Part shown: positions 1 to 44,045 of the stretch, in pieces
Layout: each line of letters opens with the position of its first letter
Position numbering within the stretch: position 1 is the first letter of the stretch
From: an uncultured Synergistales bacterium
GTDB lineage: Bacteria > Synergistota > Synergistia > Synergistales > Aminobacteriaceae
Direction of reading: 5' to 3'
Length of the DNA stretch: 44,045 bases
Assembly (NCBI GenBank): GCA_905233725.1
Contig: CAJOEM010000018.1
Span: 1-44,045, forward strand
Notes under the pieces: generated by a model
Databases searched by the model: none
What the model was told of the DNA's origin: nothing
The model's input: only the letters and a program-made list of their open reading frames with translations
Translations under genes and position numbers: made by a program

Positions 1-72
1 ACGATCCTGTTCTCGCCCCCGAGCCCCTCGTGAAAATTATTATATCAGATTTGCAGACGCATTTTTTTCACG

Positions 73-1137
73 CTAGAAATCCCACTCGCAAACGTAATAA
101 TGTTTGTTAAATTCCGACTCTATCATCCACTCATAATCATAACCCCACTCACCATTTTTATATATAAATGCATAACGCTTGAAGGGGAAACTTTCAATAG
201 CTTCATCATATAAATATTCCAGCCAATTTGAGTAGGACGATTTTTCACCCGTTACAAGTTCCCAATCACTTTGGTTCGCGTAGCTTGATGCTCCAATCCA
301 AGAAGTAACATAATTAACATCTGGTAGTGTTATATTTGAAAGAGATGCACCACCGGAATAATATCCAGATGATGAAGATGAAAAAGAAGGCAACCTCTCA
401 GAATGTTGTCTATGAGAAAAAGCACTAACGAAATTATTCTCGCCTTGAGACGTTATCGTCACGAGATGACCGCCCATTTTTTCACATTTAACTTTCGCCT
501 TATACCAAGTCAATTTTTGTGTGAAAAGTTTGTAGTGATGTCCGTTGTAAGTTTCCGAGTATTTCATAAATTTCTCGATTTCTGGATTAATGTTTGGTTT
601 TGCATTTACTGACTGTGAGCCATTAGTTTGAAGATTCGCGTTTGCAGTTTGAGCGTTGGATTTGAGAGTTGCGTTCTCAGAGCGTAATTCGACGAGTTGT
701 TTTTCAAGAGAAGATTTTTCGGATTGAAGTGTGTCGAGTTGCTTTTGAAGATTCGCGTTTGCAGTTTGAGTGTTGGATTTGAAAGTTGCGTTCTCAGAGC
801 GTAATTCGTTGAGTTGTTTTTCAAGAGAAGATTTTTCACGGCTGAGTTTCGCGAGTTTTTGTTGAACAGCTTCGTCGCTGAGAATATTCGTTTCTGATTC
901 GGTGACAAATTGCGCTTTGAGATGCAAATAACCCGTCACGATGAAACCGCACATCCCGATGATAAAGCACGTTCCCATGACAAACTGACAGATTAACGCC
1001 AAAATCCTGTTAAATCGTCGAATTTGTCTATACTTCAGCAGCAACACCAAGGCTATTATCGAGCAAAACACTGCAATTCCGAATAATCCGTTGAGTTTGT
1101 CAAGAATATTTTCCAAGTGATCGAGTGTGACTTCCAT
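73..1137 (-). CDS. Membrane-anchored C-type-lectin-domain protein with coiled-coil stalk
   Basis: A 354-residue protein. Residues about 15-75 hold two hydrophobic membrane segments separated by a basic RQIRR loop. Residues about 85-170 form a Leu/Glu/Lys-rich coiled coil built from a duplicated 31-residue unit. Residues about 195-354 look like a C-type lectin fold: the domain opens with HYKLFTQKLTW, continues with C-x2-MGGHLVTI, has SWIGA in the middle, and ends in YVCEWDF, the usual lectin C-terminus. The start is ATG at 1137 behind AAGGAG. It lies 30 bases downstream of the YunG-like gene on the same strand, so they are probably one transcript. The lectin domain would be presented outside the membrane on a stalk; its ligand is unknown. 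C-type lectin folds are targets of diversity-generating retroelements, but no reverse transcriptase is in this window. Confidence 0.75.
   Translation of the reverse strand: MEVTLDHLENILDKLNGLFGIAVFCSIIALVLLLKYRQIRRFNRILALICQFVMGTCFIIGMCGFIVTGYLHLKAQFVTESETNILSDEAVQQKLAKLSREKSSLEKQLNELRSENATFKSNTQTANANLQKQLDTLQSEKSSLEKQLVELRSENATLKSNAQTANANLQTNGSQSVNAKPNINPEIEKFMKYSETYNGHHYKLFTQKLTWYKAKVKCEKMGGHLVTITSQGENNFVSAFSHRQHSERLPSFSSSSSGYYSGGASLSNITLPDVNYVTSWIGASSYANQSDWELVTGEKSSYSNWLEYLYDEAIESFPFKRYAFIYKNGEWGYDYEWMIESEFNKHYYVCEWDF
628..720 (-). repeat. 93-bp direct repeat, copy 2, in lectin-protein stalk
   Basis: This copy matches 745-837 with about four substitutions and encodes the second coiled-coil unit (EKSSLEKQL...ELRSENAT...TANANLQ). 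The near identity at DNA level, including silent positions, points to a recent in-frame duplication that lengthened the stalk. Confidence 0.85.
745..837 (-). repeat. 93-bp direct repeat, copy 1, in lectin-protein stalk
   Basis: First copy (in the coding direction) of the stalk unit; the copies start 117 bp apart. The period is a multiple of three, so gain or loss of a unit keeps the reading frame. Confidence 0.85.
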
Positions 1138-1167
1138 TTCTGATAACTCCTTATGTTTTTAGATATG

Positions 1168-1608
1168 CTAAATGTTCCTGCAGAATTTTTCAAGCTCGGA
1201 GCGCAAGTACTCGTAACGCAATTTTTTCTCGGAGTTCGCGAAATGTTTCTCACGGAATTGTTCGTGCTGGCAGTTGTAATCGAGAATTTCACCGCCGAAT
1301 TGTTCGCTCGTGAGATCGAAATTGTAATCGCCAACTCGATTGTAACAGTGAAAGCTTCCGTCATCGTTCGGGATCCCGAAAACTTTCCCACCGAAAATAT
1401 CCTGAGCCAAAAACGCCGTAATCGAGCATTGCCCCAACGTGATATTATTTTCGCTCCAGTTAGAGCGCATTCTCGGAGCGCAGGAATATTCGCACCAGAT
1501 TTTTTTGAGAGCGCTGTATAAATCGTCCGGAGTTTTTATCGCGTGAAATTCCGGATTTATGCTTGTGATTTTGCCTGAAATTTCTGAGCCGTAATAATTA
1601 TTTCGCAT
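1168..1608 (-). CDS. YunG-like protein of unknown function
   Basis: About 146 residues. It resembles the YunG family: the LxxALKKIW opening, a W-x2-NN-x2-LGQC-x-ITAF core with QDIFGGKV, and the DLTSEQFGG block near the middle. These residues (Gln-Cys pair, GG, His in FHCYNR) are the conserved ones as I recall the family; its biochemical role is not established. The longest ORF begins at a TTG at 1632, but the AAAGG ribosome site sits inside that extension and points to ATG at 1608, nine bases away, so I use 1608. It is followed after 30 bases by the C-type lectin gene and is divergent from livK. Confidence 0.7.
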   Translation of the reverse strand: MRNNYYGSEISGKITSINPEFHAIKTPDDLYSALKKIWCEYSCAPRMRSNWSENNITLGQCSITAFLAQDIFGGKVFGIPNDDGSFHCYNRVGDYNFDLTSEQFGGEILDYNCQHEQFREKHFANSEKKLRYEYLRSELEKFCRNI

Positions 1609-1626
1609 TTTGAAGTCCCTTTCGCG

Positions 1627-1655
1627 TTTCAAATTTTCTGAATTTATATTATAAT
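1627..1655 (+). promoter_or_regulatory. Probable livK promoter with CodY-box-like site
   Basis: TTTCAA (1627-1632), a 17-base spacer and a perfect TATAAT (1650-1655). The -35 is weak. The spacer contains AATTTTCTGAATTTA (1632-1646), which matches 12 of 15 positions of the CodY box AATTTTCWGAAAATT known from low-GC Gram-positives. A repressor bound there would cover the promoter. CodY is encoded in this window at 39075-39881. Confidence 0.5.
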
Positions 1656-1694
1656 TTTCACGAATATTTTCAAGTTAATAAGGAGTTGTTTTTG

Positions 1695-2825
1695 ATGCGT
1701 AAATTTTTCGCAGCATGTTTAGTGGTCGCATTGCTCGCCGGTGTAGCATTTGCTGACGATGATGTGATCAAAGTCGGAGTGTTTAATTGTCTGACCGGAC
1801 AGAATGCTTTTGGTGGACAGCTTGAACTCGAAGGCACTCAGTTAGCTCACTCGTTGATGCCTGAAATTCTGGGCAAGAAAGTCGAGTTAGTGATCGTTGA
1901 CAACAAGTCCGATAAAGTCGAAGCAGCGAACGCTGTCACAAGATTGATCGAGAATGACAAAGTCAACGCAATAATCGGAACGTATGGCTCATCGCTTGCA
2001 ATGGCTGGCGGAGAAGTTGCTGAGAAAGCCGGCATTCCTGTGATCGGCACTTCATGCACAAACCCGTTAGTAACTGAGGGCAAGAAATATTATTTCCGAG
2101 TTTGCTTTATCGATCCGTTCCAGGGAGCTGGAGCTGCTACGTATGCGTTCAGAAATTTGGGCTTGAAGAAAGCTGCTACACTTGTTGATATGTCAAACGA
2201 TTACAGCGTCGGTCTTGGAAAATTCTTCAGAGATTCGTACAAGAAAATGGGCGGCGAAATCGTAGCGAATTTGTTCTATCAGTCTGGTGACACGGATTTC
2301 ACGGCGCAATTAACCGAACTTATCGCGAAACAACCGGATATAGTCTTCCTGCCGGCATATTTTGCAGAGGGCGCAATCGTTCTCAAGCAGGCGAAAGAAC
2401 TCGGAGCAAATTTCAGATTTATCGGAGCTGATGCAATGGACAATCCCGAGATCGTTACGCTTGGTGGCGATGCTGTCGAGGGATTCATGCACACGACATT
2501 CGCTTATGATCCGTCAATGCAGGAAATGAACGAGACTGCTGCAAAATTCACAGAAGAGTGGCGCAAAGTTCATCCGGATAAAGACCCGAACGTTAATTCA
2601 GCACTTGGCTATGATTGCTACGTAATGCTGAAGGACGCGATCGAGAGAGCTGGCAGTGCAGAGCCTGAGAAAATCCGCGACGCACTCGAAACTACGAAAG
2701 ATCTGCCGACAGTTACGGGAATTACGACGATTAACGCGACTCATGATGCTGAGAAAGAAATGGGCATCGTTGAGATTCGTGGCGGTAAGAAAACTTTCTT
2801 GGGACTTGTTAAACCCGAAGTATAA
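1695..2825 (+). CDS. livK: Branched-chain amino acid ABC transporter, substrate-binding protein
   Basis: A 376-residue periplasmic binding protein of the LivJ/LivK (type I, Peripla_BP_6) family. It begins with a signal peptide, MRKFFAACLVVALLAGVAFA, probably cut before DDD. The mature part opens with IKVGVFNCLTGQNAFGGQ, typical of the family, and has the GTYGSSLAMAGGEVAEKAGIPVIG lobe. It should capture Leu/Ile/Val-type amino acids and hand them to LivH/LivM. The ORF can be extended to a TTG at 1686, but AAGGAG (1680-1685) touches that codon directly, so ATG 1695 (9-base spacing) is preferred; TTG 1692 is possible. First gene of the liv operon; a hairpin follows it before livH. Confidence 0.93.
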   Translation: MRKFFAACLVVALLAGVAFADDDVIKVGVFNCLTGQNAFGGQLELEGTQLAHSLMPEILGKKVELVIVDNKSDKVEAANAVTRLIENDKVNAIIGTYGSSLAMAGGEVAEKAGIPVIGTSCTNPLVTEGKKYYFRVCFIDPFQGAGAATYAFRNLGLKKAATLVDMSNDYSVGLGKFFRDSYKKMGGEIVANLFYQSGDTDFTAQLTELIAKQPDIVFLPAYFAEGAIVLKQAKELGANFRFIGADAMDNPEIVTLGGDAVEGFMHTTFAYDPSMQEMNETAAKFTEEWRKVHPDKDPNVNSALGYDCYVMLKDAIERAGSAEPEKIRDALETTKDLPTVTGITTINATHDAEKEMGIVEIRGGKKTFLGLVKPEV

Positions 2826-2878
2826 ACGTGTAAACGTGTAGGCTAGTATGCATGTATAGATTATAATTTTCACGTGGG

Positions 2879-2912
2879 GAAGGGTTTATTCGTGTAGCCC
2901 TTCTCTTTTTAT
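2879..2912 (+). terminator. Attenuator-like hairpin between livK and livH
   Basis: GAAGGG (2879-2884) pairs with CCCTTC (2898-2903) around a 13-base loop, followed by TCTTTTTAT. A moderate intrinsic terminator placed after the binding-protein gene and before the permease genes. Partial read-through would give more LivK than membrane complex. Confidence 0.6.
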
Positions 2913-2942
2913 ATTTTATTCGCGAAAGGAGTTGTTTGAATC

Positions 2943-3839
2943 TTGAGTCTGAATATTTTCGTTCAGCATGTAATAAACGCTCTGAGTTTGGGAAGTTTGT
3001 ACGGACTTGTTGCAGTTGGCTATACGATGGTGTACGGAATTTTGCGGTTAATCAATTTCGCGCACGGAGATATATTCATGCTTGGAGCGTATTTTGTGTA
3101 TTTTGCGACGATTGTGTATAAATTGCCGTGGGCTGTCGGAGTTGTTATCGCGATAATTCTGACGACAGTTTGTGGTTTATTGGTCGATCGCATTGCGTAT
3201 AAGCCGCTTAGAAATGCCCCGAGAATTTCTGCGCTAATCAGTGCAATCGGAGTATCGTTTTTCATTGAGAATTTTGCGGTCGTAGTTTTCACGGGAATGC
3301 CGAGACCGGTTGTGCAGCCGCCGATCTTGATGCAGCCGATTACGCTTTCGAGTGGCGTTAGATTGATTCCGTTGGGGATTCTCGTGCCTGTTGTAGCGTT
3401 CGTGTTAGTTGGGGCGTTGATGTGGCTGTTGTATAGAACTAAACCAGGACTTGCGATGCGTGCGATCTCGTTTGACATTGAGACGACTAGAATGCTCGGA
3501 GTTTCGGTTAATAAAATTATTGCGCTTGCGTTCGGATTAGGTTCTGCATTAGCTGCTGTAGCTGGAATTTTATGGGCGTTGCGTTATCCCAGAGTAGAGC
3601 CTTTTATGGGAATGACACCAGGCATCAAAGCATTTATCGCAGCGGTATTTGGTGGAATTGGTTCTGTGCCCGGAGCGATGATAGGCGGCTTGATTTTGGG
3701 ATTCGTCGAAATAATGTCAGTAGCTTTCTTCCCGAATTTGTCTGGCTATAAAGATGCGTTTGCGTTCTTGATATTGATTTTGATTCTTTTATTCAGACCG
3801 GCTGGATTACTTGGCGAGAGACTGGAGGACAAGATATAA
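2943..3839 (+). CDS. livH: Branched-chain amino acid ABC transporter, permease LivH
   Basis: A 298-residue membrane protein with about eight hydrophobic segments. The N-terminal NALSLGSLYGLVAVGYTMVYGILRLINFAHGDIFMLGAY block is diagnostic of LivH. The later block AMRAISFDIETTRMLGVSVN matches the cytoplasmic loop that contacts the ATPases, and GGIGSVPGAMIGG is the conserved C-terminal motif. The start is TTG at 2943 behind AAAGGAG (2925-2931). It pairs with the LivM half of the next gene to form the translocation pore in the inner membrane. Confidence 0.93.
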   Translation: MSLNIFVQHVINALSLGSLYGLVAVGYTMVYGILRLINFAHGDIFMLGAYFVYFATIVYKLPWAVGVVIAIILTTVCGLLVDRIAYKPLRNAPRISALISAIGVSFFIENFAVVVFTGMPRPVVQPPILMQPITLSSGVRLIPLGILVPVVAFVLVGALMWLLYRTKPGLAMRAISFDIETTRMLGVSVNKIIALAFGLGSALAAVAGILWALRYPRVEPFMGMTPGIKAFIAAVFGGIGSVPGAMIGGLILGFVEIMSVAFFPNLSGYKDAFAFLILILILLFRPAGLLGERLEDKI

Positions 3840-3840
3840 C

Positions 3841-5733
3841 ATGAACAAGTTTCGTAATTTATTGCTGACGATAATTGCCGTAATATTATTCGCGTTTTTT
3901 CTGGATAGAGCGCCGGATTTCATGAACGGATATTGGCTGCGAATCTTGAATTTGATAGCGATTAATGCGATTTTGGCGTTGAGTTTGAATCTGATTTACG
4001 GAATCACTGGGATGTTTTCGCTAGGACACGCTGGCTTCATGGCGATTGGCGCGTATGTATCTGCTCTGTTAATAATCCCTGCTGCTCAGAAGCAATCTAT
4101 GTGGATTTTGGAAGATATATATCCATGGCTCTTGAACTTGAATACGCCGTTTATAATATCGCTTGTTATTGCCGGATTAGTTGCAGCATTTTTCGGTTGG
4201 CTGATAGCGTTGCCTGTTTTGCGATTGGGCGGAGATTATCTGGGAATTGCTACGCTCGGATTTGCTGAGATAATTCGAATTTTAATCACGAACACGCCCA
4301 GATTGACGAATGGCTCGCTGGGTTTGAAAGGCATTCCGGCACACGCTACGTTATTCATGAGTTGGGGCTGTTTGGGAATAGTCTTGTTATGTATGGTCTG
4401 TATGTTGCGCAGTAATTTCGGCGGAGTTCTGCGAGCAGTTCGCGATGATGAAGTTGCGGCGAAAATGATGGGTGTGAATACGTTTCGAGTCAGAGTACTT
4501 GCGTTCACGCTTGGTTGTTTTGGCGGAGGACTTGGCGGCGCATTGATGGGCAATTTGATAACGACGATTGACCCTAAAATGTTCATGATAACTCAGACGT
4601 ATAATATCCTGATGATAATCGTAGTAGGCGGACTTGGTTCTGTAACCGGCTCGTTAATAGGCTCTGTCTTAGTAACTGTAATGTTGGAGTGGCTGCGCTT
4701 TGTAGAAAATCCGATTACGTTTGGTTCGTTTACGATACCAGGAATACCTGGAATGCGAATGGTAATATTCTCGTTGCTGCTAATCGTCGTGATAATTTTC
4801 CGTCGCGAGGGCATAATGGGAATGCGAGAATTTTCCTGGGATATATTTTTCCCGAAGCGTAAATCCAAAGACAAGACTGAAGCCAAGTTTGAATCTCAGA
4901 ATTACGAGAACGTGTTGGAACTTGAGAATATCAAGCTGCAATTCGGTGGACTGTCTGCGATTGAGGACTTGAGTTTCACGATTAAGAAGGGCGAAATTGT
5001 TGGCTTAATCGGTCCGAACGGTGCTGGAAAAACTTCTGCGTTCAACGTTGTGAGTGGATTTTATAAGCCTACGTCCGGGAATATAAAATTTCTTGGAAAA
5101 TCTATCGGAGGCTTGCGTCCTGATGAAGTCTGCAAAGCCGGAATGAGCCGCACGTTCCAAAATATCAGGTTATTCGGGAACGAGACAGTTTTGCAAAACG
5201 TTATGGTCGGCAGTTGGGTGCGTCAAAAGAATCCGTGGTTCATGACGCTGTTGCCGTTCTTATTCACGGACGTTATTCGCGAGGATGCAGAAATTCGAGA
5301 GAGATCGCTGAATCTTTTAGCTCAGTTGGGATTGGATTCTTTTGCTGATGAGAAGGCATCGAGTTTGCCATATGGAGCGCAGAGACGTTTGGAAATTGCC
5401 AGAGCTTTAGGAACTCGCCCGAAATTTTTGTTGCTCGACGAGCCTGCAGCTGGAATGAATCCTCAGGAAAGCGCGGAACTCATGAATTTTATCCGGAGAT
5501 TGCGTGACGAATTTGATCTTACGATTTTATTAATCGAACATGACATGAAAGTCGTTATGAACGTTTGCGATTACATTCACGTTTTGGATCAAGGCGTGCA
5601 TATTGCGCAGGGAACACCTGATGAGATCAAGAATAATATAAAAGTTGTCGAGGCGTATTTAGGAGCGGGAGCTTCGGAGGGATTGCCTGTTCCTGAGAAA
5701 GAGCTGAAAGTCACGGGAGGTGATTTATCATGA
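3841..5733 (+). CDS. LivM-LivG fusion: branched-chain amino acid ABC permease plus ATPase
   Basis: A continuous 630-residue ORF joining two normally separate subunits. Residues 1 to about 340 are LivM: many membrane segments, LSLNLIYGITGMFSLGHAGFMAIGAY, and the AVRDDEVAAKMMGVN coupling loop. A charged linker of about 25 residues follows (KRKSKDKTEAKFESQ). Residues about 365-630 are LivG: Walker A GPNGAGKTSAF, Q-loop in SRTFQNIRLF, signature LPYGAQRRLEIARAL, Walker B LLLDEP and switch His in LIEHDM. ATG 3841 lies one base after the livH stop, with GGAGG 13 bases upstream. No stop or frame change separates the halves, so I read it as a true fusion. Such permease/ATPase fusions occur in this transporter family. 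Confidence 0.93.
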   Translation: MNKFRNLLLTIIAVILFAFFLDRAPDFMNGYWLRILNLIAINAILALSLNLIYGITGMFSLGHAGFMAIGAYVSALLIIPAAQKQSMWILEDIYPWLLNLNTPFIISLVIAGLVAAFFGWLIALPVLRLGGDYLGIATLGFAEIIRILITNTPRLTNGSLGLKGIPAHATLFMSWGCLGIVLLCMVCMLRSNFGGVLRAVRDDEVAAKMMGVNTFRVRVLAFTLGCFGGGLGGALMGNLITTIDPKMFMITQTYNILMIIVVGGLGSVTGSLIGSVLVTVMLEWLRFVENPITFGSFTIPGIPGMRMVIFSLLLIVVIIFRREGIMGMREFSWDIFFPKRKSKDKTEAKFESQNYENVLELENIKLQFGGLSAIEDLSFTIKKGEIVGLIGPNGAGKTSAFNVVSGFYKPTSGNIKFLGKSIGGLRPDEVCKAGMSRTFQNIRLFGNETVLQNVMVGSWVRQKNPWFMTLLPFLFTDVIREDAEIRERSLNLLAQLGLDSFADEKASSLPYGAQRRLEIARALGTRPKFLLLDEPAAGMNPQESAELMNFIRRLRDEFDLTILLIEHDMKVVMNVCDYIHVLDQGVHIAQGTPDEIKNNIKVVEAYLGAGASEGLPVPEKELKVTGGDLS

Positions 5734-6446
5734 GCAATAATATCCTGAGCATAAAAAATCTCAACGTTAATTACGGAGCTATACACGCGGCACGGGATAT
5801 TTCGTTATCGATCAATCAGGGCGAAATCGTTACGTTAATTGGCGCGAACGGTGCAGGAAAAAGCAGCGTAATCAGGTCTATCATGGGTCTGACAAAATCA
5901 CGTTCAGACGAAATGCGCTTCAAAGGCAAGTCGATCCAGAATGCAGCAGTCGAAGAGCGTGTAAAAATGGGAATCGCGTTAAGTCCCGAGGGTCGCAGAA
6001 TTTTGCCGCAATTAACCGTCGAAGAAAATCTAGCATTAGGAGCGTATGTTCGTTCGGATTTACAAGGGATCGCTGACGATAAAGAATACGTTTACGGACT
6101 TTTCCCGAGATTAAAAGAGCGCCGTCGTCAAAAAGGCGGAACTTTATCAGGCGGAGAGCAGCAGATGTTAGCCGTAGCCAGAGCCTTGATGAGCCGTCCG
6201 GAATTGTTGATGCTGGATGAACCGAGTTTGGGACTTGCGCCGATTTTAGTCGAAGAAGTTTTCGAGATAATTCGCACGATAAATTCTCAGGGCAGGACGA
6301 TATTGCTTGTCGAACAGAATGCTTGGGCTGCGTTGAAAGTTGCGCACAAAGCTTACGTTCTGGAAGTCGGCGGAATTTCGTTATCTGGAACTGGTCAAGA
6401 ATTGCTGAGTAATTCGAAAGTCAGAGCTGCGTATTTGGGCGGCTAG
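5730..6446 (+). CDS. livF: Branched-chain amino acid ABC transporter, ATP-binding protein LivF
   Basis: A 238-residue ABC ATPase. Walker A is GANGAGKSS, the signature is LSGGEQQMLAVARAL, Walker B is LLMLDEPSLGLAP, and the switch region reads LLVEQNAW, the Gln-Asn form typical of LivF. It overlaps the LivM-LivG stop by four bases (ATGA) behind a strong GGAGGTGA, so translation is coupled. It should form the ATPase heterodimer with the LivG half of the upstream fusion. Last gene of the liv operon; a strong terminator follows at once. Confidence 0.94.
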   Translation: MSNNILSIKNLNVNYGAIHAARDISLSINQGEIVTLIGANGAGKSSVIRSIMGLTKSRSDEMRFKGKSIQNAAVEERVKMGIALSPEGRRILPQLTVEENLALGAYVRSDLQGIADDKEYVYGLFPRLKERRRQKGGTLSGGEQQMLAVARALMSRPELLMLDEPSLGLAPILVEEVFEIIRTINSQGRTILLVEQNAWAALKVAHKAYVLEVGGISLSGTGQELLSNSKVRAAYLGG

Positions 6447-6452
6447 AAATTT

Positions 6453-6493
6453 TTCGGGAGAGACATGACAGCGTGTTTACTCCCGAATTTTTT
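6453..6493 (+). terminator. Rho-independent terminator of the liv operon
   Basis: TTCGGGAG (6453-6460) and CTCCCGAA (6480-6487) form an 8-bp perfect stem, followed directly by six T residues (6488-6493). It starts seven bases after the livF stop. Confidence 0.88.
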
Positions 6494-6500
6494 CGCATCA

Positions 6501-6536
6501 AAAAAACCCCCGTCAACATGATCATGACATGGGGCT
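6501..6536 (-). terminator. Terminator of the tRNA-Ser gene
   Basis: Read on the minus strand, CCCC...GTCA pairs with TGAC...GGGG and is followed by a run of T (the A run at about 6499-6506 on the plus strand). It lies about 40 bases past the 3' end of the leftward tRNA. Confidence 0.7.
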
Positions 6537-6577
6537 TTTCTTGTATTCAACACGGGCATTCATACCCGATTACATTC

Positions 6578-6665
6578 TGGCGGAGGACGGAGGATTCGAA
6601 CCCCCGGAGGCTTGCACCTCAATTGATTTCAAGTCAACCGCCATCGACCGCTCGGCCAGTCCTCC
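6578..6665 (-). tRNA. tRNA-Ser(UGA)
   Basis: The acceptor arms GGAGGAC and GTCCTCC pair, the D-arm begins GGCCGAGCGG, and the anticodon loop CTTGAAA carries anticodon TGA. A long variable arm (GAGG-TGCAA-GCCTC) marks the serine class II form. The T-loop is TTCGAAT and the CCA end is encoded (6578-6580). Confidence 0.96.
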
Positions 6666-6717
6666 AAAAATCAACGCATGAATTATAGCACAACTTTCGC
6701 CTTACGCAAATTTTTCG

Positions 6718-8217
6718 CTAATCGGATTTACCGCCGGATACTTTGCTCATTAAAATCGGGGAAAGTACGCCAAATACGCACAACGCTACTAATACCCAGC
6801 AAATCGGGGTCGAGAACAAAACTGACGGATCGCCGCCTGATAATAACAGCGAACGCCTCAAACCCTTCTCACCGATTGGTCCAAGTATCATCGCTAAGAC
6901 TATTGCAGCGTTATTCATGTCGAATTTTCTCGCAAGCCAGCCGATTACGCCGAATATTAACATGATCACAACGTCAACGTAATTCTGGTGAATCGCAAAC
7001 GAGCCAACTACACACAAAATCGTAACTGACGGGATCAAAATCGCGTCCGATAATCTTGCAATCTGTGCGAAGCCTCGGCAGCCAAGCAAGCCAATTCCCA
7101 ACATGAAAAACTGAATCAGCACAAATCCCGCGAAAAATGTATACGTCATCTGTGCAGTCTCACCGACGAATAAATTCGGACCAGGTGTCAATCCCTGAAT
7201 AATCAAGCCGCCCATCAAAACTGCCGTGACACTTTCACCCGGGATTCCCAACGTCAACATCGGGATCAACGAGCCGCCTGTAACAGCATTGTTCGCAGCT
7301 TCTGAACCTGCAACGCCTTCGTAAGAGCCGTTCCCGAATAATTCTTTGTGCTTCGAGAATTGCCTGGCTGTGTTATATCCCAGGAAACACGCAATCGACG
7401 CTCCAGCTCCTGGCAAAATTCCTACAAGATTTCCGATTATCCATGAACGTCCAATCGTAGGAGCAATCTCTTTTAATTCCTGTTTCGAAAGCATCATTTT
7501 GTCACTGAATTTCGTAGCTCTGGCTCTGGCTTTAATTTTTGCTTCGGCTAATATCAACGCTTGGCTCATCGAGAACAATCCAATCAATGCACACGTAACG
7601 TTAATGCCTTCGTACAACGAGCTTTGACCGAACATGAATCTTTTCACGCCGTGCATCGGATCCATTCCAATCGTCGAGAGCAAAAGTCCAAACGCTCCAC
7701 TCATCAAGCCCTTCACCATTGATTTCGACGACACACCAGCTATAATCGTAAGTCCGAAAATCGACAGCCAGAAATATTCAGGTGAGCCGAATTTCATAGC
7801 TAATTGTCCCAGCAACGGCGCGAAGAAATACAGGGAAATGCACGAGAGTAATCCACCGAAGAATGACGCTATACACGCAGTCCCGAGAGCTTTACCGGCT
7901 TGTCCTTTCAACGTCATCTGATAGCCCTCGATTGCAGTTGCAGCTGAAGCAGGTGTTCCGGGTGTGTGAATAAGAATTGCTGAAATCGAGCCGCCGAAAA
8001 TCGCTCCGCAGTAAATCGCGCCAAGCATTATCATTCCTGTCGAAGCGTCCATCGAGAAAGTCATCGGCAATAACAGCGCAACACCCATAGCAGCCGATAA
8101 TCCCGGCAAACAGCCAATTACGATTCCAATCGTAACGCCAATCGCCATCGCCAAAAGATTCACAGGAAATAACGCGTTAATAAATCCGTTCGCCATTAAT
8201 ATTAACGTATCAAGCAT
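6718..8217 (-). CDS. tctA: Tripartite tricarboxylate transporter, large membrane subunit TctA
   Basis: A 499-residue membrane protein with about 12 hydrophobic segments. Family landmarks are GCLPGLSAAMGVALLLPMTF near residue 40, AAIYCGAIFGGS-like GAIYCGAIFGGSISAIL near residue 70, HTPGTPASAATAIEGY, and GILPGAGASIACFLGY plus TLGIPGESVTAVLMGGL in the second half. These PGxxA repeats are typical of TctA. ATG 8217 lies behind GAGGTG. It works with TctB in the inner membrane, fed by the periplasmic TctC, and imports citrate-like or other carboxylates using an ion gradient. Third gene of tctC-tctB-tctA; the substrate cannot be read from the sequence. Confidence 0.93.
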   Translation of the reverse strand: MLDTLILMANGFINALFPVNLLAMAIGVTIGIVIGCLPGLSAAMGVALLLPMTFSMDASTGMIMLGAIYCGAIFGGSISAILIHTPGTPASAATAIEGYQMTLKGQAGKALGTACIASFFGGLLSCISLYFFAPLLGQLAMKFGSPEYFWLSIFGLTIIAGVSSKSMVKGLMSGAFGLLLSTIGMDPMHGVKRFMFGQSSLYEGINVTCALIGLFSMSQALILAEAKIKARARATKFSDKMMLSKQELKEIAPTIGRSWIIGNLVGILPGAGASIACFLGYNTARQFSKHKELFGNGSYEGVAGSEAANNAVTGGSLIPMLTLGIPGESVTAVLMGGLIIQGLTPGPNLFVGETAQMTYTFFAGFVLIQFFMLGIGLLGCRGFAQIARLSDAILIPSVTILCVVGSFAIHQNYVDVVIMLIFGVIGWLARKFDMNNAAIVLAMILGPIGEKGLRRSLLLSGGDPSVLFSTPICWVLVALCVFGVLSPILMSKVSGGKSD

Positions 8218-8242
8218 GAATTTTCACCTCGTTTTTTTATTC

Positions 8243-8716
8243 TTAGTCTAACCAGCCAAGAGAATCAAGATAATCTTCGAGCAAACTTCCGACGGGCAAC
8301 CTGACTTCCAAAAAAACTGTGAATGCAAAATACACCAGTGCGAAAATCGCTATCTCCGCCAAAATTATCTGCCAAACTTTCACGCGCAAAAATAACAAAC
8401 TCGCTGCCATGAACACAACGCTTGCGATATAAAATCCAACGTAAGGCATTGCAGCAATATATATCAACAGCATTACAAATAACGTGAAAAATTGTTTCGG
8501 CATAAAATCTTTGAAATCTTCAAGTCCGCTCACAACTCCGGTTTTGAGAGCCCCGATTATCATGTTAATCACGTGTAACGTCGTCAATCCCGCGAGCAGC
8601 GCAATCACGCACAACGGGTAAATCTGAGCTTCTTTCTGCAGCTGCAGCGTCATATACAGGAAAAACGCGCACACAGCGTACATCACAGCACAAACTCCAA
8701 TGTCAGTTTTCTTCAT
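8243..8716 (-). CDS. tctB: Tripartite tricarboxylate transporter, small membrane subunit TctB
   Basis: A 157-residue protein with four hydrophobic segments and little sequence conservation, as usual for TctB. Its position between tctC and tctA, its length and the segment pattern make the call. Start ATG 8716 behind GAGAGGAG; 25 bases separate it from tctA. It is an accessory membrane partner of TctA. Confidence 0.85.
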   Translation of the reverse strand: MKKTDIGVCAVMYAVCAFFLYMTLQLQKEAQIYPLCVIALLAGLTTLHVINMIIGALKTGVVSGLEDFKDFMPKQFFTLFVMLLIYIAAMPYVGFYIASVVFMAASLLFLRVKVWQIILAEIAIFALVYFAFTVFLEVRLPVGSLLEDYLDSLGWLD

Positions 8717-8756
8717 GTGAATAAATAACTCCTCTCGTGAAATATATTATGCTCAC

Positions 8757-8801
8757 AAAAAAACAGGAGGCGTAATTAAAAACAAATCCCCCTGTCTCCT
8801 G
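8757..8801 (-). terminator. Attenuator-like hairpin between tctC and tctB
   Basis: On the minus strand CAGGAG and CTCCTG form a 6-bp stem around a 26-base loop, followed by seven T residues. It sits after the binding-protein gene and before the two membrane genes, as in the liv and rbs operons of this window. Confidence 0.65.
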
Positions 8802-8819
8802 AAAAATTATCTTGCTAAA

Positions 8820-9767
8820 TTAATCCCAAAGTTTCGCGACTTCATCGGTGCAGAATACATACTGGTCGTTGATCATTTTGCCAGTTGCTTCAGCGTCCAT
8901 GTAAAGTGTCGTAACTCCGGCTTTCTCAGCTGCTGCGATATATTCCGGATCTTCCATTGCCTGTTTGAATGCGTTCTGGTAGAACTCGATTACTTCGGGC
9001 TTAGTTTTCTTCGGGGCAACGATTGCGCGCGCACTCCCGTACCATTTCGGATAATATCCAAGCTCGCCAAGTGTCGGAACATCAGGGAAAGCTGGCATTC
9101 TCTTCTCTGCAAATACTCCGAGAATTTTCACTTCGCTAAGCATTGCTGCAATGTCTGCTTCTTTCGCGACTGAGAAATCAACTTCACCCTGACGCAACGC
9201 CAATAACTGGTCAGCAGTTCCGCCGTAAGGAATCGCACTGTACTCAAAGCCGGCTGATTTTGCGAGCAACTGAGCTCCGATGTGATTCGATGCTTTCATG
9301 CCATTAGTCGAAGCTTTCAATTTGCCCGGGTTTTCTTTCGCGAACGCTACGAGTTCACCAAGCGTGTTAAACGGACTGTCTTTGCCAACCATTACGAGTG
9401 ACGTTTCATTCACGTGATTGCAAATCGGCACAAAATCGTCAACTTTGTAATCGCCAAGTCCTTCGACAATATTCGAGCACAGCGTCGGCAGATTTACGAA
9501 TCCGATTGTGTGTCCATCTGCTCTGGCTTGTGACAACGCCGTCCAGCCAATCGAACCTGAACCGCCCTCAAGATTCTGAATAACCAGAGTTTTTCCGACG
9601 GTCTTAGTTGCGAATTTCGAGAGAACTCGCGCGGTATTATCCGTTCCTGAACCAGCTTTGTACGCGACAATAACTGTGACATTCTTCTTCGGAGCCCACG
9701 CAAACGCAACACCGCAAAATGTCACAAGAATCAAAACTACAGCTAAAAATTTCCCTGACAACTTCAT
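8820..9767 (-). CDS. tctC: Tripartite tricarboxylate transporter, substrate-binding protein TctC (Bug family)
   Basis: A 315-residue extracytoplasmic binding protein. The signal peptide runs MKLSGKFLAVVLILVTFCGVAFA. The mature part shows Bug-family features: VTVIVAYKAGSGTDNTAR near the start, IQNLEGGSGSIGWTAL, and KASTNGMKASNHIGA in the middle. It binds a carboxylate and delivers it to TctAB. A GTG at 9776 would extend the ORF by three codons but overlaps the GAGAGGTG ribosome site; ATG 9767 is six bases past it and is used here. First gene of the tct operon, divergent from tlyA. Confidence 0.92.
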   Translation of the reverse strand: MKLSGKFLAVVLILVTFCGVAFAWAPKKNVTVIVAYKAGSGTDNTARVLSKFATKTVGKTLVIQNLEGGSGSIGWTALSQARADGHTIGFVNLPTLCSNIVEGLGDYKVDDFVPICNHVNETSLVMVGKDSPFNTLGELVAFAKENPGKLKASTNGMKASNHIGAQLLAKSAGFEYSAIPYGGTADQLLALRQGEVDFSVAKEADIAAMLSEVKILGVFAEKRMPAFPDVPTLGELGYYPKWYGSARAIVAPKKTKPEVIEFYQNAFKQAMEDPEYIAAAEKAGVTTLYMDAEATGKMINDQYVFCTDEVAKLWD

Positions 9768-9835
9768 AAAAAACACCTCTCAAATTAAAATTATTACGCG
9801 AAATTATTATATAACGCAAAGGAGCTTAATAACTC

Positions 9836-10642
9836 GTGAAAACAACTGGAAAAAAAATTCGCCTTGACATGCTGCTCGTCGAAAAAAATCTCACGGATTC
9901 TCGAAATCGTGCGCAGGCCTTAATCATGGCAGGAAAAGTTCGCGTGAATGATCAGGTTCTCACAAAATCCGGAACTCTCGTGAACCCAGAGGCAAATATT
10001 ACGCTCGAAAATCCTGACGAATGGGCAAGTCGTGGCGCGAAAAAATTACTCAAGGCGTTCGATTGCTTTGATATTAACGTTGGCGGGAAAATCTGTGCTG
10101 ACTTCGGAGCTTCAACTGGAGGCTTCACGGACGTTTTGCTGCGAAACGGCGCTGCGAAAGTTTACGCAATCGATGTCGGGTACGGGCAATTAATCTGGAG
10201 ACTTGCGAATGATCCAAGAGTCGTAATCATGGACAGAACTAACGCAAGATACTTAACTCGCGAAAATTTTCCCGATGAAATATATTTTGCAACGTGTGAC
10301 GTATCGTTTATCTCGTTAAAGCTAATCATTCCCGTAATCGACGCAATCTTGAATAACGATTCCGGTGAAGCTGCCGTGTTAATCAAGCCTCAATTCGAAG
10401 CAGGTCGCGAAAAAATTTCTCACGGTGTCATAAAAGACAGGAATATTCACACCGAAGTTCTGGAAAACATCTGCGAATTTATCACGAAGAATTCACAGCT
10501 AAAAATCTCCGGACTAACTCACTCGCCGATTCGCGGTCCTGAAGGTAATATAGAATTTCTGTGCTGGCTCACAAGACATTACTCACGCAAGCCAACACAC
10601 GAAGAAATTTGCGAAATTGTCAATCAAGCTCACGAATCATAA
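9836..10642 (+). CDS. tlyA: TlyA family rRNA ribose 2'-O-methyltransferase
   Basis: A 268-residue protein. Residues about 5-65 are an S4 RNA-binding domain (RLDMLLVEKNLTDSRNRAQALIMAGKVRVN). Residues about 80-255 are an FtsJ-like SAM methyltransferase: CADFGASTGGFTDVLLRNGA is the SAM motif, then YAIDVGYGQL and CDVSFISLK. TlyA enzymes methylate 16S and/or 23S rRNA, and the family is also annotated as hemolysin A. Start GTG 9836 behind AAAGGAG (9818-9824). The last six bases overlap the end of convergent folK. Confidence 0.93.
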   Translation: MKTTGKKIRLDMLLVEKNLTDSRNRAQALIMAGKVRVNDQVLTKSGTLVNPEANITLENPDEWASRGAKKLLKAFDCFDINVGGKICADFGASTGGFTDVLLRNGAAKVYAIDVGYGQLIWRLANDPRVVIMDRTNARYLTRENFPDEIYFATCDVSFISLKLIIPVIDAILNNDSGEAAVLIKPQFEAGREKISHGVIKDRNIHTEVLENICEFITKNSQLKISGLTHSPIRGPEGNIEFLCWLTRHYSRKPTHEEICEIVNQAHES

Positions 10643-11128
10643 TTTGCAGATCCGTAACGGCTGGTGCAACTCAGTTTTTGCGATTCGCTCGTACATGTCA
10701 CGAACGGAAATCTTCAGCAGCGGGTGAATCCAGTCCGGCGAAATTTGCAGCAACGGTCTCAACACGAACAATCTCTCGTGCAAATTTACGTGCGGAATTT
10801 TCAGCTTGGCTGTGTCAAGAATCATGTCGTTAATCAGCAGAATATCAACGTCAATCTTTCGCGCTCCCCAGCGAATATTCTCAACACGTCCCAATTCACG
10901 CTCGATTTGCTTCACGGATTGCAGAATCTCTAACGGCTCGACCTGCGAGAAATTCTGCATCATGACGCACGCATTCAGAAATTTCGGCTGAGCCACAACT
11001 CCCCAAGGCTCGGTTTCGAAAACTTCACTCGTTCGCGCAATATCTCCAAATTCACGCAATCTCTCAACAGCAGCACGCAAATTCCCTAGACGATTCCCCA
11101 AATTGCTGCCAAGCCCGAAAATTATCAC
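10637..11128 (-). CDS. folK: 2-amino-4-hydroxy-6-hydroxymethyldihydropteridine pyrophosphokinase (HPPK)
   Basis: A 163-residue enzyme that transfers pyrophosphate from ATP to the pterin precursor of folate. It shows GLGSNLGNRLGNL at the N-terminus, TEPWGVVAQPKFLNAC, the metal-binding RKIDVDILL and the PHVNLHERLFVLRPL motif, all standard for FolK. The start is GTG 11128 behind AAAGGAG, overlapping the fchA stop by four bases (GTGA), so it is translationally coupled to fchA. Its presence behind fhs-fchA ties folate synthesis to folate use; no other folate synthesis gene is in the window. Confidence 0.94.
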   Translation of the reverse strand: MIIFGLGSNLGNRLGNLRAAVERLREFGDIARTSEVFETEPWGVVAQPKFLNACVMMQNFSQVEPLEILQSVKQIERELGRVENIRWGARKIDVDILLINDMILDTAKLKIPHVNLHERLFVLRPLLQISPDWIHPLLKISVRDMYERIAKTELHQPLRICKL

Positions 11129-11709
11129 GCAATCTCTCCTTTGAGCTCAGCCAGCCAGGAACGCTTCACTCGCAAAAATTCCGGGTCTTTTATCAGCGCA
11201 AGATTTATCTCGACATTCTCAATCGCACAGGAAATCGCAGCCTTCGCCAGAAATATCGCCGAATATAAATCACTCGACGCATTCCGGTTAGACTTGTTGA
11301 TCAATTCACGCGCCAATTTCAGAACTTCGAGACAATTTTCTACGGTTTGCTCCGGTGGAACGACGGCGTTCTTGTAAGACTCCTGAATTTTCTCGGAGCG
11401 ATCGTCCTGTGATTTCGGAATCTTGAACGCAGCCATCACTCGATTATACGCAGCGATGTCATTTTCAGCGCAAATTTTCAAGGCGTGAATCAATTCCTGA
11501 GATTTTCGCAGCGAATCAAGATTCAAATCCTCAAATTCTGAGTAAGCATCTTTTCCCAGCGTCAAGTTACACACCATCGAGACCAATCCCGCAGCCATCG
11601 CTCCAGTCAACGCAGCTGCACTTCCGCCGCCCGGTGTCGCACTGCCAGAAGCTAATTTTTCGAGAAATTCATCGAGCGTACAACTAAAATAATCCTGTGA
11701 TTTTTCCAT
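11125..11709 (-). CDS. fchA: Methenyltetrahydrofolate cyclohydrolase (FchA / cyclodeaminase family)
   Basis: About 194 residues, the usual length of stand-alone FchA. The opening [23 protein letters not shown] is the family signature, followed by [10 protein letters not shown], a MAAFKIPK segment and [16 protein letters not shown]. It interconverts 5,10-methenyl-THF and 10-formyl-THF. It follows fhs, which makes or uses 10-formyl-THF, and the product feeds FolD encoded just across the divergent promoter. The start is uncertain: ATG 11709 (overlapping fhs by 26 bases) and TTG 11724 are both in frame and neither has a clear ribosome site, so translation may depend on coupling to fhs. Confidence 0.9.
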
Positions 11710-13366
11710 CGTCGTCAACGTCAATATTCAGAGCAGCAGGTTTCTTAGGCAATCCGGGCATCGTCATAATCGCGCCAGTTATCGCCACCAAAAATCCAGC
11801 ACCGGCAGAAATTCTAACTTCACGCACAGTAATTCTGAAATTCGCAGGTCTTCCCAGCAACGCAGCATTATCCGAGAGCGAATACTGAGTCTTAGCCATA
11901 CACACCAGCAAATTATTCAAACCCAGAGCGTTCACACGTTCGAGATCTTTCTCAGCTTGTGGCGTGTAATCAACTCCGTCAGCTCCGTAAATTTCACGCG
12001 CAATCTTAAGAATTTTTTCCTTGGGCGATAATTCCGAATCGTAAATGAATCTGAACTCCGAATTTTTCTCACAAGCTTTCACAACTTCACGCGCCAAATC
12101 CTGACCACCTTCGCCGCCTTTCTCCCAGACTTCAGCTAATGCAAAAGCTGCGCCATGTTCGCGGCATTTTCGTTCGAGCAATTCGATTTCGCTTTCTGTA
12201 TCCGTGTAGAATTTGTTAATCGCAACGACTACAGGTAAGCCGTATTTCTGAATATTCTCGACGTGCTTGAGCAAATTCGGCAATCCGCGTTCAAGTGCTT
12301 CGAGGTCTTCATGATTCAGATCCGTTTTTGCAAGTCCTCCGTGCATTTTCAGAGCCTTAATCGTAGCGACAACTACAACAGCTGACGGTTTCAAGCCTGC
12401 GGAACGGCATTTAATATCCAGGAATTTTTCACCACCAAGATCAGCTCCGAATCCAGCTTCTGTTACGAGATAATCCGCAAGTTTCAGACCAAGTCTCGTA
12501 GCTTGAACTGAGTTGCAGCCGTGTGCAATATTCGCGAATGGTCCACCGTGAATGAATGCAGGGTTGTTCTCGAGAGTTTGAACGAGATTCGGCTTGATAG
12601 CGTCCTTCAACAACGCAGCCATTGAGCCTGAAGCTTGAATATCTTTCGCAGTTACTGGCTTGTTATCGTAAGTGTACGCGAGAATCATTTTGCCCAAACG
12701 TTCTTTCAAATCGTGCAGATCGTTCGCAAGACACAAAATCGCCATGACTTCCGAAGCAACTGTAATATCAAAGCCTGATTCACGTGGCACACCGTTAGCA
12801 GTTCCGCCCAATCCGATAATAATATTTCTCAGAGCGCGTTCGTTGAGATCCATTGCGCGTCTGAAAACAATTTTTCGCGGATCGATATTTAACTCGTTGC
12901 CCTGCTGAATATGATTGTCCAACATTGCAGCGCACAAATTATGAGCCGTCGTGATTGCGTGAATGTCTCCGGTGAAGTGCAGGTTAATATCTTCCATTGG
13001 GATTACTTGCGCATATCCTCCGCCAGCAGCGCCGCCTTTCATTCCGAAACTTGGACCGAGTGATGGTTCACGCAAAGCTACAGCAGCATTCTTGCCAATC
13101 TTGTTCAGACCGTCAGTTAATCCGATGCTGATCGTAGTTTTGCCCTCACCTGCAGGAGTTGGAGTAATCGCCGTAACGAGTATTAATTTCCCGTCAGATT
13201 TTCCCTCGCGTTCGAGACGTTTAAGAACTGATGGCAGAATTTTCGCTTTGTAATTTCCGTACTGTTCGATTTCCGAGTCAAGTATTCCTAACTTGGCTGC
13301 GATGTCCGTGATTTTGCTAGGTGTCGCTGCCTGTGCGATTTCGATGTCACTCTTAAATTTGTTCAA
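11684..13366 (-). CDS. fhs: Formate-tetrahydrofolate ligase
   Basis: A 560-residue enzyme that makes 10-formyl-THF from formate, THF and ATP, or runs in reverse to yield ATP. Seen are the P-loop region [50 protein letters not shown], and [16 protein letters not shown]. Full length for the family. The ORF extends to a GTG at 13384, but the AAGGGG ribosome site lies within that extension and points to TTG 13366 nine bases on, so I use 13366 (protein [12 protein letters not shown]). First gene of fhs-fchA-folK, divergent from folD. Confidence 0.96.
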
Positions 13367-13443
13367 TGTAATTATCCCCTTCACATGTATTCATTTAATT
13401 TCAATCCACGCAAAGCGGTAAACGGACTCTCCACTTATGCGAC

Positions 13444-13579
13444 AAACTCCAGTGATATAAAACACTTTGAGAAATAAAATTACCGGGAAAAATAACATAT
13501 CAGACTTCGTTTTTGATTTCAAGCCATTTTAATTATAAAATAGAACGAAGTTTACCATTTTAGGAGAAATACACGTTTT
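13444..13579 (+). repeat. Shared intergenic element, copy A (fhs/folD)
   Basis: About 136 bp that recur at 20102-20269 in the pgsA/mnhE intergenic region in the same orientation. The left block (13444-13499) and right block (13498-13579) are nearly identical in the two copies; copy B has about 30 extra bases between them. The right block holds TTGATT (13513-13518), a 17-base spacer and TAAAAT (13536-13541). Inverted arms ACTTCGTT (13504-13511) and AACGAAGT (13544-13551) flank this promoter. The element carries no ORF. Confidence 0.85.
13513..13541 (+). promoter_or_regulatory. Probable folD promoter within the shared element
   Basis: TTGATT-17-TAAAAT, framed by 8-bp inverted arms ACTTCGTT/AACGAAGT that sit one to two bases outside the two hexamers. 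The arms look like the two halves of an operator. folD begins 60 bases downstream with GAAAGGAAG as its ribosome site. Confidence 0.55.
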
Positions 13580-13600
13580 TGAAAGGAAGTTTTTCAGAAC

Positions 13601-14458
13601 ATGATTTTATTCGGAACAGACGTAGCAGCGAATATTAATAATTCTTTGACACAGAAAATTTCCAGTCTCAAGCAGAACGCAATCATACCCAAACTCGCAA
13701 TAATCCGGGTCGGCAATAACCAGAGCGATTTGTCATACGAACGCGGAATCCTGAAGAAATTCTCTGGACTTGGAATCGCAACTCAAGTGTACGAATTCCC
13801 GGAGAATATTTCGCAATCGGATTTTGATTCGCAATTTCAGGAAATCAATCTTGACGCAAAAACTCACGCAATATTATTATTCAGACCGTTGCCGAAAAAT
13901 CTCAGCGATAAATTCGCGCGGGAGAAAATTCTCGCCTCAAAAGATGTCGATTGCATGGGGTATATTAACACCGCAAAATTGTTCTCAGGAGAAATTCGCG
14001 ATTCAGGCTTCGCACCGTGTACACCGTCGGCTGTGATGGAAATTCTGGATTATTACAAGATAGACGTTGCCGGAAAAAATGTCGTGATAATCGGTCGCAG
14101 CATGGTTGCAGGTCGTCCGCTCTCGATGCTGATGTTGAATCGCAACGCTACGGTTACAATCTGTCATTCCCAAACGCAGAATCTAGCGCAAATTTGCAGC
14201 CAAGCAGATATTCTCGTGAGTGCAATCGGGAAAGCGGAATTTGTCAGGCGTGAATTTGTGAATGAGAAAATGCTTGTGATAGACGTTGGCATAAACGTAA
14301 ATTCTTCGGGGAAATTGTGCGGTGATGTTGCATTCGATGACGTGAAAGAATTTGTAGCAGGAATAACTCCCGTTCCGAGAGGCGTTGGAGCTGTGACGAC
14401 TTCAGTACTTGCGAAAAATCTTTTGCGAGCGTGTGAACTCGTGAATAATCAAGTATAA
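13601..14458 (+). CDS. folD: Methylenetetrahydrofolate dehydrogenase, FolD family, with altered cyclohydrolase residues
   Basis: A 285-residue FolD-like protein. The catalytic domain aligns without gaps to E. coli FolD through the first motif. The C-terminal Rossmann domain shows VVIIGRSMVAGRPLSMLML, and the C-terminus has GITPVPRGVGAVTTSVL. Tyr46 and Asp117 (E. coli Y50 and D121) are kept. However, the YxxxK lysine (E. coli K54) is Ile50, and the Gln of QLPLP (E. coli Q98) is Phe94 in LFRPLP. In the family the Lys is needed for the cyclohydrolase step. I infer a dehydrogenase-only enzyme, with FchA supplying the cyclohydrolase. ATG 13601 behind GAAAGGAAG. Confidence 0.9.
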   Translation: MILFGTDVAANINNSLTQKISSLKQNAIIPKLAIIRVGNNQSDLSYERGILKKFSGLGIATQVYEFPENISQSDFDSQFQEINLDAKTHAILLFRPLPKNLSDKFAREKILASKDVDCMGYINTAKLFSGEIRDSGFAPCTPSAVMEILDYYKIDVAGKNVVIIGRSMVAGRPLSMLMLNRNATVTICHSQTQNLAQICSQADILVSAIGKAEFVRREFVNEKMLVIDVGINVNSSGKLCGDVAFDDVKEFVAGITPVPRGVGAVTTSVLAKNLLRACELVNNQV

Positions 14459-14502
14459 TGAGCGAAAATATTATATTAATATATAGAGAGTCGGTGATGA
14501 TT

Positions 14503-15339
14503 ATGCGAAAATATTTTGCGATATTGATGTCGATGATGTTGATGTTGATAATAATTCTGGGCTTGAGTTTTTGTGGCGAATCTGAAGCTCTGGATCGTAA
14601 CGGATTTTTCCCACAGAGAGGAGTTTATCGAGGAACCGCTGTGATGTCTGCGTATCAGAAATCCTACGCGATGAACTTCGAAATCTGGAAGCCGATGGGA
14701 TTGCCTGCTGGTTGGTACGCTACGTTTGATGGATTCCCCGTTGCGCAAATTGCAGAAAATCGCTGGGTGTACGGTCAAATCGGATCTGATGGCGCGATTG
14801 TTCCGACGGATGTTCTGGTTGGCTCGGTGATTCCGTCAGAAGTTCCTGGATTATTGCGAGTTGCGTTTGTCTGGGGTAACGAGAGATTTTTTAACGACAG
14901 GGAATTTTTGAAGATTCGCGAGTACATGTGCAATCGTATGGGTTGGCTTTATGATAGCAATATCAGCACGATTATAGCGTGGCATGTCTATCAACCGTAC
15001 GTTTGGATCTGGCTTGGAAACCGCTGGAGGAAATTCACACCCTACAATGGCGAATACGCCTGGCAAATGTTGAAGCGCCTCAGCCCATACATAATCGAGG
15101 AGTTGCGCAAGTCCGGAAATTTTTACTTGCCCGGAGAACCTTACGAGATTGCAGATATTGCGCGTCAATGGGGATATATCTGGCTGGGGAAAGTCTCGTT
15201 CAGTGAGTTGCAGAATCATCGCGACAGTAACAGCAGTGAAAGCTCGTATTCGTTGCGCTCGTCGAGTAGCAGCAGCAGTGGCGGTGGAAATTCTCCGTCA
15301 GAACCAAGCGGTGGCGGCTCTCAGTGGGATATTGATTAG
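14503..15339 (+). CDS. Unrecognised secreted or membrane-anchored protein with Ser/Gly-rich tail
   Basis: About 278 residues; I do not recognise the family. The N-terminus is a long hydrophobic signal (MRKYFAILMSMMLMLIIILG). The following LSFCGES is only a poor lipobox because Phe precedes the Cys, and SEA-LD could be a signal peptidase site. The middle is rich in Trp and Tyr (for example WKPMGLPAGWY, WHVYQPYVWIWLG). The C-terminal 45 residues are Ser- then Gly/Pro-rich, like a linker. Start choice is open: ATG 14503 and ATG 14497 both lie near GGTG/GAGAG; an ATG at 14458 overlapping the folD stop has no ribosome site. It probably shares the folD transcript. Confidence 0.7.
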   Translation: MRKYFAILMSMMLMLIIILGLSFCGESEALDRNGFFPQRGVYRGTAVMSAYQKSYAMNFEIWKPMGLPAGWYATFDGFPVAQIAENRWVYGQIGSDGAIVPTDVLVGSVIPSEVPGLLRVAFVWGNERFFNDREFLKIREYMCNRMGWLYDSNISTIIAWHVYQPYVWIWLGNRWRKFTPYNGEYAWQMLKRLSPYIIEELRKSGNFYLPGEPYEIADIARQWGYIWLGKVSFSELQNHRDSNSSESSYSLRSSSSSSSGGGNSPSEPSGGGSQWDID

Positions 15340-15363
15340 TAATTTCGGGAGGGTATATTATAC

Positions 15364-16305
15364 ATGTCTAAGAAACAATCCGTGAATCAGATTCAGATTC
15401 AGGATTTGCTCGATAAAGCGTACAACGCCAAATCTGATTCACAGGCGCTGGAACTCGTCGAGAAAGTTCTGAGCATTGATCCGGAAAATCCCGAAGCATT
15501 AATGATCAAAGCAGATCGCATAAACGATGACGAACGTGATAATTATCGCGGAAAACTCGAACTGATAAACCGTGCGCTTAGTTCACTCGAAACTGGTGCG
15601 CATGATTATGATTCTGATGATTCCGAAGATCGTGACGTGTTGTTCTATGCACTGAAGCAGAGATTGCTGTTCACGCATTTTGACCGGCGCGAGTTTGAGA
15701 AAGTTCTTGAGATTGCGCGTGAGTTGATGCAGAACGATCCGGAAGATTTCGCGGTCATAAATCTTAATGAGGTCGCCAGAACGCTATATTACGCGTCACT
15801 TATCGAGTTGCGTCGATGGCAGGAGATTTTGTCGGATACGATGCGCGATGAAATACACGATGCGGCTTGGGCGTATTCACGACTTGTGGGAGTGTTCATG
15901 CTCTCGCAGGATAAACGCACGAATAATCATGTCTGTGCGAGAATGTTCTGTGAAGCTCTGGGAATTGCGCCGGATGTGCCGTTTTATATACTGGGCTACA
16001 AGTCTCCCGAAGAAGTCGAAGATGATGACGAAAGCGATGAACTTGGAATTTCGGAATTTGATATAGCTCTGATGTTCTCATGTTTGAGTGAAATTTCCGA
16101 TGAGTTTTCGACTTGGTTTGCGAAGGGAACGATGTTGTTCGGATTGTTCACGAATAGATTCAAACGCGAGTATGATTACATAATTGACGCATTAGATAAT
16201 TTCGGAGGCTATCACGAGTACGAAGTTATGAGCAGGGAATTATTTGAGTGCGATGACGCAGCAGTTTTGGAAATGATGGCTTCTCACGGTTTCCCAATGC
16301 GATAA
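15364..16305 (+). CDS. TPR-like acidic protein of unknown function
   Basis: A 313-residue soluble protein with many Asp and Glu. Residues about 10-60 (LLDKAYNAKSDSQALELVEKVLSIDPENPEALMIKAD) read like a tetratricopeptide repeat, and further helical pairs follow (EFEKVLEIARELMQNDPEDFAV). The C-terminal third has an acidic EVEDDDESDELGISEFD segment. No catalytic motif is visible. ATG 15364 behind GGGAGGG, 24 bases after the upstream gene and 35 bases before the Lon-type protease on the same strand. A protein-interaction role is the most one can say. Confidence 0.75.
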   Translation: MSKKQSVNQIQIQDLLDKAYNAKSDSQALELVEKVLSIDPENPEALMIKADRINDDERDNYRGKLELINRALSSLETGAHDYDSDDSEDRDVLFYALKQRLLFTHFDRREFEKVLEIARELMQNDPEDFAVINLNEVARTLYYASLIELRRWQEILSDTMRDEIHDAAWAYSRLVGVFMLSQDKRTNNHVCARMFCEALGIAPDVPFYILGYKSPEEVEDDDESDELGISEFDIALMFSCLSEISDEFSTWFAKGTMLFGLFTNRFKREYDYIIDALDNFGGYHEYEVMSRELFECDDAAVLEMMASHGFPMR

Positions 16306-16340
16306 ATGCGATAATTGCGATAAGAATGGAGAGTGTATTT

Positions 16341-18800
16341 TTGAATAGTAATTCCAGATTGAAATTGAAGTTGACACCGGATAAATTACGCAAGATTAAG
16401 TCACCGGAGAGTTGGAAGTTGAAAGACACGAACGAGATTAAGCTCCCGAAAAATTCACGCAGCAAAGAGGGCTTGATTGGACAGCAGCGTGCGATTGAAG
16501 CGATGGATTTTGGACTCGAAGTTTCAGGACGCGGCTATAATATTTTCGTTGTAGGCAATCCCGGAAACGGCAGAACAAGTTACACGCTCGAAAAGTTGAA
16601 CGCTCGTGCGGCAAAATTACCAGCTCCGGACGATTGGCTCTACGTGTACAATTTCGAAAAACCGGGCGAACCGCTGGCAATTTCTGTCAAAGCTGGTCAG
16701 GGGAAAAATCTGTTAAATGATCTCGATAACTTGCTGAGTGAATTGAAAGTTGCGATTAGTAAGGCGTTCGAGCAAAGTCAATATGAAGACGCGAAATCGA
16801 AACTCGTGAAGAAATTCCAGGAGCAAGTCGAGGCGATCATGAACGTTCTGAGAAGTTCGGCAGCGAAAAAAAAATTCTCACTCAGGCGCACGTCTCAGGG
16901 CTTCATAAACGTTCCGCTGGTTAAAGACAAAGACGACAATGGCAACGAGATCGAACGCGAAATGACTCCTGAAGAATACGAGTCCGTCTCACAAGAACAG
17001 CAGAAGAAATATCAAGCTATATCCGAGAAACTCTCGCAGAGAACTATTGTGGGAATGCGCATGATTCGCGACAAGGAAAAGATCCTCAAGAAGCAAATCG
17101 ATGAACTCGAAACGGAAATTTGCAAGACAGCGATAACTCCGAGTTTTGAAGATTTACGCGCGAAATATCAGGGCAACGAAAATTTTCTGAATTGGCTGGA
17201 GAAAATGTCAGGCGACGTAATCGAGAATTTCGGTGTGTTCGTTTCAGCAGCACGCGACGATAATTCCGAGGCAGATTTCACGCGATACAGTGCGAATCTG
17301 TTCGTGTCGAATGATCCCAAAAAGGGCGCGCCGGTGATTTGGGAGACGAATCCTACGTATTATAATTTGTCCGGGCGTGTCGAGTACGAAAGTCATCAGG
17401 GATACTTGTACACGGATTTCAAAAAGATTTTGCCCGGAGCGTTTCAGAAAGCTAACGGAGGATTTCTTGTTCTTGACGCTGAGAAAGTCCTGATGAATTT
17501 CATGTCGTGGGAAGCGATTAAGAGATTGCTTCGAACAGGCGAGGCTGCGATTGAGAATTTGGGTGAACAGTACGGAGCGATTCCAGTTGCGTCACTCAGA
17601 CCTGCGCCGGTTAAGACGAATCTGAAAATCATCATGACTGGCTCACCGTATATTTACGAGATTTTGCAGTATTACGATCCGGAGTTCCAGAAGATATTCA
17701 AGATTAAGGCGAGTTTTGATGTCGATATGCCGCGGACTGCTCATAACGAACGCAGAATGGCAAATTACATCGCAGAAATTATTCAGCGCGAGAATTTGAA
17801 GCCGTTTGATGCAGATGCGCTGTCGGAAATTATCGAGTGGGCAAGTCGTGAGGCAGAAGATCAGAATTTGCTCTCGGTTCAGGTTGGCAGTCTGCGTGAA
17901 TTATTGACTGAGTCGAGTGCGTGGGCAGGCTTGAATGACAAGGCGAGTGCTCACGTAAAGCGCACAGATGTTGTGAAAGCGATTGAGCATAAGAATTACC
18001 GTTCAGGCTTGTATCGCGATAAATTGGCGCGTGCATTTAAAGACGGAGTTTTGCGAATCGACACATCCGGTGAAGCTGTCGGGCAAATTAACGGGCTTTC
18101 GGTGATTGACATGACGGATTACAGATTCGGTCACCCGTCGCGAATTACGGCGAATGTCTTCATGGGTCAGGAAGGCGTTGTGAATATCGAGCGCGAAGTG
18201 AAAATGACAGGTCCGATTCATAATAAAGGCTTGATGATTCTGTCGAGTTACCTGGGACGAAAATACGCTCAGGATATGCCGTTGACGCTATCGGCGCATA
18301 TCACGTTCGAGCAGAATTACAGCGGCATCGAAGGCGACAGCGCATCATCGACGGAATTGTATTGCTTATTATCGGCTTTATCGGGTTTGCCGTTGAAACA
18401 GGGAATCGCAGTTACAGGATCGGTCGATCAATTCGGAACAGTTCAAGCAATCGGCGGCGTGAATGAGAAAATCGAGGGTTTCTACGAGTATTGCAAGCTC
18501 TCAGGATTAACCGGCGAACAGGGCGTAATGATTCCTCAGGCGAATGCTCGGCACTTAATGCTGAATTCTGAAGTAATCGAGGCTGTGAAATCCGGGAAAT
18601 TTTCGGTTTGGGCTGTGAATGGCATTGATGAAGGTATCGAGTTATTGACCGGCGTTAGTGCGGGACGTGCGCGCAAAGATGGATCGTACACAGAAGGCTC
18701 GGTTCATGGACGAGTGAAGGCGCGTTTGAAGAAAATGCTGAGCGACAGCATGAGGCTTGAGCAGAAATTCGGCGGCAAGTCTCGCAAGAAGAAATCATGA
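16341..18800 (+). CDS. ATP-dependent Lon-type protease, AAA_32 family
   Basis: An 819-residue protein of the Lon-homologue family without the classic Lon N-terminal domain. Residues about 35-75 have GLIGQQRAIEAMDFGL and the P-loop GNPGNGRTSY; Arg in place of the P-loop Lys is usual here. A helical region (about 120-280) follows, then Walker B-like NGGFLVLDAEKVL. The C-terminal S16 domain has GDSASST with catalytic Ser667 and GGVNEKIEG with catalytic Lys710, 43 residues apart as in E. coli Lon. An ATG at 16326 extends the ORF by five codons, but GGAGAG (16328-16333) lies inside it and points to TTG 16341. It should degrade folded or damaged proteins in the cytoplasm. Confidence 0.9.
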   Translation: MNSNSRLKLKLTPDKLRKIKSPESWKLKDTNEIKLPKNSRSKEGLIGQQRAIEAMDFGLEVSGRGYNIFVVGNPGNGRTSYTLEKLNARAAKLPAPDDWLYVYNFEKPGEPLAISVKAGQGKNLLNDLDNLLSELKVAISKAFEQSQYEDAKSKLVKKFQEQVEAIMNVLRSSAAKKKFSLRRTSQGFINVPLVKDKDDNGNEIEREMTPEEYESVSQEQQKKYQAISEKLSQRTIVGMRMIRDKEKILKKQIDELETEICKTAITPSFEDLRAKYQGNENFLNWLEKMSGDVIENFGVFVSAARDDNSEADFTRYSANLFVSNDPKKGAPVIWETNPTYYNLSGRVEYESHQGYLYTDFKKILPGAFQKANGGFLVLDAEKVLMNFMSWEAIKRLLRTGEAAIENLGEQYGAIPVASLRPAPVKTNLKIIMTGSPYIYEILQYYDPEFQKIFKIKASFDVDMPRTAHNERRMANYIAEIIQRENLKPFDADALSEIIEWASREAEDQNLLSVQVGSLRELLTESSAWAGLNDKASAHVKRTDVVKAIEHKNYRSGLYRDKLARAFKDGVLRIDTSGEAVGQINGLSVIDMTDYRFGHPSRITANVFMGQEGVVNIEREVKMTGPIHNKGLMILSSYLGRKYAQDMPLTLSAHITFEQNYSGIEGDSASSTELYCLLSALSGLPLKQGIAVTGSVDQFGTVQAIGGVNEKIEGFYEYCKLSGLTGEQGVMIPQANARHLMLNSEVIEAVKSGKFSVWAVNGIDEGIELLTGVSAGRARKDGSYTEGSVHGRVKARLKKMLSDSMRLEQKFGGKSRKKKS

Positions 18801-19522
18801 AAAAGAATCACACCCTCTCGATTGAAAGCGTAATTGATCGGGAGGGCGAAATTTTTGTGTTTCGAGTTCTGGATATGTTGGAGCAGGAATATCACAACGA
18901 AGCTAATCCCCCTGAACTTGGACACGCAGAGCCACTTGACGGATTGGTCTTGACTGTTTTGTCGCAGAATACGAATGACAAGAATCGTGACGCAGCGTTC
19001 GAAAATTTGCAGAAGAATTACGCCGATTATCATGAAATTGTTGACTCAGGAGCAGTTGAACTCGCAAAGATTATCAAATCCGCCGGGCTTGCTGCGACGA
19101 AATCATCACGCATAATCGAGATATTGCGAAAAATTCATGAGGACTTCGGGGAATATTCGCTTAAGAATCTCGCAAAATTTTCGCGCACACAAGCTTGGGA
19201 TTACTTGATAAATTTCAAAGGCATCGGAGTAAAGACTGTGGCGTGTGTTTTGCTGTTTGACCTGAAGATGAAGGCGTTTCCGGTTGACACGCACGTCAGC
19301 AGAATAACTCGCCGTTTAGGAATCGTTCCTGAGAAAACTCACGCTGATGAAATATCGCTCCTGTTCGAGAGATTTGTTCCTGAGAATCGCTGCTTAGGCG
19401 GACACGTGAACATGATTGCGCACGGTCGGGCAGTCTGTCATTCGCGAAAGCCGGATTGCGAAATTTGTGTGCTGCGTGAAATTTGCAAGAGTTTCGGAAC
19501 TTTTTTTAATCCTCAGACGTGA
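18797..19522 (+). CDS. nth: Endonuclease III-like DNA glycosylase/AP lyase
   Basis: A 241-residue HhH-GPD protein. The helix-hairpin-helix is FKGIGVKTVAC with catalytic Lys146, followed by catalytic Asp164 in PVDTHVSR, 18 residues on as in E. coli Nth. The C-terminus holds the 4Fe-4S cluster pattern C-x6-C-x2-C-x5-C. It removes oxidised pyrimidines and nicks the abasic site. The N-terminal LTVLSQNTNDKNRD is the variant found in the broader Nth family, so substrate range may differ from E. coli. ATG overlaps the Lon stop by four bases; its 3' end overlaps convergent pgsA by 17 bases. Confidence 0.9.
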   Translation: MKKNHTLSIESVIDREGEIFVFRVLDMLEQEYHNEANPPELGHAEPLDGLVLTVLSQNTNDKNRDAAFENLQKNYADYHEIVDSGAVELAKIIKSAGLAATKSSRIIEILRKIHEDFGEYSLKNLAKFSRTQAWDYLINFKGIGVKTVACVLLFDLKMKAFPVDTHVSRITRRLGIVPEKTHADEISLLFERFVPENRCLGGHVNMIAHGRAVCHSRKPDCEICVLREICKSFGTFFNPQT

Positions 19523-20069
19523 GAATTTTGCTGCCGTCGATCAGATATTCCATGCCGGACCAGACAGTTAAGATCATCGCAACCCACATCAGGATCATTC
19601 CGCCGGGAATATTCAGGATTAGCATTACTAGCGCGATTATTTGACAGACGGTTTTGAGTTTGCCGCCTTTTGACGCTGCGATCACGACACCCTCAGCAGC
19701 AGCCACAAGTCTCAGCCCCGTAACGACAAATTCGCGTGTGATAATTACCATTACGATCCAAGCCGGAACTCGTCCAAGTTCGATTAACGCCAACATTGCA
19801 GCGATTACGAGGACTTTGTCAGCCAACGGATCGATAAATTTTCCCAGAGTTGTAACGAGTTTATTTTTCCGCGCGATGTAGCCATCAAGAGAATCAGTTA
19901 TTGCCGCAATTATGAACACGAACGCAGCCAACGCATCACCCCAACTCACGGATTGCAAGAACGGAATCGGCGTGTCAATTCTCAGCGACAGGAACAATAA
20001 AACTAACGGAGCAAGAAACACTCTCACGAGACTTAGCATATTTGGCACATTAAGAACTTTTGTACGCAA
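19506..20069 (-). CDS. pgsA: CDP-diacylglycerol-glycerol-3-phosphate 3-phosphatidyltransferase
   Basis: A 187-residue membrane enzyme that makes phosphatidylglycerophosphate, the first step to phosphatidylglycerol. It has the CDP-alcohol phosphatidyltransferase motif D-x2-DG-x2-AR-x8-G-x3-D-x3-D (DSLDGYIARK...GKFIDPLAD) and about five membrane segments. The longest ORF starts at 20123 inside the shared intergenic repeat; GGGGG at about 20077-20081 points to TTG 20069 (LRTKVLNVPNML), which gives the normal family N-terminus and is used here. Confidence 0.93.
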   Translation of the reverse strand: MRTKVLNVPNMLSLVRVFLAPLVLLFLSLRIDTPIPFLQSVSWGDALAAFVFIIAAITDSLDGYIARKNKLVTTLGKFIDPLADKVLVIAAMLALIELGRVPAWIVMVIITREFVVTGLRLVAAAEGVVIAASKGGKLKTVCQIIALVMLILNIPGGMILMWVAMILTVWSGMEYLIDGSKILTSED

Positions 20070-20101
20070 AATTAATCCCCCGTAAAATTCGAAAATTAAT
20101 A

Positions 20102-20269
20102 AAACTCCAGTGATATAAAACACTTTGAGAAATAAAATTACCGGAAAAATAACGACCGTTCTGTAAAATTATTTTTTATACTTATATCAGATTTCGTTTT
20201 TGATTTCAAGCCATTTTAATTATAAAATAAAACGAAGCTTTACCATTTTTTAGGAAAAATACACGTTTT
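20102..20269 (+). repeat. Shared intergenic element, copy B (pgsA/mnhE)
   Basis: Second copy of the element at 13444-13579. The left block (20102-20153) is followed by about 30 bases absent from copy A, then the right block (about 20184-20269). The promoter TTGATT (20200-20205), 17 bases, TAAAAT (20223-20228) is conserved, as are the arms TTCGTT (20193-20198) and AACGAA (20231-20236). Both copies lie between divergent genes, with the promoter facing the plus-strand gene. Confidence 0.85.
20200..20228 (+). promoter_or_regulatory. Probable promoter of the antiporter operon within the shared element
   Basis: TTGATT-17-TAAAAT, identical to the folD copy, again framed by inverted TTCGTT/AACGAA arms. 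mnhE starts 71 bases downstream. Confidence 0.55.
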
Positions 20270-20299
20270 AGAACATTATTTGAAAAAGAGGGTGTATAT

Positions 20300-20638
20300 A
20301 TGCTGTCGAAATTTCTGAAAATTTTCCCGTACATGTTTTTATACGTTGGAGTTTTGCTATTCGAGACAGTGCGCGCGAATTTATCGATTATACGCATTGT
20401 GTTAGCTCCCGAAATCGAGGTAGAACCGTGTATTCTGAAATTCAGGACTGGTTTGAAATCGCCTGCTGCACGAGTTGCGCTTGCAAATTCGATCACGCTC
20501 ACGCCCGGAACAATCACCGTTTCGATTGATGGCGACGAATTGCTGGTTCATGCTCTAAATCGTGAGTTTGCCACTGGACTTGAAGGCTCAATTTTTGAGA
20601 GAATATTGTCAGAAATGGAGCGAAAAATTTATGATTAG
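20300..20638 (+). CDS. mnhE: Na+/H+ antiporter subunit MnhE/MrpE, short form
   Basis: A 112-residue protein; typical MnhE is about 160. Residues 1-35 contain one clear membrane stretch (YMFLYVGVLLFETVRANLSIIRIVL), where the usual protein has two or more. The C-terminal half has the conserved ANSITLTPGTITVSIDGDELLVHAL block that identifies MnhE. ATG 20300 behind GAGGGTG. First gene of a Mrp/Mbh-type antiporter operon. A CodY-box-like palindrome lies in codons 4-8 (20309-20323). The N-terminus seems truncated relative to the family, but the start is well supported by the ribosome site. Confidence 0.85.
   Translation: MLSKFLKIFPYMFLYVGVLLFETVRANLSIIRIVLAPEIEVEPCILKFRTGLKSPAARVALANSITLTPGTITVSIDGDELLVHALNREFATGLEGSIFERILSEMERKIYD
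20309..20323. promoter_or_regulatory. CodY-box-like palindrome at the start of mnhE
   Basis: AAATTTCTGAAAATT matches 14 of 15 positions of AATTTTCWGAAAATT. It overlaps codons 4-8 of mnhE, where a bound regulator could block elongation. It also encodes an ordinary Lys-Phe-Leu-Lys-Ile stretch, so coding alone could explain it. Confidence 0.35.
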
Positions 20639-20942
20639 TAATTTCGAGGAAATCAAGTATTATTTGCTAATCGGAAGCGCGATATTTTTGTCGGCTATGA
20701 TATTTTTTTGCCTGCTTCGAGCGATTCTTGGTCCGAGATTCACGGATCGAATCATTGCAGCGAATATCATTGGGACGAAAGTGATTGTGTTAATCTCGAT
20801 TTTTGCATTGATAATCGGCGAGGATTACCTGATTGACATTTGCCTGATTTGCGCGCTCATGAGTTTTCTTGCGACAGTCGTTCTCGCGAAATCCGTGATC
20901 AAAAATCAAGACGCAGCTTCAAATTCAAAGGAGAAAGTCTGA
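20631..20942 (+). CDS. mnhF: Na+/H+ antiporter subunit MnhF/MrpF
   Basis: A 103-residue protein with three membrane segments. The motif LLRAILGPRFTDRIIAANIIGTKVIVLI is diagnostic of MnhF. The start is ATG 20631, overlapping the mnhE end by eight bases, with GGAG in the last mnhE codons. The longer ORF from 20562 is only the shadow of mnhE. Part of the hydrophobic MnhEFG group that completes the antiporter. Confidence 0.9.
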   Translation: MISNFEEIKYYLLIGSAIFLSAMIFFCLLRAILGPRFTDRIIAANIIGTKVIVLISIFALIIGEDYLIDICLICALMSFLATVVLAKSVIKNQDAASNSKEKV

Positions 20943-21277
20943 TGCTGAGAATAATTATTGCAGGCTTGCTATTGTTATCTGGATTGTTTGTTTTGGGAAT
21001 TGCTACGATTGGAATTTTTAGATTCAGCACGATGTTGAATCGCATTCACGTCGCAGCCAAGTGTGAAACTTTGGGAGCGTTGTTAGTGCTTGCGAGTTTG
21101 ATCGTAATGTCAGGCTTCACGATTTTCTCGTTAAAGCTATTGCTCGTGATAATATTCTTGTGTCTGTGCAATCCAGTCGCAAGTCATTTAGTCGCGCGTG
21201 CTGAAGTCAGGACAAATCACAATATCTGGAAAACTTGCGATTTTATCGACGAGTCAAAAACTGGAGGCGAAGATTAG
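20942..21277 (+). CDS. mnhG: Na+/H+ antiporter subunit MnhG/MrpG
   Basis: A 111-residue protein with three membrane segments. GIATIGIFRFSTMLNRIHVAAKCETLGALLVL is the MnhG signature (usually RFPDxYxRxHAAxKxxTLG). ATG 20942 overlaps the mnhF stop by one base (TGATG), with AAAGGAG eight bases upstream. Confidence 0.92.
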   Translation: MLRIIIAGLLLLSGLFVLGIATIGIFRFSTMLNRIHVAAKCETLGALLVLASLIVMSGFTIFSLKLLLVIIFLCLCNPVASHLVARAEVRTNHNIWKTCDFIDESKTGGED

Positions 21278-21550
21278 ATGACAATTATCGAATGGCTGTT
21301 GCTGGGATTTTTGATAGTTTGTGCGATTGCGGCGTCGATGGCGAAGAACTTGCTAAATTCCGTGATTATATTCATGAGCTATAGTCTTGTTATGTCGGTG
21401 ATTTTTGTGCTGTTGCGTTCTCCGGATTTGGCGATGACTGAAGCAGCGCTTGGAGCAGGAGTTACGAGCATATTATTTTTTCTTGCATTACGAAAAGTCG
21501 GGCAAATGCATCACGAACACGAACACGAATCTGAATCTGGCAGCAAATAA
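21278..21550 (+). CDS. MbhD-like antiporter subunit (DUF4040)
   Basis: A 90-residue protein with three membrane segments, matching the MbhD/DUF4040 domain: MAKNLLNSVIIFMSYSLVMSVIFVLLRSPDLAMTEAALGAGVTSILFFLAL. In classic Mrp this segment is part of the large MnhA subunit; here it is a separate gene, as in Mbh-type complexes. It ends in an unusual HHEHEHESES tail that might bind metal. ATG directly abuts the mnhG stop, with GGAGG upstream. A 2.3-kb block of unrelated genes follows before the operon resumes. Confidence 0.88.
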   Translation: MTIIEWLLLGFLIVCAIAASMAKNLLNSVIIFMSYSLVMSVIFVLLRSPDLAMTEAALGAGVTSILFFLALRKVGQMHHEHEHESESGSK

Positions 21551-21571
21551 TTCACTGGAGGTTGATTTGAA

Positions 21572-22477
21572 ATGGAAACGTTCTCAGAAATATTTTGGGC
21601 AGGTGTGAAGAAATACTGCGTTCAAATTGTTGCTGCGTCGTTATTCGGCTTGACGTTGATAATATTCCCGGGATTGCGCCGTGTATTGGTGAAGTTCTCG
21701 GACTTCGTGAAAAATTCCCTGAGAAAATCCCCGGAGCAGAGAGAAAAATTTGTTCCTGTCAGTTCGGGAAATATCGAACGGAAACGTACCCACGTAGACA
21801 CTAACAGATTCTTATTCGGAATTATATTTGTCGTGTTCTTGTGTATTGTTCTCGCGCTATTGTTCAAATTCGGAGAAGATGCCTTAAAATTTATTTTCCC
21901 TCTATATTTTCTGTTGGCTATTCTGTTCGTGCCTTTGCAATTTCGTCCTGTCTCGAAAAACGAGATCGCAAAAGCTGAAACCGGCGACGCAGATTTACAA
22001 TATTCACTCGCTGAACATTATGCTGTGAAAGATCAGAATCGAAACGCTTACATGTGGTATTACGTTGCGACGATGTCTGGTCACAAATCGGCTGCGGAAA
22101 AATGCAAGAAACTCGAACGTAAGAAAAAAATTTCACCGTCAGAAGCTCTGGAAGCTCAGTCTGAAGCAGGGAAAATCTACGCGAAGATTCAGACACGTTT
22201 GAAGCTTGAATTTGAAAAATTTCGGGAATTGTCGATGAAGGGCGATTCTGTTGCGCAATATAATCTGGGTTGGATGTATCAGCACGGCGAACATGTTCAG
22301 CAGGATAATTTTCGTGCGTATGTCTGGTATTATCTCGCGGATTTATGCGGAGATGCTGCAGCAAATGCTCAACTCAAGCAATTCGCCGAAAAATTGTTCC
22401 CGTCACAAATCGAAGCTGCTCAGTCAGAAGCTCGTGAGAAATTCGCAGCTATCAAAAAATTTCTGGAGGTAAAGTAA
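21572..22477 (+). CDS. Membrane protein with Sel1-like repeats inserted in the antiporter operon
   Basis: A 301-residue protein. Residues about 10-35 and 82-135 are hydrophobic (one and about two membrane segments). Residues about 140-300 carry two Sel1-like repeats: ETGDADLQYSLAEHYA...AYMWYYVATMSGH and MKGDSVAQYNLGWMYQHGEHVQQDNFRAYVWYYLADLCGD. Each is followed by a helix with SEA-x-E/K residues. Sel1 repeats bind proteins. ATG 21572 behind GGAGG, and its stop overlaps the start of the Rpn-like gene by one base (TAATG). It is not a known antiporter subunit. Confidence 0.78.
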   Translation: METFSEIFWAGVKKYCVQIVAASLFGLTLIIFPGLRRVLVKFSDFVKNSLRKSPEQREKFVPVSSGNIERKRTHVDTNRFLFGIIFVVFLCIVLALLFKFGEDALKFIFPLYFLLAILFVPLQFRPVSKNEIAKAETGDADLQYSLAEHYAVKDQNRNAYMWYYVATMSGHKSAAEKCKKLERKKKISPSEALEAQSEAGKIYAKIQTRLKLEFEKFRELSMKGDSVAQYNLGWMYQHGEHVQQDNFRAYVWYYLADLCGDAAANAQLKQFAEKLFPSQIEAAQSEAREKFAAIKKFLEVK

Positions 22478-23409
22478 TGTGTGAAGAATTTGATCATGAT
22501 GCCTGGTGGAAACAATGTATCAGGAGATTTTTACCGGAGTTGGTTCTGAAGACTATTCCGGAGCTTTATAACGACGCAGATTTCACGATTGCGCCGAAAT
22601 TTTTGAGTCAGGAACTGCAGGACACTTTGCAAAATTCTGATGAGCATAAATCCTCGCTTTACGTTGATGAGCTTGTAGAGATTCAGTTAAAGACGGGTGA
22701 AGCTGAGTGGGTTTTGCTGCACATAGAAGTTCAGGGGAAAGGTAATCGTGATATTTCGTGGCGAATGATGCTGTACTGCTGTCTGATATTCGCGCATTAT
22801 CACAAGATGCCGATTGCCCTGGCGATTCTCACGCACAAACGCCCTAAACGCGAAATACCCGGAATTTACGAGTTCAACCAATACGGAACGCAACACAGAT
22901 ATGTTTATAATATTTTCGAAGTGTACGCTCAAAATGACAAAGAATTATTGAATGGCAATAACCCGTTTGATCCGATTATTTACGTTGCAAAGAAATTCAG
23001 GGATTACAACGGAAGCACGCGAGAGAAAGAGTTCAAGAAATTCTCGTACTTGAAAGAAGTCGCTGTGTTGCTGAATAACAGGGGCTGGAGCATTCAAGAT
23101 CGACGAGATATTTTGATGTTTGTTGGTCAGATAATCAGGCTCAGAGACGAGGAACTCAAGCTTGAATTTGAGAAATTTAATAGTAATTTGAGAGGAGAAA
23201 ACAAGATGCTGGAAAAATCTTTTATCGAGGAATGGATCGAGGAAAGCGAAAACAAAGCTTTTACGAAAGGACGTTCAGAAGGACGTTCAGAAGGGCGTTC
23301 GGAAGGACGTGCAGAAAATATGAACGCAGTTGTGGAGGCTTTGGCATCAAAAGGAATGTCACCAGATTTTATTGCGGAAATTAGGGAGATTTGCATGAAA
23401 AGATCTTAA
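22477..23409 (+). CDS. Rpn-family PD-(D/E)XK nuclease
   Basis: A 310-residue protein of the Rpn / PDDEXK transposase-like nuclease family. Residues 20-90 hold the nuclease core: Asp64 in VDELVEI, then Glu84-x-Gln86 in LLHIEVQGK. Residues about 125-215 contain YEFNQYGTQHRYVYN and FKKFSYLKEVAVLLNNRGWS, typical of the family. The last 67 residues form a separate module: EKSFIEEWIEESENKAF, then four Gly-Arg-Ser-Glu repeats, then a helical end with SPDFIAEIREI. Rpn proteins were first linked to recombination and, in E. coli, act as toxic anti-phage nucleases inhibited by a protein made from inside their own gene. ATG overlaps the Sel1 stop behind GGAGG. Confidence 0.85.
   Translation: MCEEFDHDAWWKQCIRRFLPELVLKTIPELYNDADFTIAPKFLSQELQDTLQNSDEHKSSLYVDELVEIQLKTGEAEWVLLHIEVQGKGNRDISWRMMLYCCLIFAHYHKMPIALAILTHKRPKREIPGIYEFNQYGTQHRYVYNIFEVYAQNDKELLNGNNPFDPIIYVAKKFRDYNGSTREKEFKKFSYLKEVAVLLNNRGWSIQDRRDILMFVGQIIRLRDEELKLEFEKFNSNLRGENKMLEKSFIEEWIEESENKAFTKGRSEGRSEGRSEGRAENMNAVVEALASKGMSPDFIAEIREICMKRS
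23206..23276 (+). repeat. 71-bp exact direct repeat, copy 1
   Basis: Identical base for base to 23450-23520. It begins at the internal ATG of the Rpn-like gene and ends in the first GRSE unit. Perfect identity with no silent change implies a very recent duplication or gene conversion. Confidence 0.95.
23206..23409 (+). CDS. Putative internal product: C-terminal module of the Rpn-like protein
   Basis: An in-frame ATG at 23206 (codon 244 of the Rpn-like gene) has a strong ribosome site, AGAGGAG (23191-23197), eight bases upstream. It would give a 67-residue protein, MLEKSFIEEW..., with the GRSE repeats and the helical end. The same module, with the same starting ATG, exists as a free-standing ORF at 23450. 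In E. coli rpn genes such an internal product blocks the full-length nuclease. Here that function is inference. Confidence 0.55.
   Translation: MLEKSFIEEWIEESENKAFTKGRSEGRSEGRSEGRAENMNAVVEALASKGMSPDFIAEIREICMKRS
23269..23316 (+). repeat. 12-bp tandem repeats coding Gly-Arg-Ser-Glu
   Basis: Four units of the form GGACGTTCAGAA with a few substitutions. The 12-bp period keeps the frame, so slippage would change the length of the linker and not switch the gene off. Related units recur at 23513-23548. Confidence 0.9.
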
Positions 23410-23449
23410 ATCTCATGAAATTGCGCGAAAGAAATTGAAGGATAGCGAG

Positions 23450-23520
23450 ATGCTGGAAAAATCTTTTATCGAGGAATGGATCGAGGAAAGCGAAAACAAA
23501 GCTTTTACGAAAGGACGTTC
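23450..23520 (+). repeat. 71-bp exact direct repeat, copy 2
   Basis: Copy of 23206-23276, offset by 244 bp. Recombination between the copies would swap the end of the nuclease gene for the tail 2 end and delete the DNA in between. Confidence 0.95.
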
Positions 23521-23620
23521 GGAGGGACGTGCAGAAGGACGTTCAGAAACTTTGGACGAGGTTGCCGCACTTTTGAAGCAGAAGGGAATATCGCCGGAAA
23601 TTATTTCTGAACTCAGGTAA
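23450..23620 (+). CDS. Free-standing copy of the Rpn C-terminal module (tail 2)
   Basis: A 56-residue ORF. Its first 23 residues are identical to the internal product of the upstream gene (MLEKSFIEEWIEESENKAF...). Three GRSE-type repeats follow, and then a different end, LDEVAALLKQKGISPEIISELR, related to the parent's end (SPDFIAEIREI). ATG 23450 has AAGGA about eight bases upstream; an ATG at 23435 adds five codons. No nuclease core is present. It may be an inhibitor of the Rpn nuclease or a spare tail for recombination. Confidence 0.6.
   Translation: MLEKSFIEEWIEESENKAFTKGRSEGRAEGRSETLDEVAALLKQKGISPEIISELR
23513..23548 (+). repeat. 12-bp tandem repeats in tail 2
   Basis: Three units of the GGACGTTCAGAA type, against four in the parent gene, so the unit number has already diverged. 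Confidence 0.88.
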
Positions 23621-23673
23621 GTTTGTTTAGGATCATGAAGATGTTCGCGTTCTAAGGATAGGAGAGGAAAAAA

Positions 23674-23892
23674 TTGTTAGATAAAGATGAAGGGCTACAA
23701 AAGTTAAAAGAAAAATGGAAAGATAATCAGAAAGTAACGTCATTTTTGGAATGGACTGAAGGTTATTTTCAGGGTTTCGATAGTGCTCGCTCACAAACCG
23801 TAGAAAAAATCACGGAGTTTTTGGCACAAAAGAACGTCTCACCGGAAATTATCGCGGAAGTTAAGAAAGCTTTTGGGGACGAGGAGGATTAA
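23674..23892 (+). CDS. Diverged Rpn-tail-like small protein (tail 3)
   Basis: A 72-residue ORF starting at TTG 23674 behind GGAGAGG (23661-23667). The C-terminal third, VEKITEFLAQKNVSPEIIAEVKKAF, aligns with the ends of the nuclease (VVEALASKGMSPDFIAEIREI) and tail 2 (VAALLKQKGISPEIISEL). The first two thirds (LKEKWKDNQKVTSFLEWTEGYFQGFDSARSQ) lack the repeats and are only loosely like the parent. It has its own ribosome site, and its last codons carry the GAGGAGG site of the next antiporter gene, so translation of the two is linked. Confidence 0.6.
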   Translation: MLDKDEGLQKLKEKWKDNQKVTSFLEWTEGYFQGFDSARSQTVEKITEFLAQKNVSPEIIAEVKKAFGDEED

Positions 23893-23898
23893 TTTATT

Positions 23899-24843
23899 TT
23901 GAATGAGGATTTGAGGATCATATGGCGAAATTTTTTCAACTGGGTGATGGGCAACGGCGCAAGACCTGAAAACGAAGAAATAATTCCCGAAGCTCCACCA
24001 GATTTGCCGTTCACTCAGAAACAGGAATCCAGAAATTCGCGCTTTCACGAGCTGACTTTACGTGAGAGATACTCGCACTGGCTGGAAATTCACGGATTGC
24101 ATTTGTTCTCGAACGTGTATTCCGGAATGAGCGTGTTGATTTGCGTTGTGATTGTGTTGTTGTTACTCGTAACTGTCGCGGAATTGCCGAAATTTGGCTC
24201 TGAGAATAATCCGGCAAATAACGAAGTCATGGAACGCTATATAAATTCCGGCGGCGAAGAAACTGGTGCGAAAAATATCGTCTCAGGAATGATTCTGGAT
24301 TATCGCGCGTTTGATACGTTCGGAGAATCTGCGCTGTTATTCACGGCTGCTGTAAGTGTGCTGATGTTGTTGGCTGTGTCACGTCGTGATTCAAAAAATT
24401 CCCCTGAACGTCTGCACAAATTCAGTCAGGACGATTCGATTTTGCGAGGCGTTGCGTTGCTTTCAATTCCTGTGATTGTTTTGCTTGGCTGCGTCGTGAT
24501 TTTGAACGGGCATTTGAAACCGGGCGGAGGATTTTCTGGAGGAGCGATTCTGAGCGCTGCGTTGATTTTTGCTGCGAATGCCTATGGCTTTGGGAGCGTG
24601 CATAAATTCTTCAGCGAGAGAAAATTCGTGATTATGATTTCTAGTGCGTTGATGATTTACGCGTTGTTGAATGCCTGGTCGTTTTTCACGGGAGCAAATG
24701 ATTTCGAAGCGTATATTTCCAAGGGCGCGATCGGAAATATTTTTAGTGCAGGGTTGATTCTGCCGCTGAATATATGCCTGAGCTTAATCGTCGCTGGGAT
24801 TCTTTACGGATTTTACGCGCTGTTCAGTGAGGAGGAAATTTAG
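23899..24843 (+). CDS. MbhE-MnhB fusion subunit of the Na+/H+ antiporter
   Basis: A 314-residue membrane protein. Residues 1-70 are hydrophilic and unlike other subunits. Residues about 75-165 are MbhE-like: a membrane segment, then TGAKNIVSGMILDYRAFDTFGESALLFTA. Residues about 190-310 are MnhB: a membrane segment, GHLKPGGGFSGGAILSAALI and three further segments. In classic Mrp the MbhE part belongs to MnhA. TTG 23899 uses GAGGAGG (23881-23887) that lies inside the preceding small ORF, 11 bases away. Confidence 0.86.
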   Translation: MNEDLRIIWRNFFNWVMGNGARPENEEIIPEAPPDLPFTQKQESRNSRFHELTLRERYSHWLEIHGLHLFSNVYSGMSVLICVVIVLLLLVTVAELPKFGSENNPANNEVMERYINSGGEETGAKNIVSGMILDYRAFDTFGESALLFTAAVSVLMLLAVSRRDSKNSPERLHKFSQDDSILRGVALLSIPVIVLLGCVVILNGHLKPGGGFSGGAILSAALIFAANAYGFGSVHKFFSERKFVIMISSALMIYALLNAWSFFTGANDFEAYISKGAIGNIFSAGLILPLNICLSLIVAGILYGFYALFSEEEI

Positions 24844-24845
24844 GA

Positions 24846-25283
24846 ATGTTCGCGAAACTTGTTGTGAATCATTACGAAGCTGCTGCTGTGATAATTTTCG
24901 GGATCGGCTTGAGTAATTTGCTTTTGCAGAGAAATTTGATCAAGAAGATTATCGGCTTGAATATCATGAACACGTCTGTGTATTTGTTCTTGGCTGCGAA
25001 GGGTTATATTTCCGGACGAGCTGCTCCGCTTTTGATTCAAGACGCTGCTGGAAATTGGATTAACGACGCGAGTGTTTACGTGAATCCTGTGCCATCTGGA
25101 TTGGTTTTGACAGGAATAGTTGTCTCGTTAAGTGTGACGGCGTTTGCTTTGGCATTGACACTGAGATTATACGAGAGTTACGCTACGTTGAACATTGACG
25201 AAGCTTTACTCAAGATGACGCGTGAACAGGAAGCTCTCGAAGAAAATTTGTTACAAGAATCTGACGAGGACGTGCTGCTATGA
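24846..25283 (+). CDS. mnhC: Na+/H+ antiporter subunit MnhC/MrpC (NuoK-like)
   Basis: A 145-residue protein with three membrane segments like NuoK of complex I. It shows IGLSNLLLQRNLIKKIIGLNIMNTSVYLFLAAKGY and NPVPSGLVLTGIVVSLSVTAFALALTLRLY, the MnhC hallmarks. The C-terminal 25 residues are acidic. ATG 24846 behind GGAGG; the end overlaps mnhD by four bases. Confidence 0.93.
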   Translation: MFAKLVVNHYEAAAVIIFGIGLSNLLLQRNLIKKIIGLNIMNTSVYLFLAAKGYISGRAAPLLIQDAAGNWINDASVYVNPVPSGLVLTGIVVSLSVTAFALALTLRLYESYATLNIDEALLKMTREQEALEENLLQESDEDVLL

Positions 25284-26785
25284 GTGTGAATATTTTTGCG
25301 TATAATATCCCGTTCATAAGCATATTCCTGATGATGCTCGCAGCGATAATAACTCCGATTTTGCCGAACAGAAAGCGCATTCCAGAGAAATTGTCGTGTG
25401 CAGTAGTTTTCGTGAACGTGATTTTGTCTGCGTATTTGATTTACGTGTTGACAAATTCCGGGGGAAGTTTGACGTTTAATTTCGCGATGGGAAATTTTCC
25501 TGCGCCTTGGGGGAACGAATTGCGAGCCGGGCCGCTTGAGGCGATATTGTCGTTTGCGTTCTGTGTGTCGATGCTGTTGTCGTTGATGGGAAATTCGGAT
25601 TCTACGGCTGAAGATATTCCGGAGAAACGCCGCGTGATATTCTGCGTGCTTGTGAATTTGCTGACGGCTTCGTTGTTAGCGTTGACGTACACGAATGATA
25701 TTTTCACGGCGTATGTTTTTATTGAGATTAACACGATTGCTGCGTGCGCGATTGTTGCTGTGAAAGAAAGTCCTGAGTCAATCAGAGCTGCGTTGCGTTA
25801 CATGATCATGAGTTCGGTTGGCTCTGGCTTGCTGTTGATTGCGATTTGCTTGCTTTATGATTTGACCGGGCATTTGTCGATGCAGAATATGAATCTCGTG
25901 ATTAAGAATCTGATTGCGAATCGTGAATATATTATGCCGTTGACGGTAGCTCTTGCCTTGGCAACGATTGGACTTGCGATTAAGAGTGCGCTGTATCCGT
26001 TTGCGTCATGGCTGCCAGATGCTCACGGAAATTCTACGAATGTTTCGAGTGCGATTTTGTCGGGATTGGTTCTGAAGGGTCATATATTTTTGCTAATCAA
26101 GATTTTCGTGCGAGTGTTTGGTCTTGAAGCGATTCACGATTTGCGAATGGATAATATTATTTTCGCGCTGGGAATTATTGCGATGATAATGGGCTCGGTT
26201 AATGCGCTGAGTCAGGTAAATGTGAAGCGAATGATCGCCTGGTCATCAGTTGCGCAGGTTGGCTATATATTCTTGGGAATTGGCTTGAACACGAACGCAG
26301 GAATCGCAGCAGCATGTCTGCACATAATCGTACACGCTACGGTGAAGCCGATGTTATACGCAGCAGTAAGCGGTCTGAGTTCAGCGGCAGGTCACAGTAA
26401 AAGTCTTCACGCATTGATGGGAACGTTTTATGTAAATCGCTGGGCAGGCTTGGGCTTGATAGCTGGGGCGTTTTCTATGATGGGTATTCCGGCATTTGCA
26501 GGTTTCGCGTCGAAATTGAGCTTGATGTTAGCGTCGTTTGACAGTCCAGTTATGATTTTCTCGCTGGCAGCACTCGTGACGAGTTCGGTATTGAATGCGC
26601 TGTATTATGTTCCGGCTGTAATCGTAGTATTAACGCATGACAAGACAAAACCCAAAGTACACATGAACGTCAGCATGATTTATAAAATTTCGATGGGAAT
26701 ATTTATAGCTTTGACGATTTATCTGGGATTATTCTGTGTGACGCTGCTGAGATTATTAACGAGAGGAGTGATTGTGCTTGGCTAG
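25280..26785 (+). CDS. mnhD: Na+/H+ antiporter subunit MnhD/MrpD (NuoN/M-like)
   Basis: A 501-residue protein with about 14 membrane segments, homologous to the proton-pumping subunits of complex I. The conserved region KSALYPFASWLPDAHGNSTNVSSAILSGLVLKGHIFLLIK carries the lysine of the ion path, and FIEINTIAACAIVA carries the glutamate of the fifth segment. It overlaps mnhC (ATGA). With MnhC and the second MnhD-like protein it forms the ion-translocating core. Confidence 0.92.
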   Translation: MSVNIFAYNIPFISIFLMMLAAIITPILPNRKRIPEKLSCAVVFVNVILSAYLIYVLTNSGGSLTFNFAMGNFPAPWGNELRAGPLEAILSFAFCVSMLLSLMGNSDSTAEDIPEKRRVIFCVLVNLLTASLLALTYTNDIFTAYVFIEINTIAACAIVAVKESPESIRAALRYMIMSSVGSGLLLIAICLLYDLTGHLSMQNMNLVIKNLIANREYIMPLTVALALATIGLAIKSALYPFASWLPDAHGNSTNVSSAILSGLVLKGHIFLLIKIFVRVFGLEAIHDLRMDNIIFALGIIAMIMGSVNALSQVNVKRMIAWSSVAQVGYIFLGIGLNTNAGIAAACLHIIVHATVKPMLYAAVSGLSSAAGHSKSLHALMGTFYVNRWAGLGLIAGAFSMMGIPAFAGFASKLSLMLASFDSPVMIFSLAALVTSSVLNALYYVPAVIVVLTHDKTKPKVHMNVSMIYKISMGIFIALTIYLGLFCVTLLRLLTRGVIVLG

Positions 26786-28274
26786 TATTGCGAGTAATTT
26801 TCTGGTGTTGATGTCTGTATTATTTCCGATTATTGCGGGATTTGCGTTATTTTCGCGGCCGATTTTCGAGGACAGGCACGTTTATGTAGGCTTCATGACG
26901 TTCATAAGTGCAGGAATAATTTTTCTCGCGGCGTTCTGTGCGGAATCGAATTTGATTGTGTTGTGTCGGGTTACGCAGGATTTGTCGATTGCGTTTCGAA
27001 TGGATGCACCGGCGAGAGCGTTTTCGTGTCTAGTGGCGTTTGTGTGGGTGTTAGTGACGCTGTATTCGTTCGAGTATTTGCGACGCAGACCGCCAGTTGA
27101 TAGATTTTACGCGTTTTTCCTGTCAACGTTCGGAATTTTGGTAGGTGTAGCTTGTGCCGGGAATTTGCTGACGTTATATTTGTTTTATGAGTTGCTGACG
27201 TTCATGACGCTGCCGTTGGTAATGCACTCTCAACAGCGTGAGGCAATTCGTGCGACGGTGAAATATTTGCTGTATTCGCTAATCGGAGCTGCGTTGGCAT
27301 TGGGAGGATTCTTTTTCTTTCACGTTTACGGAGTCTCGATGGAATTTACGCCGGGAGGATTTCTGGATATTGCGAAGATCTCAAGTGAGAATAGCCGCGA
27401 AATGATCTTGACCGTAATATTCTTGACGTTGCTGGGCTTCGGAGCGAAAGCTGGATTAGTTCCGTTGCATTCCTGGCTGCCGACAGCTCATCCGGTTGCG
27501 CCGACACCTGCGAGTGCTGTTTTGTCCGGCTTAATCACGAAAGCTGGAGTTATTGCGATGTTTCGAGTTGTGTATTACGTAGCTGGAGCAGATTTTTTGC
27601 GCGGGACCTGGGTTCAGACGGCGTTGTTGTATATTGCGCTGCTGACGATTTTCACTGGCTCTATGATGGCTTTTATTGAGAAGCACTTGAAGAAGCGAAT
27701 TGCCTGGTCATCGGTTAGTCAGGTTTCGTATGTAGTTTTCGCAATGATGCTATTAACGCCCGATGGAATCCGTGGAGCAGTTTTGCAGATTGCAGCTCAT
27801 GCCGTGTCGAAAAGTTGCTTGTTCTTGAGTGCAGGAGTTGTGATTTACTTTGCGCTTATGGGAGCGAATTATCATTATGCGGACCAGTTGCGCGGAATTG
27901 GTAAGGAGTTGCCGGTTACTATGACGTGTTTTGCGCTTGCGTCTGTGTCGTTGATTGGCCTGCCGATTTCGGGAGGATTTACGGCGAAATGGTACATGGC
28001 TTCAGGAGCGTTGGAACTCGGAAGCGTTGGAATTTTCGGAGTTGTGATTTTGATGATAAGTGCGTTATTGACGGCTGGATATTTGTTGCCGATTGTTACG
28101 GACGCGTTTTTCCCGGGCGAAGATTATGATTACACGATTGTTGTGCCGTTCCATTTGCCGATGAATATGCGAATTGCGCTGTTGCTGCTGGGTGCGAGTG
28201 CGATTTTAACGGGAGTGTTCGCTGGAAATATAATCGATTTTGTGGACGCGAATATGATTCCGTTGCTGTATTAG
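26778..28274 (+). CDS. Second MnhD-like ion-translocating antiporter subunit
   Basis: A 498-residue paralogue of the upstream MnhD, with about 14 membrane segments. It has FYELLTFMTLPLVMHSQ with the conserved Glu, and GFGAKAGLVPLHSWLPTAHPVAPTPASAVLSGLITKAG with the ion-path Lys residues. It could stand in for the MnhA core, since no MnhA-size protein is present and MbhD/MbhE pieces are separate. A TTG at 26772 is only three bases from GAGAGGAG, so TTG 26778 (spacing nine) is used. Last gene of the operon. Confidence 0.9.
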   Translation: MASIASNFLVLMSVLFPIIAGFALFSRPIFEDRHVYVGFMTFISAGIIFLAAFCAESNLIVLCRVTQDLSIAFRMDAPARAFSCLVAFVWVLVTLYSFEYLRRRPPVDRFYAFFLSTFGILVGVACAGNLLTLYLFYELLTFMTLPLVMHSQQREAIRATVKYLLYSLIGAALALGGFFFFHVYGVSMEFTPGGFLDIAKISSENSREMILTVIFLTLLGFGAKAGLVPLHSWLPTAHPVAPTPASAVLSGLITKAGVIAMFRVVYYVAGADFLRGTWVQTALLYIALLTIFTGSMMAFIEKHLKKRIAWSSVSQVSYVVFAMMLLTPDGIRGAVLQIAAHAVSKSCLFLSAGVVIYFALMGANYHYADQLRGIGKELPVTMTCFALASVSLIGLPISGGFTAKWYMASGALELGSVGIFGVVILMISALLTAGYLLPIVTDAFFPGEDYDYTIVVPFHLPMNMRIALLLLGASAILTGVFAGNIIDFVDANMIPLLY

Positions 28275-28384
28275 TTCCTTTGGACTTGATAGATGTGTGT
28301 AGCACGCCGTAATCCCAATCCAAGTTATGACATTAGAAATTTCCGTTACGCACAGCAGAGCAGCCAAAGCCGGTTTTGAATTGT

Positions 28385-28423
28385 GAATCTCCCCGTAGAA
28401 ATAGAAATTTTGCGAGGAGATTC
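28385..28423. terminator. Hairpin between convergent antiporter and rbs operons
   Basis: GAATCTCC (28385-28392) and GGAGATTC (28416-28423) form an 8-bp perfect stem with a 23-base loop. The T content downstream is moderate (GTGTTATGTTATTT). Its place between two convergent operons suggests a shared terminator. The rest of 28275-28438 shows nothing else I can name. Confidence 0.55.
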
Positions 28424-28438
28424 GTGTTATGTTATTTA

Positions 28439-29395
28439 TTATTTTGCTTTCTTTGTGCTTCTCAAGAAGTCAACGTAAACTGCGAGTAGAATAACTGCGC
28501 CTTTGATTATATATTGCCAGTCGGAATTTACGCCCATCAAGTTCAAGCCGTTATTCAAGATGCCGATTATTAACACGCCGATCAAAGTTCCGCCGAGTTT
28601 TCCAGAGCCTCCAGCCATTGAAGTTCCACCGACAACAACTGCTGCGATTGCGTCCATTTCTGCGCCGTCACCACTCGTGCAAGTTCCGGAATATAATCTG
28701 CTCGCGATAGTTATGCCAGCAAGTCCAGCCATTAAGCCCGAGAAACTGTACACGAAGAATTTCACTTTTGCAGTGTTAATTCCCGAGAATTTTGCAGCCG
28801 TGTTATTGCCGCCGACCGCGTAAATGTGTCGTCCGGTTCGAGTGCGATTCAGGATTAATATTGCAGCTACGAATACGATCGTCATCGTGATAACCGGTGT
28901 AGGAATTGAGCCAACGTATCCAGCTCCCAGAAATTTCCAAGCGTTAGTCATGCAGCGAATCGGTCTGCCACCTGAATACACGTAAGCAATTCCCTTCGCA
29001 ATATTCATCGAAGCAAGTGTTACGATGAACGGCGGAATACTCGTCAAAGCGATCACAAGTCCATTGAATAATCCGAATATTAATCCCGAAAGCAACGCCA
29101 CAAGAATCCCAAGAATTTCCGGCATTCCTCCCCAAACAACTGTCGCAGCTCCGAGAACGCCTGACATAGCGATTATAGATCCAACTGAGAGATCGATTCC
29201 GCCCAGAATTATTACCATTGTCATGCCACATGCAAGCATTAAGTTCGTCGAACTCTGTCGCAAAACGTTGAATATGTTAGTTTGTGTTAAGAATGTCGCG
29301 TGTGTTGCGGGCCACAAGTACAAGAATAATATCATGCCTGCCAACGCGCATATGATTCCAAGATTGTCGATTAAATATTTCTTGATAGCTCTCAT
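28439..29395 (-). CDS. rbsC: Sugar ABC transporter permease, RbsC type
   Basis: A 318-residue membrane protein with eight or more segments. RbsC-family features are NILRQSS-like NVLRQSSTNLMLACGMTMVIILGGIDLSVGSIIAMSGV, the GLFNGLVIALTSIPPFIVTLASMNIAKG block, GGNNTAAKFSGINTAKVKFFVYSFSG coupling loop and GGTSMAGGSGKLGGTLIGVL. ATG 29395 behind GGAGG. Third gene of rbsB-rbsA-rbsC; it forms the pore for a pentose or hexose that cannot be named from sequence. Confidence 0.92.
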   Translation of the reverse strand: MRAIKKYLIDNLGIICALAGMILFLYLWPATHATFLTQTNIFNVLRQSSTNLMLACGMTMVIILGGIDLSVGSIIAMSGVLGAATVVWGGMPEILGILVALLSGLIFGLFNGLVIALTSIPPFIVTLASMNIAKGIAYVYSGGRPIRCMTNAWKFLGAGYVGSIPTPVITMTIVFVAAILILNRTRTGRHIYAVGGNNTAAKFSGINTAKVKFFVYSFSGLMAGLAGITIASRLYSGTCTSGDGAEMDAIAAVVVGGTSMAGGSGKLGGTLIGVLIIGILNNGLNLMGVNSDWQYIIKGAVILLAVYVDFLRSTKKAK

Positions 29396-29416
29396 ATTTT
29401 TCTGCCTCCGGTTAAT

Positions 29417-30916
29417 TTAGTTTTCCTGTGTTGCGAGCTTCATGATTGCTTCCTGACTCAAATTCTGCCAGTTTATGCAACCCGTTAATCTGCCTTCGTA
29501 CATAACGTAAACTCGATCTGACATGTTTATGATTTCCGGCAATTCTGACGAGATCATGATTATCGAAACGCCCTGTTTTGTCAAATCGTTCATGATCTCG
29601 TAAATTTCGACTTTCGCGCCAACGTCTACGCCACGTGTAGGTTCGTCCAGAATTAAAATTTTCGGATTAGTCGCAAGCCATCGCCCGATCATGACTTTTT
29701 GCTGATTGCCGCCGGATAAATTCCCGACAGTTTGTTCGAGACTGGGTGTTTTTGTGTGCATCTTGTCGATGAATTCCTGAGTGATTTCGCGTTCACGATT
29801 ATGATTCACTCGCAGATTTTTTATAAATTCGCGCAAGACTTCGATTGTGGAATTAAAGCTGACACTTTGAACCAGATACAAGCCGTCAAGTTTGCGATCT
29901 TCAGGCACCATTGCGATTCCGGCGTTCATTGCGTCAACCGGTGTCTTGATGTTTAGTTTCTGACCGTCGAGAATTATATCACCCGTGAAATTTGGCGTTA
30001 ATCCGAATATACATTCCATGGTTTCACTTCGACCAGCTCCGACAAGCCCGGCAAATCCGACAATCTCGCCTTTGTGAATCTCAAAGCTTACGTCATTCAC
30101 ACGCTTCTTGGTTTTGCGATTATCGTCGATGTGTTCGCACTTGAGAATCGTTTCCGTGTTCTCGACATGATCGCGCACGTAATACGACGAAAGTTCCCGC
30201 CCGACCATCATGTGTATTAACTCTTCACGCGGAGTTTCTTTCACGACACGAGTTCCAACATAAGTCCCGTCTCGCAAAACCGTAACTCGATCACAGACTT
30301 CGTTTAATTCGCTCATTTTGTGAGAAATGTAAATTATCCCGACACCCTGAGCCGTTAAGTTTCGCATAATGTCGAATAACGCCTTGACTTCACGATCAGA
30401 GATTGATGACGTTGGCTCGTCCATAACGAGAATTTTGCAGTTGAACGAGATTGCCTTAACGATCTCGACCATTTGCTGCTGTGCGATGCTCAGATTTCCG
30501 ACAAGTTCTCCAGCGTCAATTCCAAGATCAAATCGGTCAAGCATTTTCTGAGATTCACGACGCATTTTGTTGCCTTCGATTCCAAATTTGCCGCTAATTT
30601 CGCGCCCAAGGAAAATATTTTCGGCTACAGTCATGTGCGGAACAAGCACTAGCTCCTGATGTATGATCGAAATTCCGTTTGAGCGTGCGTCACTGACATT
30701 TTTGATCGTAACTTGAGAGCCGTTTATGAAAATTTCGCCCTGTTCTGCGTTGTAAATTCCACCGAGAACTTTGATCAGCGTGGATTTTCCAGCACCGTTT
30801 TCGCCGAGTAACGCGTGAACTTCTCCGGATTTAAGCTGGAAGTCTACGTTTTGAAGAGCCTTCACACCCGGGAAAGATTTGTTGATGTTGCGCATCTCCA
30901 GTAAATATTCACTCAC
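29417..30916 (-). CDS. rbsA: Sugar ABC transporter, double ATPase, RbsA type
   Basis: A 499-residue protein with two ABC domains. The first has Walker A GENGAGKST and LSIAQQQMVEIVKA; the second has the usual degenerate Walker A GLVGAGRSE and an intact signature LSGGNQQKVMIGRWL with LILDEPTRGVD. This layout is specific to the ribose/galactose class. GTG 30916 behind GGTGAG. It powers RbsC and receives sugar from RbsB. It is separated from rbsB by a terminator and a pair of CodY-box-like repeats. Confidence 0.93.
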   Translation of the reverse strand: MSEYLLEMRNINKSFPGVKALQNVDFQLKSGEVHALLGENGAGKSTLIKVLGGIYNAEQGEIFINGSQVTIKNVSDARSNGISIIHQELVLVPHMTVAENIFLGREISGKFGIEGNKMRRESQKMLDRFDLGIDAGELVGNLSIAQQQMVEIVKAISFNCKILVMDEPTSSISDREVKALFDIMRNLTAQGVGIIYISHKMSELNEVCDRVTVLRDGTYVGTRVVKETPREELIHMMVGRELSSYYVRDHVENTETILKCEHIDDNRKTKKRVNDVSFEIHKGEIVGFAGLVGAGRSETMECIFGLTPNFTGDIILDGQKLNIKTPVDAMNAGIAMVPEDRKLDGLYLVQSVSFNSTIEVLREFIKNLRVNHNREREITQEFIDKMHTKTPSLEQTVGNLSGGNQQKVMIGRWLATNPKILILDEPTRGVDVGAKVEIYEIMNDLTKQGVSIIMISSELPEIINMSDRVYVMYEGRLTGCINWQNLSQEAIMKLATQEN

Positions 30917-30939
30917 TTGTTAATCTCACCACCGTTAGA

Positions 30940-30964
30940 AAATTTGAGAAAATTTGAGAAATTT
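30940..30964. promoter_or_regulatory. Tandem CodY-box-like repeats upstream of rbsA
   Basis: AAATTTGAGAAAATT (30940-30954) matches 13 of 15 positions of the CodY box, and an overlapping copy ten bases on (30950-30964) matches 12. The site lies between rbsB and rbsA, 24 bases before the rbsA start. Low-complexity A/T sequence could produce this by chance. Confidence 0.3.
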
Positions 30965-30967
30965 TGC

Positions 30968-31000
30968 AAAAAAAAACGCGACCGTGTTATCCAGCCGCGT
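30968..31000 (-). terminator. Terminator/attenuator between rbsB and rbsA
   Basis: On the minus strand ACGCGGCTG pairs with CACGGTCGCGT (nine pairs with two or three G-T), then a run of nine T. It starts 13 bases after the rbsB stop. This is the strongest of the three hairpins that follow binding-protein genes in this window. Confidence 0.82.
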
Positions 31001-31013
31001 GAAAATTCAAAGT

Positions 31014-31928
31014 CTATTGCCAACCACCGTTGTTGTATTCGGCGATATTGTCAGAATTGATCATGAACGTTCTGATTGGGTAACGCGCCTCGAGTTTTTC
31101 GCCCGCAAGATATTTGTAGTAGAGTTCAGCGATTGTCTTGCCGATTGAGATCGGGGACTGCGCACCAGTTCCAGCAACTTTGCCCTCAGCGATGAGTGAT
31201 TTGATGTCCGGTGAACCGTCAACGCCGTAAATCAAGGCTTTTGAGCCAGCAGCTTCTGCAGCAGCGTACGCACCAAGTGCCGTCGGATCATTTCCGCCGA
31301 AAATTGCGACCGCTTCAGGGTGAGCTGTGAGAGCGTCTGTGCCGTTCAAGTTGCCCTGCTCCTGATTGCCCATGCTGTCGATACGAGCGACGACGTTGAA
31401 ATTTTTGCCCTCGATTGCCTTCATGAAGCCGTCAGTTCTGTCAACGATTGACTGCATTGTCGGTGAATCAAGAACGATTATATTTCCGCCCTCAGGTTTT
31501 TTCGCAGCAAGATCAACTCCGCAAACATAACCGGCATTGTAGTTATCTGAGCCAGCGTATGTCACGAGATAGCTCATGTCAGCGACTTCAGTATCGAATC
31601 CGAACATCGGGATTTTCGCGTCCTTGAGTTTGTCGAGAGCTGCAATGATTCCGTCACGGTCAACCGGATTCACGAACATTGCGACAACTCCGCGGCTGAT
31701 CATGTCCTCAATTTGGGCGATCTGCTTCTCGTTGCTGTTCTGCGGGTCGAGAGAAATCAACTGGTCACCGTTAGCTTCAACGACTTCACGAATTGCTTTC
31801 TCAAGAACAACGAAGAACGGATTCGTTCCGTCCATGCACGTGTAGCCAACCAACTTTCCCTGAGCAAACGCACCGGAAGCGTTCACAAGCATACACAAAG
31901 CCAACACAAATATTACGAACTTACGCAT
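31014..31928 (-). CDS. rbsB: Sugar ABC transporter, substrate-binding protein, RbsB type
   Basis: A 304-residue periplasmic protein of the ribose/galactose (Peripla_BP_4) family. The signal peptide is MRKFVIFVLALCMLVNASGAFA. The mature part has NPFFVVLEKAIREVVEANGDQLISLDPQNSNEKQIAQIEDMISRGV, GFDTEVADMSYLVTYAGSDNYNAGY and GGNDPTALGAYAAAEAAG, all normal for the family. ATG 31928 behind AGGAGG. Highly conserved binding lobes suggest a pentose or similar sugar; exact ligand unknown. Confidence 0.92.
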   Translation of the reverse strand: MRKFVIFVLALCMLVNASGAFAQGKLVGYTCMDGTNPFFVVLEKAIREVVEANGDQLISLDPQNSNEKQIAQIEDMISRGVVAMFVNPVDRDGIIAALDKLKDAKIPMFGFDTEVADMSYLVTYAGSDNYNAGYVCGVDLAAKKPEGGNIIVLDSPTMQSIVDRTDGFMKAIEGKNFNVVARIDSMGNQEQGNLNGTDALTAHPEAVAIFGGNDPTALGAYAAAEAAGSKALIYGVDGSPDIKSLIAEGKVAGTGAQSPISIGKTIAELYYKYLAGEKLEARYPIRTFMINSDNIAEYNNGGWQ

Positions 31929-31967
31929 TAGAAAATTCCTCCTGATTGAATTATGAATTGTATATTA

Positions 31968-31996
31968 ATAATGGAAGAATAGCGAAAATTTGTCAA
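31968..31996 (-). promoter_or_regulatory. Promoter of the rbs operon
   Basis: On the minus strand, a perfect TTGACA (31991-31996), a 17-base spacer and CATTAT (31968-31973). rbsB starts about 40 bases downstream with AGGAGG. The divergent lysS gene must use a separate promoter in 31997-32050; TAAAAT at 32026-32031 is a possible -10 with no good -35. Confidence 0.7.
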
Positions 31997-32068
31997 GGAA
32001 AATTATACGTAGTTCTGAGATAGTGTAAAATATAGCAAATTTGCAATTTAGAAGGAGTTTGTAGCTTT

Positions 32069-35582
<3,514 letters not shown>

Positions 35583-35611
35583 AATTTTTAGTAAGGGAGT
35601 TTTTAGTTTTC

Positions 35612-37075
35612 ATGAATGATATGAATTTTTGGGAAGTTTCGATTTTTATCGTGTATCTGGTTTTCATGCTGGGGATCGGCGTGTATTTCTTCGTACGAGA
35701 TCCTCACCTGACTGAGCGCGGATATTTCCTGGGTGATCGAAAGATGGGTCCGTGGGTTGCGGCGTTATCGGCTGGAGCAAGTGACATGAGTGCGTGGGTT
35801 TTGATGGGATTGCCCACGTCGATTTACGCGCTGGGACTTGGTCAGGTTTGGATCGCAGTTGGTCTTGCTTTGGGTTACACGCTTAGCTGGATTTACGAAG
35901 CACCGAGACTGAGATGTTTCTCGATTGTTGCAGATGATTCTATAACGATTCCGCAATATTTGACGAAGAGATTTTTGTCGAAATCCAAAGCGCTGCAGTT
36001 AATTTCAGCGATAGTATTCCTGATTGCGTACACGATTTATTCAGCATCGAGCATCAAGGCATGTGGCACGTTATTTAACACAGTTACTGGACTTGACACG
36101 AAATTCGCGATGTATTTGTCGGCGATAATTGTGATCAGCTACACGTTCCTGGGAGGATTTTCGGCAGTATCATGGACGGATTTCTTTCAGGGCATGTTAG
36201 TTCTCGCAGCAATGTTGATCGTACCGATTACGGCGGCGTTTATGCTTGAGTCCGGTTCGGCTGAAATCTCTCAGGCTGGCTACTGGAATGTATTTTCGAG
36301 TTGGCAGGATGTAGTTTCCGGATTAGGCTGGGGACTTGGTTATTTTGGAATGCCGCATATTATAATCAGGTTTATGTCGATTCGTTCGCAGCATGATCTC
36401 AAGAAATCAGCTAAAATCGGAATCTCTTGGACGATTATAATTCTGGCTTTCGCTGGACTTGTTGGAACTGTTGGCAGAATGTTCGTTGGATTTGACGAGG
36501 CTGTGAATAATAATTCGCTGGTATTTGTCGTGATGGTTCGCAGAATTTTCCCGGCGTTAGTTTCAGGAATTTTGCTTTCGGCTGTATTAGCGGCTGCGAT
36601 GAGTACGGCGGACAGTCAATTATTAGCGGCTGCGTCGGCTTTTGCGAGTGATGTTTACAGACCGATTATAAGGCGTGAACGCGCTGGCAACAAAGAGATG
36701 CTCTGGGCTGGGCGAATTGTAGTTCTTGCGATTGCGTTGATTGCGCTTTACATTGCGTCAAGTCCGAATGCTGGATCGATTATGGCGTTGGTCTCGAATG
36801 CGTGGGGAGTTTTCGGAGCGTCATTTGGTCCTGCGATTATGCTGAGTTTGTTCTGGAAGCGCTTCACGTTTTCGGGAGCAGTTGCCGGCATAGTCACGGG
36901 TGCAGTTGTTGATATTGCGTGGTTGAATTACATGTCATCGACGGGAGTTTACGAGATTATCCCAGGATTTTTCGCTGGATTAGCTGTCGCTGTGATCGTT
37001 TCGATAATTTCGCCAGCACCGTCCGAGAAAGTCAACGAGTTATTTGACAGGGCGCTTGCTATGACAAAAGAATAA
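35612..37075 (+). CDS. putP: Sodium/proline symporter
   Basis: A 487-residue membrane protein of the sodium:solute symporter family with about 13 membrane segments. PutP features include GYFLGDRKMGPWVAALSAGASDMSAWVLMGLPTSIYALGLGQVWIAVGL near the start, SSIKACGTLF, SYTFLGGFSAVSWTDFFQGMLVL in the middle, and AAAMSTADSQLLAAASAFASDVYRP in the second half. It imports proline with Na+, which fits an amino-acid-using organism that also has a Na+/H+ antiporter. ATG behind AAGGGAG. Confidence 0.93.
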   Translation: MNDMNFWEVSIFIVYLVFMLGIGVYFFVRDPHLTERGYFLGDRKMGPWVAALSAGASDMSAWVLMGLPTSIYALGLGQVWIAVGLALGYTLSWIYEAPRLRCFSIVADDSITIPQYLTKRFLSKSKALQLISAIVFLIAYTIYSASSIKACGTLFNTVTGLDTKFAMYLSAIIVISYTFLGGFSAVSWTDFFQGMLVLAAMLIVPITAAFMLESGSAEISQAGYWNVFSSWQDVVSGLGWGLGYFGMPHIIIRFMSIRSQHDLKKSAKIGISWTIIILAFAGLVGTVGRMFVGFDEAVNNNSLVFVVMVRRIFPALVSGILLSAVLAAAMSTADSQLLAAASAFASDVYRPIIRRERAGNKEMLWAGRIVVLAIALIALYIASSPNAGSIMALVSNAWGVFGASFGPAIMLSLFWKRFTFSGAVAGIVTGAVVDIAWLNYMSSTGVYEIIPGFFAGLAVAVIVSIISPAPSEKVNELFDRALAMTKE

Positions 37076-37165
37076 ATCACGTTTGACTTCGGATTTTGCC
37101 GAAAATTTCCAAAAAAATCTGAATGTGTTGTCGAACGTATTTTGAAAAAATTTTTGACTAAAATA

Positions 37166-37193
37166 TTGACAAAAGCAAGTTGTAGTGTAGAAT
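37166..37193 (+). promoter_or_regulatory. Strong promoter of the Synergist-CTERM gene
   Basis: Perfect TTGACA (37166-37171), a 16-base spacer and TAGAAT (37188-37193). A second TTGACT lies at 37154-37159. The leader is about 60 bases long and ends in AAAGGGG. This is the best housekeeping promoter in the window. Confidence 0.75.
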
Positions 37194-37257
37194 AGCATTA
37201 TTCAAAGCTGCGTATTTTACTGAATTTGAAAATTATTTTTGAAAGGGGTTTTTAGCT

Positions 37258-38973
37258 TTGAAAAAGATTTTTGCGTTGTTAGTTGTTATCGGAATGCTCG
37301 CAGTTGCGGGCGCGGCATTTGCGGCGGATTCTGGTGTGCCGGGTGGACACGTGACACCTGAACCAGTTACGCCAGATGTACCTGAAGAAGTCGAAGTTCC
37401 TACTTCTGGTCAGCAAGAGACTGTTGTTGTAGTGAAACAGGAAGAGACGAAAGTTCAGGCAGTTATTCCTCCGGCAGCAGTTGTTACGGAAGTTACGACT
37501 GCGACAGTCAACGAAGTTTTGAAAGCTGAGACTGTTCAGGCTGCAGCGACGGTTGCTCTTGCGGCGGTGTCAGATGATCCTGACGTATCTGCAGCGGATG
37601 TTGCAAAATACACCGAACAGTTGGCTTCTCTTGATGAGAAAATTAACACGGCGACAGAGGACAAGAGTACAACTGGTACGGGACTTCTCGCTCAGGTCTT
37701 CAATCTTGTGAAGGACGTTTTGGGTGAGGTAGCCAAAGCTTTGACCGAGGTTCCTGTTGTGAAGGCTGCTGACATTCCTATGACTGTAAGCACACAGACT
37801 CACGCAGAGCAGATTTCCGCGGCTGCACAAAAACTTGCTCAGGTTACTGCACAGGCTGCGGCTGATGGAAAGAGCACGACAAATCTTGCTAAGCAGATCC
37901 CGGTCGCGGTTATGCCTACAATGGCACCTACAACGACAGGCGTTGCAATTCTTCCTATGCCCAAGTTTGATAAAGCTACTTACGGTAAGAAAGTTAAGTA
38001 CAACAACTTTAAGACCAGCAACAAAGCAGGTAATAGTGTCAAAATTTCAGCGGCAGACGATGATGAAGGCGAAGCTAAGTTCATGAACAGCCTTGGTACA
38101 ATCGTTGACGTAGTTCCTGGTGGTGAAGGTGATACGAGCGGTGCAATGCCTGGTTATTTGAGCGTCGCTACGTTCATGGAAGCCGGAGAAACTTATGAGC
38201 CCGTTATTTCCGTTACCAATGAAGAGGGCGAAGGTGCAATCCAGACCACTACAGAAGAAGTTACAGTTGTAGTCGAGACGGTTGAAGTGACTGAGTTCGT
38301 AACAGCTTCTTGGGCAGCGGCCGGTGTTACAAACGCAGTTGATGGTTCAGTTATCACTGCTCTTGCCAATTTGGATAGCGGCTCATTTGATGCGAAAATT
38401 CTTGATGCTAAGTACATCAGCGCTGACGGTTGGAAAGTTGACGATGACGAGGAAGATGCTTGGGAGACCTCAACTTATGAGCTTCAGCCAGTTGCGTTAA
38501 TTTTCCCGATTAAAGGTGCTTCTGAGGATGGCACGCACGTGTTCGGAATTGCTTCTTTCGATCTCGGCGGTCTCGATTATGAGAAGATCAGCAAAGACCT
38601 TGACAAGAGCTTCCATTTCTACACTGATGGCGCAGAGGCTGGAAAAGAGATTTCCGCTGATGTTTGGACTTCAATTTCCGGTGACCTTGTCGACGTGTTC
38701 CCGAAGGATCTTTTCGATGACACCGAAGCTAAGGGAAGAGCCAAGACCAGTGCCGTGAAGAGCGATATTAAGAGTGGTTATGTGACGTTCGCAATCACGA
38801 CGAACTCCAAGTACACCAAACCGCTCCTTGCGATCAAAGTCAATAAGTCGGGCAATGAGGACGGTGGCACTTATTATCGTAGTTCCGGTGGCGGCGGCGG
38901 TTGCTCAGCAGGCTTCTCAGGACTTGCACTCGTTGTTCTTGGTGGACTTGCTCTGTTACGCAAAAAGAAATAA
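37258..38973 (+). CDS. Synergist-CTERM sorting-domain surface protein
   Basis: A 571-residue exported protein. The signal peptide is MKKIFALLVVIGMLAVAGAAFA. Residues about 25-260 are low-complexity, rich in Val, Ala, Thr and Pro/Glu. The rest is acidic with beta-rich segments. The last 25 residues, GGGGGC-SAGF, a hydrophobic helix and RKKK, match the Synergist-CTERM sorting signal, so the protein should be processed and anchored at the cell surface. No enzyme motif is seen. Codon choice differs from neighbours (more CTT, GGT, GCT), as in highly expressed genes. TTG 37258 behind AAAGGGG (37242-37248). Confidence 0.88.
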   Translation: MKKIFALLVVIGMLAVAGAAFAADSGVPGGHVTPEPVTPDVPEEVEVPTSGQQETVVVVKQEETKVQAVIPPAAVVTEVTTATVNEVLKAETVQAAATVALAAVSDDPDVSAADVAKYTEQLASLDEKINTATEDKSTTGTGLLAQVFNLVKDVLGEVAKALTEVPVVKAADIPMTVSTQTHAEQISAAAQKLAQVTAQAAADGKSTTNLAKQIPVAVMPTMAPTTTGVAILPMPKFDKATYGKKVKYNNFKTSNKAGNSVKISAADDDEGEAKFMNSLGTIVDVVPGGEGDTSGAMPGYLSVATFMEAGETYEPVISVTNEEGEGAIQTTTEEVTVVVETVEVTEFVTASWAAAGVTNAVDGSVITALANLDSGSFDAKILDAKYISADGWKVDDDEEDAWETSTYELQPVALIFPIKGASEDGTHVFGIASFDLGGLDYEKISKDLDKSFHFYTDGAEAGKEISADVWTSISGDLVDVFPKDLFDDTEAKGRAKTSAVKSDIKSGYVTFAITTNSKYTKPLLAIKVNKSGNEDGGTYYRSSGGGGGCSAGFSGLALVVLGGLALLRKKK

Positions 38974-39010
38974 GTTAGTTGTTAATCAGTTAATAGGCAA
39001 ATAATAAAAG

Positions 39011-39044
39011 TGCCCTTCCAGAGAAGATCCGGAGGGGCATTTTT
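39011..39044. terminator. Terminator after the Synergist-CTERM gene
   Basis: TGCCCTTCC (39011-39019) and GGAGGGGCA (39031-39039) form a 9-bp stem with one G-T pair, then five T. The opposite strand also has a T-rich flank (TTTTATTATTT), so it can serve convergent codY as well. Confidence 0.88.
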
Positions 39045-39074
39045 CATGCGTGTGATTTTTCGCGAATTATTGAG

Positions 39075-39881
39075 TTAGTTGCTTTTGTTGAGATATTCCA
39101 GCAGCAACGGACTCAGGATTTTAATATACGTTCCCTTCATGCCGAGGCTGCGACTCTCGATTAAGCCCGCACTCTCAAGTTTCCGCAGAGCATTCACGAT
39201 TACACTGCGCGTAACTCCAACACGATCCGCAACTTTGCTGGCGATTGCTACGCCTTCAAGACCGTCGAGTTCTGCTGTGATGTGCTTCATGCTCTCAAGT
39301 TCCGAATATGACAGAGCACGCATTGCCATTTGAACAGCTACACGATTGCGCGAACTTTCTTCGAGATTTTTTGCGCGTTCGTTTAGAATTTCTATGCCGA
39401 CCAACATGCCCAAATATTCGGCTAACAAAACGTCCTCAAGTAAAAATGGAGCGTGAAATCTCACAAGCATAACAGTTCCCAATCTTTCTGCACTCGCTCC
39501 AAAAATCGGCACGTACATCAAGTGTTTCTCAGGCTTCTCGCCAGAATACGCGTCATCGAACAAAAACGCATCTTCGTCATGAATTTCGGAATCTCTGCAG
39601 CGGTTCATGCGAATCACAAATTCATCGGGCATAACTCCGTCTTTGAAACTGTCGGATAAAGCTTTGGACTCGTACTCAGGCAGCCAATTATATCCCAGCA
39701 ACATTCCCAATTTATCGACAATGTAAACGTTCGCCGTCGAAAACTCGGATAATAAGCGCGACAACTGGAAATAATCCAACGGTTCACCCTCACGACGCGA
39801 TTGAATCGCACGACCAACCTGACGCGTTTTGTTCAATAATTTTCTCAGAGCCGCATTTTCTGAATGTATAATCCCGTCCAT
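39075..39881 (-). CDS. codY: Global transcription regulator CodY
   Basis: A 268-residue protein. Residues 1 to about 170 are the GAF ligand domain (FSTANVYIVDKLGMLLGYNW...), which in Firmicutes senses branched-chain amino acids. Residues about 205-255 are the winged helix: ASKVADRVGVTRSVIVNALRKLESAGLIESRSLGMKGTYIK, which differs from Bacillus subtilis CodY at only a few conservative positions by memory. DNA specificity should therefore be close to the AATTTTCWGAAAATT box. It lies downstream of hslV-hslU as in Firmicutes. ATG 39881; GGGGGA lies 14 bases upstream, a long spacing, but a stop codon blocks any earlier start. Confidence 0.95.
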   Translation of the reverse strand: MDGIIHSENAALRKLLNKTRQVGRAIQSRREGEPLDYFQLSRLLSEFSTANVYIVDKLGMLLGYNWLPEYESKALSDSFKDGVMPDEFVIRMNRCRDSEIHDEDAFLFDDAYSGEKPEKHLMYVPIFGASAERLGTVMLVRFHAPFLLEDVLLAEYLGMLVGIEILNERAKNLEESSRNRVAVQMAMRALSYSELESMKHITAELDGLEGVAIASKVADRVGVTRSVIVNALRKLESAGLIESRSLGMKGTYIKILSPLLLEYLNKSN

Positions 39882-39923
39882 GATGTTCTAATCTAATCCC
39901 CCTAGCAAATTCAAGTTTATAAT

Positions 39924-41384
39924 TTATAACAAGTATCGTCGTATATCGCTATTCTCGATTAAGCCGCTCAATCTTTCACGCACCATCTCAGGCGTAATTG
40001 TCACACTTTCCGTTTCCATGTCGCAAACGCTGAAGCTGATTTCCTCGAGCAGCTGTTCCATCATTGTGTGCAATCTTCTTGCGCCGATGTCTTCCATTTC
40101 GGAGTTCATTTTGTGAGCAAGGCGCGCAATTTCCTCGGTAGATTCTTTCGTGAATATCAAGTCCGTGCCTTCGGTTGAGATTAACGCTTCGTATTGTTTG
40201 ATCAAGCTGTTCTCCGGCTCAGTGAGAATTTGCTGCAAATTTTCCCAGCTCAACGGCTCAAGCTCAACACGTATCGGGAAACGTCCCTGCAGTTCCGGGA
40301 TCAAATCCGACGGTTTAACGCCACTGAATGCACCGGCTGCGATAAAAAGAATGTGATCGGTTTTAACTGGACCGTAACGAGTTTGCACAACAGAGCCTTC
40401 GACAATCGGCAACAAATCACGCTGAACACCTTCGCGGCTAACGTCTGGACCATGAGAGCTGCCATTTTTCACGACAACTTTGTCAATCTCGTCAAGAAAC
40501 ACAATACCGTCTTCTTGAGCAAGATCGAGAGCTTCTTTAGCCATTGCGTCCGTGTCGATTAATTTCTCGGCCTCTTCCTGCTGCAAAATTCGCAAAGCTT
40601 CGGAGACTTTCATGTGGCGTTTCTTAGTTCTCTTTGGCATGATCCCCCCGAGCATTTCGGTAATATTTATGCCCATAACGTCCATCCCGGGTGAGGCGAA
40701 AAACGGCATTGCTGTCACGCTGTCATTTACGTCGATTTCTATGTCGCGCGAATCAAGTTTGCCATCTCGCAGCATTTTGAGCAATCTTTCGCGGGTTCGT
40801 TCATGTCGAGCGTCCTGTTCCGGATTAATTTGCGCTTCCTGTTCTGAATTTGAAGCTTGTTCTTGATCTTGTTCTTGATCCTGATTTTTCTCGCCGGATA
40901 GACTCGCGTTGAAAGCTCTCATGAAGTCGTGAACCTGGAATTTTTTCTCAGGTCTTGGCAGCAGTGCGTCGAGTAATCTTTGTTCAGCGCGTTCGAGTGC
41001 GGGAGCCTGAACTTTCAAGAGCATTTTCTTTCGCACCATTGAGACAGCAAATTCCGTCAAATCTCGAATTATCGTCTCAACGTCACGACCAACATAACCG
41101 ACTTCTGTGAATTTTGTAGCCTCGACTTTCACGAACGGAGCGTCTGTCAGTGTAGCTAATCTTCGCGCGATTTCAGTTTTGCCGACACCTGTTGGTCCGA
41201 CCATCAGGATATTCTTTGGCATGATCTCGTGAGAAATTTCCGGTGGCAAGGCTCTGCGCCTGATTCGATTTCTCAGAGCGATCGCAACAGCACGTTTCGC
41301 TTTGTCTTGACCGATTATGTAGCGATTCAAGTACTCGATAATTTTCGAGGGTGTTAAGTCTGAGTTTGTAATTTTCGTAGCCAT
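39924..41384 (-). CDS. hslU: ATP-dependent protease ATPase subunit HslU (ClpY)
   Basis: A 486-residue AAA+ unfoldase. It opens TPSKIIEYLNRYIIGQDKAKRAVAIALRNR, has Walker A GPTGVGKTEIARRLA and Walker B GIVFLDEIDKV, and the sensor region ELQGRFPIRVEL. The inserted I-domain (about 130-240) contains a Gln/Glu/Asp-rich stretch with repeated DQEQ, which accounts for the length being slightly above usual. It ends in SDIRRYLL, the C-terminal tail that docks into HslV. ATG 41384 lies three bases after the hslV stop and without its own ribosome site. Confidence 0.96.
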   Translation of the reverse strand: MATKITNSDLTPSKIIEYLNRYIIGQDKAKRAVAIALRNRIRRRALPPEISHEIMPKNILMVGPTGVGKTEIARRLATLTDAPFVKVEATKFTEVGYVGRDVETIIRDLTEFAVSMVRKKMLLKVQAPALERAEQRLLDALLPRPEKKFQVHDFMRAFNASLSGEKNQDQEQDQEQASNSEQEAQINPEQDARHERTRERLLKMLRDGKLDSRDIEIDVNDSVTAMPFFASPGMDVMGINITEMLGGIMPKRTKKRHMKVSEALRILQQEEAEKLIDTDAMAKEALDLAQEDGIVFLDEIDKVVVKNGSSHGPDVSREGVQRDLLPIVEGSVVQTRYGPVKTDHILFIAAGAFSGVKPSDLIPELQGRFPIRVELEPLSWENLQQILTEPENSLIKQYEALISTEGTDLIFTKESTEEIARLAHKMNSEMEDIGARRLHTMMEQLLEEISFSVCDMETESVTITPEMVRERLSGLIENSDIRRYLL

Positions 41385-41387
41385 TTT

Positions 41388-41918
41388 CTAAGCAAGTACC
41401 TCAAGTGTAATATTATTATTCGTGTAAATGCAAATTTCAGAAGCAATTTCGATAGCACGTTTTGCAATTTCATCAGCCGGAAGATCCGTAGCAGCTCTCA
41501 ACGCACGTCCAGCAGCCAACGCATATCCAGAGCCAGAACCAATCGCAGCAACATCGCCTTCAGGTTCAAGCACATCACCCGCGCCGCTTAATAATAACGT
41601 CATTTCGGAATTTGCAGCCAACATCATAGCTTCCAAACGCCTCAACGCTTTATCAAGCCGCCATTCCCGAACGAGTTTCACAGCACCTCGCATCAAATCG
41701 CCCTTTTCCTGTTCAAGGCAATTCTCAAATTTCTCAAGCAAAGTCATCGCATCAGCCGTAGAACCTGCGAAGCCTGTCAAAATTTTCCCGTGTAACAACG
41801 TGCGAACTTTTCTTGCGCCGGATTTTATCACCTGACTTCCCAACGTCACCTGACCATCGCCAGCCATCGCAACTTTAGAGCCGTCCCGAACACACACAAT
41901 CGTAGTTCCGTTGAACAA
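41388..41918 (-). CDS. hslV: ATP-dependent protease peptidase subunit HslV (ClpQ)
   Basis: A 176-residue threonine protease. With TTG 41918 as start (AAAGGA 11 bases upstream) the product begins [13 protein letters not shown], the usual HslV N-terminus; cleavage would expose the catalytic Thr5. The ORF can be extended to 41966, but that adds 16 residues unlike the family. [20 protein letters not shown] follows, and the C-terminal half is normal. It forms the double-ring core capped by HslU. First gene of hslV-hslU-codY. Confidence 0.95.
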
Positions 41919-41983
41919 GTTTAATTCATTCCTTTCTAGTCTAGTATTCGAAGTAATATTGAGCAAAAATTTTCACGTGCTAT

Positions 41984-42011
41984 ATTATCCCATTTGCGCG
42001 TATTTTTGAAA
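41984..42011 (-). promoter_or_regulatory. Probable hslV-hslU-codY promoter
   Basis: On the minus strand TTTCAA (42006-42011), 16 bases, GATAAT (41984-41989). The same weak TTTCAA -35 is used before livK. Just upstream lie three 10-bp direct repeats (42031-42060). Confidence 0.45.
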
Positions 42012-42030
42012 TATACAGAATTGAGTAAAA

Positions 42031-42060
42031 AATTTTCGTCAATTCCCGTCAATTTTCGTG
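42031..42060. repeat. Three 10-bp direct repeats upstream of the hslV promoter
   Basis: AATTTTCGTC, AATTCCCGTC, AATTTTCGTG in a row. The 10-bp period places them on one face of the helix, about 20 bases upstream of the -35, where an activator could bind. They also lie just past the 3' end of the next gene (42075). Confidence 0.6.
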
Positions 42061-42074
42061 TCACGTTTAGTAAT

Positions 42075-43676
42075 CTAGTAATCAGCTTCCCGAATATCCG
42101 ATGAAGTTCCGTCTTTGAACATGATATATGATTTCACGAGATGCATGTCGTTTTCAGCGTGTTTCGTCACCAGGTAAACGTCGAACACATGATTGCCCCG
42201 CCCTGGTTCTGAGAGTTTCGCGTAATCAAGTCTTGTTTTGGGTGATTCGCCGTTCAAACCATAGTAAATTTCCTGAATCGCTTCTCGCCCGATTGCGTCA
42301 AATAACGGTGGGTAAACTCTCAGCGCATAATTTCCGTCGTAATATTTCATAATGAACAGCCAAGCGTAATTATTCGGAGTTTTCAGGACGGATTGCTTGC
42401 ACAATTTCACGAGTTCAACGCCCAAGTCAGCCGAGAATGTCCAGAAATTTTCGCTCTCGTTTCCATCAAGATCAACGTACTTCAAATCAAGCGTGATTAT
42501 TCCGGAGCTTTTGTTAGTTGGGATAGTACGAGCTGCGTAAGGTTCTTTTGTGTCGGGATTTATCAGGTTCATTTTGCCTAGAGACCTGAAATTTTCGTCC
42601 GGGCGTATTCTGTATAAAAATTCGCGCGTTCTGTCAAAAATATTTGAGCCGATATTAAAATCTACGGTTAGATAGCGTCCCATTGTCGGAGCGATTGATA
42701 ATTTTGGTTCGATAGATTCTGCTTCGGTTTTGATTTCGACTTTTATCTCGTCTTTGAGTTCGGATTTGACTTGGCTTTTAACTTCGTCGCGAAATTCCGG
42801 TGTGAGCTTGTCAATAGAAAGTGACGCTGACACCCACAGAAAGCCGAATAATAAGCTCATAGCACCAACATTTGCCCAGAAGTTCAGTCGTGAATTTGAG
42901 AACATGATCAGCACGCACAAAATCGTAATCGTGAACGGAATGACTGACAGCCAAACGTTAATGCCGAAAAATCTGCGCGTCAATTCGAAGCAAATCGCAA
43001 AAATCACCGAACAAATTGTAGTATTCTTTACGCTGAAAACTTTCTCCCAAATCATCGCGATAATTTCACTGAACGTAATTGGCGGAATCTCTTCGTCATA
43101 ATCTTCGCCGGCTTCGTCATTGAGACTGAGCAGGTTGTAAGCTTCAGCATCTTTGAGAAATTCCCAGAACTTTCGCACTTCAATCTCGTCAGGAGCATTT
43201 TCTGGATCGCCGCGTCTTGGCTGAGAGAATCTGAGCAAATATTCTTCCTCGTATAAATCCAGCAGCAAGTCAAAAATTTCTTTGCGATATACCGTGACGT
43301 TCAGACCGCTTGAAGCTTTGGAATTTTCGCTGATTGATAATAATCTTGAACTCCAGGCGATTGAGTGCTGCATTTTTTCGAGAGACCTGCCGATTGTAGT
43401 TCTGTGCCTGCCCAAGACTATTGCGATGTCGTTTATGCTCCAGAGAATTTCGCCCTGAGAAAATATCAGGTGGCTTAAATCCGGAACTCGCGACAAAAAT
43501 TTTCGGCGTAAATATTCGTAACGCTGCTCGGAATTGCCCTGAAAATTTCTGTAATCTGCAACGTAATCGTTTAATAATGCGTGTATCATGTCACGTTCGC
43601 GCTTGAATTCCAGGAATCTTGCTCTCAGACGCTGCATCATGTCGTCCGTGAGATTGAATTTGTAATTTGCCAACAC
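42075..43676 (-). CDS. Unrecognised membrane protein with N-terminal helix-turn-helix
   Basis: About 533 residues. Residues 1-180 are soluble and contain a helix-turn-helix-like segment, SINDIAIVLGRHRTTIGRSLEKM (about 80-105), then NVTVYRKEIFDLLLDLYEEEYLLRFSQPRRGD. Residues about 215-305 hold about four membrane segments. A coiled coil follows (FRDEVKSQVKSELKDEIKVEIKTE), and residues about 335-533 are a beta-rich domain that could be outside the membrane. I cannot name the family; the layout suggests a membrane-bound transcription regulator. The ORF reaches GTG 43682, but GGGAG is only one base before it; GTG 43676 (seven bases) or TTG 43673 fits better. Confidence 0.72.
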   Translation of the reverse strand: MLANYKFNLTDDMMQRLRARFLEFKRERDMIHALLNDYVADYRNFQGNSEQRYEYLRRKFLSRVPDLSHLIFSQGEILWSINDIAIVLGRHRTTIGRSLEKMQHSIAWSSRLLSISENSKASSGLNVTVYRKEIFDLLLDLYEEEYLLRFSQPRRGDPENAPDEIEVRKFWEFLKDAEAYNLLSLNDEAGEDYDEEIPPITFSEIIAMIWEKVFSVKNTTICSVIFAICFELTRRFFGINVWLSVIPFTITILCVLIMFSNSRLNFWANVGAMSLLFGFLWVSASLSIDKLTPEFRDEVKSQVKSELKDEIKVEIKTEAESIEPKLSIAPTMGRYLTVDFNIGSNIFDRTREFLYRIRPDENFRSLGKMNLINPDTKEPYAARTIPTNKSSGIITLDLKYVDLDGNESENFWTFSADLGVELVKLCKQSVLKTPNNYAWLFIMKYYDGNYALRVYPPLFDAIGREAIQEIYYGLNGESPKTRLDYAKLSEPGRGNHVFDVYLVTKHAENDMHLVKSYIMFKDGTSSDIREADY

Positions 43677-43740
43677 ACACACTCCCTGTTCGGAAATTTT
43701 CGTAAATCATGATAGCACATGCACTAATCAAACGCACATG

Positions 43741-43767
43741 TTGCAAAAAAGCGAATAATAATATAAT
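43741..43767 (+). promoter_or_regulatory. Possible promoter of the small secreted protein gene
   Basis: TTGCAA (43741-43746), a short 15-base spacer and a perfect TATAAT (43762-43767), about 55 bases before the ATG. Confidence 0.45.
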
Positions 43768-43821
43768 CGATTTTGCGAAACAAGATTTTCAAAACAAAAA
43801 GAATCGAGGTGAAAAAATATC

Positions 43822-44025
43822 ATGACGAAAAAATTCGTAATTATTCTTTTGGGAACGTTATTATTAACGGGATTTGCTATTGTTGCTCATGCTGAAAAAG
43901 CTGTACATATTCAGTGGGTTTGCAGTTATTGCGGTCACAGGATTACTTCTGTGAGAATGCCGGGCGGAACATGTTTCAAGAGTCCTACGAAGACTCACAA
44001 CTGGATAGCAGAACGCTATTACTAA
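43822..44025 (+). CDS. Small secreted Cys-rich protein, possible zinc ribbon
   Basis: A 67-residue protein with a signal peptide (MTKKFVIILLGTLLLTGFAIVAHA) and a 43-residue mature part. That part has W-x-CSYCGHRI, then MPGGTCFKSPTKTHNW. Three Cys and two His could bind one zinc ion or form a disulphide outside the membrane. I do not recognise the family. ATG 43822 behind GAGGTG. An A-run and CCCCCTGA follow at the window edge, perhaps the start of a terminator cut off here. Confidence 0.7.
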   Translation: MTKKFVIILLGTLLLTGFAIVAHAEKAVHIQWVCSYCGHRITSVRMPGGTCFKSPTKTHNWIAERYY

Positions 44026-44045
44026 AAAAACAGTCCCCCTGAAAG

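Follow-up and report, generated by a model that had tools for sequence, protein, structure and literature searches.

Why would a nuclease-like gene contain a second start of its own and be followed by loose copies of its C-terminal end? The question arises in a 44,045-nucleotide stretch of DNA (the window) from a Synergistaceae genome, in which an initial annotation, made from the sequence alone, described an Rpn-like gene of this kind. The relatives named below are Synergistaceae as well, mostly ruminant gut genomes. A precedent comes from E. coli, in which a toxin, RpnL, and an intragenic antitoxin, RpnS, have been shown (Zhong et al. 2023; PMC10327210). There, binding of the tail protein to the long protein blocks both the DNase activity and the toxicity of the latter, a four-residue repeat was found to set specificity, and anti-phage activity was shown for RpnP2 (PMC10327210). 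Stand-alone RpnS copies lie downstream of rpnE (ypaA = rpnES) and of rpnC (rpnCS) (PMC10327210).

On the present evidence, the window locus is quite probably an Rpn-family toxin-antitoxin locus that has moved into a Na+/H+ antiporter (Mrp-type) operon, with RpnL, an intragenic RpnS and stand-alone RpnS paralogues. At its core this is known biology, found here in a new lineage, the Synergistaceae. What comparison adds is the conservation of the internal site, the recurrence of tail copies, a mismatch in repeat number between copies, and a mosaic four-copy array in one relative (L009). Toxicity, inhibition by RpnS, specificity set by repeat number and phage defence are taken over from the E. coli work; that the window locus is expressed and behaves like E. 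coli Rpn we infer by analogy, as we do the role of the spare copies. The features concerned are these:

21572..22477, + strand, Sel1-repeat membrane-type gene, the upstream neighbour; its stop overlaps the rpn start (TAATG)
22477..23409, + strand, rpn-like gene (putative RpnL), an ORF of 310 aa with an N-terminal PD-(D/E)XK-type nuclease domain and a C-terminal tail
23191..23197, + strand, predicted internal ribosome-binding site AGAGGAG; of 25 related rpn genes, 24 have a strong site at the equivalent position
23206..23409, + strand, intragenic RpnS-like ORF, 67 aa, equal to the nuclease tail, with GRSE-type four-residue repeats; it starts in a linker just before the long tail helix
23450..23620, + strand, tail copy 1, stand-alone, 56 aa if read from its ATG (another possible start, TTG at 23435, is also in frame); identical to the parent tail at first, then diverged
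23674..23892, + strand, tail copy 2, stand-alone and diverged, 72 aa from a TTG start; clearly similar only to the other two window tails
23899..24843, + strand, gene for an MnhB-like Na+/H+ antiporter subunit, bounding the inserted unit on the right; in relatives, Sel1 genes or nothing at all separate it from the mnhG-like gene, and rpn is absent there

The nuclease gene and its internal start

Judged from the neighbouring ORFs, the surroundings read as an Mrp-type Na+/H+ antiporter operon, and the name of the MnhB subunit comes from this context rather than from a family search. This setting is unlike that of the E. coli systems. In relatives, mnhB lies directly after the mnhG-like gene (L126, L137, L124 and L134), or Sel1 genes come after the mnhG-like gene (L121, L125, L128, L129 and L135). 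Among the relatives compared, only the window has rpn and both tails between the mnhG-like gene and mnhB (after Sel1), so both tails probably came with, or arose from, the window rpn gene. The gap between the mnhG-like and mnhB-like genes (21278-23899 in the window) holds varied Sel1-repeat genes in relatives, and seems to be a recurrent insertion site inside the antiporter operon. Consensus scans of the coding strand found no terminator-like site between rpn and mnhB and no promoter-like site inside rpn; by these scans, a separate internal promoter is therefore without support. An Rfam scan of the region gave no match.

The long product resembles the Rpn (YhgA-like) family, represented by the profiles TIGR01784 and PF04754 and by COG5464, in its domain order, its invariant D-E-Q residues and its C-terminal repeat tail. 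It differs in that the window protein itself scores below both curated cut-offs (18.1 versus 52.1 bits for TIGR01784, 16.1 versus 21 for PF04754). TIGR01784 is matched by 24 of 29 aligned members (E <= 0.001), and Fretibacterium fastidiosum L049 scores above its cut-off. D64, E84 and Q86 are invariant across the 29 aligned sequences, so the conserved acidic and ExQ residues of a PD-(D/E)XK-type fold are present. A predicted structure of the window protein (mean pLDDT 85.7) has an alpha-beta N-terminal domain. The best matches to its N-terminal part (about residues 1-155) were EndoMS/NucS nucleases, at a moderate Z of 7.6 and an rmsd of 3.1-3.5 over 104-108 residues, followed by other PD-(D/E)XK nucleases; these came from a second structural comparison, Foldseek alone having returned no significant match to the model. 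Searching solved structures by sequence with full-length and tail profiles gave no credible match (the RpnAS structure 7TH0 was absent from the results), PADLOC gave none for the window locus, and phage records contained no DNA match. The long product RpnL would be a PD-(D/E)XK-type DNase.

A separate 67-residue product had been predicted from an in-frame ATG at 23206 behind AGAGGAG, and this start is indeed present. It is preceded by gagAGGAGaaaacaag, whose anti-SD duplex (-9.1 kcal/mol) beats those of all 18 other in-frame start-type codons of rpn. In the structural model, the start corresponds to residue 244, within a low-confidence linker (about residues 240-248). A long helix (residues 249-291) follows directly and carries the four-residue repeats.

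We assessed conservation of this site in 25 rpn genes, 24 of the family and one of the same order. The aligned Met or Val at the tail boundary, which was chosen by eye from the alignment and may carry a small bias, has an SD of -7 or stronger in 24 of the 25 genes. For the other in-frame ATG, GTG and TTG codons of the same genes, the figure is 17 of 356 (4.8%; Fisher p 5e-26, nominal because the genes are related). Where Val occupies the position, it is encoded by GTG in 5 of 5 cases, versus 62 of 348 for other Val codons (p 2e-4, nominal for the same reason). The conserved SD and start codon point to an internal translation start, served by its own ribosome site, that would make the C-terminal tail. 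A second start within rpn would thus yield the tail alone (RpnS), which would pair with the tail of the nuclease and so keep the nuclease inactive.

Tail copies in the window and in relatives

The module at 23206 was described as repeated at 23450 with a different end, and comparison bears this out. Segments 23197-23304 and 23441-23548 are 93% identical, and the identity from the two ATGs is exact for 71 bp. Further downstream, the ends of the parent tail and of copy 1 are 62% identical in nucleotides (dS about 1.3), and copy 1 is one four-residue repeat short of the parent tail. In the upstream direction, identity extends only 2 bp beyond the ATGs; copy 1 therefore has its own, weaker SD (AAGGA, -5.5). 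The third ORF, at 23674, had been called a diverged tail with its own ribosome site. It has a good SD (-8.1) and proves to be a distant homologue of the other two tails (E 2e-5 and 3e-4, 29-33% identity). It is very diverged, and its function may be unrelated; a search of 61 genomes for a parent nuclease bearing this third tail found none. The similarity is more than chance: in the window, the downstream tail matches score 204 and 80 and no upstream or antisense control exceeds 46, and other genomes repeat the layout with sequences unrelated to these. Both ORFs are candidate stand-alone RpnS genes, that is, separate downstream tail homologues with start signals of their own, one clear with a weak SD (23450) and one distant with a good SD (23674).

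This arrangement is like that of E. coli rpnE/ypaA and rpnC/rpnCS, in which a nuclease gene with an internal tail start has a second, stand-alone tail gene directly downstream. The E. coli sequences are very remote, however, and spares number two in the window and three in L009 versus one in E. coli. In rpnE/ypaA, as in the window, the tails are near-identical in their first part and diverged at the end, and the repeat number of the spare is unlike that of the parent (+4 residues in K-12). The K-12 spare duplicates the ribosome site, whereas the window spare does not. K-12 ypaA (L140 5817-6002) is annotated as a pseudogene, yet it has an intact 61-residue frame with the duplicated ribosome site.

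Scanning up to 1.6 kb on both sides of each rpn gene, we found tail copies downstream, on the coding strand, at 18 of about 75 Synergistaceae rpn loci: 11 of 25 within the genus, plus 7 of about 50 from the other genera of the family. The largest number seen was in L009, with three spares in a row. Antisense control scores were low save at one locus (76). Three loci (L113, L193 and L201) had tail matches upstream, which we take to be further rpn-like sequence. At about 30 loci examined in other phyla, no tail copy exceeded the threshold.

Three further observations concern the relatives. In many relatives (L003, L013-L018, L024 and L025), rpn, with or without a spare, is immediately followed by one and the same HAD-type hydrolase gene (MKLIFLDIDGTLT); the site is common to them and the tails vary. 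At L024 2418-2939, the downstream tail ORF resembles a fusion of three successive C-terminal tail modules into one 173-residue protein. Genomes G050, G051, G092 and G055, from other Synergistaceae genera, each hold more than 20 rpn-like matches, several of them clustered.

Repeat number in parent and spare tails

The first tail helix carries four-residue repeats of variable number. Of the 17 Synergistaceae pairs that could be scored, 15 have spare and nuclease tails of unequal length, the difference being a multiple of four residues each time (all 17: -4, 0, -4, -12, -8, +8, -12, +4, -4, +4, 0, +4, -4, +36, -8, -4 and +4 residues; L024 and L006, fused or cut, were excluded). For E. coli rpnE, all eight distinct sampled pairs are unequal (+4, -16, -12, +12, -28, -16, -16 and -8 residues). 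Pooled, 23 of 25 pairs differ, all differences being multiples of four, although short-read assemblies may hide or lose exactly equal copies; this caution weighs less for E. coli, whose records count as complete genomes. The spares of E. coli rpnC also differ in length from the nuclease's tail, but not by clean multiples of four. In L176 and L179, the blocks compared outside the repeat, among them 60 bp of upstream sequence, are identical between parent and spare in every nucleotide, yet the repeat numbers differ by nine and two, respectively. Four-residue repeats whose number changes specificity are also found in EcoR124I/EcoR124II (TAEL repeats; cited in PMC10327210), a different protein with a different role, likened to Rpn by the behaviour of its repeats and not by sequence.

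In E. coli, RpnCS with one added repeat no longer counters RpnCLS (PMC10327210). Together with the mismatch in most pairs, this predicts that spares are unfit for the neighbouring nuclease, with the functional effect of a mismatch known for one case, RpnC with a single added repeat. Repeat arrays mutate fast, and the mismatch need not be selected; fast mutation alone could produce the pattern. With the observed E. coli lengths, equal repeat numbers would be rare by chance. The initial annotation had proposed a nuclease, its intragenic inhibitor and one or two duplicated inhibitors. Homology, conservation of the internal start and the published E. coli case all lend good support to this set of genes. 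It is doubtful that the duplicates would block the window nuclease, as spares nearly always differ from the parent in repeat number and one extra repeat abolished neutralisation in RpnC.

These data bear on what the spare tails are. They could be ordinary extra doses of the same antitoxin, giving a tighter hold on the nuclease, with repeat differences tolerated. The start of spare 1, identical to the parent tail over 71 bp, would suit such a role, and the E. coli spare RpnES is produced (PMC10327210). But mismatched repeat numbers in 23 of the 25 scored pairs, and the loss of RpnC neutralisation upon addition of one repeat (PMC10327210), make this a possibility to which we give only limited credence. 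Slightly less credible still is that the spares are functionless, decaying debris of tandem duplication and repeat slippage. Some duplicates are indeed very young (no differences outside the repeats), copy number is patchy, and longer partial duplications occur at L109, L168 and L187. Yet the scored spares are open frames whose starts coincide with the internal start or lie close to it, and most have a ribosome site; among solo copies, amino-acid changes are fewer than silent ones (pooled p 0.004); and the E. coli spare has been detected in published work. The tails are rich in G, R, E and S repeats, but a 93% DNA repeat with 71 bp exact, a ribosome site conserved across 25 genes and directional controls that are nearly all low make a chance internal ATG and chance likeness among low-complexity tails most improbable.

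We return to the two tail genes 3' of rpn as putative stand-alone RpnS paralogues. Because spare tails differ from the parent's in the four-residue repeat helix, they most likely serve as antitoxins with a different specificity, directed at other or earlier alleles of the nuclease, and possibly also as tail donors in gene conversion; most likely they are not simple extra doses of the same inhibitor.

Exchange among tails and its possible role

The initial annotation had offered, as its other option, a cassette array for swapping tails by recombination, and had called for a comparison across related genomes. Only two of the window's copies are similar enough to be compared, and they form a two-copy mosaic, which does not by itself show swapping: 71 identical bases, then sharp divergence. 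The K-12 rpnE/ypaA pair shows identity and then divergence in much the same way. Direct sequence support for swapping comes from the L009 array, which comprises the nuclease tail and three spares. At 15 informative sites its copies split two against two, and these sites form three successive blocks, each with a pairing of its own (p 4e-5). This mosaic is most simply explained if the copies have exchanged sequence with one another, the 3' end of the nuclease gene among them.

A fuller reading, which we put forward tentatively and as a whole, is that of an expressed array of specificity cassettes. Each downstream tail would encode an antitoxin of different repeat length, unfit for the current nuclease. 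Gene conversion would copy a cassette into the 3' end of the nuclease gene, so that toxin and intragenic antitoxin change together, and the product of the donor would already be there to restrain the newly made toxin. If true, such an array would provide a standing repertoire for toxin-antitoxin allele switching, and immunity to sister alleles.

Two results deserve to be followed, the mismatch in repeat number and the signature of exchange, and either may have a function. The purpose of the small downstream Rpn copies, and the cause of their repeat variation, now become a direct question for co-expression. The locus extends the intragenic-antitoxin system with stand-alone antitoxins to the Synergistaceae, and the comparison suggests a regularity common to this family and E. 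coli: spare antitoxins rarely match the neighbouring toxin in the repeat that sets specificity.
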